Of a DNA stretch of 64,000 bases, positions 1-64,000 are shown piece after piece. The stretch covers positions 3,286,001-3,350,000 of the forward strand of contig NZ_CP033169.1 of the NCBI RefSeq assembly GCF_003691585.1, read 5' to 3'. The position numbers and the translations under genes are program-made. A model generated the notes under the pieces. It made no database searches. It saw only the letters and a program-made list of their open reading frames with translations, and was not told the DNA's origin. Positions within the stretch are counted from its first letter, which is position 1. Each line of letters starts with the position of its first letter. This stretch comes from Biomaibacter acetigenes. Lineage in GTDB: Bacteria > Bacillota > Thermosediminibacteria > Thermosediminibacterales > Tepidanaerobacteraceae.

Positions 1-1
1 C

Positions 2-256
2 TGGCTTGAACTGCCCCAGGGCTATTATTCCATGAACTTATACAACGAAGCTTTAAAGTATGGGCTTTTGCTAATGCCAGGAGATTTTTTCTACCCTGAT
101 CGCCGACCCTCCAATGGTTTCCGGTTAAGTTTTGCCGAAATAGCACCGGAAAACATTCGGGACGGTATCAAGCTCCTGGCTGAAACTATAGAGAAATTAT
201 TTCAGGAATATAAACTGAACCCCCTGCGAGGCAAGAATTTCAGGCCATTGCTGTAA
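2..256 (+). CDS. PLP-dependent aminotransferase, C-terminal part (runs off left edge)
   Basis: An open frame enters from the left edge and ends at a TAA at 254-256; only the last ~84 residues are present. It reads WLELPQGY, then MPGDFFYP and RLSFAEIAPENI, the pattern of the small C-terminal domain of fold-type I aminotransferases of the LysN/2-aminoadipate and MocR-like group, where an Arg in the RLSF motif binds the substrate carboxylate. The catalytic Lys region lies outside the window, so the substrate cannot be named. It converges with glnA with only an 8-bp gap. The family call is inferred from this tail alone. Confidence 0.7.
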   Translation, partial: WLELPQGYYSMNLYNEALKYGLLLMPGDFFYPDRRPSNGFRLSFAEIAPENIRDGIKLLAETIEKLFQEYKLNPLRGKNFRPLL

Positions 257-264
257 TAAAATCC

Positions 265-1599
265 CTAGAATATTCCCAGATACTGGTCAAGTTCCCACTT
301 ATGCACCTGAATCCTGTAAATATCCCATTCGATGAGCTTGGCCTTCACGAAGTGCTCGTACACATGGGGTCCCAGGGCTTCCTTGATGACCTCATCCTGA
401 GACAGGTAATCCAGGGCTTCCTTCAGGCTGCCCGGCAGCATCTCAATACCTGCCTCCAGCCTTTCCACCGGTGTCATGTCATAAATGTTGTTGAAGGTCT
501 GGGGGCCGGGATCCATCTTATTCTTGATGCCGTCGAGACCGGCTTTGAGGATGACCGCCAGGGCAAGATAGGGGTTCGCCGATGGGTCCGGACTGCGAAG
601 CTCGATGCGGCTGGCATTGCCCCGGGCAGCCGGAACCCTCACCAGAGCGCTGCGGTTTTTGCCTGACCAGGATATATACACCGGAGCCTCATAGCCGGGG
701 ACCAGGCGCTTGTAAGAATTTATGGTGGGATTTGTTATGGCAGTAAATCCTTTGGCATGATGCAGTATTCCACCGATAAAATATTTTGCTACCTGTGACA
801 GGCCCGTTTCTTTATCGTTTTCATCATAAAAGGCATTGATGCCATCTTTGAAAAGAGAAAGGTGTACATGCATGCCCGAACCATTTTCCCCAAAAATGGG
901 CTTTGGCATAAAAGTGGCATAAAGCCCGTGCTCCGCGGCAATGGCCTTTGTAACAAATTTAAATGTAACGATATTGTCGGCGGTCCTTATGGCCCGGGTA
1001 TATTTAAAATCTATCTCATGCTGTCCGGGGGCCACCTCGTGATGGGATGTTTCCACATCAAAACCCATTTCCTGCAGAGCCAGCACTATATCCCTCCTGG
1101 CGTTTTCCCCCAGGTCTACCGGAGAAAGGTCGAAATAGCTGCCTTTGTCGTTGGTCTTCACCGTCGGATTGCCTTCTTCATCAGTCTGAAAAAGGAAAAA
1201 CTCCGGCTCCGGCCCGGCATGCAGCTCATACCCCATCTGGCGGGCTTCTTCTACCACTTTTTTGAGAATGCCCCGGGGACAACCTTCAAAGGGCTCGTTG
1301 TTGGAATCATAGATGTCGCACATGAGCCTGGCCTCAGCGCCTTTCCTGGGCTTCCAGGGCAGGATAGTAAAGGTGTCATAATCGGGCCTCAAATACATGT
1401 CCGATTCCTGAATCCTGGTAAAACCTTCTATGGATGAGCCGTCAAACATTATCTTGCCATCCAGGGCGTCTTCCAGCTGATCCACCGTTATGGTGACATT
1501 TTTGATTATTCCCAGAATATCGGTAAACTGCAGTCTGATGAATTTTACATCCAGTTCCTGAGCCTTTTGAAGAATATCGCTTTTAGTATACCTTGGCAT
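265..1599 (-). CDS. glnA: Glutamine synthetase type I-alpha (copy 1)
   Basis: Catalyses ATP-dependent ligation of ammonia to glutamate in the cytoplasm. The 444-residue length, the FDGSSIEGF motif, FMPKP and NGSGMHVH metal/ATP-site motifs and the [14 protein letters not shown] region are typical of dodecameric GSI. No adenylylation-type extension is apparent, and an Arg precedes the IQESDM motif, as in the feedback-inhibited GSI-alpha class of Firmicutes. The start is ATG at 1599, preceded by GGGAGGGG; the frame extends upstream but without a ribosome site. It is a close paralogue of the next gene and lies downstream of it on the same strand, behind a structured leader and an intrinsic terminator at 1711-1735. 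Confidence 0.96.
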
Positions 1600-1710
1600 T
1601 TTACCCCTCCCAAAACATTTCTTAAATAGTATCTCCAAATAAATCTGTACAACCACGTATTATAATATAACATTTTTAATAGGAGCAGTCCAGTCAATGT
1701 AAGGTTTGAT

Positions 1711-1735
1711 AAAAAAGGAGCGGGGGTGCCGCTCC
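1711..1735 (-). terminator. Intrinsic terminator or attenuator between the glnA copies
   Basis: Read on the minus strand, GGAGCGG (1735-1729) and CCGCTCC (1723-1717) form a 7-bp GC-rich stem with a 5-nt loop, followed directly by a run of six or seven T. It sits about 110 nt before the glnA1 start, so it either ends glnA2 transcripts or acts as an attenuator for glnA1. Confidence 0.75.
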
Positions 1736-1748
1736 AGCTTGTAAACAA

Positions 1749-1851
1749 AGCCCGCATGATATTTGCTACGGACACGCTCGCACGCCGTTTGCGGCAGCAG
1801 AGCTGCCGACGGCTGGGCGAAACTAGTCCCGCTCCATAATACATGCGGGCT
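1749..1851 (-). ncRNA. Long imperfect hairpin in the glnA1 leader (candidate regulatory RNA)
   Basis: A perfect 10-bp stem joins 1749-1758 (AGCCCGCATG on plus) to 1842-1851. Inside are further pairings: 1770-1773 with 1826-1829, 1778-1781 with 1817-1820, 1784-1788 with 1809-1813, and 1792-1797 with 1803-1808. On the minus strand the sequence GGAGCGGG at 1835-1828 duplicates the 5' arm of the terminator immediately downstream and could compete for its 3' arm. I do not recognise a known riboswitch class. A second hairpin (GAAGCGG / CCGCTTC, 1870-1888) and a third (GTGCCGGGT / ACCCGGCAC, 1912-1940) precede it. Confidence 0.45.
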
Positions 1852-1968
1852 AAAGTTTTTCAAAGGTTTGAAGCGGGGACACCGCTTCATATATTAGAGG
1901 GAGTTTAAGGGTGCCGGGTCCGCTCTCAGAACCCGGCACATCTATGTTAATAGGGAGGTGTTAGCTTT

Positions 1969-3297
1969 TTAGTATACCTCTGCGTATTCATCCAGTTCCC
2001 AGGTATGCACTTTTGTCCTGTAAGTATCCCATTCCAGTTTCTTGGCTGCCACAAAGTGCTCATATACATGTGTTCCGAGGGCTTTCTTGATAACTTCGTC
2101 CTGTTCCAGAAGTTCCAGGGCTTCCTTGAGGCTACCGGGGAGACTCTTGATACCGGCCTTTTCTCTCTCCTCATCGGTCATGTGATAAATGTTGTTATAC
2201 ACCTGGTGGCCGGGATCGATCTTGTTCTTTATGCCGTCAAGACCTGCCGCCAGGATGACTGCCAGGGCAAGATAGGGGTTAGCTGAGGGGTCCGGGCTGC
2301 GGAGTTCGATGCGGGTCTTTACTCCTCCTGCCGCCGGAACTCTCACAAGAGCACTCCTGTTCTTGGCCGACCAGCATATATACACCGGAGCCTCATAGCC
2401 CGGCACCAGCCTCTTGTAGGAGTTTACCAGGGGATTGGTAATGGCTGTAAAGCCGGGGGCATGTTTTAAAATACCGCCCACATAATATCTTGCTATTTCA
2501 CTCAGACCGGCCTCACCATTTTCATCCGCAAAGGCGTTTTTACCGTCGGTAAAGAGGGATTGGTGTATGTGCATGCCCGAGCCATTGATGCCGAATACGG
2601 GCTTTGGCATAAAGGTGGCATGCAGGCCATGCTGTTTTGCTATTATTTTGGTGACAAAGCGGAATGTGGCTATGTTGTCTGCGGTCTTTAACGCGTCAGA
2701 ATACTTGAAGTCAATTTCATGCTGGCCGGGAGCCACCTCATGGTGGGCCGCTTCTACTTCAAAGCCCATTTCTTCCAGGGTAAGCACTATGTCCCTGCGG
2801 GCGTTTTCTCCCAAATCTATGGGTGATAGGTCAAAATAGCCGCCTTTGTCATGAGTCTCGATGGTGGGTTTTCCCTTTTCATCGGTGAGAAACATGAAGA
2901 ATTCCGGCTCCGGCCCGGCATACATGGTATATCCCATGGCTTTGGCCTCTTCTATGACATTTTTTAAAATTTGGCGGGGGCTCCCCTGAAAGGGAGTGCC
3001 GTCGGGATTATAAATGTCACAAATCAACCTTGCTTCAGCACCGTCCCTGGGCTTCCATGGGAAGATCGCAAAAGAATCCAGATCAGGTTTTAGATACATA
3101 TCCGATTCCTGAATCCTGGTGAAACCTTCAATAGAAGAACCGTCGAACATAAGCTTCCCGTCCAGCACATCCTCCAGCTGGCTTATGGGAATGGCCACAT
3201 TTTTCACCACTCCGAAAATATCCACGAACTGAAGCCTGATAAATTTTACCTTGAGATCCCTGGTAAGACTTATGATGTCATCTTTTGTGTAACCCAT
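1969..3297 (-). CDS. glnA: Glutamine synthetase type I-alpha (copy 2)
   Basis: A second 442-residue GSI, clearly paralogous to copy 1 along its whole length with the same [15 protein letters not shown] and [12 protein letters not shown] motifs. The ATG at 3297 has GGAGGG a few bases upstream. It is divergent from the GlnR-like regulator, with a good promoter at 3334-3362 in the 169-bp intergenic region. The two copies are separated by 369 bp of structured DNA. Both retain the visible catalytic motifs, so redundancy, differential regulation or a different substrate range for one copy are all possible; the sequence does not decide. Confidence 0.96.
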
Positions 3298-3333
3298 TTT
3301 TCTCCCTCCGTAAGTTGTAAAATTTATATTAGA

Positions 3334-3362
3334 ATAATAACAGTAAATCTTTCAAACGTCAA
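3334..3362 (-). promoter_or_regulatory. Sigma-A type promoter for glnA copy 2
   Basis: On the minus strand TTGACG (3362-3357) and TATTAT (3339-3334) are separated by 17 bp, and lie about 40 bp before the glnA start. A GlnR box is expected here from the family but I could not identify a convincing TGTNA-N7-TNACA match. Confidence 0.65.
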
Positions 3363-3409
3363 CAAAATGTCAGGTTTTTTTATATAAAAGAATAAATCCT
3401 TACATATTA

Positions 3410-3438
3410 TTGACACTAGCCCATTAATATGTTAGTAT
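3410..3438 (+). promoter_or_regulatory. Sigma-A type promoter for the GlnR-like regulator
   Basis: TTGACA at 3410-3415, a 17-bp spacer and TAGTAT at 3433-3438. The ribosome site AGGAGG follows at 3453-3458, so the leader is short. Confidence 0.65.
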
Positions 3439-3466
3439 ATTGTTAATATTTTAGGAGGTGGTTGTA

Positions 3467-3823
3467 ATGGCCGTTTATCCTTCTTTAAAAGGTATCTATC
3501 CCATCGGGATAGTGGAAGAAAAAACGGGACTTACCAGCCGTCAGATCCGGTATTATGAAAATATGGGTTTGATATCTCCCATCAGGACCCAGGGAAAACA
3601 GAGAAGATACACCGAAAAGGATGTCATCAGGCTTTCCAGAATCAAATACTTAAAAGATAACGGTTTTGACCTGAAATCCATCAGGGAAAAAATAGAACTT
3701 CTCGAAAAGAGCACGAAGGACCTGGACTTAATGATAAACTCAGGAGCCGTTCAGGGAAGGTTAACCTCCCTCTATCCGGTGTCTAATCGTGCGGTGCTGA
3801 TGAAACTTCTGGAAAAAAATTAA
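3467..3823 (+). CDS. glnR: MerR-family GlnR-like nitrogen regulator
   Basis: A 118-residue DNA-binding protein with an N-terminal winged helix-turn-helix of the MerR type: LTSRQIRYYENMGLI is the recognition segment, followed by RRYTEKDV and a short dimerisation helix. GlnR/TnrA proteins repress glutamine synthetase genes and are activated by feedback-inhibited GS. Divergent placement next to glnA supports this role. The start at ATG 3467 is set by AGGAGG at 3453-3458 with 8-nt spacing; an upstream in-frame GTG overlaps the ribosome site. The C-terminal tail (SLYPVSNRA) resembles GlnR rather than TnrA. The gene ends in a terminator. Confidence 0.85.
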   Translation: MAVYPSLKGIYPIGIVEEKTGLTSRQIRYYENMGLISPIRTQGKQRRYTEKDVIRLSRIKYLKDNGFDLKSIREKIELLEKSTKDLDLMINSGAVQGRLTSLYPVSNRAVLMKLLEKN

Positions 3824-3852
3824 TCCTTGCGTAAAGCAAGGATCTTTTTTTA
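3823..3852. terminator. Bidirectional intrinsic terminator
   Basis: ATCCTTGC and GCAAGGAT form an 8-bp stem around a 5-nt loop. A T-run follows on the plus strand (for glnR) and another on the minus strand (for the gntR gene), so it serves two convergent genes. Confidence 0.85.
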
Positions 3853-4524
3853 TTAGAAAACCTTGTGGCTTTCCAGATAGGGGCACAAATTGGTGCGCGC
3901 CCTGTCTACATGGCTCACCATGGCTTTTTCCGCAGCATCAGGGTCGTGGGATGCCAGGGCATTATATATATTGCGGTGTTCTTCCAGAGAAACCGGTGCT
4001 CTGCCGGTGGACTTTATGGATACGAGTCTTGCCCTTTGAATAAAGTGATGGAAATTGGTCAGCACCGATTCCAGGGGTCTGCTGTCACATGCTCTGAAGA
4101 TGATGTCGTGAAACTGCGTGTCCAGGTCGGAAACTTTGTCTATTTCACCTTTTTCTGTATAAAATTCCATGAGGTCCAGCACATCTTTCATTTCCTTCAA
4201 CTGTTCATCGGTTATCTTCTCCGCCGCCCACCTGGCCGCCAGGCCTTCAATCATTTTTCTTATGGTGTATATGTCTTCCACATCCTGCTCCGTAACCCCT
4301 TCCACCACAACGCCTTTGTTGGGGATGCTCGAAACAAGGCCCTCCAGTTCCAGCTGACGTATGGCTTCCCTTACCGGGGTGCGGCTTACCCCCAGTTCCT
4401 TGGCTACCTTCAACTCTATCAAGCTCTCGCCGGGTTTGTACACACCGTTTAAAATGGCGTTTTTGAGCTGGTGGTATATCTTTGTCCTGAGCGAGTATCC
4501 GGCATCCTGTAAGTCGGATAACAT
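3853..4524 (-). CDS. GntR family transcriptional regulator, FCD (FadR) type
   Basis: A 223-residue repressor-like protein. Residues ~10-75 form the GntR winged helix (YKPGESL, LGVSRTPVREAIRQLELEGL), and residues ~85-215 the all-helical FCD ligand domain, with the Asp and His residues (DLDTQFHDII, EEHRNIYNAL, SHVDRA) that bind a metal and usually a carboxylate ligand. The start ATG at 4524 follows GGGAGG. The ligand is not visible from sequence. A near-palindromic site upstream (4612-4626) recurs in front of icd, so control of tricarboxylate metabolism is a reasonable inference. Confidence 0.88.
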   Translation of the reverse strand: MLSDLQDAGYSLRTKIYHQLKNAILNGVYKPGESLIELKVAKELGVSRTPVREAIRQLELEGLVSSIPNKGVVVEGVTEQDVEDIYTIRKMIEGLAARWAAEKITDEQLKEMKDVLDLMEFYTEKGEIDKVSDLDTQFHDIIFRACDSRPLESVLTNFHHFIQRARLVSIKSTGRAPVSLEEHRNIYNALASHDPDAAEKAMVSHVDRARTNLCPYLESHKVF

Positions 4525-4608
4525 ATGTTAAAACCTCCCTATTTAATAACAAGCCTCTCTTTATTTCTAATATTATTTTACTATATGTTTTAAATTTTTG
4601 AAAGGGAG

Positions 4609-5583
4609 TTATGTATAAATGTATACTTTTTGTAATATATTGATTACTTTAAAGCGAATTGGACTATCCGGGAAAGTCATTAAAATACGCAGGGATTTCT
4701 CCAGATAAGTATTGCACAGTAGAATGGAGCGACTGACAGCGCTGGATTTTATGCATTTGTCATATAAAGATTTTACCTGTTCCTGGGAAACAACCGAATT
4801 AGCAAATCCATGCCTGTTTTCTTTCAAATACAGGACCATAGGCAGGGTGAATATGCCCTGGTGGAGATCACTGGTAGGTTTTTTTAACACATGTTCATTT
4901 TTAAGAAAATCCAGAATGTCATCTCTTATCTGATATGCCTTCCCGAAATATTCCCCGAACTTCACCAAAGCTTTTACTTCTTTTTCCGCGAGTTTTGCCA
5001 CCTGGGCTCCGGCAAAACAGCTGAAAGCTGTAAGCGATGCGGTTTTACGGGCTATTCTTGCCAAATAGTCCTTTAAACTTATGCCGGTGTCAAAGGCTTC
5101 CTTTTTCTGCTTTACTTCTCCTTCCACCATCCTGGCGATAACCGAAAGCGCCTGCTCCAGAATCGACATGTCGGAGATTTTTGACATAAGACTCAGAGCG
5201 CGGGAATAAAAATAGTCACCCAGCAAAAGCGCCATATCGCTGCCATAAATTTCATTTATGGTGGGCTTGCCGCGCCTCATTTCTGCCCTATCGATGATGT
5301 CATCATGGACCAGGGCCGACATGTGCAGCATTTCCACACCGGCCGCCGTAAAATACAACTCTTCAAGATTCAATTTTGGGGACCCCTTACATATGAGGCC
5401 GCAGGCGAGGGTCAGGGTCGGCCTCAAGAGCTTTCCCTGGCTGCCTGCAAAATATAAGGCCATTTCTTTAAGGGTTTTCTCCCCGGTATCAATACTTTCG
5501 CGGATTATGGATTTGACATACTGAAGCATGGACTCAAGATCTGTTTCTGGTGGGGAAAGAGCCAGATTTTCATTCACAGTCAA
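4609..5583 (-). CDS. Trans-isoprenyl diphosphate synthase (heptaprenyl/polyprenyl type)
   Basis: Elongates allylic diphosphates with isopentenyl diphosphate to make a long prenyl chain, normally for quinones. The first Asp-rich motif is HDDIID, with RRGKPT after it, and the second is DDILDF. Small or hydrophobic residues before the first motif (MLHMSALV) favour a long-chain product. Frame analysis allows an ATG at 5628, but GAAAGGAAGG at 5591-5600 directs a TTG start at 5583 (324 residues). It follows the UbiA gene in the same operon, so the chain probably feeds that prenyltransferase. The product length is inferred. Confidence 0.85.
   Translation of the reverse strand: MTVNENLALSPPETDLESMLQYVKSIIRESIDTGEKTLKEMALYFAGSQGKLLRPTLTLACGLICKGSPKLNLEELYFTAAGVEMLHMSALVHDDIIDRAEMRRGKPTINEIYGSDMALLLGDYFYSRALSLMSKISDMSILEQALSVIARMVEGEVKQKKEAFDTGISLKDYLARIARKTASLTAFSCFAGAQVAKLAEKEVKALVKFGEYFGKAYQIRDDILDFLKNEHVLKKPTSDLHQGIFTLPMVLYLKENRHGFANSVVSQEQVKSLYDKCIKSSAVSRSILLCNTYLEKSLRILMTFPDSPIRFKVINILQKVYIYT
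4612..4626. promoter_or_regulatory. Candidate operator of the FCD-GntR regulator (autoregulation)
   Basis: TGTATAAATGTATAC lies ~90 bp upstream of the gntR start and overlaps the end of the polyprenyl synthase gene. It contains the TGTATAC core seen in several GntR-family operators and matches a site upstream of icd at 14 of 15 positions. Confidence 0.45.
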
Positions 5584-5668
5584 ATTATACCTTCCTTTCA
5601 GCAAATTTCGTATTACCGCCGGTTGCATGCCGCTTTAGCATAAGCCGGAAGCTCCGGCATCTGCTATG

Positions 5669-6595
5669 TTACAGTGTTATATAAATCATAAAGACCATAC
5701 TGTTTATTATTATCAGTACCGTTGTAAAAAGCTGCTTCCTGGTTACATCCATTACATCCTGACTCTTTGTGGAAGCTGCCGCAAGAATGCCCAGGATTGC
5801 AACAAAAGCCATCCCCAGGAATACCGGATGTATATAGTAGTATCCCGCTATGCTCAAAACCAGTGCCAGAACAAAGTACATGACTGATGGCATCATGGCA
5901 TACCGCGGGCCCCATCTTAAATAAAAATAAGCAGGGGTAGTGAGCTTCACCGGTGCCGCCGACAGATCTGCGCTTATGTCAGGTACATGGTGCTGCATGA
6001 GCCATCCCAACACCAGTGTGCTCTGCACCACTCCCGCAAAAAATGGGAAAATATCAAATCCGCCTGTCAAGACAAAGTATGATGCCGTCGAGAGTACCGT
6101 TCCGGAAAGCCACAGGCATATCCACTCGCCCAGGAAGGGCCTGTAAGCCAGGCGAAGCGGAGGACAGGTATAAACCCAGGCCGCAAAAATACCGAAGGCA
6201 AGGGCGGCCAGCACCAAAGGACCCCTGATGTGGTAAAAATATGTGCCTATCCCGAGAGAAAATATAAAAGCCGCCATGGCGATCTCACCTAGTTCGAGCC
6301 GATTCAAAAGTCCATATTTTATGACTTTTGAGCCCCCCGAAAGGATGCCGCGTGATACCCTATCGGTGCCCGAGCGCCAATCCTCCATATCATTTAAAGA
6401 ATGGGCGAGAAAACTGTTCATTGTTAGAGCCCCTGCCGCCAGGATCAATGCAGGTTTTAAAATAGCCGGCCCGGCCTTTTGCCACGCATAAGAAATATTT
6501 ATGAGCACGATACTTCCACTGAAGGTCAGGACAGGCATGAACCGCATCAAGGTCCAGAGACCCAGAATCTTCCTTTGTATTACAATATTTTTCAT
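5669..6595 (-). CDS. UbiA-family membrane prenyltransferase
   Basis: A 308-residue integral membrane protein with about eight or nine hydrophobic segments. The first Asp motif is NDMEDWRSGTDR (residues ~65-77), which binds the prenyl diphosphate through magnesium. The second, DISADL, sits near residue 200 and is only partly canonical. Family members attach a polyprenyl chain to an aromatic ring, as in MenA and UbiA. No menaquinone head-group genes are in the window, so the acceptor is unknown. The ATG at 6595 follows AAGGAG. It is followed on the same strand by the polyprenyl synthase, 85 bp away. Confidence 0.85.
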   Translation of the reverse strand: MKNIVIQRKILGLWTLMRFMPVLTFSGSIVLINISYAWQKAGPAILKPALILAAGALTMNSFLAHSLNDMEDWRSGTDRVSRGILSGGSKVIKYGLLNRLELGEIAMAAFIFSLGIGTYFYHIRGPLVLAALAFGIFAAWVYTCPPLRLAYRPFLGEWICLWLSGTVLSTASYFVLTGGFDIFPFFAGVVQSTLVLGWLMQHHVPDISADLSAAPVKLTTPAYFYLRWGPRYAMMPSVMYFVLALVLSIAGYYYIHPVFLGMAFVAILGILAAASTKSQDVMDVTRKQLFTTVLIIINSMVFMIYITL

Positions 6596-6685
6596 AAAAC
6601 TCCTTCTTTATACTTATTCTCCTATTGCTACCGTAAAAAACATTAAATTCCACCGCTTATTATTTCCATTCATATCCTGGAATAT

Positions 6686-6716
6686 TAAAAAATCCTCTTA
6701 CAGATGTAAGAGGATT
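6686..6716 (-). terminator. Intrinsic terminator after the ferritin-like gene
   Basis: A 12-bp stem (AATCCTCTTACA with its complement, 2-nt loop) is followed by six T on the minus strand, just past the stop codon at 6726. It separates the ferritin-like gene from ubiA. Confidence 0.85.
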
Positions 6717-6725
6717 GCCGAAATA

Positions 6726-7217
6726 TCATTTATTTTTACAATACTTTTCATAGACGCCGGTGAAAAGCTTAATATGGTATTCTTCATCCATGATGATGCG
6801 CTTTATGACCTCTTTGACAAAAGGATCATCTATATAAGTAAGATGTAACCTGTACTGCCTTATGGCGGCATATTCGGCATCAATATCCAGAGTTATCTGC
6901 TGGCACATGTTCCGGCCGTATTTTACGAATCCGGCATTCCAGTAGTTTGATTCTACCTCATACCTGGGATCTCCCCCAAGCTTTTTTATCAGAGTTCCCA
7001 GCATGTGCAGGTGGTGCATTTCAACCCTTGCAATGCACATCATAAGGTCCGACACTTCTTTGTTGCCTATATCCAGGTTGTGATACACATACTGTGTGAT
7101 GGCGGTCATCTCGCTGACCGTACCAGCATAATCCCTGGCAAGGATCTTTGCATAGGTAAGATTCCTCTCGGCCACTTCCATCGGCGGGTAAGGCTCCGGC
7201 CTCCTGCAGCTTTCCAT
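6726..7217 (-). CDS. Ferritin-like diiron protein (rubrerythrin/CotJC-type)
   Basis: A 163-residue, probably four-helix-bundle protein. Metal ligands typical of the superfamily are visible: Glu in SEMTAITQY, ExxH in IARVEMHHLHML, Glu in LDIDAEYAAI, and ExxH in IIMDEEYHIKLF. This fits the ferritin-like clan related to manganese catalase and rubrerythrin, which handles peroxide or iron in anaerobes. No rubredoxin Cys pairs are present. The ATG at 7217 follows GGGGGA. Three hydrophilic Cys (residues 4, 104 and 160) are of unknown role. Monocistronic with its own terminator. Confidence 0.78.
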   Translation of the reverse strand: MESCRRPEPYPPMEVAERNLTYAKILARDYAGTVSEMTAITQYVYHNLDIGNKEVSDLMMCIARVEMHHLHMLGTLIKKLGGDPRYEVESNYWNAGFVKYGRNMCQQITLDIDAEYAAIRQYRLHLTYIDDPFVKEVIKRIIMDEEYHIKLFTGVYEKYCKNK

Positions 7218-7303
7218 ACCACTTCCCCCTTAAAGCCTTTTTTATATTAGAAAATTATATGATATCATCATAAACTTTATGAAGGGGAAGGAAATAAATT
7301 AAT

Positions 7304-7819
7304 TTACTGTTCCTCTACATAAACCCCCAGGATCTCCCCGTAATAGAGCACGTGAAAATCCCCGTTTTTATAGGACATGTCTATTATTTCTTCTGGTAGT
7401 TTTTCCGGGTCGAGGGGCTGTTTGTAAAGGATCCTGCACTCCACATGGATGTCGCAGCCTTCGATGACGGGTGTGTCCACTTTCTGCCCGGGCTTTGCCG
7501 TAAGGTTGCACTCCTTGAATTTATCGTGGTCCCGGCCGGATTTTGATCCACAAAATGCCAGGGCCTCTTTGAACTTGCCGTTTAACGGAACGCTCACCGT
7601 AAAAGTGTCGGCTTTTTCAATAAGTTCATATGTATATCGGGAGTATCTCACCATCACCATGAATACAGGTTTGTTCCACATGCGGCCGAACGTGCCCCAG
7701 CCTATGGTCATGGTATTGAGCTTATCCTGTGCCTTTACGGTGAGGAAAGCCCCTTTAGGAATTTGCTCCAGTATGTCATCAGCCACTTCTCCTATGCGCA
7801 CCTGCTTTAATCCGTCCAT
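7304..7819 (-). CDS. Flavin reductase-like, FMN-binding split-barrel protein
   Basis: A 171-residue cytoplasmic protein with the flavin reductase domain signature: GAFLTVKAQDKLNTMTIGWG (FMN phosphate binding), VMVRYSRYTYELI and FTVSVPL. Proteins of this family reduce FMN with NAD(P)H or act as small flavoproteins, and in clostridia often stand alone. The ATG at 7819 follows GGAGGG. No partner oxygenase is nearby, consistent with an anaerobe. The electron partner is unknown. Confidence 0.85.
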   Translation of the reverse strand: MDGLKQVRIGEVADDILEQIPKGAFLTVKAQDKLNTMTIGWGTFGRMWNKPVFMVMVRYSRYTYELIEKADTFTVSVPLNGKFKEALAFCGSKSGRDHDKFKECNLTAKPGQKVDTPVIEGCDIHVECRILYKQPLDPEKLPEEIIDMSYKNGDFHVLYYGEILGVYVEEQ

Positions 7820-8138
7820 TTAAAAATCCCTCCATAATTGTATATTATCATAAAATAATTTGATTCCCATTTTTTGTGCCTTATTTATGAGTAATAGTGT
7901 ATCTTGGAGTCACGGCATCGTAATCGCCGCATCCCTTCCATAACCAAAGTATAGCAAAAATAAAAATAAAAAGAAAGACGCAGCGGCAACTTCGCTTTAT
8001 GGTGCTTCCGGCCTTCACTTGTCACCTACGTTAACTTTCCATTCCTGAATCATATAATATATTGAAAAAATTAATTAAGCAAAACGTCGTTGCCGCTTTT
8101 TAGCGTAAAGCCGAAGTTTTGCAAAGGAGGTGCCTTTT
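7820..8138. other. Intergenic region with inverted repeats
   Basis: No coding frame with a ribosome site is seen. GCGGCAAC near 7981 recurs inverted as GTTGCCGC near 8089, and GCAAAAC (8079-8085) pairs with GTTTTGC (8116-8122) directly before the AAAGGAGG of the next gene. The hairpin may influence translation of the small membrane protein. The function is not known. Confidence 0.4.
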
Positions 8139-8405
8139 GTGCAAAAAAACGAATTGAAGTCGCTGCTGACTTTCGGTAATTACTTTCTCGGCGTCTTGAT
8201 TTTTATTTTTTCACTCGGTTTTTTTATTAAAAATAAAGCCCTGGCTCCGTTATTCATCAGTGCCGCCATCATCATCGTGGGACCCGTCGAAAACACCCTT
8301 ATGAAAAATGTATCACCGCAAGACCGATGGATAGTAGACCAGCTCACCAGCATTGGCATGCTCATTTTTCTACTGTTGGCCGAGCTCCAGTGCCAAAAAA
8401 GATAA
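8139..8405 (+). CDS. Small hypothetical membrane protein
   Basis: An 88-residue protein with three likely membrane helices (around LLTFGNYFLGVLIFIF, APLFISAAIIIVG and LTSIGMLIFLLLAEL) and a short charged end. The GTG at 8139 is chosen because AAAGGAGG at 8123-8130 lies 8 nt upstream; an earlier in-frame GTG at 8130 overlaps that site. I do not recognise the family. It is a plus-strand gene among minus-strand neighbours and is preceded by a stem (8079-8122). Confidence 0.6.
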   Translation: MQKNELKSLLTFGNYFLGVLIFIFSLGFFIKNKALAPLFISAAIIIVGPVENTLMKNVSPQDRWIVDQLTSIGMLIFLLLAELQCQKR

Positions 8406-8535
8406 ATGGCCAGGCGCGGAAATTTCTCCTTTAGCCATGCCCGTTTAAGGTGCAAATTTTTCTGCCGTTAATCGGGTTGAAGGCTTCGTACGGCTTCTTG
8501 CGCCCGTGTCGAGCTTTTTTCATCATATTTTTCTG

Positions 8536-9732
8536 TCAAATAATCATATAAGATGCGGCTACAAGCAGGACCACCAGCATCATCCATGCTTTCTGTACGG
8601 TGGTATGCATGAGCACCTTGCCCATGACCAGGGGGCTTAAAGTATGGCCCATCCCCCAGAGTATAGGAATGACAGAACTCATCCTTCCCCGGTGGGAAGC
8701 TGGGGTATGGTTCGCTATGAAAGGCGTCAGACTTATGGCGTTGATTATTTCGCCGAGAGTAAAGATATATGCACCCAGGAAGAACATCGGCATGGTAGTG
8801 ACAAAACTGAACATTCCCAATCCCAGGGCATATAAAAGTCCTCCGTAGACCATGCGCCTTATGTGTTTCACATTTTCAGCCACCTTTGTTATTACAGGCG
8901 TAAAGAGCACCACGGTTAGGCCGTTTAAGCCTGCCACCATGCCGAAGAATTTCGCACCGTCATCTTTAAAGAGCCCCATAAGCTGCATGGGCAGCATAAA
9001 GGACCACTGGGCATAGGCAAAATTGTATATGAATACAATGATGGCTATATATATCAGGATAGGCCTTTTTAAGAGCACCGAAAAGATGGACCCCTCTACT
9101 TGCCTCTCCAGTGCCCTGCTCTCATCTATGATCTTTTCCTTTGTCTTATGTATGGTCTCCTTTATCATAAAAGCCACCAGCGCCAGTGCGATCAATGCCG
9201 TAGCCGCATCACCGATAAATACCAGGGGCAGGTGATTTTTATAGAGCATGCCGCCTATGACGGGACCCACGGCAAATCCCAAATTATGGCCCATGTAAGA
9301 GAGGGAATAGGCGCCGCTGCGGTTTTTCGGATTGGTAAGATCCGCCATGAGGGAGTCATGGCCGGGGGTTGCGATGGCCATACAAGCACCGGCCACCAAT
9401 ATGAGGTAGCCCATTGTCATGGACGGCTTTACAAACCCACATATGATGTAGAACATAGCCGCCAGGGTATCAAATATAATTATTATCTTTTTCCTGCCCA
9501 AGGTATCGGCCAATTTCCCACCTAAAAGAGAAGCGGGCAAAAATACAACTCCCGCCAGGCTCAGGTATAACCCCGCCGTTTCACTGGAAAGCCCCACTTT
9601 TTCGGTGAGGATGATGGTTAAAAGGGGCATCACGAAACACCCCATGGCATTTATGACCCTTGAGATAAATATTACATATATTTCTTTAGGCAATTCCCTG
9701 TAAGGGCTGAAAAGTTTTTTTAAAGCCGTCAT
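8536..9732 (-). CDS. Major facilitator superfamily transporter
   Basis: A 398-residue protein with about twelve hydrophobic segments. The loop 2-3 motif reads GGKLADTLGRKK, the MFS signature, and helix 5 has GHNLGFAVGPVIGG, close to the motif C of drug/H+ antiporters. An amphipathic loop rich in charge (KETIHKTKEKIIDESRAL) divides the two halves. The ATG at 9732 follows GGGGGA. The substrate is unknown; multidrug efflux is the most likely inference. The protein ends in SYMII, a slightly short C-terminus for the family. Confidence 0.85.
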   Translation of the reverse strand: MTALKKLFSPYRELPKEIYVIFISRVINAMGCFVMPLLTIILTEKVGLSSETAGLYLSLAGVVFLPASLLGGKLADTLGRKKIIIIFDTLAAMFYIICGFVKPSMTMGYLILVAGACMAIATPGHDSLMADLTNPKNRSGAYSLSYMGHNLGFAVGPVIGGMLYKNHLPLVFIGDAATALIALALVAFMIKETIHKTKEKIIDESRALERQVEGSIFSVLLKRPILIYIAIIVFIYNFAYAQWSFMLPMQLMGLFKDDGAKFFGMVAGLNGLTVVLFTPVITKVAENVKHIRRMVYGGLLYALGLGMFSFVTTMPMFFLGAYIFTLGEIINAISLTPFIANHTPASHRGRMSSVIPILWGMGHTLSPLVMGKVLMHTTVQKAWMMLVVLLVAASYMII

Positions 9733-9840
9733 TTTATCTTGTTCCCCCTATAGACACAAAAAAGCCATGTTCGCCTTTCATATTTTTTAAGAAAAGCATC
9801 CCATGACTTTTTAGGTATAAATATTTTCGTCATATTAAAA

Positions 9841-9869
9841 AGCCACGGAATCTTCAACGACCCGTGACT
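9841..9869 (-). terminator. Weak terminator-like hairpin upstream of the MFS gene
   Basis: On the minus strand AGTCACGG pairs with CCGTGGCT around a 12-nt loop and four to five T follow. It would end transcripts of the small gene at 9974-10144. Confidence 0.45.
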
Positions 9870-9973
9870 TATTTTATACTTGATTTTGATTTAAGGTATT
9901 TACGAGGGTGTTTCCGATTACCTTCATTGGCTTAATTTACCTGCCTCAATGCCCTTACCTATCAACATCAATT

Positions 9974-10144
9974 TCAAGCCGGGGTAACGGTAAAAATACC
10001 CAATACATAATAAACCAAATCCTGTTCACAGGCCGCTTTATCAATATTTATATGTTTTAGCGCAAAGTTACTTGCCGGATTTATAAAAGAATTCCCGGCT
10101 TTAGTGCCGTAAACCGCACTGCCGATGGTTTTAAGCCTTATCAT
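9974..10144 (-). CDS. Small hypothetical protein, 56 residues
   Basis: Starts at ATG 10144, fixed by AAAGGAGG nine bases upstream; the frame is open further upstream but lacks a second ribosome site. The protein is soluble and ends FTVTPA. Its shape (a short beta region followed by IDKAACEQDLVYYVLGI) faintly resembles the DUF1659 group of small proteins, but I cannot assign it with confidence. A terminator-like hairpin lies ~105 bp downstream. Confidence 0.55.
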   Translation of the reverse strand: MIRLKTIGSAVYGTKAGNSFINPASNFALKHINIDKAACEQDLVYYVLGIFTVTPA

Positions 10145-10242
10145 ATTTTGCGGCCTCCTTTCTTCACAGGATTTTATGTACTCAAAAAATTTTGTCATGC
10201 AAAAATACTATACCACTTAATGTTATCTTTGTCAATCATACT

Positions 10243-10479
10243 TTACAAAATATCACAATACACATCTTTTTTGCCCACCACTATGATGAGGGCTTGCTTT
10301 AGTTCTTCTGGCTTTATCCCCTGTTTTACTTTTACGCTTTCAGCATAGCTTTTAAGCTGAGAAAGGCCTCGTTCTCTTACTTCTTCAAGTCTTTGCCGTT
10401 CCTTCCGCTCAAATATGGACTGTCTCTTGTTTTTTGCTTTTGATTTCCGTAATAATGCATCTTGCCGTGACCGCGCCAA
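10243..10479 (-). CDS. Small basic hypothetical protein overlapping the EamA gene
   Basis: A 78-residue frame beginning with ATG at 10479 inside the 3' end of the EamA gene (71-bp overlap) and continuing 166 bp past its stop. The composition is highly charged and helical (ERKERQRLEEVRERG) with a hydrophobic tail (ALIIVVGKKDVY). Codon use in the non-overlapping part looks coding. No strong ribosome site is seen at the ATG, so reinitiation after EamA is the likely route if real. The function is unknown and it may be a remnant. Confidence 0.35.
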   Translation of the reverse strand: MARSRQDALLRKSKAKNKRQSIFERKERQRLEEVRERGLSQLKSYAESVKVKQGIKPEELKQALIIVVGKKDVYCDIL

Positions 10480-11278
10480 GCACGATTATCCCTCCGGCGA
10501 TGGCTCCTTTTCCCGGAACTTCGCCCAGCATCAGGAAGACCCAGATGGGATTTGTGATAGGTTCTATTACCGGAATGAGCACCGCTTCCAGGGCCGATAC
10601 GGACTTAATGGCGGTGGAATAAAGGATATACGGCAGGCCCAGCTGCACCGTGCCCAAAAGTGTAATTCCCAGAAATCCTGCAGCGGAAGGCATCGACCGG
10701 AACATGAAGGGAAAACCTATGAGAGCGGTGATGATATTGCCTAAAAACACCGATGAAAGGGGAGATCCGTCCTTTTGCCGGCGCATCAGCATGACCATGG
10801 CAGCATAGGTCATTCCGCTGAGGATGGCGAGGATGTTTCCCAGGAGGCCCCGGGTATCGAAATCATCCATGAAGAAAAGCACCATGCCGCCAAATACCAC
10901 AACTGTCGTTATCCAGTCCAGGGCCGTCACCCTTTCCTTTAAAAAAGCAAAGCTGAATAGGGCCACATAAATGGGCGCTGTATACTGGAGCAGGATGGTG
11001 TTGGCGGCAGTGGTCAACTTGTTGGCTACAACAAAAAGTATAACCGTAGCTGCATAAGCCAAAGCGCATAATATCTGTTCCCTCGACCAGGAAAGGTCCT
11101 TTTTGCGCAGCACTATTCCAATAAGAACGGCACCCACGGCGCTTCTTGCTCCCGCTATAGCCAGGGGATTCCACTCTACCCATTTTATGAAAAATCCGCC
11201 GGTGCTCCATAAGAGGGCGGCGCATATGAGGTATATGATTGCCCTCATCCTCGAGGGGATATGATGGTTTGTTTGCAT
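10409..11278 (-). CDS. EamA/DMT-family transporter
   Basis: A 289-residue membrane protein made of two EamA repeats of about five helices each (LLWSTGGFFIKW starts repeat one, LSGMTYAAMVMLM repeat two). The motif EPITNPIWVFLMLGE near the C-terminus is typical of drug/metabolite transporters. The ATG at 11278 follows AAAGGAGA. The substrate is unknown. A diverged partial homologue of its middle (residues ~70-140) survives as a pseudogene at 22262-22477. The gene directly follows a truncated acetyltransferase. Confidence 0.88.
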   Translation of the reverse strand: MQTNHHIPSRMRAIIYLICAALLWSTGGFFIKWVEWNPLAIAGARSAVGAVLIGIVLRKKDLSWSREQILCALAYAATVILFVVANKLTTAANTILLQYTAPIYVALFSFAFLKERVTALDWITTVVVFGGMVLFFMDDFDTRGLLGNILAILSGMTYAAMVMLMRRQKDGSPLSSVFLGNIITALIGFPFMFRSMPSAAGFLGITLLGTVQLGLPYILYSTAIKSVSALEAVLIPVIEPITNPIWVFLMLGEVPGKGAIAGGIIVLGAVTARCIITEIKSKKQETVHI

Positions 11279-11302
11279 AAGGTTTTCTCCTTTTTATCGG
11301 TA

Positions 11303-11596
11303 TCATGTCAAAATTTTTATGGCTTTTTCATTGTCCACAAACACGGTAAGCTCCAGCCGCATAAGTTTCAACCAGTTGTCGGCAAGGTCTATTATCTTGC
11401 TAAAAAGTGCCTTGCCTATGCCTTCCCCCTGATAGTCCTTATGCACCATGATGCCGATGCTTCCCGAATGCCTCATGCGTGGTATTGGGCTTATGTTTAA
11501 GCTGATCACTCCAATGACTTTCTTTTGCTCGTTTTCCTCCACTTCAGCCACCAGCATATGGTGGTTTGGAGTTCTATTCGGCTTTATTTGTTTTCC
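11303..11596 (-). pseudogene. GNAT acetyltransferase, truncated at both ends
   Basis: The frame between stops reads NRTPNHHMLVAEVEENEQ, VIGVISLNI, IGIMVHKDYQGEGIGKALFSK and LELTVFVDNEKAIKIL, which covers the core of a GNAT fold including the acetyl-CoA motif QGEGIGKAL. The N-terminal strand-helix part is missing (an in-frame TAA lies 13 codons before the first ATG), and it stops before the usual LYEKxGF segment. It is therefore most likely a decayed gene rather than a short active enzyme. Confidence 0.65.
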
Positions 11597-11670
11597 TTAT
11601 TTCTTTTGACTTTCTTTGAAATTCAAAAATTTGACTAAGTCTATATCTGTTTTTATCATACCATAACTAT

Positions 11671-11775
11671 AATGAAAAAAATAGGTTTTTACAACTCGGC
11701 AACATTTTACATCATGATACCCAACCCTGCGGGAGATAACACCATCATCGATAGAATCGAAGAATTCGAGTTTTA
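11671..11775 (+). other. Possible 34-residue ORF or gene remnant
   Basis: A plus-strand frame from ATG 11671 ends in FEF and TAG. It contains NPAGDNTIIDRIEEFEF, which reads like a real C-terminal segment, but no ribosome site precedes it and no family is recognised. Low support. Confidence 0.2.
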
Positions 11776-11810
11776 GTAAGCTTAAGGTGTCATCCCCCCT
11801 GGCACCCTAT

Positions 11811-12599
11811 TTATAATACTTCTTTTATGAGACTCACAAATTCACATACATTACTCAGCATCCGGCGCCTGTCTTTGCCCTGCTCGATAAGCCTTACAAT
11901 GGCGCTGCCCACAATCACCCCTTCGCAGTAATCCCTGAATCTTTTCGCCATCTCGGGGCCGGAGATGCCGAAACCGAGAGCCCGGGGAAGGGCCGTATAG
12001 CGTGACACCTCTTCCATATAGGCTTTGATGTCCGTCTCTATTTCTTCCCGCACACCGGTCACCCCTTTTGTGGAGATGCAGTAAACAAAACCCCCGGCGC
12101 CTTCCACAATATTTTTGATGCGCTCATGGGAGGTGGGAGCCACCAGGGGTATCAAATGCATGCCGTGGGATGAGACAATATCCGCCATCTCGCGACGCTC
12201 CTCCACGGGCAGGTCGGGTATTATCAGTCCGTCCACTCCCGCATCCCGAGCCTCTTTTATAAATCTTTCGGGGCCATATCTAAATACAGAGTTATAATAT
12301 ACGAGGTACACCAGAGGAATGTCACTGGTTTTTCTTATGGATTTTACTATATCCATTACGCTGGTTATTTTTATACCCGCCTTCAGGGCCCTGGCCGAGG
12401 CCCTCTGGATGACCGGCCCGTCGGCAAGGGGGTCTGAATAGGGGATTCCAAGCTCCACTATGTCGGCCCCGGCCCTTTCCATTGCAACTACCAGTTCGCC
12501 GGTGGTTTCCGGGTCGGGGTCACCGGCGGTTATAAAGGTTATAAGCGCCTTTTGCCCGGTCTTTTGCAGACTGTATAATCTTTCATCTATCCTGTTCAC
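11811..12599 (-). CDS. trpA: Tryptophan synthase alpha chain
   Basis: Cleaves indole-3-glycerol phosphate to indole and glyceraldehyde 3-phosphate, channelling indole to TrpB. The TIM-barrel motifs [15 protein letters not shown] (catalytic Glu and Asp), IPDLPVEE and GFGISGPE (phosphate binding) are complete across 262 residues. The ATG overlaps the trpB stop by 4 bp (ATGA), indicating translational coupling. It is the last gene of the trp operon. Confidence 0.97.
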
Positions 12600-13780
12600 A
12601 GCTTCACCCCCATTAAATCGGCTATTTGTTCGACATCCTTGTCTCCCCTGCCGGAAAGGTTTACCACTATAATATCTTCCTCGGAAAGCTTCGGTGCCAG
12701 TTTCATGGCATAAGCCACGGCATGGGCGCTTTCCAGGGCAGGTATAATGCCCTCTGTCTTTGTAAGGGTTATAAAGGCATTCACCGCTTCCTCATCGGTG
12801 GCGTAAACGTATTCGGCCCTTCCGGTTTCTTTGAAAAAGGCGTGCTCCGGCCCTACGCCGGGATAGTCCAGGCCTGCGGATATGGAGTAGACAGGCATTA
12901 TCTGGCCCTCGTCGTCCTGCAGCACGTATGTCTTCATGCCGTGAAGCACTCCTATACTGCCTCTTGTGAGCTTTGCCGCATGCTGGCCGCTGTCAAGTCC
13001 CATGCCCCCCGCCTCGACTCCCACCAGCTTTACGCTTTTATCTTCATAAAAGGGGTAAAAAATTCCCATGGAATTGCTCCCGCCGCCGACGCAGGCGATG
13101 ATGTAATCCGGAAGCCTGCCGGTCTTTTCCATGATCTGGGCTCTGGTCTCATCGCCTATAACCCTCTGGAAGTCCCTGACCATGGTGGGGTAGGGGTGAG
13201 GCCCCACCACCGACCCCATCACGTAAAAGGTGTCGTCCACATGGGCCACCCAGTGCCTCATAGCTTCATTTACGGCGTCCTTTAGGGTGCCGGTTCCCTG
13301 GTCTACACTGGTCACCCTGGCTCCTAAGAGCTTCATCCTGAAGACATTCAGAGCCTGCCGCCTGACATCCTCCTTTCCCATGAATATCTCGCACTCCATC
13401 CCGAACATGGCCGCCGCGGTAGCCGTGGCCACACCGTGCTGTCCGGCCCCGGTTTCAGCTATCACCCTGCGCTTGCCCATGCGCTTTGCCAAAAGTACCT
13501 GCCCCAGGACGTTGTTTATTTTATGCGCCCCGGTGTGGTTGAGGTCCTCACGCTTCAAGTAAATCCTGGCACCGCAAAGCTTTTTTGTGAGGTTTTCGGC
13601 AAAGTAAAGAGGTGTGGGCCTGCCGGCGTATTCTCTCAAATAATACCTGTACTCCTCCATGAATTTTTCGTCGGCTACGGCCGTATTAAACTCTTTCTCC
13701 AGTTCCGCAAGGGCGTTCATCACGGTTTCCGGTACATATTGCCCGCCGAATATGCCGAATCTGCCCGGCACATCTTTCAT
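12596..13780 (-). CDS. trpB: Tryptophan synthase beta chain
   Basis: PLP enzyme that condenses indole with serine. HTGAHKINN carries the Schiff-base Lys, [11 protein letters not shown] and GGGSNSMG bind the substrate carboxylate and PLP phosphate, and the C-terminus has NLSGRGDKD. The 394 residues match TrpB1 of normal TrpAB complexes. It overlaps trpF by 4 bp upstream and trpA by 4 bp downstream. Confidence 0.98.
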
Positions 13781-14385
13781 AAACTCCTCACCCTTTCCAC
13801 AAATTTTTTCATCTTTTCAAAGTCTTTATATCCGCCGGTCTCAACGCCGGTGCTCACATCCACGGCATATGGCTTTACTTTCAGGATGGCCTCCCTCACA
13901 TTGCCGGCGTCAAGGCCGCCGGCCAGGATTACCGGCTGCCTGAGCCGGACGCCTTCCATCAAGTCCAGGTCAAACCTCAATCCGGTTCCGCCGTAAAGCC
14001 CTTTTACCGAAGAATCCAGTAAAATCCCATCGACTTCGTAATCTTCCGCAGCTTTTAAACTATCCGCACCTTCGACCCTGATGGCCTTCCAGACTGAAAC
14101 CCTCCCGTAACCTCTGACACTTTCCGGCGGTTCGTCGCCGTGAAGCTGTATCACATCCAGGCCCAATTCCTCACAGGCTTTCATTATCACATCCGGCCTC
14201 TCATTAACGAACACTCCCACCTTTTTTATGGCCTTATCTAGGGCCGCGATGAGCTTTTCGGCTTCTTCAAAGCTTATGCGCCTCCTGCTTGGGGCGAAGA
14301 CAAACCCGGCGTAGTCCACCTTCAACCTGTTCACATATTCGATGTCCTGCGGCCGCCTCAGTCCGCAAATCTTAACTTTCACCAT
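13777..14385 (-). CDS. trpF: Phosphoribosylanthranilate isomerase
   Basis: Catalyses the Amadori rearrangement in tryptophan synthesis. [10 protein letters not shown] at the N-terminus includes the catalytic Cys, VQLHGDE and ILLDSS with the catalytic Asp follow, and [10 protein letters not shown] binds phosphate. The ATG at 14385 is chosen because GGGAGG lies 9 nt upstream; the frame extends 22 codons further, into the intergenic gap, without support. Length 202 residues is typical. Confidence 0.95.
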
Positions 14386-14413
14386 GTCCACCATCCCTCC
14401 CCGGCCGTATCTA

Positions 14414-15187
14414 TCATGCTTCTTTAAAGGCCGCCAAATCCCGGCATACATCCTTTGATTTCATGAGGGTCTCCCCCACCAGAATGCCGTCCACGCCTAT
14501 GGATTTGAGATAACGCACATCATTCGCCGTTTTTATGCCGCTTTCGGAAATTTTTATTATGCCTTCCGGAATCCTGCCGATGAGCCTCTCGCAGGTCTTG
14601 AGATCTACACTGAAATCTTTCAGGTTCCTGTTGTTTATGCCGATGATGCGGGCCCCGGCGTCCAGGGCCGCATCCAGTTCTCTCTCGTCATGGACCTCCA
14701 CAAGGCAGTCAAGCCCCAGGGACTGTGCTTTTTTATAAAAATACCCGATCTTTTCGCCGAGGACTGCCACGATAAGCAAAAGGGCGTCGGCTCCTAAGGC
14801 TTTCGCCTGGTAAATCTGATATTCGTGGATGATAAAATCCTTTCTCAGGACGGGGCAGGATGCTATATCTTTGACGATTTTCAGGAAGCTGTCGTCACCC
14901 AGAAAAAACTTTTTTTCCGTCAGCACCGATATGGCATCCGTGCCGCCTTTTTCGTACTGAACCGCCGTGAAGGCCGGATCAAGGTCCGGCTTTATGACTC
15001 CTCTTGAAGGAGAAGCCTTTTTTATCTCGGCGATGATTTTAATCCCTTTTTTCCCCGTCAAAGCTTTCTCCAGGCTCCTGGGGAGACCCATGTCTTTGAT
15101 TTCATCCTCCAGGGCTGATAAAGGCTTTTTTTCCATTTCATCTTTTAGCTGTCGTTCTTTATAGGCAATGATTTCATCCAGAATCAT
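14414..15187 (-). CDS. trpC: Indole-3-glycerol phosphate synthase
   Basis: Closes the indole ring from carboxyphenylaminodeoxyribulose phosphate. The (beta-alpha)8 barrel shows IKKASPSRG (Lys and Glu catalytic region), [24 protein letters not shown] and ISESGIKT. At 257 residues it is complete. It overlaps trpD by 4 bp and is followed by a 28-bp gap with its own ribosome site before trpF. Confidence 0.97.
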
Positions 15188-16197
15188 ACGGCCGCCCTGC
15201 TTTCTCTTATAAACTCATTCAATTTTTCATAGGCGGCTCCCGAGTCTATTAGATTCTGAGCCATCTGGACGCCTTCTTTGAGGTCCTCCGCAACTTCGCC
15301 CACATATAGGGCTGCGGCGCTGTTCAACACCACCACATCCCTCTGCGGGCCCTTTTTGCCCTGCAGCACATCCAAAATTACCCTTGCATTGTAGCTGCTG
15401 TCCCCTCCGGCTATTTCCTCAGGTTTTGTCAGGGGAATGCCGAAGTCCCGGGGGTTTATGGTATAATTTTTAATTATGCCGTCTTTTACTTCACTCACTA
15501 TGGTCTCCCTGGTGGTGGTTATTTCATCGAGGCCGTCACGCCCGTGGACCACCATGGCCCTTTTGACTCCGAGTTTCAGCAGCACCCGTGCCAGGGGCCT
15601 TGTGAGGATGCCGTCGTACACGCCCAGGACCTGGCCCCTGACGGAGGCCGGGTTGGTCAGCGGCCCCAGGATATTGAAGACGGTCCTGGTGCCCAGCTCT
15701 TTCCGGGGACCGGCCACGTTTTTCATGGCGGAGTGATAAAGGGGGGCGAACAGGAATGTAATTCCCACCTTTTCAATACACCTTCCGGCATCTTCCGGCT
15801 CCAGGTCTATTTTTGCCCCCAGGGCTTCAAGGACATCGGCGCTGCCGCTCTTGCTGGATACGGCTTTATTGCCGTGTTTTGCCACCTTCACTCCCCCGGC
15901 GGCGGCCACAAACGCCACAGCGGTGGATATATTGAAGGTTTTGCCGCCGTCTCCGCCCGTGCCGCATGTATCTATGGCGAAACCCTCAACATCCACCTTC
16001 CTGGCCCTGGACCTCATAGACCGGGCAAATCCCGTGATTTCCTCCACTTTTTCTCCTTTCATCCTCATTCCCACCAGAAAACCGCCTATCTGAGACGGAG
16101 CGGCCTTGCCGTCCATGATATGGTCCATGGCCTTCCGGGCTTCGTCCTCGCTTAAATCCTCTCTCATGATGACTTTTTTTATAATCTCATGAAACAT
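15184..16197 (-). CDS. trpD: Anthranilate phosphoribosyltransferase
   Basis: Transfers the phosphoribosyl group from PRPP to anthranilate. [15 protein letters not shown] is the PRPP diphosphate loop, [21 protein letters not shown] is the anthranilate/PRPP region (20-residue limit: [20 protein letters not shown]) and [12 protein letters not shown] the magnesium site. The second ATG at 16197 sits 8 nt after GGAGGGCG, while the first (16203) is only 2 nt away, so 16197 is preferred. It starts inside the trpG 3' end. TrpG is a separate protein here, not fused. Confidence 0.94.
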
Positions 16198-16765
16198 ATT
16201 CATCGCCCTCCAGAAAATTTTTTAAAATGGATTTCCCCTCTTCCGTGAGTATTGACTCGGGATGAAATTGAACCCCGTAAACCGGAAATTTTTTATGGCG
16301 AATGCCCATTATGACACCTCCGGCGGTCACTGCCGTCACCTCCAGTTCATCGGGAAGTGTACCGCCCTTTATGACCAGCGAGTGATACCTCATGGCCGTA
16401 ATTGGATTTTTTATTCCTCTAAAGATCCCCCGGCCGTTGTGTGACACCTGTGATGTCTTGCCGTGGAAGATCTTTTCGGCACCGGTGACCTTTGCCCCAT
16501 AGGCCACGCCTATGGCCTGGTGCCCCAGGCATATGCCGAGGATTGGAATCCTGCCGTCGTTTTTCCTGATAAGATCCACGCATATGCCGGCATCTTCCGG
16601 CCTACCTGGACCCGGAGAAAGGATTATCCTGCGGGCCCCCGAATTCATCACATCCTCCACGTCAATCTCATCGTTTCTGACCACCTCTACTTCGGGGTAA
16701 AGCTCCCCAGCATACTGATACAGATTGTATGTAAAGGAATCATAGTTGTCTATTATCAGAATCAC
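16187..16765 (-). CDS. trpG: Anthranilate synthase glutamine amidotransferase component
   Basis: Class I glutaminase that supplies ammonia to Trp[11 protein letters not shown] opens the protein, [10 protein letters not shown] carries the nucleophilic Cys, and [10 protein letters not shown] supplies the catalytic His and Glu. At 192 residues it is a free-standing subunit. It overlaps trpE by 4 bp. It may also serve para-aminobenzoate synthesis, as in Bacillus PabA, since no separate pab genes are in view; that is inference. Confidence 0.95.
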
Positions 16766-18213
16766 CCCAGCACCTCCTTTAAAGCCATGGCTTTATTTAA
16801 AATCTCACGGTATTCTTTTTCGGGCACCGAGTCGTAAACTATGCCCGCTCCAGACTGGATGTAAGCCATACCGTCCTTGAAAATGACGGTTCTTATGGCG
16901 ATGCAGAAATCCATGTTTCCCCTGAAGCCCAAATAACCCACCGCCCCGGCATATATCCCGCGCCTTTTTTCCTCCAGCTCCTCGATTATTTCCATGGCCC
17001 GTATCTTGGGAGCTCCGGATACCGTCCCGGCCGGCAGGCAGGCCAGAAGGGCGTCGATACAAGTTTTGCCCTGTTTTAACTTGCCGCTCACCGTCGACAC
17101 GATATGCATGACGTGAGAGTACATATCGACTTCCATGAAGCGTTCCACTTTCACGCTGCCGAACTCGCTCACCTTTCCCAGATCATTTCTGCCCAGATCT
17201 ACGAGCATGACGTGTTCGGCCCTCTCTTTTTCATCGGCCAGGAGTTCCTTTTTTAACTTTTCATCTTCCTCCGGCGTCTTTCCCCGGGGTTTGGTGCCCG
17301 CAATAGGGTTTGTGGTGACGATACCATCTTTTACGGCCACCAGGCTTTCGGGAGAAGAGCCCACCACTTGGAACTCCCCGAAGTCCATATAAAAAAGATA
17401 TGGCGACGGGTTGAGGGCCCTGAGCCTCCTGTAAGCTTCAAACGGGTCTACTTTCGCGACGGCCGTCATTCTCTCGGACATCACCACCTGAAATATGTCG
17501 CCGGCTTTGATGTATTCAATGGCCTTTCTCACTTTCTCGCAGAAGGAATTTTTGTTGCAACTTTTCCGAAATTCGGGGATCAAATTTTGGACCGTCGCCA
17601 GGGGATGCAAATCCTTTTTCCTCAAGACGGTTTTCTTCAGTTCATATAGTCTTTCGACTATGTGTTCATATTCGGTTTCTTCATCGGGCACGGCATTGTA
17701 AACCACGTAAAGGTTGTGGTAAAAATGGTCGTAGATTATAACTTCCTTATAAAACATCAGGAAACATTCCGGCAGATGCAGTTCATCGGGATTGTCATCG
17801 GGAAGTTTTTCATAGAGCCTTATCACATCATAACCCACATATCCCACGGCGCCGCCTGTGAAGGCGGGCAAATCTGCAAAAAGCCCGGGCGGTGCGCTGT
17901 CGTACCCGTATCTTTTAAAATAATCTTCTACAATATCCAGCACCCTGCCGTTTTCCGTCTTCACCCCGCCCTTTGAAACTGTCACAACCCTGTCCCCGTA
18001 ACTTTTAACGGCCATATGCGGGCTTGCTCCGAGAAAGGAGTATCTTCCCCAGTTTTTCCCGCATTCGGCGCTCTCCAGCAGGAACTTATTGCGGCCGTCC
18101 AGATTGTAAAAAAGCTCAATGGGAGTAAACTCGTCGGCATTTACCTTTAACATGACTGGAATTACATGGTCCTTCCTCATTGACTCAAACCCGCGTTTAT
18201 CGGGAAACACCAT
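16762..18213 (-). CDS. trpE: Anthranilate synthase component I
   Basis: Converts chorismate and ammonia to anthranilate. The chorismate-binding domain shows IKAGDIFQVVMSER, GSSPESLV, PIAGTKPRG, DLGRNDLG, GTVSGAPKIRAMEII and the C-terminal IQSGAGIVYDSVPE. The ATG at 18213 is preferred because GGGGTGG precedes it; the open frame upstream is part of the T-box leader and is not coding. An N-terminal segment with LLESAEC (the LLES-type tryptophan feedback site) suggests feedback inhibition. First gene of trpEGDCFBA. Confidence 0.97.
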   Translation of the reverse strand: MVFPDKRGFESMRKDHVIPVMLKVNADEFTPIELFYNLDGRNKFLLESAECGKNWGRYSFLGASPHMAVKSYGDRVVTVSKGGVKTENGRVLDIVEDYFKRYGYDSAPPGLFADLPAFTGGAVGYVGYDVIRLYEKLPDDNPDELHLPECFLMFYKEVIIYDHFYHNLYVVYNAVPDEETEYEHIVERLYELKKTVLRKKDLHPLATVQNLIPEFRKSCNKNSFCEKVRKAIEYIKAGDIFQVVMSERMTAVAKVDPFEAYRRLRALNPSPYLFYMDFGEFQVVGSSPESLVAVKDGIVTTNPIAGTKPRGKTPEEDEKLKKELLADEKERAEHVMLVDLGRNDLGKVSEFGSVKVERFMEVDMYSHVMHIVSTVSGKLKQGKTCIDALLACLPAGTVSGAPKIRAMEIIEELEEKRRGIYAGAVGYLGFRGNMDFCIAIRTVIFKDGMAYIQSGAGIVYDSVPEKEYREILNKAMALKEVLG

Positions 18214-18236
18214 ACACAACCACCCCTTTTTTTGAG

Positions 18237-18575
18237 ATAAAAAAAACACCCCGCCCTTTTGGGGCGAAGTGTGTCGCGGTGCCACCCAATTTTGACCTTG
18301 CGTAAAAGATGGTATCAAAAAAGGCACTTCTTCCTTAGGAAAAAGTGCCTTTTATAAGCTCAGCCACCTAAAGCAAAGCCTTCTCGTTCCAGGTACGGAA
18401 TGCAAGAGCATTCGATACCCTGTCCTTTTAACGGCGGACTTTCCGTCTCCTGCTACTTTTAGTTCGCATGGCTTCTCCCGGGCCCATTCAACGGCAACCG
18501 CGGCACCGGTCTTCCACCGCCACCGGCTCGCTTTGGCCTGAATTACCGCCTACTCTTCCCGATCATTGAATTTTC
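18237..18575 (-). ncRNA. T-box riboswitch leader of the trp operon (Trp specifier)
   Basis: On the minus strand the leader begins with GGGAAGAGTAGGCGG (AG/K-turn side of stem I), then GAGCCGGTGGCGGTGGA (stem I distal part), and a specifier loop GAATGGG with UGG at 18486-18484, the Trp codon. The T-box core GGGTGGCACCGCG is at 18287-18275 and pairs with the uncharged tRNA 3' end in the antiterminator. The terminator is an 11-bp stem followed by eight T (18268-18237). Uncharged tRNA-Trp should turn on trpE. An additional terminator-like hairpin lies at 18317-18353. Confidence 0.93.
18317..18353 (-). terminator. Extra terminator-like hairpin inside the trp T-box leader
   Basis: In the position of T-box stem III, AAAAGGCACTT pairs with AAGTGCC followed by six T on the minus strand. 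Most stem III hairpins lack a T-run; this one has all the features of an intrinsic terminator before the T-box core. Confidence 0.5.
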
Positions 18576-18596
18576 TTTCTTTACTTGTTGTTTTTT

Positions 18597-18625
18597 ATAA
18601 TACACCCAAAGCTTTGATATGTCAA
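18597..18625 (-). promoter_or_regulatory. Sigma-A promoter of the trp operon
   Basis: On the minus strand TTGACA (18625-18620), 17-bp spacer, TATTAT (18602-18597). Transcription would begin ~20 nt before stem I of the T-box. Confidence 0.85.
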
Positions 18626-18671
18626 TAGCCATTTTACCTTTGTTAATCTTCTTCAATCATAACTTTTAGAT

Positions 18672-21600
18672 TCACTTTTTTATTATTTTAGAAAATAGTT
18701 CGTCTATAATTTTCAGTTCATTGGAAATGATTGTTCGCACTTTTTTTCTAAGATCGCCCACACTTTTTTTGTCCACGTCTTCAATGCTTTTGAGCCATTT
18801 TAATACTTTTCCATTGCATTCCAAGCCAAGGTCAGATAATTGTTTGTGGAGTTGATCCGATTCATTGAATTTGGGAATAGGTGCCACATCGAATATCTTT
18901 TTATGGACATTGGGATGATTTTTTTGGGACTTTTTTCTCAACGGCCCCAGGAGGTCGTCAATTATAGACGAATTTAAGCAGGCGCACAGATAATATGCTT
19001 CTCTAACATCATCTGTCTCATAATAATAAAATGCACTTTCAACAATAAAACCGTTAATGGAAACCCCAAATAGATGGGTTGCCTGGCGCAATATTCCATC
19101 CGTGTCGACAACACAGGCAACACTGACACGTTGAAAATTGGGATAAATTACTTTGTATTTCTTTAATGGATTTTGTGTGGTTAATTTTTTTTGGTAGTCG
19201 ATCCATTCAAATATGCTCGCATTATTTTTTGTTTTTTTTGAGCGTAGCTTAAACCAATTAAAATCGGCCTGTTTTATCCATTCCGCCAGCTTAAAACATC
19301 CCTTTTCATTTGCAGAATCAATATCGACAATTTGATAGCCATTGTTCGTGGGTTCTATGGGAAGAACTATCATCTGTATGTTTCTGTATGCAAAAGGAAT
19401 TACATCATCACCGAGTAAAGTGCAGTAAAGAAAAGGCGACTCGATATTCCCTCTTATCTCTATATCTTTATAGTCTCGAACAGGCCCGCTTTTACTCGGT
19501 GTAAAAGTAATTACCGGCGGACAGTTTAAATCAAAGCCCAAGGGAGACTGGTTTAACTTTACAAACCAAAATGAACGCGGCACAATTGTCGCCCCTTGTT
19601 TGAATCTCGACCTGTAATAACTGACTATATTTTCTGTGTTGCCCCTGCCGGAGGCCCAGAATGACCTTTTCCCTCGTATATGGAGATAATAACTTGTCTT
19701 GGCAACTTTTAGTTGCTTTTCGGCTTCTGGTAAACCTGCATTTTTACATTCTAGATTGCCCTGTAATATAATTCCATCAACCGGATAATTCATTGTAAAA
19801 TCCTTGCTTTTTTTTGCCATAACTACGCATGAAGGAACATTAAATAGCGGTGTTACATTTTCACAATCCCAAATTTCTTCCCAAAATAAATTATCTTGAT
19901 AATCATCTTTTAACTTAAATATACACCTTCGCAAACCATCATGCTGGTCGGCATAAAATATACTCTTAGGGAAAACAAAAGCAATCACGCCGCCACTTTT
20001 CAGGTATAGATCCGCTGTGCGAACCAGAAACAGAGCAGCCATTTCAAGATGAGTAACAAGCTCGCTGCGCCCTGACAGCAATTCATATTCGTGTAGAATT
20101 TGTTTTTTTAGAAAATCCTGATATGGCTGGTTTAAAAATCGAAGGGCAATCCACGGCGGATTTCCGACAACGCAATCAAACTTGTTTCTCCAAAACAAGG
20201 GTTTAAAAATGTTTTTCAGCATATATGCCCAGATACTGTCCCGTTCTGCATTCAAAAATTCCATTAATGTTCTGGATAACTCATATAATGATTCAACAAT
20301 AGATTGATCGTTTACATGCGGAAATTTTCGTGCTGAAAGCAGGTTTTTGAATGATTCCATAGAAAGAGATCCATTATTTTGCTTATTCTTTTCGGCAAAC
20401 TCCCTGGCTAGATTAACTGCCTGGTCATAGTCATAAATATGTTGCAGAAGAGTTTCGGGAATTTTCACTTTACAATTTTCAAGCTGTACACAGTAATATG
20501 TCGATTCCCTTTCAACATCGCTCTCGGGGAGTAAAATTGTATCGGCCAGATAGACGGGTATAGCGACATTCCCTGCGCTTCTCTTTTTCAGCAATTCTCC
20601 CAGGGCCATTATATAATTGGTCTTTGCAATCATAACCGCCAGTGGATGTACATCAGCGCCTATAACGGATTTTAAGATATGGTTTAGAGTATCACTGCTA
20701 TTTTTTAAACGTTCACATTTTTCCTGAATTGCCAGGTACAGAAAGGTTCCGGAACCACACGAAGGGTCAAACATATCACATCGAGGATTGTCATCCAGAA
20801 TTTTTTTAATAATCTTATGTGCCAGCCAGTCCGGAGTGTAATATTCTCCAAGATCGTGACGGGTTTCGGGGTCAACCAATTCTTGATACAACGTTTTTAA
20901 AACATCTCCGGAAGCCCTGGTCAGGTCATAATTCATTAAAAGACTAAAAATTTGATTTGCTATTTTTACCGTCATATTCCGGGCTTCTTTACGTATAAGC
21001 CATGCAAAGAAATCCTCTTCAATAAAATTTTCAATTCCCTGGTTTTTGAAAAACTGACCACTCAGAATTTCGTAAATATGGTCTGCACTGTTAGTTAAAG
21101 ACGCATGTTCTGAGAGCCTCATCCATGCCATAAGTTTTGCCAGTGTTGCCAAATAGGTATGGCGAATAAACAATTCATCTCCCGTAACCTTATTGCCATA
21201 TACGATGCTCAAATACTTCTCCCAATTTTCATAAATCACTTTATACATGCTATGGCATTTTAATTTGTTCCACAGTGCCAGGAGGTTATTATTTATAACG
21301 TGAAATGCATGACTTTGTACGCCAAAATCTTTTTTAAAGTTCACGCTATCCGGATGGAGCCTGCATTGCCGAAAAAAATAGCGATCAAGGAAAAAGTAAA
21401 TTTCTGCAGGATTTAGGTCATTCCAGTTGACCCTTTCATTTAAATTTAGCTCGATGTTATCAGGCGTAATGTCACCTGCTGGTTCTAATAGCGAGGGGGA
21501 ATAGGTGTAAAAACGTTCACCGTCTGTTGCAATGCATATATACGGTGTTCTTTCATCACTATGTTCCTGGAGCCATAATATGGCCAAATACTTTCGTAAT

Positions 21601-21929
21601 TGTTCTTTCGCCTGCGACAATTTTTTAGGAATGTTTGATTCAAATTCAATTATTATATTGCCATAAAGATTGTCTACTTCACCCTTCAGAACATGGTCTT
21701 TTTCTTTTACTTTAATAAAACTTTCAATTCCGCCAACATATGATTCGATAAATGTTGACTTATATCCAAAAAGTTCCTGCAGCAATAATGTGAACATCAT
21801 GGACCGTGCGGTTTCTTTATGACAGTTATTTATGTTACTCAAGTAAGTTTTAATTTTGTCGGAAATATCGAAACCGAATTTGGAATGCCCAGGGTGAACA
21901 TTTTTTGTGAAAGGTTCTTTATTTTTCAA
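18672..21929 (-). CDS. Type IIG-like restriction-modification enzyme (N6-adenine methyltransferase with N-terminal nuclease-like domain)
   Basis: A single 1085-residue protein. Residues ~40-130 resemble a degenerate PD-(D/E)xK nuclease (D86, then E95-F-E97 where the usual Lys is absent). Residues 386-397 carry the SAM motif DPSCGSGTF, and NPPW at 590-593 is the gamma-class N6-adenine catalytic motif. GEYYTPDWLA before the SAM motif is typical. The C-terminal ~400 residues probably form the target-recognition domain. The TTG start at 21929 follows AAAGGGGA. It stands alone without separate R or S subunits. The AT-rich composition compared with the trp operon suggests acquisition by transfer. 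Confidence 0.8.
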   Translation of the reverse strand: MKNKEPFTKNVHPGHSKFGFDISDKIKTYLSNINNCHKETARSMMFTLLLQELFGYKSTFIESYVGGIESFIKVKEKDHVLKGEVDNLYGNIIIEFESNIPKKLSQAKEQLRKYLAILWLQEHSDERTPYICIATDGERFYTYSPSLLEPAGDITPDNIELNLNERVNWNDLNPAEIYFFLDRYFFRQCRLHPDSVNFKKDFGVQSHAFHVINNNLLALWNKLKCHSMYKVIYENWEKYLSIVYGNKVTGDELFIRHTYLATLAKLMAWMRLSEHASLTNSADHIYEILSGQFFKNQGIENFIEEDFFAWLIRKEARNMTVKIANQIFSLLMNYDLTRASGDVLKTLYQELVDPETRHDLGEYYTPDWLAHKIIKKILDDNPRCDMFDPSCGSGTFLYLAIQEKCERLKNSSDTLNHILKSVIGADVHPLAVMIAKTNYIMALGELLKKRSAGNVAIPVYLADTILLPESDVERESTYYCVQLENCKVKIPETLLQHIYDYDQAVNLAREFAEKNKQNNGSLSMESFKNLLSARKFPHVNDQSIVESLYELSRTLMEFLNAERDSIWAYMLKNIFKPLFWRNKFDCVVGNPPWIALRFLNQPYQDFLKKQILHEYELLSGRSELVTHLEMAALFLVRTADLYLKSGGVIAFVFPKSIFYADQHDGLRRCIFKLKDDYQDNLFWEEIWDCENVTPLFNVPSCVVMAKKSKDFTMNYPVDGIILQGNLECKNAGLPEAEKQLKVAKTSYYLHIRGKRSFWASGRGNTENIVSYYRSRFKQGATIVPRSFWFVKLNQSPLGFDLNCPPVITFTPSKSGPVRDYKDIEIRGNIESPFLYCTLLGDDVIPFAYRNIQMIVLPIEPTNNGYQIVDIDSANEKGCFKLAEWIKQADFNWFKLRSKKTKNNASIFEWIDYQKKLTTQNPLKKYKVIYPNFQRVSVACVVDTDGILRQATHLFGVSINGFIVESAFYYYETDDVREAYYLCACLNSSIIDDLLGPLRKKSQKNHPNVHKKIFDVAPIPKFNESDQLHKQLSDLGLECNGKVLKWLKSIEDVDKKSVGDLRKKVRTIISNELKIIDELFSKIIKK

Positions 21930-22261
21930 CGCAAATCCCCTTTCACTTGGCTTGCTGAATAATAATTACAAAACAATATATGCTGCTTTTTTCAAAACTA
22001 TGAAACATTATGTTAACTTTTATTGTGTTAATTCGTCGAATTTGGCATTAAAAAAGTCATGGAGTTTCCATGATAAAACATGGAATTCCATGACTGTTTC
22101 ATTCCGCCGGCGCAGGGCGTATGCGGCATTTAAATAAATCAGCCTGCCCGTCTGCCGCCCCGGCCCTTATTTACCTGTCGAAAAGACGCTAAAGCCGTGA
22201 AATCTGAGCGCCTGTGGCGTCGTGTTTTTAAACAAGCATTTTTTAAAACGACTCCGCTTCT
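21930..22261. other. Intergenic region with a terminator and no recognised gene
   Basis: It holds the minus-strand terminator at 22050-22094 and a GC-richer stretch (22098-22260) with small inverted pieces (GACGC/GCGTC around 22190-22227). No frame with a ribosome site was found. Composition changes abruptly at ~22100, as at a junction. Confidence 0.4.
22050..22094 (-). terminator. Intrinsic terminator upstream of the type IIG gene
   Basis: GTCATGGA and TTCCATG arms pair with CATGGAA and TTCCATGAC across a short loop, and six T follow on the minus strand. It insulates the type IIG gene from transcripts of vapBC and the EamA fragment. Confidence 0.7.
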
Positions 22262-22477
22262 TCACTTCCCGCCCGACTTCCTTTTGTAAAATCCCTTCAT
22301 TCCTCCCACCACCGCAGCTATTGTTCCCCAGTCCACCGCCGTCACCTTTTCCTTTAAGATGGCAAAACTAAACAGCGCTACATATATGGGCGCCGTATAC
22401 TGAAGAAGAATGGCATTGGCTGCTGTGGTGAGCTTGTTGGCGATAACGAACAACAGCACCGTAACCGCATACATCAA
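22262..22477 (-). pseudogene. EamA transporter fragment
   Basis: 71 codons matching only the middle of an EamA protein: FVIANKLTTAANAILLQYTA, PIYVALFSFAILKEKVTAVDW. It is closely similar to residues ~70-140 of the gene at 10409-11278 but clearly diverged at DNA level, so it derives from a paralogue rather than a recent copy. Both ends are missing. It abuts the vapC 3' end. Confidence 0.75.
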
Positions 22478-22495
22478 TCATTTATCACAGTTAAA

Positions 22496-22897
22496 TCACT
22501 CATATAGCTTTAATTCTTTTATGACATCGGCAATATTATAAAAATCTCTGTCGTTGTGCAACAACAATAGATCATTTTCTATGGCCGTTTGGGCAATCAA
22601 TAGGTCAATAGTACTTCGCACCGTTATTCCTGCTTTCCTGCATCTAAAATACATTCTCGCCGCTTCTTCATAAGATTTTTTCCCATGGCGCAACTCATAA
22701 AATCTTTGTGTATCAAGATACTCTTTTAATTTATTAAAATCCTTCTCTGACGCGGCGCCCTGCAGCAACTCCTGATAAATAAAATTATTGATACCAAAAG
22801 GGATATTGTTAGAAAGGATATACTGGAATTTTTCCGTGGATTTATTGTTGATTCCTTTAAAATATGAAATGAGGACCGAGGTATCTACAAGGACCAC
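22496..22897 (-). CDS. vapC: VapC-type PIN-domain toxin
   Basis: A 133-residue PIN ribonuclease. The acidic metal-binding residues are visible: Asp5 in VDTSVLI, Glu43 in FIYQELLQG, Asp in STIDLLIAQTA and Asp in HNDRDF. It would cleave tRNA or rRNA when freed from the antitoxin. The GTG start at 22897 directly abuts the vapB stop (TAA-GTG), a coupled arrangement. The C-terminus is intact. Confidence 0.88.
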   Translation of the reverse strand: MVLVDTSVLISYFKGINNKSTEKFQYILSNNIPFGINNFIYQELLQGAASEKDFNKLKEYLDTQRFYELRHGKKSYEEAARMYFRCRKAGITVRSTIDLLIAQTAIENDLLLLHNDRDFYNIADVIKELKLYE

Positions 22898-23098
22898 TTA
22901 AACACCTTCCCTCATTTTTTTGTGATCATAATCTTCTCTAAAAGCTATCTTCCCTTTCAGCTCCATCAAGTTTTTCCGTTTATGATTCTCTATAAATTCT
23001 TTTAATGCAGTATTTACGAGTTCTTTTTTTGTTTTGACCTTTAAATATTTAAAAGCCTCATGGAGCAATTTTTCATCAATGTCGATATTTGTGCGCAT
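22898..23098 (-). CDS. vapB: VapB-type antitoxin
   Basis: A 66-residue antitoxin starting MRTNIDIDEKLL, the ribbon-helix-helix (VapB/DUF2191) pattern, with the helix KTKKELVNTALKEFI and a charged C-terminal tail that would wrap the toxin. The ATG at 23098 is favoured because GGAGG lies 9 nt upstream; an ATG two codons earlier is only 3 nt away. Autoregulation is expected from the family but no operator was identified. Confidence 0.85.
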   Translation of the reverse strand: MRTNIDIDEKLLHEAFKYLKVKTKKELVNTALKEFIENHKRKNLMELKGKIAFREDYDHKKMREGV

Positions 23099-23379
23099 AG
23101 CCATACACCTCCGTATGTGTATTTTAACATGCAAATAGTAAATATGCAATATTACAACTTATGCCTTACCATGAAGTATTCGTCCGCATATTCACCGTTT
23201 CTGATGAAAGATATAAGTTCATTATAGGTTTTTTCATCATTTTCGCCTTATCGGTTTATGTACTGAATTTTTTTATGAGCGATGCTCTCTATAAAAATAA
23301 TCTTGAGATAATTAATACCGATATAGCCCATCTTCAAAAATCTATTATTATATATTATATTGATTTTTTAAAAACTCTA

Positions 23380-23429
23380 TTGACGTATTCATCGACACAG
23401 TGTAGAATAAAATAAACTACATAATGTAG
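23380..23429 (+). promoter_or_regulatory. BlaI-type promoter/operator for blaI-M56
   Basis: TTGACG (23380-23385), 17-bp spacer and TAGAAT (23403-23408) form the promoter. Two dyads overlap it: ACAC-A-GTGT at 23395-23403 and CTACA-TAA-TGTAG at 23417-23429, both carrying the ACA/TGT half-sites of BlaI/MecI operators. Repressor binding would block initiation. Confidence 0.75.
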
Positions 23430-23447
23430 ATTAAAAAGGGGATTTTT

Positions 23448-23816
23448 ATGAAAAAATTGCAACGGATATCCGAGGCGGAAAAACAGATTATGGAGTACAT
23501 TTGGAAAGCCGGGCGCCCGGTGACAACTTCGGAAATCATCCGGCATTTACCTGAGGGAAAATCATGGAAGCAAAATACAGTGATTACTTTTTTGGCCCGT
23601 TTGATGAAAAAAGGGATACTCAAGGCAACCAGGATAGGAAAAGCCAATTATTACGAGCCTTGTGTGACGGAACAGGAATACCGGAATTTTGAAATAAAAC
23701 AATTTATTAATGATGTTCATAAAGGCTCCATTTTGGGCTTTATAACTGCGCTGTGTGACAGTGGCGATTTGACGAAGGAAGACATTGAAAGCATTATGAA
23801 ACGTTTGAAAGAGTAG
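23448..23816 (+). CDS. blaI: BlaI/MecI-family repressor
   Basis: A 122-residue winged-helix repressor (MEYIWKAGRPVTTSEIIRHL, WKQNTVITFLARLMKKGIL is the recognition half) with a C-terminal dimerisation helix pair containing the region cleaved in BlaI proteins. The ATG at 23448 follows AAGGGG. It precedes the M56 sensor by 7 bp and two operator dyads lie at its promoter, so autoregulation is expected. No beta-lactamase or PBP gene is nearby, so its targets are elsewhere or limited to this pair. Confidence 0.9.
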   Translation: MKKLQRISEAEKQIMEYIWKAGRPVTTSEIIRHLPEGKSWKQNTVITFLARLMKKGILKATRIGKANYYEPCVTEQEYRNFEIKQFINDVHKGSILGFITALCDSGDLTKEDIESIMKRLKE

Positions 23817-23823
23817 GTGGCTT

Positions 23824-25191
23824 ATGATGATTAACATTTACAGCCAGCTCTTTATCATGTCGTTTGTAGCCGGAGGAATATACCTGATTCTGAAACTTTT
23901 GAGTGCGGTAACTCTCAAATACTTTACTGCTGCCTGGCATTATTACACCAATATAGCTGTATATATGTTTTTCCTGCTGCCGTATCACCGGTGGATGTCA
24001 TGGCTTGATCTGAGCTTTATAAAGATGCCCGATAAAGGCTTCCAACTGCCCTCTATCGCGGGATTAAACCCACTCACCGCTCTAAATCTCGCTGCCAGCG
24101 GTATAGCAATACCACGGCAAAAAAGCCATGCAGGAGCCTCCGTTTACCCTGAACTTTTACCCTATCTCCTGATGGCCGGAACTCTGATATTCATGGTTGT
24201 AATTCTTGTCCAGAACTATAATCTGAACCGCCGCATTTTCAGAATGTGCCGTTTGACTGATGATATGCAGATTTTGGAGGTACTTTCCAGGTGTAAACAA
24301 CAAATGGGCATAACAAAACAAATCCCCGTATACATCTCGCCCTGCATAACAACACCCTTTCTGTACGGCATCTTTAAGCCCCGAATTGTCTTGCCGGATA
24401 TTAAACTTTCTGCGGACGAATTGCAATGCGTTTTTCTTCATGAACTGACCCACTGGAAACGCCGTGATGCATTGTTGAAATATCTGATGCTTTTTATCAA
24501 CGCGATACATTGGTTCAACCCTATAGCCTATGCGGCAAGATTCGACATTGACCACTTTTGCGAACTTTCCTGTGACGAAAGTGTTGTCAAATCCATGAGC
24601 AATCGGGAAAGGAGGCGGTATTGTGAGTTGATGCTGAGTGTGCTCTGGAACGTTGCGGACCAGAACGCCAAATTATTTTCCGCATTCAGCGGCAGGCGGA
24701 AACAACTGGAAAGGAGGGTCGATATGATACTGAAAGATGAAGGCTCAAAGAGCAAAAAATGGGTACGCATGGTTGCCATCGCAATGACACTGGCAATCGT
24801 ATCATTAGGTGCTATTTCGGCAGGTGCCATGGGGACGTCTGCCGAAATCAAAGGCAGCAGTGAATCTGTTTTGCCAAAACCCAAAGAAATTCCAAATTAT
24901 CAATATCAAGTAAATGAATATGGTGAAACATATGGTTCGAACGCGTATGCCGACATCGTAGGAGAGGAACCGGATTTGGTTGCAGCTATAGGTATAGATG
25001 GAACACATGGGTATGTTCGGTCCTCGGACCTGGATCCTTTCCCTTCTCCGCGCACACCGGAGGAAGCCGTAGCTCAAAACAATCTTGGACCAAGAATGAT
25101 ACCCCTTTATGATAAAGACGGTAAAACCGTTATTGGAAAATTTAAAATTGGATCGGGACGAGTTGAATATTTCACTGATGATAAAAACTAA
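23824..25191 (+). CDS. M56-family (BlaR1-like) membrane zinc protease with unusual sensor domain
   Basis: A 455-residue transmembrane protease. About three membrane helices precede the zinc site HELTH at 206-210 (with the downstream Glu in HFCELSCDESV), and a fourth spans ~318-342. In BlaR1 the extracellular part is a ~250-residue penicillin-binding domain; here it is only ~110 residues (343-455), with EYGETYGS, EPDLVAAIGIDGTHGYVRSS and KTVIGKFKIGSGRVEYF. This lacks SxxK/KTG transpeptidase motifs. It should cleave BlaI upon some signal other than beta-lactam. Signal unknown. Confidence 0.85.
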   Translation: MMINIYSQLFIMSFVAGGIYLILKLLSAVTLKYFTAAWHYYTNIAVYMFFLLPYHRWMSWLDLSFIKMPDKGFQLPSIAGLNPLTALNLAASGIAIPRQKSHAGASVYPELLPYLLMAGTLIFMVVILVQNYNLNRRIFRMCRLTDDMQILEVLSRCKQQMGITKQIPVYISPCITTPFLYGIFKPRIVLPDIKLSADELQCVFLHELTHWKRRDALLKYLMLFINAIHWFNPIAYAARFDIDHFCELSCDESVVKSMSNRERRRYCELMLSVLWNVADQNAKLFSAFSGRRKQLERRVDMILKDEGSKSKKWVRMVAIAMTLAIVSLGAISAGAMGTSAEIKGSSESVLPKPKEIPNYQYQVNEYGETYGSNAYADIVGEEPDLVAAIGIDGTHGYVRSSDLDPFPSPRTPEEAVAQNNLGPRMIPLYDKDGKTVIGKFKIGSGRVEYFTDDKN

Positions 25192-25279
25192 TGGTCAAAG
25201 AATGGATAAAAATAATAATATTCAATAAATGAAATAAATGAATACCTGGTTTATTTTTTTCGAGATTGTTTAAAGCTTT

Positions 25280-25337
25280 AAAAGTGTATACTCTAATTGA
25301 TATAATCAAATATCAATTAAAGGGTTACACTCTTTTT
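25280..25337 (+). terminator. Terminator-like hairpin after the M56 gene
   Basis: An outer stem AAAAGTGTA / TACACTCTTTT and an inner TAATTGATA / TATCAATTA, followed by a T-run on the plus strand, 90-145 bp after the stop codon. Confidence 0.6.
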
Positions 25338-25404
25338 ATTGGTTTTTTAAATTAAAGATAAAATAAGAAATCTGTTTAGGTTCCCAACATCGTTCAATGC
25401 AATT

Positions 25405-25574
25405 TCAGATTAGCTCATAAATTTTCTTTCTGACAGCATCCATAACATATTTCTTCACGGCGCCAAACTTGCTTATTACAAGCGTTTTTTATTCGAAGTC
25501 AAATCACTGAAAGGAATAGGAATTCCCATACTCTTGCAGTTTTGCTTTATCTTCCCCTCTACAGCAGCAAGCAT
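25405..25574 (-). pseudogene. Small frameshifted gene remnant
   Basis: From ATG 25574 the frame reads GKIKQNCKSMGIPIPFSDL and then SNKKRL before a stop; shifting one base gives VISKFGAVKKYVMDAVRKK and IYELI before a TGA at 25405-25407. Both halves look coding and fit one ~56-residue protein with one indel near 25473. I do not recognise the family. It lies 6 bp after rlmH. Confidence 0.35.
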
Positions 25575-25579
25575 TTGAG

Positions 25580-26059
25580 TTAACGGTGATACGGCTCCCC
25601 CCGCATTATCTTGAACCACCGGTAGATCTGCTCTACGAGTATCAGGCGCATGAGCTGGTGGGGGAAGGTGAAGGCCGAAAAGGAAAGCTTCAGGTGGCCC
25701 CGGGCCTTTACTTCATCGGAAAGGCCCAGGGAACCGCCTATGATAAAGGTAATATGGGAGGTGCCGGAGACCATGAGGCTGCTCATCTTTTGGGCCATCT
25801 GCTCGGAGGAATACTGCTCGCCTTCGATGCAAAGGGGTATAACAAAGCTTGAGGGGTTTAACTTTTCCAGGATTCGCTTTCCCTCTTTTTCCAGCACCTG
25901 TAGCTTTTCCGAATCGCTTAACGTTTCGGGGGCTTTTTCTTCGGCCACCTCTATGATGTCTAAACGGCAGTAAGGCTTGAGGCGCTTTTCATACTCCTTT
26001 ATGCCGTCTTTTATGTATTTTTCTTTCAGTTTTCCTACAGCCAGTATAATGATATTCAA
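25580..26059 (-). CDS. rlmH: 23S rRNA (pseudouridine-1915-N3)-methyltransferase
   Basis: A small SPOUT methyltransferase acting on 23S rRNA in the assembled ribosome. The C-terminal trefoil-knot segment FIIGGSLGLSDEV, SFSAFTFPHQLMRLILVEQ and YRWFKIMRGEPYHR is fully conserved. The TTG start at 26059 follows AAGGGG and gives 159 residues, the standard family length; the ATG at 26092 would add 11 unsupported residues. In Bacillus and clostridia rlmH lies near walRK and htrA, as here. Confidence 0.95.
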   Translation of the reverse strand: MNIIILAVGKLKEKYIKDGIKEYEKRLKPYCRLDIIEVAEEKAPETLSDSEKLQVLEKEGKRILEKLNPSSFVIPLCIEGEQYSSEQMAQKMSSLMVSGTSHITFIIGGSLGLSDEVKARGHLKLSFSAFTFPHQLMRLILVEQIYRWFKIMRGEPYHR

Positions 26060-26162
26060 TGATGAATCCCCTTCAATGAAATCGCATATCACTAAAAGGT
26101 AATGGAATCAAAAGACTTTGCTGGTGCCATTTACAGCATATCAACAGGTGAAAGGGTCTGCA

Positions 26163-28247
26163 TCATAAGCCGATCCTTCTTACCCCCACCCTGCAGTCGT
26201 AAAAGGCGGCGCTTTGGCCCATCTCCGTGGTGACGGGAGAAGTGAGGAAGTTGACGCAGGCGCCGCTTGCCATATTCCAGCCCGACTCTACCGCCACCAC
26301 ATCCCGCCGCATCCGGGGCTCCAGCGTAAGTCTTGCCCGGATAGCGCCGCGCTCGTTGTATATCTCCACCGGTTCGCCCTCCTCAAGGCCCAGGGCCGCA
26401 GCCTCTTCGGGGTGCATCAGTGCCACAGGATGGGGATGCAGGGCCTTTATCTTCGAAAGATACTGGAACTGGGAATGAATCCGGAAGCGGGAGTGGGGGG
26501 TTATAAAATAATAAGGCAGATTCCTCAATCCGGAATCAAATGCCAGGGCTTCCCCCGGATGACCTGTTATTTTATCCACCATACCGCCAGCCTCCCGGGT
26601 ATCGTGGCCGCCTTTAATTCTCTCGTGAGCCGGCGGTATGTACGCCGCCACCGGGGGTTGGCCGTCCGACGCCGCCTTCTGCGAGTAAAATTCGAACTTA
26701 CCGGAAGGGGTCATAAATTTTTTGTCCGACCATGCCACCGGTGGAATTTTCGGGTTTTTTACCGGACCTTTTTTGAGGTCATCGAGGCTTACGCCGAACT
26801 GTTGCTTTATGGGCTCTGCCGCCCATTTTAGGAGGTTTTCCCGGGTCCTATCCTGAAAATCCTCCAGGCCCAGCCTTTTTGCCAGCTCCAGGAATATCTC
26901 CTGATCGGGCCTGCATTCGCCCACGGGTTCGATGATTTTGGGACAGTAAAAAATCCATGGGCTCCAGGAGTTGGCTTTTAAATTTTCCTCTTCAAAGAAG
27001 CTGGTACAGGGTAGCACCACATCGGCTTCTTTAGCGGTGTCGGTCATAAAGAGGTCTATAACAACCAGAGTCTCAATGGAGTCTAAAGCCCTTTTCATGA
27101 CCGAGGTGTCGGGGTTCATGTTCATGGGATTGGAGCGGGTGATGAAGGCCACTTTTATGGGGGGATTTTGGGCGTCCAGAATTTCCCGGGCAAGGTTCGT
27201 CCTATCAAAATACCGCCGCACTTTCGCCAGTTCCGGCCCTGCCACATGGGCTCCTATCGGCCAGTGCATCTGGTGGCCGTAAGACACTCCCGCTCCGGGC
27301 TTTCCGATATTTCCCGTCACCGCCGCCAGGGCGTCTATAGCTCTGATGGCATTTCCTCCGCCGCTGTACCTTTGCAAGCCGTAGCCCAGCAGAGTGGTGA
27401 CAGGGGTGTCCTTGCCGTAAAACAGCGCCAGAGCTTTTATCTGCTCCTCTTCTATGCCGGCAATGTTCCGCACCCTATCGGGTGTAAATTCTTCCACAGC
27501 CCGGCAGAACTCTTCAAAGCCGAAGGTATGATTTTGTACAAAATCCCTGTCGATAAGCCCATGCTTTATAAGAAATCGAGCGGCGCCAAGAGCCAGGGCT
27601 CCGTCGGTGCCGGGCCGGGGCCTCAGTACAAGGTCCGCTTGCCCGTCAAGGCCGGTTTTAAGGGGATTTATAACAGCAAGCTTTCCTCCCCGGGAAAGGG
27701 CTTTTCTTATGAAGGGCATCGCGTGGGAATTGGTGTCTCCCACATTCCTTCCCCAGAGCACAATCCCTTTCGCATTTACCAGGTCCTCAATGTCATTTTG
27801 AAGAAGTCCTCCGAAATCGTAGGTCTGGGCGGCGATACCTCCGCCCCAGCACAGGGAACCGGAAACTCGGGTGCTGCCGCCTAAAGCATTAAAGAACCTT
27901 ACATCCAGGTTTTTGGTTAAAAGCTCCGATCCGCTGTCATAGTTGTGAAATATGGATAGAGGCCCGTATTCGTCAATGGCCTTACGGATTTTTTGGACTA
28001 CAAAATCCAGGGCTTCATCCCAGGAGACCCTGGTAAACTCCCCTTTCTTTTTAATCACGGGGTATCTTAGCCGTTCCGGATGATAAATGTATTCCAAATA
28101 GGAGTTGCCCTTGGGGCAAAGAAATCCCCCCGTGGGAGGATGGGCGGGGTCGCCCTGAACCTTCACAATTTTGCCATTGTCCATATGGACCAGCATGCTG
28201 CAGCTGTCAAGGCAGTCCCTGGGACATGCGGTGCGGTAAACTTCCAT
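26163..28247 (-). CDS. Molybdopterin-dependent oxidoreductase (DMSO reductase superfamily)
   Basis: A 694-residue cytoplasmic catalytic subunit. The N-terminal 4Fe-4S site is C8-x3-C12-x3-C16 and C44. Domains II-III carry the bis-MGD binding segments (WGRNVGDTNSHAM, AVINPLKTGLDGQADLVL, RPRPGTDGALALGA, TRSNPMNMNPD), and the C-terminal part has the beta-barrel MEPA-type region ending PVTTEMGQSAAFYDCRV. No Tat signal, electron-transfer or membrane-anchor subunit is adjacent. The ATG at 28247 follows GGGAGGGG. The substrate is unknown; similar enzymes reduce sulfur or arsenic compounds or hydrate acetylene. Confidence 0.88.
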   Translation of the reverse strand: MEVYRTACPRDCLDSCSMLVHMDNGKIVKVQGDPAHPPTGGFLCPKGNSYLEYIYHPERLRYPVIKKKGEFTRVSWDEALDFVVQKIRKAIDEYGPLSIFHNYDSGSELLTKNLDVRFFNALGGSTRVSGSLCWGGGIAAQTYDFGGLLQNDIEDLVNAKGIVLWGRNVGDTNSHAMPFIRKALSRGGKLAVINPLKTGLDGQADLVLRPRPGTDGALALGAARFLIKHGLIDRDFVQNHTFGFEEFCRAVEEFTPDRVRNIAGIEEEQIKALALFYGKDTPVTTLLGYGLQRYSGGGNAIRAIDALAAVTGNIGKPGAGVSYGHQMHWPIGAHVAGPELAKVRRYFDRTNLAREILDAQNPPIKVAFITRSNPMNMNPDTSVMKRALDSIETLVVIDLFMTDTAKEADVVLPCTSFFEEENLKANSWSPWIFYCPKIIEPVGECRPDQEIFLELAKRLGLEDFQDRTRENLLKWAAEPIKQQFGVSLDDLKKGPVKNPKIPPVAWSDKKFMTPSGKFEFYSQKAASDGQPPVAAYIPPAHERIKGGHDTREAGGMVDKITGHPGEALAFDSGLRNLPYYFITPHSRFRIHSQFQYLSKIKALHPHPVALMHPEEAAALGLEEGEPVEIYNERGAIRARLTLEPRMRRDVVAVESGWNMASGACVNFLTSPVTTEMGQSAAFYDCRVGVRRIGL

Positions 28248-28266
28248 TTTCTCCCCTCCCGATTCT

Positions 28267-28349
28267 TGTGTCAGGTGTGTCATGAGGACGGTTCTTAAGA
28301 GAAAAAAAATTATTTGTGTCAAGAGAACCGTCACCGTGACACCGTGACA
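28267..28349. repeat. Palindromic REP-like element with TGTCA tags
   Basis: Two inverted copies of a ~35-nt unit face each other across an A/T loop. Each unit has repeated TGTCA/TGACA tags followed by the core GACGGTTC. The element begins just upstream of the molybdopterin oxidoreductase and ends exactly at the htrA stop codon (28350). A related element with a different tag lies at 57580-57624. Confidence 0.65.
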
Positions 28350-29462
28350 TTAACCCTTCTTCAGCAATATAGTCTTTTCCTGCCGTACTCCTCTGCGCAG
28401 TATTTCGACGGTGTATTTCCTGTCTATATCAAGATTATACATTACCTGCCTCAATTTTGCCATAGAGTCGACCCTGATACCCGCAAATTTTATTATGACA
28501 TCACCTTTCCTTATACCCGCCATATCCGCCGGACTATTTTTTTCCACATCCGCCACATATATGCCGCTGTCAACATTTACCCTCACGTTCATGAGCTTTG
28601 CCATGTCCCTGTCAATGCCGTCGATGCCCAGGTAGGGTTTGTCGAACCTTCCCTTTTCCAGGATGCTGTTTACTATGGGTTTTGCAATATTTATGGGGAT
28701 GGAAAACCCTATGGCCTCAGCCTGGGAAGCTTTTATGGTATTTATCCCAATGATCTCACCGCTGCCGTTTACCAGAGGGCCGCCGCTGTTGCCGGGATTT
28801 ATAGAAGCATCGGTCTGGATTAAGTCCTGCATCAGCACTTCTCCCCGGCGGTCTCTTACCATAACCATGCGGTTGAGAGCGCTAATGATCCCCGCAGTGA
28901 CAGTCCTCTGCAGAGAAAGGCCCAGGGGATTGCCTATGGCCACCGCCAGGTCTCCCACCACCACTTTATCCGAGTCCCCCAGCCTTGCGGCCACCAGGTT
29001 CGGGGCATTTATTTTGATCACAGCCAGGTCCAGGGCGGGGTCGGTATAAAGCCTCTTTGCCTTATACTTCCTTCCATCATACAGGAAAACCGTTATTTCA
29101 TCGGCACCGCCCACCACATGGTCATTGGTTATGATATATCCCCCATTATTTACGATGATTCCTGAACCTACCGCTTCAGTTCTAATAGGGCGGTAAAAAA
29201 AGTCATAATCGATGCTGACCGTGGCGATGCCCACCACCGCCGGGGTCACTTCCCGGGCGATAGTGGGAATAGGCTGTTCCCGATTTTGAACTACTTTCGG
29301 GGTTTGGGGGGGAGTTTTATCTGCTGCAGGCTGCCTGCCGTATAGCATGGATGTAGTAATAATGGTAGCAGCCAGCGCTCCTATGAGGGAACAGAGGACG
29401 GCTACCATAAGGATTTTTCTGAAATCAGATGATGACTTTCCGGAACCTTTTTCATTTTGCAT
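28350..29462 (-). CDS. htrA: HtrA/DegP-like membrane-anchored serine protease (S1C) with PDZ domain
   Basis: One N-terminal membrane helix (residues ~18-40), then a trypsin-like domain with the triad His in ITNDHVVGG, Asp in PALDLAVIKI and Ser in INPGNSGGPL, and a C-terminal PDZ domain (SPADMAGIRKGDVIIKFAG). It degrades misfolded exported proteins on the outer face. The ATG at 29462 lies 8 nt after GGCAGG; the GTG three codons earlier overlaps that site. htrA often follows walRK-yycHIJ. A palindromic repeat abuts its stop codon. Confidence 0.93.
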   Translation of the reverse strand: MQNEKGSGKSSSDFRKILMVAVLCSLIGALAATIITTSMLYGRQPAADKTPPQTPKVVQNREQPIPTIAREVTPAVVGIATVSIDYDFFYRPIRTEAVGSGIIVNNGGYIITNDHVVGGADEITVFLYDGRKYKAKRLYTDPALDLAVIKINAPNLVAARLGDSDKVVVGDLAVAIGNPLGLSLQRTVTAGIISALNRMVMVRDRRGEVLMQDLIQTDASINPGNSGGPLVNGSGEIIGINTIKASQAEAIGFSIPINIAKPIVNSILEKGRFDKPYLGIDGIDRDMAKLMNVRVNVDSGIYVADVEKNSPADMAGIRKGDVIIKFAGIRVDSMAKLRQVMYNLDIDRKYTVEILRRGVRQEKTILLKKG

Positions 29463-29609
29463 CTTAAACACCTGCCGTTATTTTTGGATTGTTTATTAAA
29501 TCTAGAGATGCTTATTCTGGATTTGATAAAAACCTTATACATTATAATTGTTACCCTTTTTATCTTTTTTATCCTTTTTATCCAGGACACGATGTAACAC
29601 TTGATATAT

Positions 29610-29772
29610 AAAGAAGGCCGGATTCATGTACATTTAATCGAAAACAGATGTTGTATAATGGAAGAAAGGAAAAGAGAAATAATTTAATATTTGAGGCTAA
29701 ACGTTTTGCAAATGATATTAGTAATGCTTTAAAGCCTATGTGTGCGGTGGATGATGTTTCAGACACGGTCTA
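29610..29772 (+). pseudogene. Possible 3' remnant of an unidentified gene
   Basis: A plus-strand frame follows a stop and ends at TAG 29770-29772. It reads FNRKQMLYNGRKEKRNN and IFEAKRFANDISNALKPM, plausible protein sequence, with an internal ATG but no ribosome site. The surrounding 414 bp between htrA and the DUF362 gene is otherwise AT-rich and non-coding. No family recognised. Confidence 0.25.
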
Positions 29773-29818
29773 GGAATTATTGAAAATATTGAAACCTCTA
29801 AAACAGCCTTCATACCAT

Positions 29819-29851
29819 ATAAAAAAGCCGTCGCAAAAAAATTGCGGCGGC
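29819..29851 (-). terminator. Intrinsic terminator of the DUF362 gene
   Basis: GCCGTCGCAA pairs with TTGCGGCGGC (10 bp including one G-T), followed by six T on the minus strand, ~25 bp after the stop. Confidence 0.88.
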
Positions 29852-29876
29852 AATTGACATGCTTCAAATTTTTAAA

Positions 29877-31028
29877 TTAGTGCCCTTCCTCGCCTTCGGG
29901 GATATCCTTTTCCGTGATGGTTATTAATTCATATTCCTTGTTGCCCATACCCAGTTCATAGGCGGCGTCTATGTGAAGCTGGGCGTCCTTGCCGGTCACG
30001 GCCTTTAATATATTGTCACCCTTTTTCACATTTTTATCCGCCGCCTTGGATTGAGGCAGGGGTTCCGCTCCATTTATCATGTCAATGGTAGCCTGGTCAA
30101 TGGCCACGATGTCATGGGAAACCATGACACCCTGGTCCTGCACTAAAGGGGTATCTGCCACGGGCATGCAGTCACATTCGGGCTGCACTTCGGTGATGAA
30201 GTTTATGTACAGTATCCTTCCCTTTTCGAAGGTTGATACCACGGCATAGGCCGATTCCGCAAGACCTTTTTGAAATCCCTCCTCGGTGATGGGCACCACC
30301 AGGGCCTTTTGCTCACACACTCTGGAACAGCGGGCGCACTTCACGCAGATGGACTTGTCTATGACGATGCTGTCATCTATTAATTTGATGGCTCCATGGG
30401 GACACACATCCACACACTGGCCGCAGCGGATGCATTTTGCTTCCAGCCATTCCAGGTGCTTGTTCTGTTCAAAGTGGATCCTTCCCCGTTCAGCCTCACC
30501 GTGATGGTCTTTACAGCTTATGCCTCCCATGCCCAGGTTCTTGATGGCACCGCCGTAACCGGCACCTATATGGCCTTTACAGTGGGAAACCACTATCATG
30601 GCAGGAGCATAATATATGGCCGATGCCACCCCGATTTCCTTCAAAATGGGACCGCTCTTCACCTTTATCTGGTCCCGTCCGAATATGCCGTCGGCCAGAA
30701 TCACCGGAGCCCCCACCGAAAGGTGGTTTATACCCTCCATGTTAGCCACATCGAGGTATTCCAGCCCCGGAATCCTGACGGTATCGGTTACAAAAGGCCT
30801 GCCCCCTGCCTCTTTCACCCGGTCTACCACTTTTTTGAGAAATATGGGCCGGACAATACGGTGGGCGCCATAGGAGCCCAAATGAGTTTTTATGGCCACA
30901 TAATCATTTTTCTGAATAAAAGCCTTAAAGTCTATCATCTGCAGTATCTGTTCAAACTTCGCTACAAAGCTGTACTTATAATCATAGCTTTTTACCCTTG
31001 CATCGGCAAAATAGATTTTACTTTTCAC
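29877..31028 (-). CDS. DUF362 protein with 2x[4Fe-4S] ferredoxin domain
   Basis: A 383-residue protein. The N-terminal ~200 residues form the DUF362 domain (KTHLGSYGAHRIVRP, VTDTVR, SHCKGHIGAGYGGAIKNLGM), followed by two ferredoxin clusters: CIRCGQCVDVCP (~residues 197-208) and CVKCARCSRVCE (~227-238). A 130-residue C-terminal part follows. The family occurs widely in strict anaerobes; its substrate is not established. The ATG at 31028 follows a GGAGG-type site. Downstream of larA in orientation but separated by a terminator and the AbrB gene. Confidence 0.85.
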   Translation of the reverse strand: MKSKIYFADARVKSYDYKYSFVAKFEQILQMIDFKAFIQKNDYVAIKTHLGSYGAHRIVRPIFLKKVVDRVKEAGGRPFVTDTVRIPGLEYLDVANMEGINHLSVGAPVILADGIFGRDQIKVKSGPILKEIGVASAIYYAPAMIVVSHCKGHIGAGYGGAIKNLGMGGISCKDHHGEAERGRIHFEQNKHLEWLEAKCIRCGQCVDVCPHGAIKLIDDSIVIDKSICVKCARCSRVCEQKALVVPITEEGFQKGLAESAYAVVSTFEKGRILYINFITEVQPECDCMPVADTPLVQDQGVMVSHDIVAIDQATIDMINGAEPLPQSKAADKNVKKGDNILKAVTGKDAQLHIDAAYELGMGNKEYELITITEKDIPEGEEGH

Positions 31029-31411
31029 GCAGATATCCTCCTTGTTATGATGTAAAATATAAAGTTAAAAGGTGAGGTTCCCCCTGACTAATATAAAATT
31101 TCCCCTTACCTCGGATTTTATGTAATTTGATTCTCCCTAGTTTTTGAAGATCTCATCTATCAAGGCCCCTTTACCCCGATACCTCTTTTTAAGCTTCCCA
31201 TAAATACCGTAAAACATTTGTCACCTACTTTTCATTGAAATTAGTAACGATTGCCATTTCACAAAGATACTGTTTTATTCTACACTTTAATCTTAAAATC
31301 CTTTTTTATAAATATTCTATCATGCTACAACTTTTCAACCGGCTATATTGACTGTTATTTAATATAATGATTATATTTTACGTAAGAACATTCTTACTCA
31401 AGGTGAAAAAT
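31029..31411. other. Intergenic region, no gene seen
   Basis: 383 AT-rich bases between divergent genes (DUF362 and AbrB). It must hold promoters for both, but I could not assign them with confidence. No repeat or RNA structure stands out. Confidence 0.4.
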
Positions 31412-31777
31412 ATGATTACTACTGTAAAGGTTTCCAGTAAAGGTCAGATTGTATTACCTATAGATATACGAGAAAAGATTTCTATTAAGCAAGGTGATGT
31501 ACTATTACTCCATCTTGTGGGTGATAAAATCATAATAGAGCCCATTAAGAAGACCACTAAAAAAAATTGGGAGAAAGTTCTCAAAGAAACATCGGGTATA
31601 TTGCCGGATAATAATCCGAACTATATCGATGAACTTAGAGCTTCTTCATTAATAAAGGCTGGAGGAAAAAAGGGCCGCAAATTGCGACCCTTTTTGATTT
31701 ACTTTTTTCTATTTCCCGGGAAATATTTCGATATTATTTTTCAAGGAACGGCACAGTGGTGGATGCGTGGGGTATAA
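31412..31777 (+). CDS. AbrB/MazE-type antitoxin-like DNA-binding protein, orphan with read-through tail
   Basis: Residues 1-45 form a swapped-hairpin AbrB domain (VKVSSKGQIVLPIDIREKIS, GDVLLLHLVGDKIIIEPI). Residues ~50-85 resemble the toxin-binding tail of VapB-type AbrB antitoxins (NPNYIDELRASSLI). Instead of the usual stop, the frame runs through the larA terminator hairpin (31666-31695) and 44 codons into the larA 3' end, giving an atypical hydrophobic tail. No toxin gene follows. The ATG at 31412 follows AAGGTG. Probably the remnant of a toxin-antitoxin pair. Confidence 0.6.
   Translation: MITTVKVSSKGQIVLPIDIREKISIKQGDVLLLHLVGDKIIIEPIKKTTKKNWEKVLKETSGILPDNNPNYIDELRASSLIKAGGKKGRKLRPFLIYFFLFPGKYFDIIFQGTAQWWMRGV
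31666..31695. terminator. Terminator of larA, embedded in the AbrB frame
   Basis: GGG-C-CGCA and TGCG-A-CCC pair around a short loop with an A-run before and T-run after, so it is bidirectional. On the minus strand it follows the larA stop by 38 bp. Confidence 0.75.
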
Positions 31778-33023
31778 TATAGGCCTTAAAATCATCCCCC
31801 AGTTTATATTTCACGATGCCCAGGGCTTCATCGAGGCTCGACGCCGGAATCATGCCCATATCCCGGACCATCTTTTCCTGCATTTTCGACACCAGCACCA
31901 CATCGAAATGCTCCATGCCCAGGGTCAGTATATATCCCACCGCCTTGGCTATGGTGAATTCTTCCCAGAGGGATTCCTCCCGCTTCCGCCTGGTTCTAAA
32001 ATCGGTTATGAGATGGTAAAATCCTTCATGGCCTATGCCGTCAGGGCACTCGGCCAGCAGAACCACCACACCCCCATCCCTTACCACATACATGGCGTTT
32101 TCAATGGCCTTGGTAGCCTGGTATAAATCAATGTCCTTGGGAAAGCCACCGCAGGAAAGGATGAGCGCATCGGCAGGTTCTTTTACGTCAACGCTAAAAG
32201 CCTCCCTGGCAAAACTGCAGCCCTCCTCGAAAGCCAGTTTATAATCCCCTGCCACTACCTTCACCATTTCCCCGTCATCATTCAGGATCACATTTACAAG
32301 AAAGTCGGGCTTCACCATGTCCGCAATCTCGGCCATATCGGCAGCCATCGGGTTTTCCTGGACTTGCCCCAGGCCTACCCGGGGGTCTATGCCCCCGCCT
32401 TTTTCAATGGGATTGAGCATTAACTTGTGATTTTTCTGGATGGTATTAAAGCCGCAAACCCCCGGGCATATGCTCTTTCTACCGCCGCCAAATCCCGCCA
32501 TGGAATGGTACACTATGCCACCGGTTAAAATCACCTTATCTGCTTCAGCCACCATTTTATTTATATATACCGGTGTCCCCCGGGAAGTGTTTCCTATAAA
32601 TGTGAGGCATTTTTCATCCCGGGAATTATGGTCGACTACCTTTATGCGGGAAACTACATCCTTTCCAAATAAATATTCATGTTCCTCCATAGTATGGCCC
32701 CGGTGAGTGCCGGTAGCCACAACTATCGCCATATCCTGATAGGCAATGCCGCACCTGTTCAGTTCCGAAATAATAAGCGGCACCACCACCTGACTTTTCA
32801 CACTGCGGGTGATGTCGCTGGCGACGATGGCGATCTTTTCTCTGGGTCTCACTATCTCATCCAGCTTCGGTACACCTATGGGGGCTTTCATGGCATCTAT
32901 CACCGCTTGTTTTTCATCGGGCACCGCCTCAATCTTTTTTCCTTCCAGCACCCCCATCACATTTTTCTCATCGATGTCGAGTTTTACTTCACTTTTACCG
33001 TATTTTAAGTTGAATGTAAGCAT
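31734..33023 (-). CDS. larA: LarA-family nickel-pincer racemase/epimerase
   Basis: A 429-residue cytoplasmic enzyme of the lactate racemase family. The active-site regions are visible: ATGTHRGHT (His108-type), VYHSMAGFGGGRKSICPG (His174 and the Lys184 that binds the nickel-pincer cofactor), and SDITRSVKS near the N-terminus. LarA proteins racemise or epimerise 2-hydroxy acids. The cofactor genes larB, larC and larE are not in the window. The start has GGAGGAACC-ATG. It follows yycI by 50 bp and may be transcribed with the wal operon. Lactate as substrate is an inference. Confidence 0.88.
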   Translation of the reverse strand: MLTFNLKYGKSEVKLDIDEKNVMGVLEGKKIEAVPDEKQAVIDAMKAPIGVPKLDEIVRPREKIAIVASDITRSVKSQVVVPLIISELNRCGIAYQDMAIVVATGTHRGHTMEEHEYLFGKDVVSRIKVVDHNSRDEKCLTFIGNTSRGTPVYINKMVAEADKVILTGGIVYHSMAGFGGGRKSICPGVCGFNTIQKNHKLMLNPIEKGGGIDPRVGLGQVQENPMAADMAEIADMVKPDFLVNVILNDDGEMVKVVAGDYKLAFEEGCSFAREAFSVDVKEPADALILSCGGFPKDIDLYQATKAIENAMYVVRDGGVVVLLAECPDGIGHEGFYHLITDFRTRRKREESLWEEFTIAKAVGYILTLGMEHFDVVLVSKMQEKMVRDMGMIPASSLDEALGIVKYKLGDDFKAYIIPHASTTVPFLEK

Positions 33024-33073
33024 GGTTCCTCCAACTCCAATATTGAATATTTATCGAACCTCAAACTTCGAAT

Positions 33074-33925
33074 TTACTGCTCCAGTTCTCCGGTATATGC
33101 ATTTACATAATACACATCACCGTTCTTGAGGCCTATCTTCCACACAGGGGCTGCCTGCCACCGCTCGGCATCATAAAATTTAGAGTAAAAACCCTGCTTT
33201 ATCCCGGTGATAACCATGGAATCCGCATTTTTTTTCTCGCTGGCCACCCTCATGATAGCGGTAAAAGGAGAAATGACCGCCCTCTTCTTGCCCTTGTAAC
33301 CATAAATATTCAGCCAGCTCTGGTAGTAGTTTTTCACTCCGGAGGGAGATACCAGGATATCAATGTAACTGTTGGCCACAAAAAAGCCGTCATAGTTTCT
33401 CACATATTCAATCAAATAACTTTTTGTCTTGGCATCATAAGTAATGCTGTTCAGAACGGCTTCCTGAGGGAGTCCGCCGTGGCTTTTCATAAAATCCGTG
33501 GCCATGGCTTCCGCCTCCTGCCTGGAAAGGCTTGCGAGGGCATTTTCTTCCTTTTTATTGAAATAAGTTATTATTCCGTTGTCCATTATGATAAGCTGAC
33601 GGCTATCTATTGTATAGCTCGTGCCGCCCTGGATTTGCTCAACCCGGGGTTTGACACCTTCACCGAGGAAGTTTTCGAGGATTTTTTGCCGGTCAACCTT
33701 TTTATATCCTACCTCCAGAAAAGCCTGCGGCAGGCTTTTTTCCGGTATCTTTACCTCGAGCTTAATCCCTTTTTGGGACAGCTGGTCCTCAATCTCCTGC
33801 TGCTGGTATTGAGTCAGTGTGAACTCTCCCGCAGGTCTCTCCCTTACCCACAGGTTTACTGCCAGTATTATGTTCAGCACAATAAAAGAAGAAATGAGGA
33901 TCATTGCAGCTCTGCGCCAGTCCAA
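33074..33925 (-). CDS. yycI: YycI-like regulator of WalK
   Basis: A 283-residue membrane-anchored protein with one N-terminal helix (~residues 6-26) and extracytoplasmic repeats (the C-terminal PVWKIGLKNGDVYYVNAYTGE is the family signature). YycI and YycH interact with the WalK kinase through their membrane helices. The TTG start at 33925 follows GGAGTGA. It lies 6 bp after yycH on the same strand. Confidence 0.85.
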   Translation of the reverse strand: MDWRRAAMILISSFIVLNIILAVNLWVRERPAGEFTLTQYQQQEIEDQLSQKGIKLEVKIPEKSLPQAFLEVGYKKVDRQKILENFLGEGVKPRVEQIQGGTSYTIDSRQLIIMDNGIITYFNKKEENALASLSRQEAEAMATDFMKSHGGLPQEAVLNSITYDAKTKSYLIEYVRNYDGFFVANSYIDILVSPSGVKNYYQSWLNIYGYKGKKRAVISPFTAIMRVASEKKNADSMVITGIKQGFYSKFYDAERWQAAPVWKIGLKNGDVYYVNAYTGELEQ

Positions 33926-33931
33926 ATAAAA

Positions 33932-35206
33932 TCACTCCGAAAAATTGCGTATTAATATATCGTGGCCCTGGGACTTTATTACCCAGGTGGGTATATATTC
34001 GCCGCTGTCCATGACATACGCAGGATAAATATCTTCCACACTTTTTATGTTCTTGGTGGATACGGCTATGTCCATAGCTTTTATGGGAGAAATCATTTCT
34101 CTAATCTGGCCGGGTTTATCGGCAATGGCCATATTTCTATAAAAACTTTTCACCTGGCTTCCATCCACCGTCACCGATAGATATTCCTTTTCACTGACAA
34201 CAGGATAGCCATTTATCCTGATACCAAATTTGAAGTTATATGATGTCCCGTTAAGACCACTGGAAATATCATATGATGACAGAAAAGCTCCCTGGGGCCA
34301 GCCGCCATGAATACTTATAAAATCTACAGCAGTCTTGAGGGCATCATAAAAGGAAACATTCTTTTTTTGCTCCTTTACGCCGGGGAAACTGTACTCAAGA
34401 GTACCGTCATGGTAGATGCGAAGAGCTCTCTGCCCATCGGTGTATATTACCGCTCCATCCCTTTCTTCAATCTTCCTGGCAACAGAAAAGTCCGCAAAAA
34501 ATCTGGCCGCCAGCCGGTCATTTATAACCTTCTCATGTTTTACACCATATTGGGGCAGGTCATGAGGCAGAAGGGGCACATATATCCCTCTGGAGATTTT
34601 GAGATTTACACTGCCAGGCGGAATGGCAGCAAAAAGCGGCGGATTAGACTCCGATACCTCTTTTAAAAGGGCTGACAGTTCCACCGAATCCCCACTCTTA
34701 TTTATCCTGTAATACCGACCATCGCTGTCTTTCAGGTATGCCCACATTCCTCCGTCTTCTACCAGACTGTATGAACTAAGCATTATATTGTTAAAATTTA
34801 CTTCATCTCCGGCTTCTATGTTAAAAAGCCTTTTAACAAAAGGAACCGGCAGCGGATTGGGGAATACAATTTCAAGGCCCGCTTTTTGTTCAAAAAAATC
34901 AGCCCCTACATCAACGGGCATCGCTTTTGCTCCGACCCATATGGCAGATATAGCTTTTTTAGAATAATTCCAGGCTTTATCATAAAAGGAAGAAGATGGT
35001 GTAAAAAGCGTATGAGAGGCATTACCAAGATGGACCAGAATTTTTCCCGGACTTGCCACCGTAGCCATGTCCACTCTTTTTTCTTCCTGGACTTTTTTCT
35101 CGGCCGACTGTTCCCCGGGAATCCTGGACCATATGGCAAAAGAAAGGAAAAGGCTAATGCCTACCATTAAGATAAGAATCCATCCCAGGACATAATCCCT
35201 TGTCAT
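33932..35206 (-). CDS. yycH: YycH-like regulator of WalK
   Basis: A 424-residue protein with one N-terminal membrane helix (WILILMVGISLFLSFAIW) and a large extracytoplasmic part ending in YIPTWVIKSQGHDIL. Conserved order walK - yycH - yycI supports the call. In Bacillus YycHI restrain WalK; in Staphylococcus they activate it, so the sign here is unknown. The ATG at 35206 follows GGCGGTG. The gene upstream is a small Ig-like secreted protein, not usual in this operon. Confidence 0.85.
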   Translation of the reverse strand: MTRDYVLGWILILMVGISLFLSFAIWSRIPGEQSAEKKVQEEKRVDMATVASPGKILVHLGNASHTLFTPSSSFYDKAWNYSKKAISAIWVGAKAMPVDVGADFFEQKAGLEIVFPNPLPVPFVKRLFNIEAGDEVNFNNIMLSSYSLVEDGGMWAYLKDSDGRYYRINKSGDSVELSALLKEVSESNPPLFAAIPPGSVNLKISRGIYVPLLPHDLPQYGVKHEKVINDRLAARFFADFSVARKIEERDGAVIYTDGQRALRIYHDGTLEYSFPGVKEQKKNVSFYDALKTAVDFISIHGGWPQGAFLSSYDISSGLNGTSYNFKFGIRINGYPVVSEKEYLSVTVDGSQVKSFYRNMAIADKPGQIREMISPIKAMDIAVSTKNIKSVEDIYPAYVMDSGEYIPTWVIKSQGHDILIRNFSE

Positions 35207-35220
35207 GGCGGCACCGCCTT

Positions 35221-35628
35221 TTATTTTAAAATGAGGAAGGTTCTTATGGTCTGTATGAGAGAGTCAAGTTCAGGCCATTCAGAGCCGCTGTCTATTTTAT
35301 ATACTCTCCGGGATACCGTCTCTTTAGTGCCCGAGGGAAATACAGCCCTCACGGTAATGATATTTTCCTTTCCGGAAAGGGGCACCTGGATCAGGAAAAT
35401 ACCAGCCGCGCCTACGGAAAGCCGGGCCTTTGAACTTCCGTTGACAAGAACAGAAATGCTGGCGTCCGGAAGGGTTTCCCCGGAAACCACAATGGAATCG
35501 GAGGTTGTCATCAGGTTGTCCTTCGGCTCGTTTAAAATTAGAAGTGATTCATAAGATGCGGCTTTGGCCGAGGGAGAAAAAATTATAAAAATTACAGCAG
35601 TTATAAAGACAAACAATAATCTTTTCAT
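35221..35628 (-). CDS. Small secreted protein with an Ig-like domain
   Basis: A 135-residue precursor with a signal peptide (RLLFVFITAVIFIIF, cleavage likely after AKAA) and a beta-rich domain (SIVVSGETLPDASISVLVNG, ENIITVRAVFPSGTKE) of the type found in bacterial Ig or Big/DUF4357-like adhesive modules. A WalR-type box (35703-35719) lies ~75 bp upstream. It sits between walK and yycH, so a role in cell-wall sensing or WalK input is possible. No specific family assigned. Confidence 0.65.
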   Translation of the reverse strand: MKRLLFVFITAVIFIIFSPSAKAASYESLLILNEPKDNLMTTSDSIVVSGETLPDASISVLVNGSSKARLSVGAAGIFLIQVPLSGKENIITVRAVFPSGTKETVSRRVYKIDSGSEWPELDSLIQTIRTFLILK

Positions 35629-35702
35629 TTTTGCTCTCCCTTTTCTCTGGAATCCGTTGTAAAAAATGCCCCTCTTTCTATTACTTAGTTTAAATGATAA
35701 AT

Positions 35703-35741
35703 ATTACAAACATATTACATACCGATTAAAAATGAATTACA
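35703..35741 (-). promoter_or_regulatory. WalR-type direct-repeat box before the Ig-like/yycHI genes
   Basis: On the minus strand TGTAAT-ATGTT-TGTAAT lies at 35719-35703, matching TGTWAH-N5-TGTWAH. A third TGTAAT at 35741-35736, overlapping the walK stop, is in the same 11-bp phase with one hexamer missing. It suggests a WalR-controlled promoter inside the operon. Confidence 0.65.
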
Positions 35742-37521
35742 TATTTGAAACTTTACTGTCTGCTACTGCCGGCAGGAGTATTGTTACCTGCGTGCCATGG
35801 CCCAGTTCGCTGTCTATGGTGATGATGCCATCATGGGCTTCGACTATTTCCTTTGCTATGGAAAGGCCCAGACCCGTTCCTCCCAGTTCCCGGGAGCGGG
35901 TTTTATCCACACGGTAGAACCTCTCAAACAGCCGGGGGAGGTCCTCTTTAGGAATGCCTATACCGGTGTCGCCGAAGATTATTCTCACCCTGTCTTCTAT
36001 AGAGTCCAGCCTGATAAAAATCTTACCGCCCTCCGGAGTGTATTTTATGGCATTGCTCAGGATATTTTGAAATACCTGTTCTATCTTGTCCCTGTCGGCA
36101 AAAATATCCGGTGAATGTTGGAGTATGTCCGTTTCCAGGGCCAGGTTTTTCTTCTTGATGTTTACAAGCATTTTGGAGATAACATCCTTTAAAATACCCG
36201 AGGGTGAAATTGGTTTTTTATCCCACCTGGTTTCTTTATTGTCAAGGCGGGAAAGCTCCAGAAGGTCGTTCACAAGCCTTGTCATGCGCTCGGCCTCATT
36301 GTAGACCACACTCATAAATTGGCGCGCTATGGAAGGTTCATCCATGGCTCCGTCCAGAAGGGTTTCGGCATAGCTTTTTATGGTGGTAAGTGGTGTCCTG
36401 AGTTCATGGGATACGTTGGCCACGAATTCCTTGCGCATGTTTTCCAGGCTGAATTGCCTGGTTATGTCCTGCAGCACCAGTATGAGACCGATGACACGGC
36501 TTTCCCGCTTCAGGGGGGCTATGATGGATTTCAGTACTGCTTCACCCTTTTTCACCAGCACTTCCCGGGCTCTGCAATCTTCGCCAAGAAATTCTTCCAA
36601 ATTTATTTTGAAAAGCTCTTTTAAGGCCGGTTCGAAGTTTTCTCCTGTGGGGTCCTTATCCAGTGACAGCATCTGCCGGGCAGCCGGATTTATGTGTATT
36701 ACCTCGCCCTTACTGTTTAGAGCGATTACGCCATCGGCCATGTTAGTGAGAATGGCTTCCATCTTTTCCTTTTCGTCGGAAATCTCTTCCATGGTCTCTT
36801 TCAGACGTGTTGTCAGGAAGTTGAACATACCGGTAAGTTTTCCGATTTCATCATTGGACCTCACCTGAATTTTGCGGTCAAAATTTCCCTGGGCCATGAG
36901 GGCGGCGTTTCTGGTGACTTCCTGGATAGGGCCGGTAATGGTTTTTGAAAGGGCATACCCCAGGATGCCGGTAATCATAAGGGCTAGAAGAGTGGCTACA
37001 AACAAAATTGCTTTGGTGTTGCTTATGGTTTTGTAGATATTTTCCATGGATGAAATGAGATAAATGATGCCCACGACCCGGGATCCGTTTTTTACTGGAT
37101 AGGCCAGGTACATGTAGCGGATTTTACTTCTGGGATCTTCCCGGATGTCCATGGCTTCACTTCCAAAAGTGGCCTGAGTTATTTCAGGGGTCAGCAATTT
37201 TACGCCTTTCTGAAATTTTGTCTCATCGTTGGATGTTATGATACTGGCAGTCTCGTCAAGGATGACGATGTAATTGATTTCGGTGCCGGCCTGCTGTCCG
37301 AGCTTTATAAGGTCGTCTATTCCCTGCTCACTGGGAATGGGGTACAGATACCTCTTTACCAGGTCAGACATGAGCTGGGCCTTTATGTCAAGGTCATCGG
37401 ACAGTTTATTCACATGATATTTTTCTATGGACTGGACCAGATATACTCCAACTACTTCCATGGCCAGCAGTATGAGGAGTATATATATGGATACTAATTT
37501 CCACTGGATGCTTCTAAACAC
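35737..37521 (-). CDS. walK: WalK sensor histidine kinase
   Basis: A 594-residue kinase: membrane helix (~residues 10-30), extracytoplasmic sensor loop, second helix (~170-190), HAMP (to ~245), PAS (~250-360), HisKA with HELRTPLTTIKSY carrying the phosphorylated His, and HATPase_c with NAIKYTPEGG, GDTGIGIP and RELGGTGLGLSI. This is the complete WalK/VicK architecture of the essential cell-wall two-component system. The GTG start at 37521 follows AGGAGG. It begins 11 bp after walR. A WalR box overlaps its stop codon. Confidence 0.95.
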   Translation of the reverse strand: MFRSIQWKLVSIYILLILLAMEVVGVYLVQSIEKYHVNKLSDDLDIKAQLMSDLVKRYLYPIPSEQGIDDLIKLGQQAGTEINYIVILDETASIITSNDETKFQKGVKLLTPEITQATFGSEAMDIREDPRSKIRYMYLAYPVKNGSRVVGIIYLISSMENIYKTISNTKAILFVATLLALMITGILGYALSKTITGPIQEVTRNAALMAQGNFDRKIQVRSNDEIGKLTGMFNFLTTRLKETMEEISDEKEKMEAILTNMADGVIALNSKGEVIHINPAARQMLSLDKDPTGENFEPALKELFKINLEEFLGEDCRAREVLVKKGEAVLKSIIAPLKRESRVIGLILVLQDITRQFSLENMRKEFVANVSHELRTPLTTIKSYAETLLDGAMDEPSIARQFMSVVYNEAERMTRLVNDLLELSRLDNKETRWDKKPISPSGILKDVISKMLVNIKKKNLALETDILQHSPDIFADRDKIEQVFQNILSNAIKYTPEGGKIFIRLDSIEDRVRIIFGDTGIGIPKEDLPRLFERFYRVDKTRSRELGGTGLGLSIAKEIVEAHDGIITIDSELGHGTQVTILLPAVADSKVSNM

Positions 37522-37532
37522 CTGACAGCCTC

Positions 37533-38222
37533 CTATTGCTTCGGAAAATAGTATCCGATGCCCCGCTTGGTCAATATGTAAGTGGGATTTGCCGCATCGT
37601 CTTCCACCTTTTCCCGAAGCCTTCTGACGGTTACATCCACAGTGCGGATATCACCGTAATATTCGTAACCCCAAACCTCCTCCAGCAGTTTTTCCCTGGA
37701 AAACACCTGTCCAGCCTGGGTGGCCAGGAATTTTATTAGTTCAAATTCCCTGAAGGTGAGCTCCAGAGGGACTCCGTTTTTCTTGAGTTGATAGCTTTTC
37801 AGGTCCAGTTCCAGGTCCCTTACTTTTATGACATTCTGTTCTCCCGCGGGGTCTGCCAACACAGTCCTCCTGAGATTGGCCTTGACCCTTGCCATGAGTT
37901 CCCTCATGCTGAAGGGTTTTGTTACATAGTCATCGGCTCCCAGCTCCAGGCCCAGAACTTTGTCTACTTCTTCACCCTTAGCTGTTAGCATGATAATGGG
38001 ACATGTCATCTTTTCCCTGAGCTTTTTGCATACCGAAAAACCGTCTATTTTAGGTAGCATGATATCCAGCAACACCAGGTCGGGACTTGCGCTTTCGGCC
38101 ACTTTTATGGCTTCTTCACCGTCGTATGCCACCAGGACGTTATATCCTTCTTTGGTGAGGTTATATTTTAATATATCCACGATAGGCTTTTCATCGTCTA
38201 CCACGAGCACTTTTTCATTCAA
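37533..38222 (-). CDS. walR: WalR response regulator (OmpR family)
   Basis: A 229-residue regulator. The receiver domain has VVDDEKPI, the phospho-acceptor Asp in [11 protein letters not shown], and the Lys of [11 protein letters not shown]; the winged helix ends with [13 protein letters not shown] and [11 protein letters not shown]. It controls cell-wall hydrolases. The TTG start at 38222 follows GGGGGTG; the ATG at 38237 would overlap that ribosome site. Its first codons overlap the stop of the upstream metallopeptidase gene by 8 bp, so translation is coupled. Confidence 0.95.
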
Positions 38223-39036
38223 AATGATCACCCCCATTAATAATATTCGTCACAAGATGAGTTTTTCCTTCAAGGGGTGTTTTTCCTGCCCTTTGAAGGA
38301 AAATCTCATCCGCCGAAGCCCCGTCCTTTAACAGGGAAAGGATATTTCTGATTTCCCCGATGCCGCCCTTTCCCGCCATAATTTTTGTCATATCAAGGGC
38401 TTCTATATAAGCCCTGGGCACATCGGGCAGTTCATCAAACTTATGAATAATGTCATTTATGGAATATAATTCACTTTTATCAATATCAAAATCCTGAGCC
38501 AGGGTATATCCCGTGAGCCTTTCTTCCTCATACTGGGCTACCCCCTCGGTAAACCAGCGGGTATAGTTTCCGCCGGTTAGCCTGTCGACCACGAGATGGG
38601 TATATTCATGTACCATGGGACCTTTTTTAAAGAATATGTCTTCCAGTTTCCGGGTATCGTCAATCCATGCCCCCGGAGCCTGGATATATATAAAACCCCG
38701 GTAGTACACGCCCTGGGTGCTCTCATCCGCCGGCCAGTTGAATGCCTGCTGGAGGCTTTCACTGTCGGGATATATCACTATGGGAATCCTATCCTCCGGG
38801 AAAAAATTAAAGTCTTTCCCCACTTTTGCATAGGTCTTTTCCGCAGCTTTAGCCACCACCTCAACTTCATCCCGGTCCTGGGACAAAAACAATATGTTAA
38901 AATGCGGTGTAACCAGGGAATCAAAACCTTTCAATTTAAAGCCGTATATATTTATTTCTTTGTAAAAATAAACTCCTGTGACCGACAGCAGGAGTAAAAG
39001 CGCCACCGTCGCCAGGAGAATAGTCTTCCTTCTCAT
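38215..39036 (-). CDS. Membrane-anchored MA-clan zinc metallopeptidase
   Basis: A 273-residue protein with an N-terminal anchor ([18 protein letters not shown]) and a gluzincin site: HEYTH in [13 protein letters not shown] with the downstream Glu in [12 protein letters not shown]. It is a peptidase-MA-like protein related to M61 enzymes. It leads the wal operon and overlaps walR by 8 bp, so its product is likely made with WalRK and may act at the cell wall or on a WalK partner. Substrate unknown. The ATG at 39036 follows GGGGGGAGGG. Confidence 0.8.
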
Positions 39037-39100
39037 GTTTCTCCCTCCCCCCTTATAATTATATAAGATTTAAAAAGGAATTTCACTGGTAAATAATAAA

Positions 39101-39340
39101 AAATCTTTGAATCGAAATCCTCGGGCATAAAGCCCGAGTTATCAATGCGGTTGATTTTTTGAAATGCGTCACGGAAAGCCATTTATTAAGGAATATTTTT
39201 GCTTTCCTACGCATTTTAAAAAATCTTTGAATCGAAATCCTCGGGCATAAAGCCCGAGTTATCAATGCGGTTGATTTTTTGAAATGCGTCACGGAAAGCC
39301 ATTTATTAAGGAATATTTTTGCTTTCCTACGCATTATAAA
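39101..39340. repeat. Two tandem copies of a 120-bp element
   Basis: 39101-39220 and 39221-39340 are identical except for one base near the end. Each unit contains CTCGGGC-ATAAA-GCCCGAG and a longer stem (AAATGCGT...ACGCATTT enclosing GGAAAGC/GCTTTCC). The short hairpin followed by TTATCAAT recalls the right end of IS200/IS605 elements. Frames across the repeat have no ribosome site. It lies between the yqhV terminator and the wal operon. Confidence 0.9.
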
Positions 39341-39361
39341 AAAAAGCGGCAATTTGCCGCC
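39338..39361 (-). terminator. Intrinsic terminator after the yqhV-like gene
   Basis: GCGGCAA and TTGCCGC form the stem, followed by eight T on the minus strand. It lies 125 bp after the yqhV stop, just before the tandem repeat. Confidence 0.85.
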
Positions 39362-39446
39362 TTTCAAAGGGGGGATCGTTTTGTTGTTGCTGACTGCTTT
39401 CGAGTATTATTATAATTGATTATTATTAAGAAATTGTAACGGTTAT

Positions 39447-39463
39447 ATTACAAATATATTACA
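39447..39463 (-). promoter_or_regulatory. WalR-type box upstream of the wal operon
   Basis: On the minus strand TGTAAT-ATATT-TGTAAT, a perfect TGTWAH-N5-TGTWAH match, ~410 bp before the first gene of the wal operon and upstream of the tandem repeat and terminator. A lone TGTAAC on plus (39435-39440) is adjacent. Confidence 0.55.
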
Positions 39464-39483
39464 AATTTCTGGTTATATCGACA

Positions 39484-39747
39484 TTATTTAGAAGAAGTAC
39501 CGATAAGTACGAGTATAACTCCTGTAAAAATTATGATAAGCTTTGCCATAGATACCTTGCCCGCCATGGCGCATATACCCAGGAAGCTTACCCCGGCAAA
39601 GATTACAGGCCCCACCAGCCCCAGCAGTGCATTTATTCGGAGAGCCGTCTCCACTTCTTTTGAATGTAAAAATAAAAGGGCAGCGCAAAATTCTATAAGA
39701 GATGAAATAAACCTCATTGCCGCCATGGATATGAGATACGGATCCAT
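39484..39747 (-). CDS. DUF2619 (YqhV-like) small membrane protein
   Basis: An 87-residue protein with three hydrophobic segments and the pattern AAMRFISSLIEF, ALRINALLGLVGP, KVSMAKLIIIFTGV, which matches the YqhV family found in spore formers. In Bacillus yqhV sits near spoIIIA, but here it is alone. The ATG at 39747 follows GGGGGA. Function unknown. Confidence 0.75.
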   Translation of the reverse strand: MDPYLISMAAMRFISSLIEFCAALLFLHSKEVETALRINALLGLVGPVIFAGVSFLGICAMAGKVSMAKLIIIFTGVILVLIGTSSK

Positions 39748-39832
39748 GAAAGTCCCCCTTTCTCCCGGCCACTGAATATGGATTCAAACTCCTGGACATT
39801 TTAAATATATGCACAAAAAGGAGATGTGATGT

Positions 39833-41143
39833 TTGAAAAAGGGTTCGAAATTACAGGTAGCACTTCTCTGCCTGGTGCCTTTTATCATGGTGCTGGGCAA
39901 TTCCATGCTCATTCCGGTACTGCCACAAATAAAAAAAGCCGTAGGCATCAATCAATTTCAGGTGGGACTTTTGATAACCGCCTTTTCGGTACCCGCGGGG
40001 CTCACCATTCCCTTTGCCGGCATACTTTCAGACCAGATAGGCCGCAGGAAGGTGATGGCCCCGGCACTGGTGCTCTACGGGCTGGGCGGCATAGTTGCGG
40101 GTATCTCGTCCATGGCCATGAGGTCGCCCTTCTGGGGGATTCTGGCCGGAAGGATTGTCCAGGGCATCGGCGCTGGGGGCACATATCAACTGGCCATGGC
40201 CATAGTGGGAGATACCTTCAAGTCCCGGGAGCGGGTGTTCGCCCTGGGGCTTCTGGAAGCTTCCAACGGCCTGGGCAAGGTGGTAAGCCCGGTACTGGGG
40301 ACTGCCTTTGCTCTGGTCACATGGTTTTTTCCGTTTTTTGCTTACGGATTTCTGGCCATCCCTACAGGCATCGCTCTTTTTCTATTTGTTAAAGAAAAGG
40401 CAGAATTTAAAAAACAGGCCTTTTCGGATTATTTGACGGCGGTAAAGCATATCTTCAGGCAAAAAGCCCCGGGGCTTTTGTCCAGCTTCAATGCCGGCAT
40501 GGTGGCGCTTTTTTCCCTTTTCGGAATCCTGTCTCTTTACTCGGACATTCTGGAGAAAAGATTTGGCATCTTTGGATTAAAAAAGGGCCTTATCATGGCA
40601 GGGCCGGTATTCATCATGGCAGCTCTGTCGTTCTTACTTGGAATCATCCTCCCAAAAATAAAAAATAAAGGTCTAAAAGCCTTTATTTCGGGAGGGCTGG
40701 TTCTTATCGCGGCAGCTCAGGGTCTTTTCATATTCGCCCGCGGCATGTGGGTAACGTTCCTGGCCCTCTGCCTCCTGGGCACCGGCGTGGGACTTGTGAT
40801 GACACCGGTAAACACCCTTGTTACTGGGTCCTGCAGCACCAAAAGGCGGGGCATCATAACATGCCTTTACGGCAGCCTGCGCTTTTTCGGTGTGGCCATA
40901 GGCCCTCCCCTCTACGGCCTTTCCGAAAGATTCGGCACGGTACCGGTGGTTTCTCTAGCCGGAGCCGTCTCGGTGCTGGCACTGATCCTGTCGGTGACAC
41001 TTATAAACCAGAAAAAGATTTTAACTTCGGAGGAAAATCAAAAGGCCAAGGTGGCTTCCGGTGCCGATACGCCTTTAAAAGCGGAATCCGTCTTGAAATC
41101 CCCTTCCAGAAGGCCGCTTATCTTCAGGAGAAAGCTGCGGTAG
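39833..41143 (+). CDS. MFS transporter
   Basis: A 436-residue protein with about twelve helices. The loop motif GILSDQIGRRKV (residues ~63-74) and GRIVQGIGAGGTYQ are those of the drug:H+ antiporter-1/2 branches. The TTG start at 39833 follows AAGGAG. The C-terminal ~50 residues are hydrophilic and overlap the 3' end of the ABC ATPase on the opposite strand by 106 bp. Substrate unknown. Confidence 0.87.
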   Translation: MKKGSKLQVALLCLVPFIMVLGNSMLIPVLPQIKKAVGINQFQVGLLITAFSVPAGLTIPFAGILSDQIGRRKVMAPALVLYGLGGIVAGISSMAMRSPFWGILAGRIVQGIGAGGTYQLAMAIVGDTFKSRERVFALGLLEASNGLGKVVSPVLGTAFALVTWFFPFFAYGFLAIPTGIALFLFVKEKAEFKKQAFSDYLTAVKHIFRQKAPGLLSSFNAGMVALFSLFGILSLYSDILEKRFGIFGLKKGLIMAGPVFIMAALSFLLGIILPKIKNKGLKAFISGGLVLIAAAQGLFIFARGMWVTFLALCLLGTGVGLVMTPVNTLVTGSCSTKRRGIITCLYGSLRFFGVAIGPPLYGLSERFGTVPVVSLAGAVSVLALILSVTLINQKKILTSEENQKAKVASGADTPLKAESVLKSPSRRPLIFRRKLR

Positions 41144-41847
41144 GATGGTTGGTTGCGTTCCCGGGGCCTGGGCAGGGGATTTGCCACATCGGCTTTGAGC
41201 CTGGCGGGAGAAAAGACCAGAATGCGGTCGGAGAGGTCAATGGCTTCCTCAATATCATGGGTGACAAAGATTACGGTAACCCCCGTCTTCTCCCAAACTT
41301 TTAAAACCATGTGGTGCATGGTCCGACGGCTAAAGGCGTCCAGGCTGCCGAAGGGTTCATCCATTAAGAGAATCTGCGGCTTTACCGAGAGCGCCCGGGC
41401 TATGGAAGCCCGCTGCTTCATGCCGCCGGAAAGCTGGTAAGGGTAGCATCCACCGTGTCCCAAAAGTCCCACCAGTTCCAGATAATGCCTGGTTTCCTCG
41501 ACAGGGTCGACGCCTTTTGTTGCTTTTCCTACAGCCTTCATGGCAAATATGATGTTTTCCTCCACCGTAAGCCAGGGAAAAAGCTGATCAAGACCCTGGA
41601 ATATCATAAAGCGGTCGGGGCCCGGTTTTGTCACCTTTTCCCCTCCCAGCAGCACCTGACCGCAGTTTACCTTCTCAAAGCCCGCTATACATCTGAGCAG
41701 CGTGGACTTCCCGCAGCCCGACGGTCCTATGATGCTCACGAATTCTCCTTCCTTAACGGAAAAGCTGACCTTCTCCACCCCAAGCACCTTTTTTTTGCCC
41801 GATTCATATATCTTGGTGATGCCCGAAACATTCAGAATGGCGCTCAC
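41038..41847 (-). CDS. ABC transporter ATPase (nitrate/sulfonate/taurine type)
   Basis: A 269-residue ATPase with Walker A GPSGCGKSTLL, Q-loop FQGLDQLFPW, signature LSGGMKQRASIARAL, Walker B ILLMDEPFGSLD and the switch His in FVTHDIEEAI. Its SsuB/TauB-type pairing with a single permease and a substrate-binding lipoprotein fits the nitrate/sulfonate/riboflavin-precursor importer family. The start has an AGGG-type site. Its C-terminal tail overlaps the convergent MFS gene. The substrate is unknown. Confidence 0.9.
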   Translation of the reverse strand: MSAILNVSGITKIYESGKKKVLGVEKVSFSVKEGEFVSIIGPSGCGKSTLLRCIAGFEKVNCGQVLLGGEKVTKPGPDRFMIFQGLDQLFPWLTVEENIIFAMKAVGKATKGVDPVEETRHYLELVGLLGHGGCYPYQLSGGMKQRASIARALSVKPQILLMDEPFGSLDAFSRRTMHHMVLKVWEKTGVTVIFVTHDIEEAIDLSDRILVFSPARLKADVANPLPRPRERNQPSYRSFLLKISGLLEGDFKTDSAFKGVSAPEATLAF

Positions 41848-41859
41848 TTTAAAGCCTCC

Positions 41860-42624
41860 CTAATCCACGATGGTTTTCCATTTTTTGACTGTCCTTTTTT
41901 CGATGCCGGCAAATATCAGGTATTCCACCGCTATACCTATCAATATTATGACCACCATACCAGCAAAAACCCCGGGGGTTTCCATCATAAACCTTTTCTT
42001 GTATAAAAACCATCCAAGGCCTCCTTCTCCTCCCGCAGCACCGAATACCAGCTCCGCCGCCACCGATGCCTGCCAGGCCCGGGCCCAGCCGGTGCGAAGC
42101 CCTCCCAGAATATGGGGGAAGGATGCTGGAAGCATCACCAGAAGGGCAAGCTTTACCCCCGACAATCCCAGGTTCCTCCCCACTTCCAGTTGATTGGCAG
42201 GTATGGAGCGAAAACCGGTGTAAAAATGATTAATGAGGGGCCATACCGCAGAAAAAATTATGACGAAAAGAATGGCCTTTATGCCTATGCCGAACCAGAG
42301 AATGGCTACAGGAAGGATGGCAATTCCGGGCAGGGGGTGCATGATGGCCATAAAATCGGTCATAATTTCCGAAAACATTTTACCGCTCATGGAAATAAAA
42401 GTGCCTATTGCGGCCAGGGTTACCGCCGTCGATAGGCCCATTGCTATTATTTTTAACGAAAATACGGTCTTGCCCAGTATCTCCCACCTTTCGGTCCACA
42501 GGGCTTCACCTATGCTTGCAATGCCCGGAAGCAAGAGCTCGGAGTAATGACAGGTTTCTCTCATCAGTTCCCAGACAAAGGTGAGGGCAATGATAAAAGC
42601 CACCTTGGACAGCAATTCCCGCAA
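41860..42624 (-). CDS. ABC transporter permease (nitrate/sulfonate/taurine type)
   Basis: A 254-residue membrane protein with about six helices and the coupling-loop motif WQASVAAELVFGAAGGEGGL (EAA region). The TTG start at 42624 is fixed by GGAGGG six bases upstream, just after the binding-protein stop; a longer frame starting inside that gene lacks support. Operon order is binding protein - permease - ATPase. Confidence 0.88.
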   Translation of the reverse strand: MRELLSKVAFIIALTFVWELMRETCHYSELLLPGIASIGEALWTERWEILGKTVFSLKIIAMGLSTAVTLAAIGTFISMSGKMFSEIMTDFMAIMHPLPGIAILPVAILWFGIGIKAILFVIIFSAVWPLINHFYTGFRSIPANQLEVGRNLGLSGVKLALLVMLPASFPHILGGLRTGWARAWQASVAAELVFGAAGGEGGLGWFLYKKRFMMETPGVFAGMVVIILIGIAVEYLIFAGIEKRTVKKWKTIVD

Positions 42625-42635
42625 CTTTCTCCCTC

Positions 42636-43688
42636 CTATTTTGACTGCTGTATTTCTTCCAATACCGAAGGTTTCCCTTCTCTCCTGCCGATCTGTGCCA
42701 GTATGTTTTCCCATGCGATGTCCGATAATTTTTCCGGTACTTTGGATATGTAACCCGCTTTTTTCATGAACTCAGCAAACCCCATGAGGCCATAAGGAGC
42801 CGTAGTATAGTTCATACCATCGGCCTTGAGGTATTCCAGCAGCTTTTCCTTGCTTATCTTGAAGTCAGGAGCCAGAAGTTCGGCAGTTTCTTCCTTGTGT
42901 TCATTTACCCAGTTCATGGCATCATTTAGCCCCATCACAAAGGCCGCATAACCTTCTGGATGTTTGTCATGATAATCCTTCGTGACCAGCGCTACATTGA
43001 AGTTGAAATCTCCCCCGAAGGCTTCAAATCCGTCCAGCACCACGTGGTATCCGGGCTGGGAAAGTTCCTCAAAAAGATACGGAGGTGTGGTAAAGTGTGC
43101 TGCAACATCTTTTTTAGCAAGCATGGCCTGGCAGCCATCCGGATGGGGAAGGGCCACAAGATTGTCATCAAAGGCATTGGGATTGCCGGTTTCTTTTTCC
43201 AACGCCATGGCCAGCAGGATGTGCTGAATGCTTCCCGGGGATGGCAGTGCAATCTTGTGTTCCGGCTTGAAATCCTTTATGGTCTTTATACTCGGGTCAT
43301 GAGTTACCAGCGAAACCGGTGAAACCACATATCCTGCAGCAATCTTGGCAGGCAGACCTTTATCCCAGCCTATTAGGTACGGGGGTATGCCCATGAAGGC
43401 TACATCCAGTTCATTGGCCGCCATGGCTTCCCGTACAGCTCCTCCAGAACCCAGGGTCTTCCACTCCACCTGAAGGCCGTATTTTGAAAAATAATCCTTT
43501 TTCTCGGCCACCATCAAGGGCGCATAAACCAGGCCAAACTGCCTGGCTACCCGGATTACTTGCCGGGATTCACCTGCGGGAGCTGCTTTAGCGCTATTGT
43601 CCTTTGCGGAGCACCCCGAAAGGCAAGCAGCCGCCAGAAGACAAAAAAGCAGCACCACCGCAACAACATTTTTTCTGATTGACAACAT
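42636..43688 (-). CDS. ABC substrate-binding lipoprotein (SsuA/TauA/NrtA-like)
   Basis: A 350-residue lipoprotein with lipobox LSGC (cleavage before Cys26) and the NMT1/THI5-like fold: IRVARQFGLVYAPLMVAEKK, VEWKTLGSGGAVREAMAANE and FMGIPPYLIGWDKGLPAKI. Such proteins bind sulfonates, nitrate, or pyrimidine/thiamine precursors. The ligand cannot be told. The ATG at 43688 follows TAGGAGGGG. First gene of the three-gene import operon. Confidence 0.9.
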   Translation of the reverse strand: MLSIRKNVVAVVLLFCLLAAACLSGCSAKDNSAKAAPAGESRQVIRVARQFGLVYAPLMVAEKKDYFSKYGLQVEWKTLGSGGAVREAMAANELDVAFMGIPPYLIGWDKGLPAKIAAGYVVSPVSLVTHDPSIKTIKDFKPEHKIALPSPGSIQHILLAMALEKETGNPNAFDDNLVALPHPDGCQAMLAKKDVAAHFTTPPYLFEELSQPGYHVVLDGFEAFGGDFNFNVALVTKDYHDKHPEGYAAFVMGLNDAMNWVNEHKEETAELLAPDFKISKEKLLEYLKADGMNYTTAPYGLMGFAEFMKKAGYISKVPEKLSDIAWENILAQIGRREGKPSVLEEIQQSK

Positions 43689-43841
43689 TCTATCCCCTCC
43701 TAAAAATTCAATCTATACCATAATATTTTTTGGGACATGTAACGGTGAATATTTTTGATTTATTTAAATAACATTATAGAGAATGAATTGTAATCCCACA
43801 TCTCGCCTCTCACCTTACACATCTCATAGGGGGCGTTGGGC

Positions 43842-44291
43842 TTGAAATCCTATTCACTGCTGTTTTTAATCCTGGTGCTGGGTATTTTAAGCAAGAACCG
43901 GCTCATATACATCTCTGCAGGAGTACTCATAATATTTTCTCTTCTGGATATACTACCGGAGTCTACTTCATCTCAGAATATAATCCTTGACGTGGGTGTA
44001 ATACTGCTGGTGATAGGAGTGCTCATGCCTCTGGGCACCGGAACAATATGCGCTCGGGATGTTTACAGCAGTATCTTCACTCTGGAAGGCCTTGTGTCCT
44101 TTCTGGTGGGCATAGCTTCGGCGGTCATGGCCAGAGGCGGCATCGACCTCATGCAGGGTTTTCCCGGTGTCATGATAGGGCTCCTCATGGGTTCGATTGT
44201 AGGGACGGCTTTTTTTAGAGGAATCCCCACGGGGCCCCTGGTGGCAGCAGGCCTAGCGGCCTTTATAATAAATCTCATTAAAAAAATATAA
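43842..44291 (+). CDS. DUF441 membrane protein
   Basis: A 149-residue protein with four to five membrane helices and the family core RDVYSSIFTLEGLVSF, GGIDLMQGFPGVMIGL and GTAFFRGIPTGPLVAAGLAA. This matches the DUF441 (YeaL/YtwI) group. The TTG at 43842 is favoured because TAGGGGG lies ~8 nt upstream; an earlier TTG (43836) is possible. Function unknown. Confidence 0.85.
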   Translation: MKSYSLLFLILVLGILSKNRLIYISAGVLIIFSLLDILPESTSSQNIILDVGVILLVIGVLMPLGTGTICARDVYSSIFTLEGLVSFLVGIASAVMARGGIDLMQGFPGVMIGLLMGSIVGTAFFRGIPTGPLVAAGLAAFIINLIKKI

Positions 44292-44292
44292 A

Positions 44293-44315
44293 GAGGAAGG
44301 ATTGTATCCTTCCTC
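44293..44315. terminator. Bidirectional terminator between DUF441 and the M23 gene
   Basis: GAGGAAGGAT pairs with ATCCTTCCTC around a 3-nt loop. A T-rich tract follows on the minus strand and a weaker one on the plus strand. Confidence 0.7.
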
Positions 44316-44335
44316 GCAAATTTTGCAACTTTAAA

Positions 44336-45712
44336 CTATTTATTTAGATAGCTCAGCGGATTTTGGGGATTGCCATTGAGCCGCACCTCAAAGTGCACAT
44401 GAGGCCCCGTAGTCCTTCCAGTAGTTCCTACGGTGGCAATCTGCTGGCCCTTTTCCACCTTATCGCCCACCGATACCAAAATCGAACTGGCATGGGCGTA
44501 ATAAGTTTCAAAACCCCCGCCGTGGTTGATTATCACAAGGTTTCCATAGCTCCCCTTACGACCGGCAAAAGTTACCGTGCCGCTGTTGGAAGCCCTGATG
44601 GGAGTTCCCCTGTCAGCGGCCACATCTATGCCGGTGTGGAATTCCCTGCCCCTGCGTCCAAAGGGTGATGTTATTTTACCTACCGATGGCCACAGGAACC
44701 TGCCGCTGCCCCTGAATGCCACCTCAGCCCTGGTGCCCCGGGCCACTATTCGGGTTACAGGCTCTTTCAGCACCTTTTCGCTAAGGACCTCCTGGCCAAC
44801 CTTGATGCCGTTTTTATAGACAACCTGGGCGGCCACTTCCTTTGTGCCGTTTTCACCGGGCTGTTTTACCTTCTGGTCCCACTTCCACATTGTGTCATCT
44901 TTCACTACCTGGGTTTCAAAGGCTAAGGGCTCCTGGTATGTAACTTTCTTTGTAACCGTGACATCAAGGAGAGGTTTGATGGATTTAAGATTTATAACTT
45001 CTCCCAGAGCCAGCTTATTTTCAGACTTTAACTGTGGATTGGCCTTTATGAGGTCATCCAGCGGCATGTTCTGTTCTTTAGCTATGGTCCAGAGTGTATC
45101 TCCCTGCTTGACCTTGTATGTCGCAAGCTCAAGAGTGCCTTTTAGAATCAGGTTCTTCGCGGCTTCTGCAGTAATTATCTCGTCCGGATTTACGAACTTT
45201 TCAACAAGTTTTACGCTGTTTGACACCTCTATTTTCACCAGTTCCCCCGGCGACATATTTACGTAATAATCCTTGATTCCCTGAAGCACCGCATCGGCGG
45301 TGGCCTTATCCTTTACCAATGCCACCTGCTGCCCGTCGATATCGATGGCAACGGCTTTCACCCGCACCGAAAGCACTTTGTTGAGTTTATCCACCAGTTC
45401 CTGCTCCGTATCCACTTTTTGACCCAGCGCCCTTACAGGGGTAACCTGGATATCCTGGATAAACTCAATGTCTGCCCCCAGCCTATCCTGATACTTTAAT
45501 CTAAGTTCATCTTTTATTTTGTCGATGATTTTGCTGTCACTTACATTCCCTATGGTTTTACCATCCACACTGATCGCATAAACGCTTCGGTTCAATATAT
45601 ATGTCAAAAGCGAAAACACGGCCAGCGTACAGCACAGGGCTGCAATCAAGATTTTCTTTTTATTATCCACCTTGCCCCAATAGTAAAACCCCCCTAGTCT
45701 GGGTAACTTCAT
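44336..45712 (-). CDS. Membrane-anchored M23 peptidoglycan hydrolase with LysM and G5 domains
   Basis: A 458-residue protein: N-terminal anchor (LIAALCCTLAVFSLLTYIL), a coiled/unknown region to ~190, LysM (YKVKQGDTLWTIAKEQNMP, ~199-245), G5 (~250-320) and a C-terminal M23 LytM domain with zinc ligands in FHTGIDVAADRGTP and HVHFEVR. It would cleave cross-bridges or stem peptides in the wall. A four-hexamer WalR array lies just upstream (45784-45822), as expected for a WalR-controlled hydrolase. It is the most likely direct target of WalRK in this window. Confidence 0.92.
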   Translation of the reverse strand: MKLPRLGGFYYWGKVDNKKKILIAALCCTLAVFSLLTYILNRSVYAISVDGKTIGNVSDSKIIDKIKDELRLKYQDRLGADIEFIQDIQVTPVRALGQKVDTEQELVDKLNKVLSVRVKAVAIDIDGQQVALVKDKATADAVLQGIKDYYVNMSPGELVKIEVSNSVKLVEKFVNPDEIITAEAAKNLILKGTLELATYKVKQGDTLWTIAKEQNMPLDDLIKANPQLKSENKLALGEVINLKSIKPLLDVTVTKKVTYQEPLAFETQVVKDDTMWKWDQKVKQPGENGTKEVAAQVVYKNGIKVGQEVLSEKVLKEPVTRIVARGTRAEVAFRGSGRFLWPSVGKITSPFGRRGREFHTGIDVAADRGTPIRASNSGTVTFAGRKGSYGNLVIINHGGGFETYYAHASSILVSVGDKVEKGQQIATVGTTGRTTGPHVHFEVRLNGNPQNPLSYLNK

Positions 45713-45783
45713 CCCCCCACTCCTTTCTTAAAAGTTTTTTATCTTTCTATCCCGGACCCGCTAAAGCCCCGGTTTATATATTT

Positions 45784-45822
45784 TGTAAAATCAATGTAAC
45801 ATCTCTGTAACATATTTGTAAT
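45784..45822. promoter_or_regulatory. Four-hexamer WalR box array upstream of the M23 hydrolase
   Basis: TGTAAA, TGTAAC, TGTAAC and TGTAAT begin at 45784, 45795, 45806 and 45817, each fitting TGTWAH with 5-bp spacers, i.e. one per 11 bp. It is ~75 bp upstream of the M23 start; the hexamers read on the plus strand, opposite to the gene. Confidence 0.75.
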
Positions 45823-45837
45823 ATATTATATTCGCTG

Positions 45838-46734
45838 TCAATATAGATTTTCCTTCCTGAATTGTAATTTATATTGATGTTTTTTTTCTATCAATACCAT
45901 AAAAAGCCCTACAAACATGATTAGTATGCCAATGATGGAATTTTTGCTGGGGACTTCCCCTAGTATCACAAGCCCCAGAACAACTCCCCCGGTGACCTCC
46001 TGGGTGGAAATCAAGTTGGCATAAGTGGGGTGAATATATCTTATCCCGGCATTGTAAAGGGTATGGCCCAGAGTAGTGGGCAAAAGCCCCAGCAGCACCA
46101 GCGCCCCCCACTGTTTCAATGTATCTGGCAACACAAACTGCGGCAGAGACCAGGGAAGCAAAAACATCGCCGCCAGGAAATACACCCAGAATACATATTT
46201 TAAGAGCGGGTAATTGTTTCTTTCTTTCCGCCCGGCCACCGAGTAAAGGGCAAGACACAGTGCCGAAGCTAAGGCCATAATGTCCCCCAGGATCATTTTT
46301 TGAGTCAATACCGGTTCAAACCCAGCTAAGATAATAATTCCCAATATTACTATAATTATACCTATGTATTTGTAAGCCGGTATTCTTTCCTTTAGTAACG
46401 CCGCAGTAAGCACGGTTATCATGATGGGCGCCGTGTAGACAAGGCTCAGGGAATGGGCGATGGTGGTGTACATCACCGAACCTATATAGAACAGAAAGTG
46501 AAAGGATGTGATCAAACCATAGATGAGGAATTTAGGCACATCCTGCCGTTCCAGGGGAAGACTTATTCCTGCTGCCCGGGAGGCAGCCAGAATGAAAAGT
46601 GCCCCGAAAAGCATCCTGAAAAAAGCTATTTCGCCTACCGGCAAACCCTCAGCCAGTCGTGTTAGGACCGGGCTTGTCCCGAAAAAAATGGTGCCTAAGG
46701 CGGTAAGTAAAATGCCCTTTCTGTAATGGTTCAT
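45838..46734 (-). CDS. EamA/DMT-family transporter
   Basis: A 298-residue protein with two EamA repeats (LTALGTIFFGTSPVLTRL opens the first, and the second holds LISTQEVTGGVVLGLVILGE). Around ten helices are evident. The C-terminus is basic (IEKKHQYKLQFRKE). Not closely related to the gene at 10409. Substrate unknown. The M23 WalR array lies immediately downstream of its stop. Confidence 0.87.
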   Translation of the reverse strand: MNHYRKGILLTALGTIFFGTSPVLTRLAEGLPVGEIAFFRMLFGALFILAASRAAGISLPLERQDVPKFLIYGLITSFHFLFYIGSVMYTTIAHSLSLVYTAPIMITVLTAALLKERIPAYKYIGIIIVILGIIILAGFEPVLTQKMILGDIMALASALCLALYSVAGRKERNNYPLLKYVFWVYFLAAMFLLPWSLPQFVLPDTLKQWGALVLLGLLPTTLGHTLYNAGIRYIHPTYANLISTQEVTGGVVLGLVILGEVPSKNSIIGILIMFVGLFMVLIEKKHQYKLQFRKENLY

Positions 46735-46830
46735 TTCCTCAGCTCCCTTCTAATCTTTTCCAACTTTAAACTCAATACAACTATTCAGCATCATACGCTT
46801 CACATCCGGCCTCTCACTTCCCACATCGCC

Positions 46831-48341
46831 TCAGGCGGCTTTATGCAGAGGTTGTGTGTTTTTTAACATCTTATTGTATATATAGTCGGTCCAGTCGGCG
46901 CCAGTGGCCTTGTTTACAGCTTTTATAAAATCCGCAGTGGTGGCGTTTTTATAGATATTTTGCCTGAAATAGAAGCGCAGCGCCTCACGGAACTTTTCTT
47001 TACCTATGCTGCTTTCCAGCTGCTTTAGCATGATAGCTCCCCGTGAATAAACTATGGCATCATATTCCCCCCAGGTGCCGAATTCCTCAAGAGGTCTCAA
47101 TACCGGCCCCGGTAGACGTCCCAGGCTTTGCTCATAAAATCTATATGGATTATATATGAAATCTTCATATATCCTCTGGCCGGTTTTACGGCCATACACA
47201 TTTTCATAGTAAAGCACAGTGGAATATTCGGTCAAGGCCTCATCCAACCAGGGCTCCTTCACTTCGTTGTTGCCCACAAGGCCGTACCCACCACTGGTGG
47301 GCGGTCTCGTGGACCACCACATACTCTAAAAGATCCCCGTCATTGTAAAATTGGCGGCCTATCATGACAAGATTGGGATACTCCATGCCCCCTATGTAAA
47401 AATCCGATGCCGCCACGGTATATTCTTTATATGGATATTTCGCGAAATATTCACTGTAAAATTTTATGGCTTTTTTTGCATATTCCAATGCCTTCTTGCC
47501 ATATACCGCATCTTCCTTCATATAAAAGGAAGTAATCTTCACACCGTCGACCATATCCGAAGCTGTCTGAAACTTACTGCCGGCCACCCAGGCAAAATCC
47601 CGAACAAGCCCGGTTTTGAAAGTCCAGATGTTGTAGGCACCGTCCTGCTTTTTATCCGAAAGGCTCCCGCCGGCGGCTATGGTATATTCCTTCGGCGCCT
47701 TTATCTTTACTTCATAAAGCCCCACATCACTGTAAAAGGGGTCCCCTACCGCATAGTAAGGGTCCTTGTTCCAGCCGTTTTCATCATATACCGCCAGGAT
47801 GGGATACCAGTTGGCGATATTGTATGTGTTTTGGCCGTATCCGAAGCGGCCGTAGGAGGGTGGAATAACCTCGGTAAATTCCAGGGTGAGCTTTATCTGC
47901 TGCTGGGGCTTTAAAGGCTTATCCAGTACAACTTTCAATATGGTATCTTCCACTTCATATTCCAGCGGTCCCGAGACCCCCGTAACTTTTTTTATATTTA
48001 TATATCCCGGAGAAAAGCCGTCGGGATAAGCGGATGCAAACTCGGTCTTAGGAAAGGGAGCCGCATCCGGTGTCTTAAAAGCATTGGGATACAGGTGGAA
48101 ATAAAGCTCCGTAAGTTCCACCATTTCCGTATTTTTTATGATTACCTCCTGGGTGCCCTCTATCCTTTTTTCATCAGGGTCAAAGTCCACATCGATGATG
48201 TACCCTCGGGCAGTCTTTTGCTATGCGCCGGGCCGCACTCTCCTCAAAATCCGAAGGCTCTCTTAAAAAACCGTAATATGTAGCCACCAGTAAAATTAGT
48301 ATGATTGCGGCGATTCCCAGCCTTTTTTTATTCACATGCAT
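46831..48341 (-). pseudogene. M1-family membrane metallopeptidase, two frameshifts
   Basis: Three frames cover one aminopeptidase-N-like protein. The first (48341 down to ~48215) gives an N-terminal membrane helix (LGIAAIILILLVATYYGFL); the second (to ~47285) the N-terminal beta domain and the zinc motif HETAHQWW; the third (to 46831) YGLVGNNEVKEPWLDEALTE with the third zinc ligand Glu, and the C-terminal helices. At ~47290 TGGTGGG has one extra G compared with an uninterrupted frame, and another extra base lies at ~48215. All domains are otherwise well preserved, so the lesions are recent or are sequencing errors. Confidence 0.75.
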
Positions 48342-48652
48342 CCGCCTTTCTTCAGTAAACTTTAAACTTTGCTGTCGGGTATTTTTCGAGGTTTGAAGTT
48401 TCAAAAAAGCTTGGTATAAAAACCAAGTCATAAATCATGAGATGTATAAAAGCAGCGATAAGCTGTATCGTCGGTGCCCTTGATTTAGAACAATCAAATA
48501 AAATTCGATGACGTGACTATTTAATTGTATTAACATGATTTTATTTTTATTCTCGCCTGATTTCTGCAAAGAATAAACTTTGTAAAATTTTTACCATATC
48601 TTTTTTAAAAAATAATAGTAAGTTAGTTCATAAGGATATCAAAGATGCAAAC
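48342..48652. other. Intergenic region, no gene seen
   Basis: AT-rich DNA between the M1 pseudogene and the hxlR gene. It would hold the M1 promoter. No frame with a ribosome site and no clear structure were found. Confidence 0.35.
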
Positions 48653-49048
48653 CTACGACAATCGTGATAAAACATCTTTCATATTTTGCTCACACAGATT
48701 ATATTTCATCTTGTATCCGAAGTAATTATTTTTATCGGCCCACTCACACATCATATCAAGGATGGGTATGACCTCTCTGCCCTTATCCGTGATGGAATAC
48801 TCGACCCTTATTGGAACTTCAGGGTAAATCTTTCTTTTAATAAGTTGATTCATCTCAAGTTCTCTTAACTGTTTTGTCAGGATTCTGTGGGTTATATCCG
48901 GAATCAAATGCTGAAGCTGACCGAACCTGAGAGTGCCGCATTCTCCCAGAAACCATAATATCAAAGGCTTCCATTTGCCGCCTATTACACTGAAAGCAAC
49001 TTCTATCTCGCATGTGGCTTCTTTTGTCTTCTTACTCTTTTCGGTCAC
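48653..49048 (-). CDS. HxlR-family transcriptional regulator
   Basis: A 131-residue winged-helix protein. CEIEVAFSVIGGKWKPLILW (with the conserved Cys13) and FGQLQHLIPDITHRILTKQL are the HxlR domain, ending YSITDKGREVIPILDMMCEW. Members often sense aldehydes or oxidants through the Cys and regulate a divergent oxidoreductase gene; here the divergent neighbour is an iron-dependent alcohol dehydrogenase. A 22-bp imperfect palindrome lies in its promoter. Confidence 0.9.
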   Translation of the reverse strand: MTEKSKKTKEATCEIEVAFSVIGGKWKPLILWFLGECGTLRFGQLQHLIPDITHRILTKQLRELEMNQLIKRKIYPEVPIRVEYSITDKGREVIPILDMMCEWADKNNYFGYKMKYNLCEQNMKDVLSRLS

Positions 49049-49071
49049 AATTATCCCTCACTTTTACATAT

Positions 49072-49093
49072 ATAGTATCATACATGTTACTAT
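49072..49093. promoter_or_regulatory. Candidate HxlR operator over the hxlR promoter
   Basis: ATAGTA and TACTAT half-sites in inverted orientation with a 10-bp centre. It overlaps a minus-strand TTGATA-N17-TACTAT promoter for hxlR and is ~20 bp from the plus-strand promoter of the dehydrogenase. Confidence 0.45.
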
Positions 49094-49112
49094 CTATCAA
49101 TAAAGTGCACTC

Positions 49113-49141
49113 TTGTTAAAGTACAAAGTAAATACTATACT
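49113..49141 (+). promoter_or_regulatory. Promoter of the iron alcohol dehydrogenase gene
   Basis: TTGTTA (49113-49118), 17-bp spacer, TATACT (49136-49141). The resulting leader would be ~155 nt and contains CCCA/TGGG hairpin-like sequence at 49248-49262. Confidence 0.5.
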
Positions 49142-49303
49142 ATAATATGGCAATTTCCCATTACGATATTTAGTTTTCATTCCTCCGAAAGTGACACATA
49201 ATAATTTAGGTTACTACAAAATGTGTTAAACTTTTTGCATAAAAACCCCATCGCCGGTGGGAGATGCTGAAAGTGAAACTATAAATCAACAGGAGGTATT
49301 TTC

Positions 49304-50482
49304 ATGAGATTTAATTACCACATGCCGACAAAAATCTTATTTGGCCCCGGAAAACTGAATGACCTTTCAAAGGAAACGCTGCCGGGGAAAAAAGCCTTAA
49401 TAGTGATTTCCTCGGGAAAATCTATGAAAAACAACGGTTACCTTGACCGCCTGGTAGAAATCCTGGACCGTCAGGGCATAGAGCATGTCCTGTTTGACAG
49501 GATCCTGCCCAATCCCATCAAATCTCACGTCATGGAAGGTGCGGCTCTTGCAAAAAGCCAGGGTTGTGATTTTGTGATAGGCCTCGGCGGCGGCAGCAGT
49601 ATCGACTCGGCAAAGAGCATTGCCGTCATGGCCAAAAACCCTGGAGATTACTGGGATTATGTAAGCGGCGGAACGGGCAAGGGAATGCCCGCAGCAAACG
49701 GCGCCCTTCCCATCGTTGCCATCACCACCACAGCCGGAACAGGCACCGAAGCCGATCCCTGGACGGTCATAACCAAAGAGGAAACCAATGAAAAGATCGG
49801 TTATGGCAACTCTTACACCTTCCCGACACTATCTGTGGTAGACCCCGAGCTTATGCTGACCGTACCCAAACATCTCACGGCATATCAGGGGTTCGATGCA
49901 CTCTTCCACTCCACGGAAGGTTATATCGCAAATATAGCAACACCCATCAGTGATGCATATGCTCTAAAAAGCATCGAATTGATAGCAAAATATTTGCCAT
50001 TATGTGTTAAAGACGGAAATAATATAGAGGCGCGCACCCAGGTAGCCTTAGCCAATACCCTTTCCGGGTTTGTAGAATCCACATCGAGCTGCACCTCGGA
50101 GCATTCTATGGAACATGCCCTCAGCGCTTATCATCCGGAGCTTCCCCATGGTGCCGGACTCATCATGCTGTCGGAGGCTTATTACACTTTCTTCGCATCC
50201 AAAGTGCCGGACAGGTTCGTAGCCATGGCAAGGGCCATGGGCGTGGACGTTGACTCACTTGCGCCCGAGGATCGTCCCATGTCTTTTGTAAAGGCATTAA
50301 TCAAGCTTCAGGAAGATTGCGGTGTACGGGATCTTAAGATGTCCGACTATGGCATCAAAAAAGAAGATATCCCCGAGCTTGCCGAAAATGCCCGCAAAAC
50401 CATGGGCGGATTGTTTGAAGCAGATCCCTATTCTCTATCCCTGGACGAGACCATAGAAATAATGACAAATGCATATAAATAA
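49304..50482 (+). CDS. Iron-containing alcohol dehydrogenase
   Basis: A 392-residue group III dehydrogenase. GLGGGSSIDSAKSIA binds the NAD(P) phosphate; the iron ligands are seen in the segment FDALFHSTEGYIA, SEHSMEHALSAYHPELPHGA (His residues). The most similar known types are butanol or lactaldehyde dehydrogenases, but substrate is not determined. The ATG at 49304 follows CAGGAGG. Divergent from an HxlR regulator that probably controls it. Confidence 0.92.
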   Translation: MRFNYHMPTKILFGPGKLNDLSKETLPGKKALIVISSGKSMKNNGYLDRLVEILDRQGIEHVLFDRILPNPIKSHVMEGAALAKSQGCDFVIGLGGGSSIDSAKSIAVMAKNPGDYWDYVSGGTGKGMPAANGALPIVAITTTAGTGTEADPWTVITKEETNEKIGYGNSYTFPTLSVVDPELMLTVPKHLTAYQGFDALFHSTEGYIANIATPISDAYALKSIELIAKYLPLCVKDGNNIEARTQVALANTLSGFVESTSSCTSEHSMEHALSAYHPELPHGAGLIMLSEAYYTFFASKVPDRFVAMARAMGVDVDSLAPEDRPMSFVKALIKLQEDCGVRDLKMSDYGIKKEDIPELAENARKTMGGLFEADPYSLSLDETIEIMTNAYK

Positions 50483-50546
50483 TTAATAAAGTAGGATGCA
50501 ATATCATATACAGTGAAATGGATTTACTAAAGACCAGGAGGAATTT

Positions 50547-50597
50547 TTGATAGACAACGGCATAATATACATCGATGAAGAGAAATTAAGGCGATAA
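50547..50597 (+). CDS. Possible 16-residue peptide or truncated gene
   Basis: The strong site CCAGGAGGAA precedes a TTG at 50547 and a 16-codon frame (MIDNGIIYIDEEKLRR) that ends in TAA at 50595-50597, right before a terminator. It sits 64 bp after the dehydrogenase stop. It may be the surviving start of a deleted gene or a short peptide. Confidence 0.3.
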   Translation: MIDNGIIYIDEEKLRR

Positions 50598-50610
50598 ACT
50601 CGCATAAAGT

Positions 50611-50650
50611 AAAATCCCGGCACCTTATTATTAGGTACCGGGAAGTTTTT
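50611..50650. terminator. Bidirectional terminator between the dehydrogenase and tRNA-Gly
   Basis: CCCGG-C-ACC pairs with GGT-A-CCGGG around a 9-nt loop. TTTTT follows on the plus strand, and a weaker T-rich tract on the minus strand ends the tRNA transcript. Confidence 0.75.
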
Positions 50651-50655
50651 CACTC

Positions 50656-50730
50656 TGGAGCGGAAAACGGGATTCGAACCCGCGACCCTCGGCTTGGGAA
50701 GCCGATGCTCTACCACTGAGCTACTTCCGC
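50656..50730 (-). tRNA. tRNA-Gly (anticodon CCC)
   Basis: Cloverleaf on the minus strand: acceptor GCGGAAG, D-arm GCTCAGTGGTAGAGC, anticodon loop CTTCCCAA, T-arm with GGTTCGAATCC, discriminator T and encoded CCA. Confidence 0.95.
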
Positions 50731-50916
50731 ACATATTAACTTAACTATTTTAATTATAGCAAAATAATCATACAAGTCAAGGTTGTAAAGATAAAATTTC
50801 CGGCTTATGGCCCTGCCGGCCTCTACATGTCTTCTTCGTCGATTTTTAACATCGTAATGAATAATAATATCGGCATAGTTGCAATTTCTATGCCGCTTTC
50901 ATTTATATTCACGAAT

Positions 50917-50991
50917 TGGTGACCCCGGCGGGATTCGAACCCACGTTACCGCCGTGAAAGGGCGATGTCTTAACCACTTGACCACGGGGCC
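50917..50991 (-). tRNA. tRNA-Glu (anticodon TTC)
   Basis: Cloverleaf on the minus strand: acceptor GGCCCCG, D-arm GTCAAGTGGTTAAGAC, anticodon loop CTTTCAC, T-arm GGGTTCGAATCCC, and encoded CCA. Confidence 0.95.
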
Positions 50992-50997
50992 ACAAAA

Positions 50998-51073
50998 TGG
51001 TGAGCCATCCGCGACTCGAACGCGGGACACCCTGATTAAAAGTCAGGTGCTCTGCCGACTGAGCTAATGGCTC
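50998..51073 (-). tRNA. tRNA-Lys (anticodon TTT)
   Basis: Cloverleaf on the minus strand: acceptor GAGCCAT, D-arm GCTCAGTCGGCAGAGC, anticodon loop CTTTTAA, T-arm CGCGTTCGAGTCGCG, discriminator A and encoded CCA. First of the three-tRNA cluster in transcription order. Confidence 0.95.
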
Positions 51074-51116
51074 ACACAAAACGCAAGTATTATACTACTA
51101 TAAAAAATTAAAACTG

Positions 51117-51386
51117 TCAACCCATATTTTCTGCATCTTTTTTGCATTCAGTACCGCACCTGCTGGATAAAGTTACAACCATCACCACATCTCCCGACTT
51201 TCTGCCGGTTTCGTAAAGACACCTTACGGCTTTCCACACTTCTTCGTCTTCGCCCATCAGGATGGTACTCATGGGGTTTACATCCACCTGTATGCCGCAT
51301 GTCTTTAAATTTTTCAGGGCCTCCAGCACGACCTTCTGATATGCGGGATTCCCCAGAGGATAAAGTGATACCTGGCACGACGTCAT
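51117..51386 (-). CDS. MTH1187/YkoF-like thiamine-binding protein
   Basis: An 89-residue protein beginning TSCQVSLYPLGNPAYQKVV and containing VDVNPMSTILMGEDEEVWKA, the pattern of the MTH1187/YqgV thiamine-binding superfamily (ferredoxin-like fold). It probably binds thiamine or a related heterocycle in the cytoplasm. It follows purA by 14 bp in the same direction. The C-terminal CGTECKKDAENMG is not typical. Confidence 0.75.
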   Translation of the reverse strand: MTSCQVSLYPLGNPAYQKVVLEALKNLKTCGIQVDVNPMSTILMGEDEEVWKAVRCLYETGRKSGDVVMVVTLSSRCGTECKKDAENMG

Positions 51387-51400
51387 ATTATCAGCCCCAT

Positions 51401-52696
<1,296 letters not shown>

Positions 52697-52727
52697 TTAT
52701 TGTCTATTAAATAGTCATAATATTTCA

Positions 52728-53534
52728 TTATGCCGCTCCTGCGATGCCCTTAAGAAGGAATCCTATGAGATAAGCGGCGCTGGCGGAAATACCTCCCACA
52801 ACCAGCATTTCGAGACCTCCCAGGTACCACTTTTCGCCGGTTACGAAAACCCGGGCTGCTCCGACGGTAAAAAGGGTTATGCCGGTAATCATCACTGCCG
52901 CCAGAAATTGGTTGGCAGCAAAAATGGGCACATGGGATGAAAGAACATATGCAAGCAGGGGCATGAACCCAGCCACCACAAAAGATATAAAGGTGACTAC
53001 TGCACTTTTCAAAGGTGATGAATCCTCATCTATATATATTCCCAGTTCCTCGGTCATCATGGTATGGATCCACAGGGATTTGTTTGAGGTTATGGCAGCA
53101 ACAAGATTTTCCAGGGTTTCCCCTTCAAGGCCTTTGTTTTTATATATCTGCCGTATCTCTTCCCGTTCTCCTTCGGGATGATTTTCTATTTCCCAGAGTT
53201 CCCTTTCCTCTTCGCTCTTTTGATATTTTCGTTCAGCGCGCCCGGAAAGGAAATCTCCAATGGCCATGGAAAGACCGTCTCCGATAAGGTTGGCGAGCCC
53301 CAGGATAAGTACCACCGCCGCTGAAAGTCCGGCCCCTGCCACACCTGCTACTACCGCAAAGGTGGTAATTATACCGTCGCTGGCACCGTATATGGCGGAA
53401 CCGATATATTTCCCCTGGCCGGTTTTATGCCAGACTTCATTTCCAATCTTTGTTGGATCATGGGCAGCCATGGAAGCGAGTACATCTCTATTTTTATACG
53501 CCTGCCGGGCTTCATCAAGTCTCCTGGTAATCAA
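52728..53534 (-). CDS. VIT1/CCC1-family iron/manganese transporter-like protein
   Basis: A 268-residue membrane protein with about five helices. The first helices carry YGASDGIITTFAVVAGVAGA and NLIGDGLSMAIGDFLSGRAE, the VIT signature with metal-binding Asp and Met. A hydrophilic region rich in Glu (~residues 100-160) would bind metal. Exports iron or manganese from the cytoplasm in homologues. The TTG start at 53534 follows GGGGGG. Confidence 0.88.
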   Translation of the reverse strand: MITRRLDEARQAYKNRDVLASMAAHDPTKIGNEVWHKTGQGKYIGSAIYGASDGIITTFAVVAGVAGAGLSAAVVLILGLANLIGDGLSMAIGDFLSGRAERKYQKSEEERELWEIENHPEGEREEIRQIYKNKGLEGETLENLVAAITSNKSLWIHTMMTEELGIYIDEDSSPLKSAVVTFISFVVAGFMPLLAYVLSSHVPIFAANQFLAAVMITGITLFTVGAARVFVTGEKWYLGGLEMLVVGGISASAAYLIGFLLKGIAGAA

Positions 53535-53565
53535 TCGGAAAACCCCCCTTTTTTATATTATTCTA

Positions 53566-54948
53566 TTAAATCCTCTTTAAAATTTCCCGGGCTACCATTA
53601 CTCCTGAAACCGATGCCTGAGCCAGGCCCCGGGTAACTCCCGCTCCATCCCCCGCTGCAAACAGGTTTTTAACCTGAGTCTCCAGGGCGGAACTCAATTG
53701 CGGCCTGGCGGAGTAAAATTTGACCTCCACACCGTAAAGCAGGGTATGGTTGGAATATACGCCCGGAGCCAGTTTATCCATGGCCTGCAACATTTCAAGA
53801 ATGCTTACCAAATGTCTGTAAGGAAATACCAGGCTCAAATCCCCCGGAGTGGCCTCCTTTAGTGTGGGCTCTACGAGGCCTCTCTTGATTCTCTCCGGCG
53901 TAGACCTCCTGCCTGATAAAAGATCTCCCAGGCGCTGCACCAGCACACCGCCGCCCAGCATATTGGCCAGGGTAGCAATGTATTTGCCGTAGGAAATGGG
54001 TTCTTTAAAGGGTTCGGTGAAGGTTTTGCTTACCAGCAGCGCAAAATTTGTATTTGGGGTCTTTCTGTCTGCATAGCTGTGGCCGTTGACGGTGATAAGA
54101 CCGCTGTTGTTTTCTATGACTACTTCCCCGTAAGGGTTCATACAGAAGGTCCTCACCCTATCATCAAAGGATTTGGAATAATACACCAGTTTAGACTCGT
54201 AGACCACATCGGTTATGTGTTCCATCACTACCGATGGCACTTCCACGCGAACGCCGATATCCACCGGATTTATATTCATGTCAAGTTTAAGCCGGGCAGC
54301 TTCTCTTGCAAACCATTCGGCTCCCTCCCTGCCCGGAACCGACACCACATAGTCTGCATGAAATTCTTCACCGTTTTCCGTCACAATACCTTTTACCTGT
54401 CCGTTATCCACCAGGATGGTTTTCGCATTGGTGGAAGTTTTAATATCAACTTTTGAATCAAGAAATTTACGCATTTCTTTTAATATATTCCAGCACTTTT
54501 CAGTGCCCAGGTGTTTTACTCTGGCGGGAATTAATCTTAAGTCTGCTGTAGCGGCTTTCTGCTGGATTTCCCTGACTTTGAGGCTGTTCACGCCATGTAC
54601 TATTTCAGTGGCGCCGAAACTTAAAAAAATTCTATCAACATAGCCTATAAGTTCTGCCACTTCACTTCTTGGAATATATTCATCCAGCCACCCACCGAAT
54701 TCCGTGGTGAGGGTGAGCTTGCCGTCGCTGAAGGCTCCGGCCCCGCCCCAACCATTTACTATGGAACATGGGTCACAGTGGCGGCACTGGACCTTGTTCT
54801 CCTTTGAGGGGCAAAGCCGTCCTTCGATATCCTTCCCCTTTTCCAGAATGAGCACTGATAACCCAGGTGCCTTGTCTACCAGTTCCAGAGCGGTAAAAAT
54901 ACCGGCAGGTCCGGCTCCAATGATTATTACATCATATTTTTGGGGCAT
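53566..54948 (-). CDS. FAD-dependent oxidoreductase (NAD(P)/FAD protein, YhiN-like family unknown)
   Basis: A 460-residue flavoprotein with the FAD-binding GAGPAGIFTALEL at the N-terminus, a Cys-rich motif CRHCDPC (residues ~55-61), GGAGAFSDGKL and a C-terminal LFAAGDGAGVTRGLAQASVS FAD-binding segment. This group of FAD-dependent proteins is widespread in anaerobes and has no agreed function. The ATG at 54948 follows AGAGGGA. Single gene. Confidence 0.82.
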   Translation of the reverse strand: MPQKYDVIIIGAGPAGIFTALELVDKAPGLSVLILEKGKDIEGRLCPSKENKVQCRHCDPCSIVNGWGGAGAFSDGKLTLTTEFGGWLDEYIPRSEVAELIGYVDRIFLSFGATEIVHGVNSLKVREIQQKAATADLRLIPARVKHLGTEKCWNILKEMRKFLDSKVDIKTSTNAKTILVDNGQVKGIVTENGEEFHADYVVSVPGREGAEWFAREAARLKLDMNINPVDIGVRVEVPSVVMEHITDVVYESKLVYYSKSFDDRVRTFCMNPYGEVVIENNSGLITVNGHSYADRKTPNTNFALLVSKTFTEPFKEPISYGKYIATLANMLGGGVLVQRLGDLLSGRRSTPERIKRGLVEPTLKEATPGDLSLVFPYRHLVSILEMLQAMDKLAPGVYSNHTLLYGVEVKFYSARPQLSSALETQVKNLFAAGDGAGVTRGLAQASVSGVMVAREILKRI

Positions 54949-55229
54949 AAGAATCCCTCTTTTCAAAGAAATAGCCTGTCTTGCAGAAATTCGGTTTTGC
55001 AGCAATATTTATATTATCAAAGTGGGTATCCAATGTCAATATTAAAACCGTATTATTTTTTTATATTTTATTAAATCGTTCGTTATATATCGTATTATGC
55101 CATTAGATTAGCCCTTTATATGCGGTGTATTGAAAATTTTATATGAGAATGTGAATATGGAATTGATATTTTGAAATACTACAAGGGAAAGAACTTTTGC
55201 GGAATTTTTTTAAGGAGGGTATATTTTTT

Positions 55230-55418
55230 ATGGTAAAAACAAAAACTGCAGTGGAGACAAATCCATCTGCCATTAAGCCGCAGGACCTGGGGTATGACAC
55301 GGAAATCGTAACAGAAATGGGCCCGAATGTAGGTACCAAAGCCACCAAAAGAGCCATAGCGACCCAGGAAATCACCGGCACCACCCGGCCCAATCTCATG
55401 ATCTACCCCGGAGAATAA
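55230..55418 (+). CDS. Small hypothetical protein, 62 residues
   Basis: The ATG at 55230 is preceded by AAGGAGGG, an excellent ribosome site. The protein is hydrophilic with Thr-rich segments (VKTKTAVETNPSAIKP, TKRAIATQEITGTTRPN) and no Cys. I do not recognise the family. It lies alone on the plus strand, with AT-rich DNA upstream and an AbrB-like transporter gene converging 11 bp downstream. Confidence 0.6.
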   Translation: MVKTKTAVETNPSAIKPQDLGYDTEIVTEMGPNVGTKATKRAIATQEITGTTRPNLMIYPGE

Positions 55419-55429
55419 GTATCCTTTAT

Positions 55430-55948
55430 TTATTTCCCCAAAAGATGTAAAGAGTTACCGGTATATCTTGATACCATATAAACCAGTAAAGGATATATCA
55501 CTACAATCAGTACCCGGCGCACGGTCTGGATCACTACCACCGCCGGGTGATTCACATCATAGGACTCTGAAAGGATTATCATCTCCTGCATGCCACCTGG
55601 TACGCTGCCGAAAAGGGAAGTGTAAAGCTCTGTACCGGTAAGCTTGCTTACAATAAAACCTGTGAATACACCTAATATGGCAAGGATTACTACTACCAGT
55701 AGAGACGGGATTATATAATCTTTTAACCCCGCTACCACTTCTTTAGTGATGGCAAGGCCTAAAAATCCTCCCAGTATTATTTGGGCAAGGGTGTTGAAAG
55801 ATTCCGGAATTTCCGGCTTTGCCCCCAAAATATTCGCCGCACCCACAAAGGTCATGGCACCTAAAAGAGGGCCCGCCGGGATTTTAAGCTCATTGCCGAT
55901 AAAGCCACCAATGAGAGCCAGAGTAATGGTGAAGATAACTTTATCCAT
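55430..55948 (-). CDS. AbrB-duplication-family membrane protein (half-size)
   Basis: A 172-residue protein with five or six helices: IPAGPLLGAMTFVGAANIL, LGGFLGLAITKEVV, FGSVPGGMQEMIILSESYDV and PAVVVIQTVRRVLIV. This is one repeat of the AbrB (ammonia-monooxygenase-like) transporter family, in which the PGG motif occurs twice per full-length protein; here only one is present. May dimerise. Substrate unknown. Confidence 0.8.
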   Translation of the reverse strand: MDKVIFTITLALIGGFIGNELKIPAGPLLGAMTFVGAANILGAKPEIPESFNTLAQIILGGFLGLAITKEVVAGLKDYIIPSLLVVVILAILGVFTGFIVSKLTGTELYTSLFGSVPGGMQEMIILSESYDVNHPAVVVIQTVRRVLIVVIYPLLVYMVSRYTGNSLHLLGK

Positions 55949-56091
55949 AAAAGCAACTCCTTAGAAGAATATTTTTTAACATACTTTTTATTGTATTTTT
56001 GAGGCAAACCTTCATTCTTTCCGCAGGCGGGAAAGGTTTTTGCCGCAGTCATTATAACATAAAACAAAGTTAAAACTCAATTATTTAATTT

Positions 56092-56132
56092 CAAAAGCCG
56101 CCCTATTTACCATTGTAAGGCTTTCAGGCGGC
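56092..56132 (-). terminator. Probable terminator of icd
   Basis: On the minus strand GCCGCC pairs with GGCGGC across a large loop and TTTTG follows, ~30 bp after the stop. Only moderately strong. Confidence 0.5.
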
Positions 56133-56161
56133 CGGGAAGAATATAAAAGAAAAACGTTCCA

Positions 56162-57373
56162 CTAAGTTATACTTTCAATAATTGCCCGGGCAAACTCAGA
56201 AGTCGTAACTTCCCTGGCCCCTTCCATCTGCCGGGCCAGGTCGTAGGTAACGGTCTTTTGGGAAATGGCCTTCGCCAGGCCTTCGGTAATGAGAGATGCT
56301 GCTTCTTTCCACCCCATATATTCCAGCATCATCACTGCAGAAAGAATCAGGGAGCCGGGGTTCACCTTGTCTAGCCCTGCATATTTGGGTGCGGTGCCGT
56401 GGGTAGCTTCAAAGAGGGCAATGTAGTCCCCGATATTTCCCCCGGGGGCCATACCGAGACCTCCCACCTGGGCAGCAGCCGCATCGGAAAGATAATCTCC
56501 GTTTAAGTTGGGAGTCACTATGACATCATATTCTGAAGGCCGAAGGAGAAGCTGCTGGAACATGTTGTCAGATATGCGGTCCTTTACGATAATTTTACCT
56601 TCCGGCACATTGCTGCCGCATGATGGAAGCTCTTCCTCAGTCACTATTTTGCCTGCAAATTCGCTTTTTGCCAGGGCGTAGCACCAGTTTTTAAAACTTC
56701 CCTCGGTGTATTTCATGATATTCCCTTTATGAACTATGGTGACAGATTTTCGTCCATTCTCGATGGCGTATTTTAAAGCCTTGCGCATTAAGCGCTCGGA
56801 AGCGGCCTTAGATATATATTTCACGCCTATGCCCGCATCTTCGGGAACGTTGCAGGACATCTCGATGTTTAAGAATTGTCTCGCTTTCTTTGCGTCTTCA
56901 CTTTCTGCTTCCCACTCTATGCCAGCATATATATCCTCGGTGTTTTCTCTAAATATAACCACATCCACGTGTTCGGGATGGACTACCGGACTTGGGACAC
57001 CGGGGATCCATTTGACAGGCCTAACACAGGCGTAAAGGTCCAGTTCCTGCCTCAGTGTAACATTGATGCTTCTGAACCCCCCTCCTATCGGTGTGGTAAG
57101 GGGGCCTTTTATGGCAATGATATGTTCCTTAATGGCATCAACGGTTTCTTCGGGCAACCACTTACCTGTGAGATGAAAAGCCTTCTCTCCAGCCAGTATC
57201 TCCTTCCATTCGATACTGCGCCGGCCCCCGTAAGCCTTTTCCACCGCCGCATCCACTACTTTCCTTGTGGCCCGCCATATGTCAGGCCCGGTGCCGTCTC
57301 CTTCGATGAAGGGAATGATTGGATTGTCGGAGATTATGAGTTTTCCGTCTTTTACATAAATTTTTTCGGGCAT
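56162..57373 (-). CDS. icd: NADP-type isocitrate dehydrogenase
   Basis: A 403-residue enzyme oxidising isocitrate to 2-oxoglutarate, giving the carbon skeleton for glutamate (and so for the two GS copies). The segments [55 protein letters not shown]-type [20 protein letters not shown], and [13 protein letters not shown] are those of the prokaryotic ICDH. The ATG at 57373 follows AAGGAAG. A site matching the GntR-type operator at 4612 lies ~30 bp upstream. Adjacent to the citrate operon. Confidence 0.95.
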
Positions 57374-57404
57374 TAAATCACTTCCTTTTTATCAAGTGCT
57401 CTTT

Positions 57405-57419
57405 TGTATAATTGTATAC
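57405..57419. promoter_or_regulatory. Candidate FCD-GntR operator upstream of icd
   Basis: TGTATAATTGTATAC, 31 bp before the icd start. It differs at one base from the site near the gntR gene at 4612-4626 and contains the TTGTATAC core of GntR-type operators. Confidence 0.5.
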
Positions 57420-57498
57420 ATTTAATTATTATAAGATATTTCTATAATCAAATCTAGTAAATGTAATTTTATCGTATATTCTGATTAAAGTTTAGTGT

Positions 57499-57524
57499 GA
57501 AAGGCAAGGTTCTCCTTGCCTTTC
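57499..57524 (-). terminator. Hairpin terminating the tct-cit operon
   Basis: GAAAGGCAAGG pairs with CCTTGCCTTTC around a 4-nt loop, in the icd-citF gap, ~95 bp after the citF stop. The following T-run is short. Confidence 0.55.
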
Positions 57525-57579
57525 ATTGAGTCAAAAGAGCATATATTAAAGCAATCTCGGGGACAAGGTTGGTCTTATC

Positions 57580-57624
57580 TCGATTGAGTCAGGGAACCGT
57601 CCTCTGACTCACTGACTCAATCGA
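57580..57624. repeat. Palindromic REP-like element with TGAGTCA tags
   Basis: Outer arms TCGATTGAGTCA and TGACTCAATCGA enclose a second TGAGTCA and the core GAGGACGGTTC (minus strand), 11 bp identical to the plus-strand core of the element at 28267-28349. Its arm includes the citF stop codon. Confidence 0.65.
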
Positions 57625-59140
57625 TTACATTTCGGATCACATCTATGATGGAGCCGTCCCTGTATTCCACTATGCCTACGATTCTGTCTCCAAACTGTAC
57701 GGGATCCGGTTTGCCCGTTATTTTCTCTGCCCTGTGTTTCAGTTCTTCTATAGAACATATCGGCAGGCCGGCATCTTTTAATCTTTCTTCCATTCCCTTA
57801 TTTTTGGGATTTACAGCAATACCCCTTTCGGTCACCACCACATCTATGCTGCTGCCCGGTGTGATGACGGTCTGCACCCTATCCACCACAATAGGAAGCC
57901 TTCCCCTCATGAGAGGTGTTGTTATGATGGTGAGCCTCGCGCCATAGGCCGCATCGGAATGACCGCCGGAGGCGCCCATGATGGTGCCGTCGGAGCCTGT
58001 GATGACGTTGACGTTAAAATCCGTATCCACCTCAAGGGCGCTTAAGATCACCACATCCAGGTTGTTGACGGCACACCCTTTGTTAAAGGGGTTGGCGTAG
58101 TAGGAGGCATCTATTTCGATATGATTTCTGTCATTCTTCAGGGACTCCACAGCCCTCAGGTCAAAGCACTGTACATCCAGGAACCTTTCTACAAGGCCCT
58201 CTTCCAGAAGCTGTACATAGGGGCCGGTTATGCCCCCCAGACCGTAACTCGCCTTGATATTTCTCTTCTTCATGGCATTGCTCAGGTATCTTATCACCGC
58301 CAGGGTTGCTCCGCCGGAACCCATCTGCATGGAAAAGCCGTCTTCAAAAACTCCGGAATTTATTATAACCCTGCTGGCAAGTTCCGCAATCAAGAGCTCC
58401 CTGGGGCTTCTGGTAAACCTCGTAGCCCCGGACATTATACCCTCGGGATTTCCGATAGAATCCACACATACCACGTAGTCTACCAGCGTGGCAGGAATGC
58501 TTATAGGCTGGATGGGATATTTTTTCAGGTTATCGGTAATGGCTATAACACAATCGGCATGCCGGGCATCCACCATGGCATATCCCATGGCACCGAAAGC
58601 AGAGGGCCCATCGACTCCGTTGAGGTTTCCGTAAGTGTCGGCACACGGCGCTCCGATAAATGCTACGTCAATGTGGAGCTCTCCGGACTCGATGGCTCTG
58701 GGCCTGCCTCCATGGGACCTTATTATGACAGGCTTTTTAAGTATACCCCCGGAAACTTCCCGGGCAAGGCTCCCCCGAAGACCGCTGGTTTCTATAGAGG
58801 TGATAACTCCTTTTTTAATATATTCGATTACCGGCTCATGGCAGTTATTAAGGGAACTGGGGGCAAGCTTCAGATCCCTTATACCCAGTTCATCAATGGC
58901 TGCCAGCACCATATTTACTAAATAGTCTCCCTCTCTTAAATGATGGTGGAAGGATATGGTCATACCATCTTTTAAACCGCTTTTAATAATAGCTTCTTTT
59001 ATGCCTGAAAGCACTTTTTTCTCATGGGGCCTGGCAGCCTTTATGAGATGCCCGGCCGCTCTTCCTGAAGGCTGCAGCATTTCTCCTTTATAGGGCATTC
59101 CCAGCTCTTCGGGTATTTCCCGCCCAACGGCATTTAACAT
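57617..59140 (-). CDS. citF: Citrate lyase alpha chain (citrate:ACP transferase)
   Basis: A 507-residue CoA-transferase-type subunit that exchanges acetyl for citryl on the acyl carrier protein. Characteristic stretches are SFHHHLREGDYLVNMVL, GSDGTIMGASGGHSDAAYGA, TPLMRGRLPIVVDRVQTVI and VTERGIAVNP. The ATG at 59140 overlaps the citE stop by 7 bp. Last gene of the operon, with a REP-like element at its stop. Citramalate lyase is an alternative since the subunits are homologous. Confidence 0.93.
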   Translation of the reverse strand: MLNAVGREIPEELGMPYKGEMLQPSGRAAGHLIKAARPHEKKVLSGIKEAIIKSGLKDGMTISFHHHLREGDYLVNMVLAAIDELGIRDLKLAPSSLNNCHEPVIEYIKKGVITSIETSGLRGSLAREVSGGILKKPVIIRSHGGRPRAIESGELHIDVAFIGAPCADTYGNLNGVDGPSAFGAMGYAMVDARHADCVIAITDNLKKYPIQPISIPATLVDYVVCVDSIGNPEGIMSGATRFTRSPRELLIAELASRVIINSGVFEDGFSMQMGSGGATLAVIRYLSNAMKKRNIKASYGLGGITGPYVQLLEEGLVERFLDVQCFDLRAVESLKNDRNHIEIDASYYANPFNKGCAVNNLDVVILSALEVDTDFNVNVITGSDGTIMGASGGHSDAAYGARLTIITTPLMRGRLPIVVDRVQTVITPGSSIDVVVTERGIAVNPKNKGMEERLKDAGLPICSIEELKHRAEKITGKPDPVQFGDRIVGIVEYRDGSIIDVIRNVID

Positions 59141-60024
59141 GCTGCCACCTCCTTGATGAGGCCCAGCATTTCGGCCAGCTCCAGGGTCCTTTCGGCTCGT
59201 TTTACTATGGGTCTATCTACCATTTTTCCGTTGAGGGAAATGACTCCAGACCCCCGACTTTCGGCCTCTTTTATGGCTTCTTTTATTTTCAAGGCTTCTT
59301 CTATTTCCTCACAAGTGGGCTTAAATACATCGTGGACTATCGGAATCTGCCTGGGATTTATCACTGATTTTCCGGTGAATCCCATGGCTTTGGCCTTTTC
59401 TGTTTCCATCCTGAAGCCCACTTCATCATTTACATCTGAGAAAACTGAATCAATGGCATCCACTCCTGCAGCTCTCGCTGCCAGTACCAGTTCTCCTCGC
59501 GCCACCAATAATTCGTTGCCCTCCCGCGTCTTTTTGACTCCCAGGTCAGCTGTAAAATCTTCTCCACCTATGGCTATCGCCACCATGCGCCGGCTGGCAA
59601 CAGCTATATCATAGGCGTTTTTGAGACCCCTGGCACTTTCTATGGAAACCATAATTTTTGTCGTGCCCACTTTAATGCCTGAAGCAGCTTCCAGGTCGCT
59701 TATGGCGGCATCAAGGGTCTTCACATCACCGGCGGATTCCGCTTTGGGAAGCCTTATCATATCAGGCCTTTCCGGTATTATCATGCTGATATCGTGTCTC
59801 CAGTAGGGGGTATCCATGCCGTTTATCCTGACCGCCACTTCAGATTTTCCGAAATCCAGGGTCCTCAATGCGTATTTTACCAGATACCTTGCCGCATCTT
59901 TTTCATAAACCGAAACCGAATCTTCGAGGTCTATCAATATGGTATCGGCCCCGTATATCATCGAATCCTGAATCATATTTGGATTGTTACCCGGAACATA
60001 CAGCAGAGTTCTGCGAAGCTTCAA
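59134..60024 (-). CDS. citE: Citrate lyase beta chain (citryl-ACP lyase)
   Basis: A 296-residue HpcH/HpaI-like barrel that cleaves citryl-ACP to oxaloacetate and acetyl-ACP. LRRTLLYVPGNNP starts it; IDLEDSVSVYEKDAAR and EVAVRINGMDT hold the magnesium-binding acidic residues, and VVAIAIGGEDFTADLG-type AIAIGGEDFTADLGVKKTR and GKSVINPRQIPIVHDVF follow. The TTG at 60024 is favoured by AGGGGGTG six bases upstream; a GTG nine bases earlier overlaps it. It overlaps citD by 38 bp. Confidence 0.93.
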   Translation of the reverse strand: MKLRRTLLYVPGNNPNMIQDSMIYGADTILIDLEDSVSVYEKDAARYLVKYALRTLDFGKSEVAVRINGMDTPYWRHDISMIIPERPDMIRLPKAESAGDVKTLDAAISDLEAASGIKVGTTKIMVSIESARGLKNAYDIAVASRRMVAIAIGGEDFTADLGVKKTREGNELLVARGELVLAARAAGVDAIDSVFSDVNDEVGFRMETEKAKAMGFTGKSVINPRQIPIVHDVFKPTCEEIEEALKIKEAIKEAESRGSGVISLNGKMVDRPIVKRAERTLELAEMLGLIKEVAAC

Positions 60025-60289
60025 CGCCTTCACCCCCTGCTCTATCGATGGCGGCTTCCAGCCTTGCCCTTATGGCAAAGTCCAGGGCTTTTTTATCGTG
60101 GACCGTTACCTTTACATCCTCAATGCCCCGCTTGTGAAGCACATCCAGTATGGAAGACTCTATCTGCCTGCCGAACTGCTTTTTTACGGGACTGTTTATC
60201 TCTATCTTTATGCCTTCACCCCTGCCCAGCGGCTGGATCTCTACAATTACATCATTTTTTTCGTCAGTTCCAGCTTGACTTGAAATCAA
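59987..60289 (-). CDS. citD: Citrate lyase acyl carrier protein-like subunit (Ser replaced by Lys)
   Basis: A 100-residue homologue of CitD, with INSPVKKQFGRQIESSILDV and DKKALDFAIRARLEAAIDRA matching the family. In characterised CitD proteins the phosphoribosyl-dephospho-CoA group is carried by Ser in AGTLES(G/S)D near residue 14. Here the aligned segment is AGTDEKND: Lys stands at the Ser position (codon AAA). The nearest serines (S3, S4) are outside the motif. The TTG start at 60289 follows AGAGGGTG. Whether it is modified elsewhere or unmodified is unknown. Confidence 0.82.
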   Translation of the reverse strand: MISSQAGTDEKNDVIVEIQPLGRGEGIKIEINSPVKKQFGRQIESSILDVLHKRGIEDVKVTVHDKKALDFAIRARLEAAIDRAGGEGVEASQNSAVCSG

Positions 60290-60314
60290 TTTTTATTCAC
60301 CCTCTAAGCCTATT

Positions 60315-61433
60315 TTATAAATCCACCAAAATATATCCTTCCATTATTCTTCTTGCAGTCCTGCTGCAAGCTACACTCTCTATTTTTATGTGGGTATCTT
60401 CATAACTGTAATCTACTTTTACTTCAATGACTCCTTCCGGATGTCCGATTTTTACTACCTTATTATCCCTGCTTATTGAGTCAAAAAGGTTTCTAACATT
60501 TTGGCCCGGAATACTGTCCTTTACAACTGCGGCCGCCCCCAGACAGAGGGCTGCGGTAAGCGGTATTGTCTTATGGGTTTTACCCATGGAGATGACCCTT
60601 GATATAATGTTGATTTCATCGTGTCTCAGTTCGATACCATTTCGCAGCAAATGACTGCATGGAGGTGAAACGGCACATATTTTTGGAAAGGCCTCACCTT
60701 CAATCCCCAGCTTTTCCCCAACTATTTTTCTTATTTTCTGCATTACATTAAATGCAGCAGTTCTATTAAGAACCTCCGGCGGTTCGGTCCCTTTCAATCC
60801 TAACCGGCTTGCATCCACGAATACATAGGGGTTTGTGCAGTCCATGACGCTTACATTATATATACTGCCATCCACTTCAATATCATCTATAAAACTGCCG
60901 GTGGGGAATAATTTCCCCGTCATAGCCCCTTCGGGCTGATAAAATCTAAGTTTTATCTCTGACCCCTTTTGAATGACCCCCGGAATGGTGAAATTTCCGG
61001 CAGAATGAAAAAAACCATTTTTTACCGGAACCTCCGCCATTATTTTCTTTCCGGTATTGGTATTATAGATATTTACTTGGGTTATGGGCTCTCTCGGATT
61101 TACCATGCCTTCATCCACCGCAAAGGGGCCGACGGCGGAGGATATGTTGCCGCAGTTCCCGCTGAATTCGACTATGGGTTTATCGACGCCTACCTGTGCA
61201 AAGGTATAATCCACATCAAATCCCGGCCTTGATGATTTGCTGACGATAGCAACCTTGCTGGTAGAAGATGTGGTGCCCCCAAGGCCGTCCACCTGTTTCG
61301 GGTCCGGTGTCCCCATGGCCTGTATAAATATTTTCTTCTGGAGTTCTGGGGCCCCGGGCAGGTCTTCCCTGCGGAAAAACAGAGCCCTGCTGGTGCCGCC
61401 CCTCATCACGCAGCAGCGGATTTTTTTCGGCAT
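60315..61433 (-). CDS. prpF: PrpF-family isomerase (aconitate/methylaconitate type)
   Basis: A 372-residue diaminopimelate-epimerase-fold protein. CCVMRGGTSRALFF, VDGLGGTTSSTSKVAIV, FSGNCGNISSAVGPFA and AVSPPCSHL carry the conserved Cys and Lys of the PrpF family, which shifts double bonds in aconitate-like tricarboxylates. The ATG at 61433 follows AGAGG; it overlaps the tctA end. Its position between tct and cit genes suggests it converts the imported compound to a citrate-pathway intermediate. The exact substrate is not visible. Confidence 0.88.
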   Translation of the reverse strand: MPKKIRCCVMRGGTSRALFFRREDLPGAPELQKKIFIQAMGTPDPKQVDGLGGTTSSTSKVAIVSKSSRPGFDVDYTFAQVGVDKPIVEFSGNCGNISSAVGPFAVDEGMVNPREPITQVNIYNTNTGKKIMAEVPVKNGFFHSAGNFTIPGVIQKGSEIKLRFYQPEGAMTGKLFPTGSFIDDIEVDGSIYNVSVMDCTNPYVFVDASRLGLKGTEPPEVLNRTAAFNVMQKIRKIVGEKLGIEGEAFPKICAVSPPCSHLLRNGIELRHDEINIISRVISMGKTHKTIPLTAALCLGAAAVVKDSIPGQNVRNLFDSISRDNKVVKIGHPEGVIEVKVDYSYEDTHIKIESVACSRTARRIMEGYILVDL

Positions 61434-61434
61434 A

Positions 61435-62952
61435 TCATACACCTCTTACGCTTGAGGCGGAAGTTTTTTGGGCAATTTTTCTTTCCCGCTGTACGGAATA
61501 TACAATAGATAGAGCCGCCAGTATTATTAAAACCAGGGATATGGGTTTTGTAAAGAAGATGGAAATACTGTTGTTGGAGATGGTCATGGCATTCCTGAAA
61601 GACTGTTCCGTGGTGCTTCCCAGTATGAGCGCAAGCACCATGGGAGGTATGGGGATTTCCAGCTTTGACATGATATATCCGCCGATTCCAAACAGGGAAA
61701 CAAGTATGAAATCAAAAGCGCTGTAATTCAGGAAATATGTCCCCATGAATCCCAGACCCAGTATAAGCGGCAGCATCAGCCTCTGGGGTATTCTTAAAAG
61801 CTGGACAAGAGGCACCACCAGCGGAAGATTTATTATAATAAGAATGATGTTGCCCACAATCATGGACGCTATGACACCCCAGGCTATTTCGGGATGCTGC
61901 TGGAACAGAATCGGGCCGGGCCTTACACCCAGCATCATCAGAGCGCCCAGCATAACAGCCGTAGTCCCGGAGCCGGGGATCCCCAGTGTCAGAAGGGGAA
62001 CCAGGGCGCCGCAGGAACAGGCGTTGTTTGCGGCTTCAGGCGCCGCCACTCCCTCTATGGCCCCTTTGCCGAATTTTTCAGGATGCTTGCTCAACTGTTT
62101 TTCAAGGGCGTAAGCCATGAAGGTGGCAATGGTGCCTCCCATGCCCGGCAATACTCCAACAATAAATCCTAGCGGGGAGCTCCTAAGCATGGGCATGATG
62201 CATTTTTTAAGCTCTTCTTTCGAGATCATAACTCTCCCAATAGTTTTGGAATCGACTTTATACTGCATATTAATGTCTTTATAGTTTTTGAAAACTTCCG
62301 CCACGGCGTAAAGGCCGATCATGGCCACAAGAAAATCTATACCGTCCTGAAGTTCTGAGATGCCAAAAGTATACCTCAAAATGCCCGTCTGGGGATCGAT
62401 GCCTATACTGCTGAGCATAAATCCCATAGTCATGGCTATAAAACCCTTCATGATATTCCCCTGAGACAGGGTCACCGTAGCGGTGAGGGCGAAGAGCATC
62501 AGCGAAAACATCTCGGCGGGGCCGAATTTCAGGGCGGCGTTTGCCACAGGCAGTGTCAAAAATATAAGCATTACTACACCTATCATGCCGCCTATGAATG
62601 ATGCAATGGCTGAAATGGCCAGCGCTTTTCCGGCCTGCCCGTTCTTTGTCATTGGGTAGCCGTCAAAGCAGGTTACTATGGCCGATGCGTCGCCGGGAGT
62701 ATTTATCATGATGGAAGCCCTGGAACCGCCAAACATGGCGCCATAGTATACTGCGGCCATGGTTATCAGTGCAGTGGCAGGATTCATGCCGTAGGTGATG
62801 GGAATGAGAACCGCAACACCTGTGGCAGGCCCAAGCCCCGGCAGCATGCCGATAACCGTTCCCAGAAGGCCTCCGATGAAAACCCAGAGTATATTGTTAA
62901 GAGTCAATGCCTGGTTCAAACCCAGTGCTAGATTTTGAAATATTACATCCAA
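61435..62952 (-). CDS. tctA: TctA-family large membrane subunit of a tripartite tricarboxylate transporter
   Basis: A 505-residue integral membrane protein with about twelve helices. Conserved sites include GLLGTVIGMLPGLGPATGVA, YYGAMFGGSRASIMINTPGD, GFIVGVLPGMGGTIATFMAY and GAVLVPLLTLGIPGSGTTAV-type TLGIPGSGTTAVMLGALMML. Secondary active uptake energised by the ion gradient. It follows tctB by 17 bp. Confidence 0.95.
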   Translation of the reverse strand: MDVIFQNLALGLNQALTLNNILWVFIGGLLGTVIGMLPGLGPATGVAVLIPITYGMNPATALITMAAVYYGAMFGGSRASIMINTPGDASAIVTCFDGYPMTKNGQAGKALAISAIASFIGGMIGVVMLIFLTLPVANAALKFGPAEMFSLMLFALTATVTLSQGNIMKGFIAMTMGFMLSSIGIDPQTGILRYTFGISELQDGIDFLVAMIGLYAVAEVFKNYKDINMQYKVDSKTIGRVMISKEELKKCIMPMLRSSPLGFIVGVLPGMGGTIATFMAYALEKQLSKHPEKFGKGAIEGVAAPEAANNACSCGALVPLLTLGIPGSGTTAVMLGALMMLGVRPGPILFQQHPEIAWGVIASMIVGNIILIIINLPLVVPLVQLLRIPQRLMLPLILGLGFMGTYFLNYSAFDFILVSLFGIGGYIMSKLEIPIPPMVLALILGSTTEQSFRNAMTISNNSISIFFTKPISLVLIILAALSIVYSVQRERKIAQKTSASSVRGV

Positions 62953-62968
62953 TGCTGCTCACCTCTTT

Positions 62969-63439
62969 CTAGAACGATAAAATGCCGCGAGGCAGGCTTA
63001 ATTTCAGAAATGTGGCAAATACAACATATGTTATTACGGAAAAAGCCACGGAAATACCTATGTTTTCCAAAATCCTCCGGGCACTGTTAATTATAAACAT
63101 CACCATGAGCATGAATATAATAGTGGACAGTATATAACCCAGAGGGTCCAGTATAAAACCGTAAATCAATCCCGCCACAATAGTTAAAGCAATCCTGACA
63201 TAAACATCTTTTTGCCCCTGGATATCCCATGAAATCTTTTGCTCATTTTTATTTTTGGAGCGACTTTCGGCCACCAGCAGTCCCACACCGCATATAATGG
63301 CGATTGCAGCCACAATTGTCGGAAACAATTTGGGTCCCACCTGGTCTCCAACCGCCAGAACGGGAATACGCAGGGTCATAATGAGATAAAAGACGCCGAG
63401 AATAATTGAAATTATGCCGCTCATTGTATTTTTGGTCAT
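62969..63439 (-). CDS. tctB: TctB-family small membrane subunit
   Basis: A 156-residue protein with four helices, the pattern of TctB small subunits (GPKLFPTIVAAIAIICGVGLL; LGYILSTIIFMLMVMFII). It pairs with TctA in the membrane. Weakly conserved as a family, assigned chiefly by position and topology. Both tctB and tctC lie on the same strand. Confidence 0.85.
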   Translation of the reverse strand: MTKNTMSGIISIILGVFYLIMTLRIPVLAVGDQVGPKLFPTIVAAIAIICGVGLLVAESRSKNKNEQKISWDIQGQKDVYVRIALTIVAGLIYGFILDPLGYILSTIIFMLMVMFIINSARRILENIGISVAFSVITYVVFATFLKLSLPRGILSF

Positions 63440-63504
63440 TTTATCATCTCCTTGTTTTCAGGGATAAGCCGATTTTAACAGCTTACCCCTGAAGGCCAGA
63501 ATAG

Positions 63505-64000
63505 TTATTTTATCAAGCCCACCTGTTTCAACAGGCTCTCAAATTCCGCACTCTGTTTTTCCAGATACGCCTTGTACTCATCGGCAGGCATGTAGTATTC
63601 ATACTGTCCCATATTTTTTAAGGCTGTTTTCCAGGAGTCCTGCTGCACCATCTTTCCGATGGCATCGCTCCAGTATTTCACCTGCTCGGGGGTCATATCC
63701 GGGGGGCCCATGACTCCGCGCCAGTGAGCAAACACCAGATCAATTCCCTGCTCTTTCCATGTAGGCACATCAGGCATTACTTCTACGCGCTTGTCGGAGG
63801 ATATGCCCAGTATACGGATCTTTCCGGCTTTATACTGTTCCAGGGTCTCAGCCATGCTTATGGTGATGGCCTTGATGTGTCCTCCCAGCAGTGCGGGGAT
63901 CTGCTCGCCGCCGGCTCCCGGGTACACCACAAACTTTATCGTACTGGGGTCAATACCGTAAGCTTTTGCCAGCATCAGGAACTGTATGTGGTCGTCGTTG
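63505..64000 (-). CDS. tctC: TctC/Bug-family periplasmic (extracellular) tricarboxylate-binding protein, C-terminal part
   Basis: Only the last ~165 residues are in the window; the frame continues past the right edge without a start. KFVVYPGAGGEQIPALLGGHIKA, SDKRVEVMPDVPTWKEQGID-type VMPDVPTWKEQGIDLVFAHW, WRGVMGPPDMTPEQVKYWSD and the C-terminal FESLLKQVGLIK match the Bug family. It captures the tricarboxylate for TctAB. In Gram-positives it is lipid-anchored, but the N-terminus is not visible. Confidence 0.92.
   Translation of the reverse strand, partial: NDDHIQFLMLAKAYGIDPSTIKFVVYPGAGGEQIPALLGGHIKAITISMAETLEQYKAGKIRILGISSDKRVEVMPDVPTWKEQGIDLVFAHWRGVMGPPDMTPEQVKYWSDAIGKMVQQDSWKTALKNMGQYEYYMPADEYKAYLEKQSAEFESLLKQVGLIK

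Follow-up and report, generated by a model that had tools for sequence, protein, structure and literature searches.

What is a nearly perfect tandem repeat with strong hairpins doing beside the walRK genes of Biomaibacter acetigenes? Here we address this question for a 64,000-nucleotide stretch of the genome (hereafter the window; contig NZ_CP033169.1, positions 3,286,001 to 3,350,000), in which an initial annotation had offered the readings of solo transposon ends, a guide-RNA-like remnant, or a repeated regulatory RNA in the leader of the wal operon. Our analyses indicate that the units very probably belong to a non-autonomous mobile DNA repeat that measures about 100-135 bp, encodes no protein, inserts at TA-rich and mostly intergenic sites, and duplicates the TA.

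The description of the array itself was upheld. Tandem Repeats Finder, applied to the window, returned one array at 39096-39343 (period 120, 98% matches, score 489), confirming two 120-bp units at 39099-39336, and the sole mismatch between them (T at 39216, A at 39336) is the one-base difference previously reported. The two hairpins per unit were likewise recovered: a CTCGGGC/GCCCGAG hairpin is nested within a larger hairpin, H1, and is accompanied by another long hairpin, H2. The pair (240 nt) folds at -82.3 kcal/mol compared with -50.5 +/- 4.3 for shuffled sequences (z -7.4; opposite strand, z -7.5), an energy that partly reflects pairing between the two copies.

Empty sites in related genomes, together with the other copies, place the natural borders at 39099-39216 for unit 1 (a member of subtype C, defined below) and 39219-39336 for unit 2, both on the plus strand and each followed by a TA. 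H1 spans about 39098-39160 in unit 1 and about 39218-39280 in unit 2, H2 spans 39162-39216 and 39282-39336, respectively, and the linker between them reads TTGAAA; the apical CTCGGGC/GCCCGAG hairpins within H1 lie at 39120-39138 and 39240-39258 on the plus strand. The TA at 39217-39218 joins the two units within the sequence TTTTAAAA, and another at 39337-39338 marks the right border. The TA at the left border (39097-39098) is a candidate target duplication by analogy with two clean locus pairs described below, the window site itself not deciding the matter.

Dispersed copies, subtypes and host range

The search for further copies that had been proposed as a check of the initial annotation recovered approximately 24 units at 21 places in the genome by blast and covariance models. 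The blast search yielded 18 matches to the unit, some spanning H2 together with the 3' arm of H1 (identity up to 92%) and others spanning H1 only (79-84%). Complete units of 100-135 bp are present at other places in the genome, and the covariance models identified 15 units of subtypes A and C and nine further units of subtypes B, D and E, a count of 24 that excludes antisense and marginal matches.

All subtypes share one architecture, consisting of a TA, H1, whose apical part varies, a short linker that mostly reads TTGAAA, H2 with a bulge on its 5' side, and a TA. Subtype A, the most numerous, is composed of AAAAAAGCTTT...AGCTTTTTT followed by an H2 with GGAAAGC/GCTTTCC, and is devoid of the CTCGGGC hairpin. 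In subtype B this hairpin is present (AAAAGAATCTTTGATT...CTCGGGC...GGTAGATTCT), followed by ACT-TTGT-GCGGC/GCCGC-AGT. In subtype C, represented by the window unit and by two copies in a genome of a second genus (L054 and L058 of G004), a B-like H1 is combined with an A-like H2, and variants D (L079) and E (L076, L078) follow the same plan with different stem sequences. A joint consensus fold of subtypes A, B and C recovered the H1 stem only, because H2 differs between subtypes, and two covariance models were therefore built.

Evidence for the two-hairpin form comes from the 23 aligned A/C units, in which 94.6% of cells are paired compared with 47-56% when the partner is slid, and in which six pairs distributed over both main helices are altered on both sides. 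Such compensatory changes support the formation of hairpins in single-stranded DNA or RNA, without telling which of the two is concerned. The units are devoid of terminal inverted repeats, as judged by comparing the first 15 bases of both ends, which match at only 5-7 positions.

Tandem pairs occur at three places (the window, L009 and L020), with every joint reading TTTTAAAA. A further array was observed at L079 (about 1440-1590, minus strand), where subtype D units are arranged as H1-H2-H1 and a second H2 is shortened to TGCGACTAA. Two pairs of copies with common flanks (L016/L017 and L018) look like segmental duplications from their sequences. At L018 (3188500-3198500 of the same genome) the two units have nearly identical upstream flanks of more than 100 bp, and further copies of this flank in G001, G004 and G009 identify it as a multi-copy sequence that often bears the element. 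A crude ORF check places most copies between predicted genes, while some overlap predicted ORFs.

The family has a narrow host range. Among 61 genomes, matches were confined to the B. acetigenes genome (G000), a genome of the same genus (G001) and two genomes of a second genus of the Tepidanaerobacteraceae (G004 and G009), and covariance-model searches over the family and class returned the same set of carriers. The matches in G009 occupy the same places as those in G061 (MAG JARRBK01, a Tepidanaerobacteraceae bacterium). When GTDB contigs were scanned for the subtype B H2 pattern, a Tepidanaerobacteraceae MAG and one Chlorobiaceae MAG were the only matches; the latter was rejected, as its fold is unlike that of the family and the match looks like chance. 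Spread by phages or plasmids was considered and set aside, with no match in phage records, plasmid records or viral contigs.

Filled and empty insertion sites

G001, G004 and G009 retain both flanks of the window locus and are devoid of the units there, and at further loci a unit present in one genome corresponds to an empty site in another. Empty sites on their own could also come from deletion in the relatives. Two locus pairs are informative to the base: at L052 (G001, filled) and L166 (G000, empty), and again at L042 (G009, filled) and L172 (G000, empty), the unit is flanked by TA on both sides and the empty site holds a single TA. The exact 2-bp duplication is thus seen at these two loci only. 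At L010 and L014a agreement with a TA duplication is off by one base within a homopolymer, no duplication is needed for an equally good or better fit at the window and L013 sites, and at sites beyond the two clean pairs the border is ambiguous by 1-3 nt. Of the claims made in the initial annotation, that of transposon-like units therefore stands as regards further copies in this genome and its relatives and precise insertion at sites that are empty elsewhere, and fails as regards ends of the IS200/IS605 type.

Several individual sites merit description. The unit of L052 is also present in G009 (L046) and G004 (L050) and is precisely absent from G000, where one TA is left at L166, which would represent either a precise loss of the unit or receipt of an empty allele. 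At L042 (1501-1603, G009) the unit lies directly 3' of a promoter-like TTGACT...TATGAT and ahead of a conserved stretch, so that a transcript from this putative promoter would begin with the unit. In both genera, a unit is found at one corresponding position (L062 in G001, L068 in G004), where it lies centrally within an imperfect inverted repeat (CACCTTCGTCGATATTTTT/AAAATATCGGCGAAGGT). A preference for terminators, suspected by eye, was not borne out by the counts (3 of 29 sites, compared with rates of 7% at intergenic TA and 12% at WTAWA control sites).

Candidate movers and the regulatory-RNA reading

Which enzyme could have moved these units? Their hairpins carry a side bulge and, like those at the ends of IS200/IS605 elements and of PATEs, are not accompanied by terminal inverted repeats. 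This would suit solo ends or a miniature, PATE-like derivative of an IS200/IS605 element that a Y1 TnpA would mobilise in single-stranded DNA form, and the genome does contain two Y1 transposase loci, one with an intact 173-aa frame assigned to this family. However, neither TnpA locus has hairpins (AACCACC.../GGTGGTT and others) that match those of the units. In IS608-type elements the guide and cleavage sequences lie outside the stem, and the stems of the units extend to the very ends, leaving no space for them. Furthermore, the IS200/IS605 family inserts without target duplication, but TA is duplicated at L052 and L042, the window site being ambiguous in this respect. We consequently regard this origin as highly improbable. 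The resemblance to the 3' region of TnpB guide RNAs, also raised in the initial annotation, gained no support either: the CTCGGGC hairpin on which it drew is missing from the commonest subtype, and the copies are solo units of 100-135 bp. The listed ORFs adjoining the window unit encode a peptidase-like protein, WalRK and an MFS transporter.

Duplication of TA is typical of, and therefore points to, enzymes of the IS630/Tc1-mariner type, and it suggested to us that the units might be MITEs of an IS630-type transposon formerly present in these genomes and since lost. IS630 loci are indeed present in G000 (one, broken) and G004 (one), but their ends carry repeats of the CTAGTAGA type, which differ from the units; the units themselves have no terminal inverted repeats, and no IS630 was found in the carriers G001 and G009. 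The loci at hand were on these grounds rejected as the source, and descent from a lost relative is possible but doubtful.

For the mobile repeat that we favour, we propose that each copy would form two adjacent hairpins, the outer arm of each reaching an end of the element, and that a transposase acting in trans could recognise these ends, which form hairpins, and insert the element at a TA. A tandem pair such as that in the window might then arise when a new copy lands on the TA closing an older one, or alternatively through duplication in place. This mechanism is put forward as a proposal, given that terminal inverted repeats are absent from the units and that neither the Y1 nor the IS630 loci examined yielded a transposase that matches them; the mover is lost, or belongs to a family other than Y1 and IS630. 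A bolder version, in which the units make up a class of small mobile DNA of their own, with ends recognised as hairpins and not as inverted repeats, a duplicated TA, a mover enzyme new to such elements, exchange of whole hairpin modules between subtypes and precise excision, seems to us rather unlikely.

A different account holds that the units are a repeated structured RNA or a bidirectional terminator, copies of which are kept for their action on neighbouring transcripts. The conserved pairing across the 23 A/C units is consistent with this, as are the terminator-like character of H1 on both strands, conferred by runs of A and T at the 5' and 3' feet of the stem, respectively, and the retention of some copies at the same place between species. 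Against it, most orthologous sites carry no copy, the units have no match in Rfam, and orthologous copies and their flanks have diverged to about equal extents (e.g. 0.92 for the element compared with 0.91 and 0.90), and therefore no constraint at the level of the host is seen. Selection for a host function was rejected on this last ground, and the combination of compensatory stems with flank-like divergence appears to fit a requirement of movement better than one of host function. The window pair moreover lies outside the probable leader of the wal operon, and we consider a regulatory role very unlikely.

Placement in that leader, as the initial annotation had it, is not supported, since the promoter-like site of the operon (GTGAAA-17-TATAAT, 39086-39058, minus strand) lies downstream of the element. 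Since this site sits between the element and the first gene of the operon, the tandem pair is, judging by sequence, probably upstream of the walR-operon promoter and outside its leader. The response regulator of the operon scores above the cut-off for YycF (WalR), and the best match of the kinase is WalK, below its cut-off. The remark that the units do not resemble a known riboswitch was borne out, with neither a riboswitch nor any other Rfam match at gathering score. Elsewhere in the window, a T-box leader was identified at 18257-18575 on the minus strand (Rfam RF00230, 98.7 bits).

Adjoining the pair, and upstream of the walRK operon, a stretch at 39340-39480 (minus strand) harbours a candidate sRNA of about 65-70 nt. 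The stretch is conserved in all eight of the family genomes compared and contains a perfect TGTAAY-N5-TGTAAY repeat, which we take to be WalR-box-like, a TATAAT, a nearly invariant unpaired AGCAACAACAAAACGATCCCCCCTTT, a GC stem and a T-run. Its sequence features suggest a small RNA gene equipped with a terminator of its own; the stretch has no Rfam match, and the presence of an element at the end of the terminator's T-run is specific to the B. acetigenes genome.

Comparison with known small repeats

Like MITEs, the units are short (100-135 bp), non-coding and dispersed, with a target duplication at two loci, and the family represents a variant because terminal inverted repeats are absent. Our literature search returned no repeats from this clade, and the family was not found in the searchable literature. 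The bcr1-bcr3 repeats of the Bacillus cereus group differ from the units in sequence, and the target duplication of bcr1 differs in being longer and of the TTTAT type. They nevertheless resemble the units as lineage-limited, intergenic, MITE-like repeats of Gram-positive bacteria, often situated in UTRs (PMC3446304). BOX elements of Streptococcus are likewise modular, dispersed, structured and sometimes arranged in tandem arrays, but they are built of boxA, boxB and boxC with a variable number of boxB and have terminal inverted repeats (PMC3049150), whereas here two hairpin modules swap between subtypes. RUP of Streptococcus pneumoniae is similar in length (107 bp), A+T-rich, intergenic, associated with a TA duplication and proposed to move in trans, and it differs in its 9-bp terminal inverted repeats and their match to IS630-Spn1 (PMC2229807, PMC3049150); the units have no such repeats, and no IS matching them was found.

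The closest resemblance is to CIR of Caulobacter and Brucella, a likeness of form, drawn from a review description (PMC2229807). CIR elements measure about 110 bp, have two hairpin arms joined by a linker and TA ends, have no terminal inverted repeats, are intergenic and comprise several sequence types (PMC2229807). The units share the approximate length, the two arms with a linker, the TA ends, the lack of terminal inverted repeats, the mostly intergenic location and the occurrence of several sequence types. CIR differs in belonging to another clade and in its conserved GANTC methylation sites (PMC2229807); the aligned consensus of subtype A contains no GANTC, and GAATC/GATTC is present in the stems of subtype B. 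Duplication upon insertion is listed as unknown for CIR (PMC2229807) and is seen at two loci here, indicating that a two-arm form without inverted repeats, as known from CIR, can leave a TA duplication on insertion.

Together, these comparisons correct a tempting regulatory-RNA reading for the wal operon in the window and extend the known small, mobile, non-coding repeats of bacteria by a new family, whose filled and empty sites in a few genomes allow the identity of the mover to be tested. In its form this family is closest to CIR, and in its target to RUP, ERIC and Correia repeats, which have TA ends (PMC2229807).
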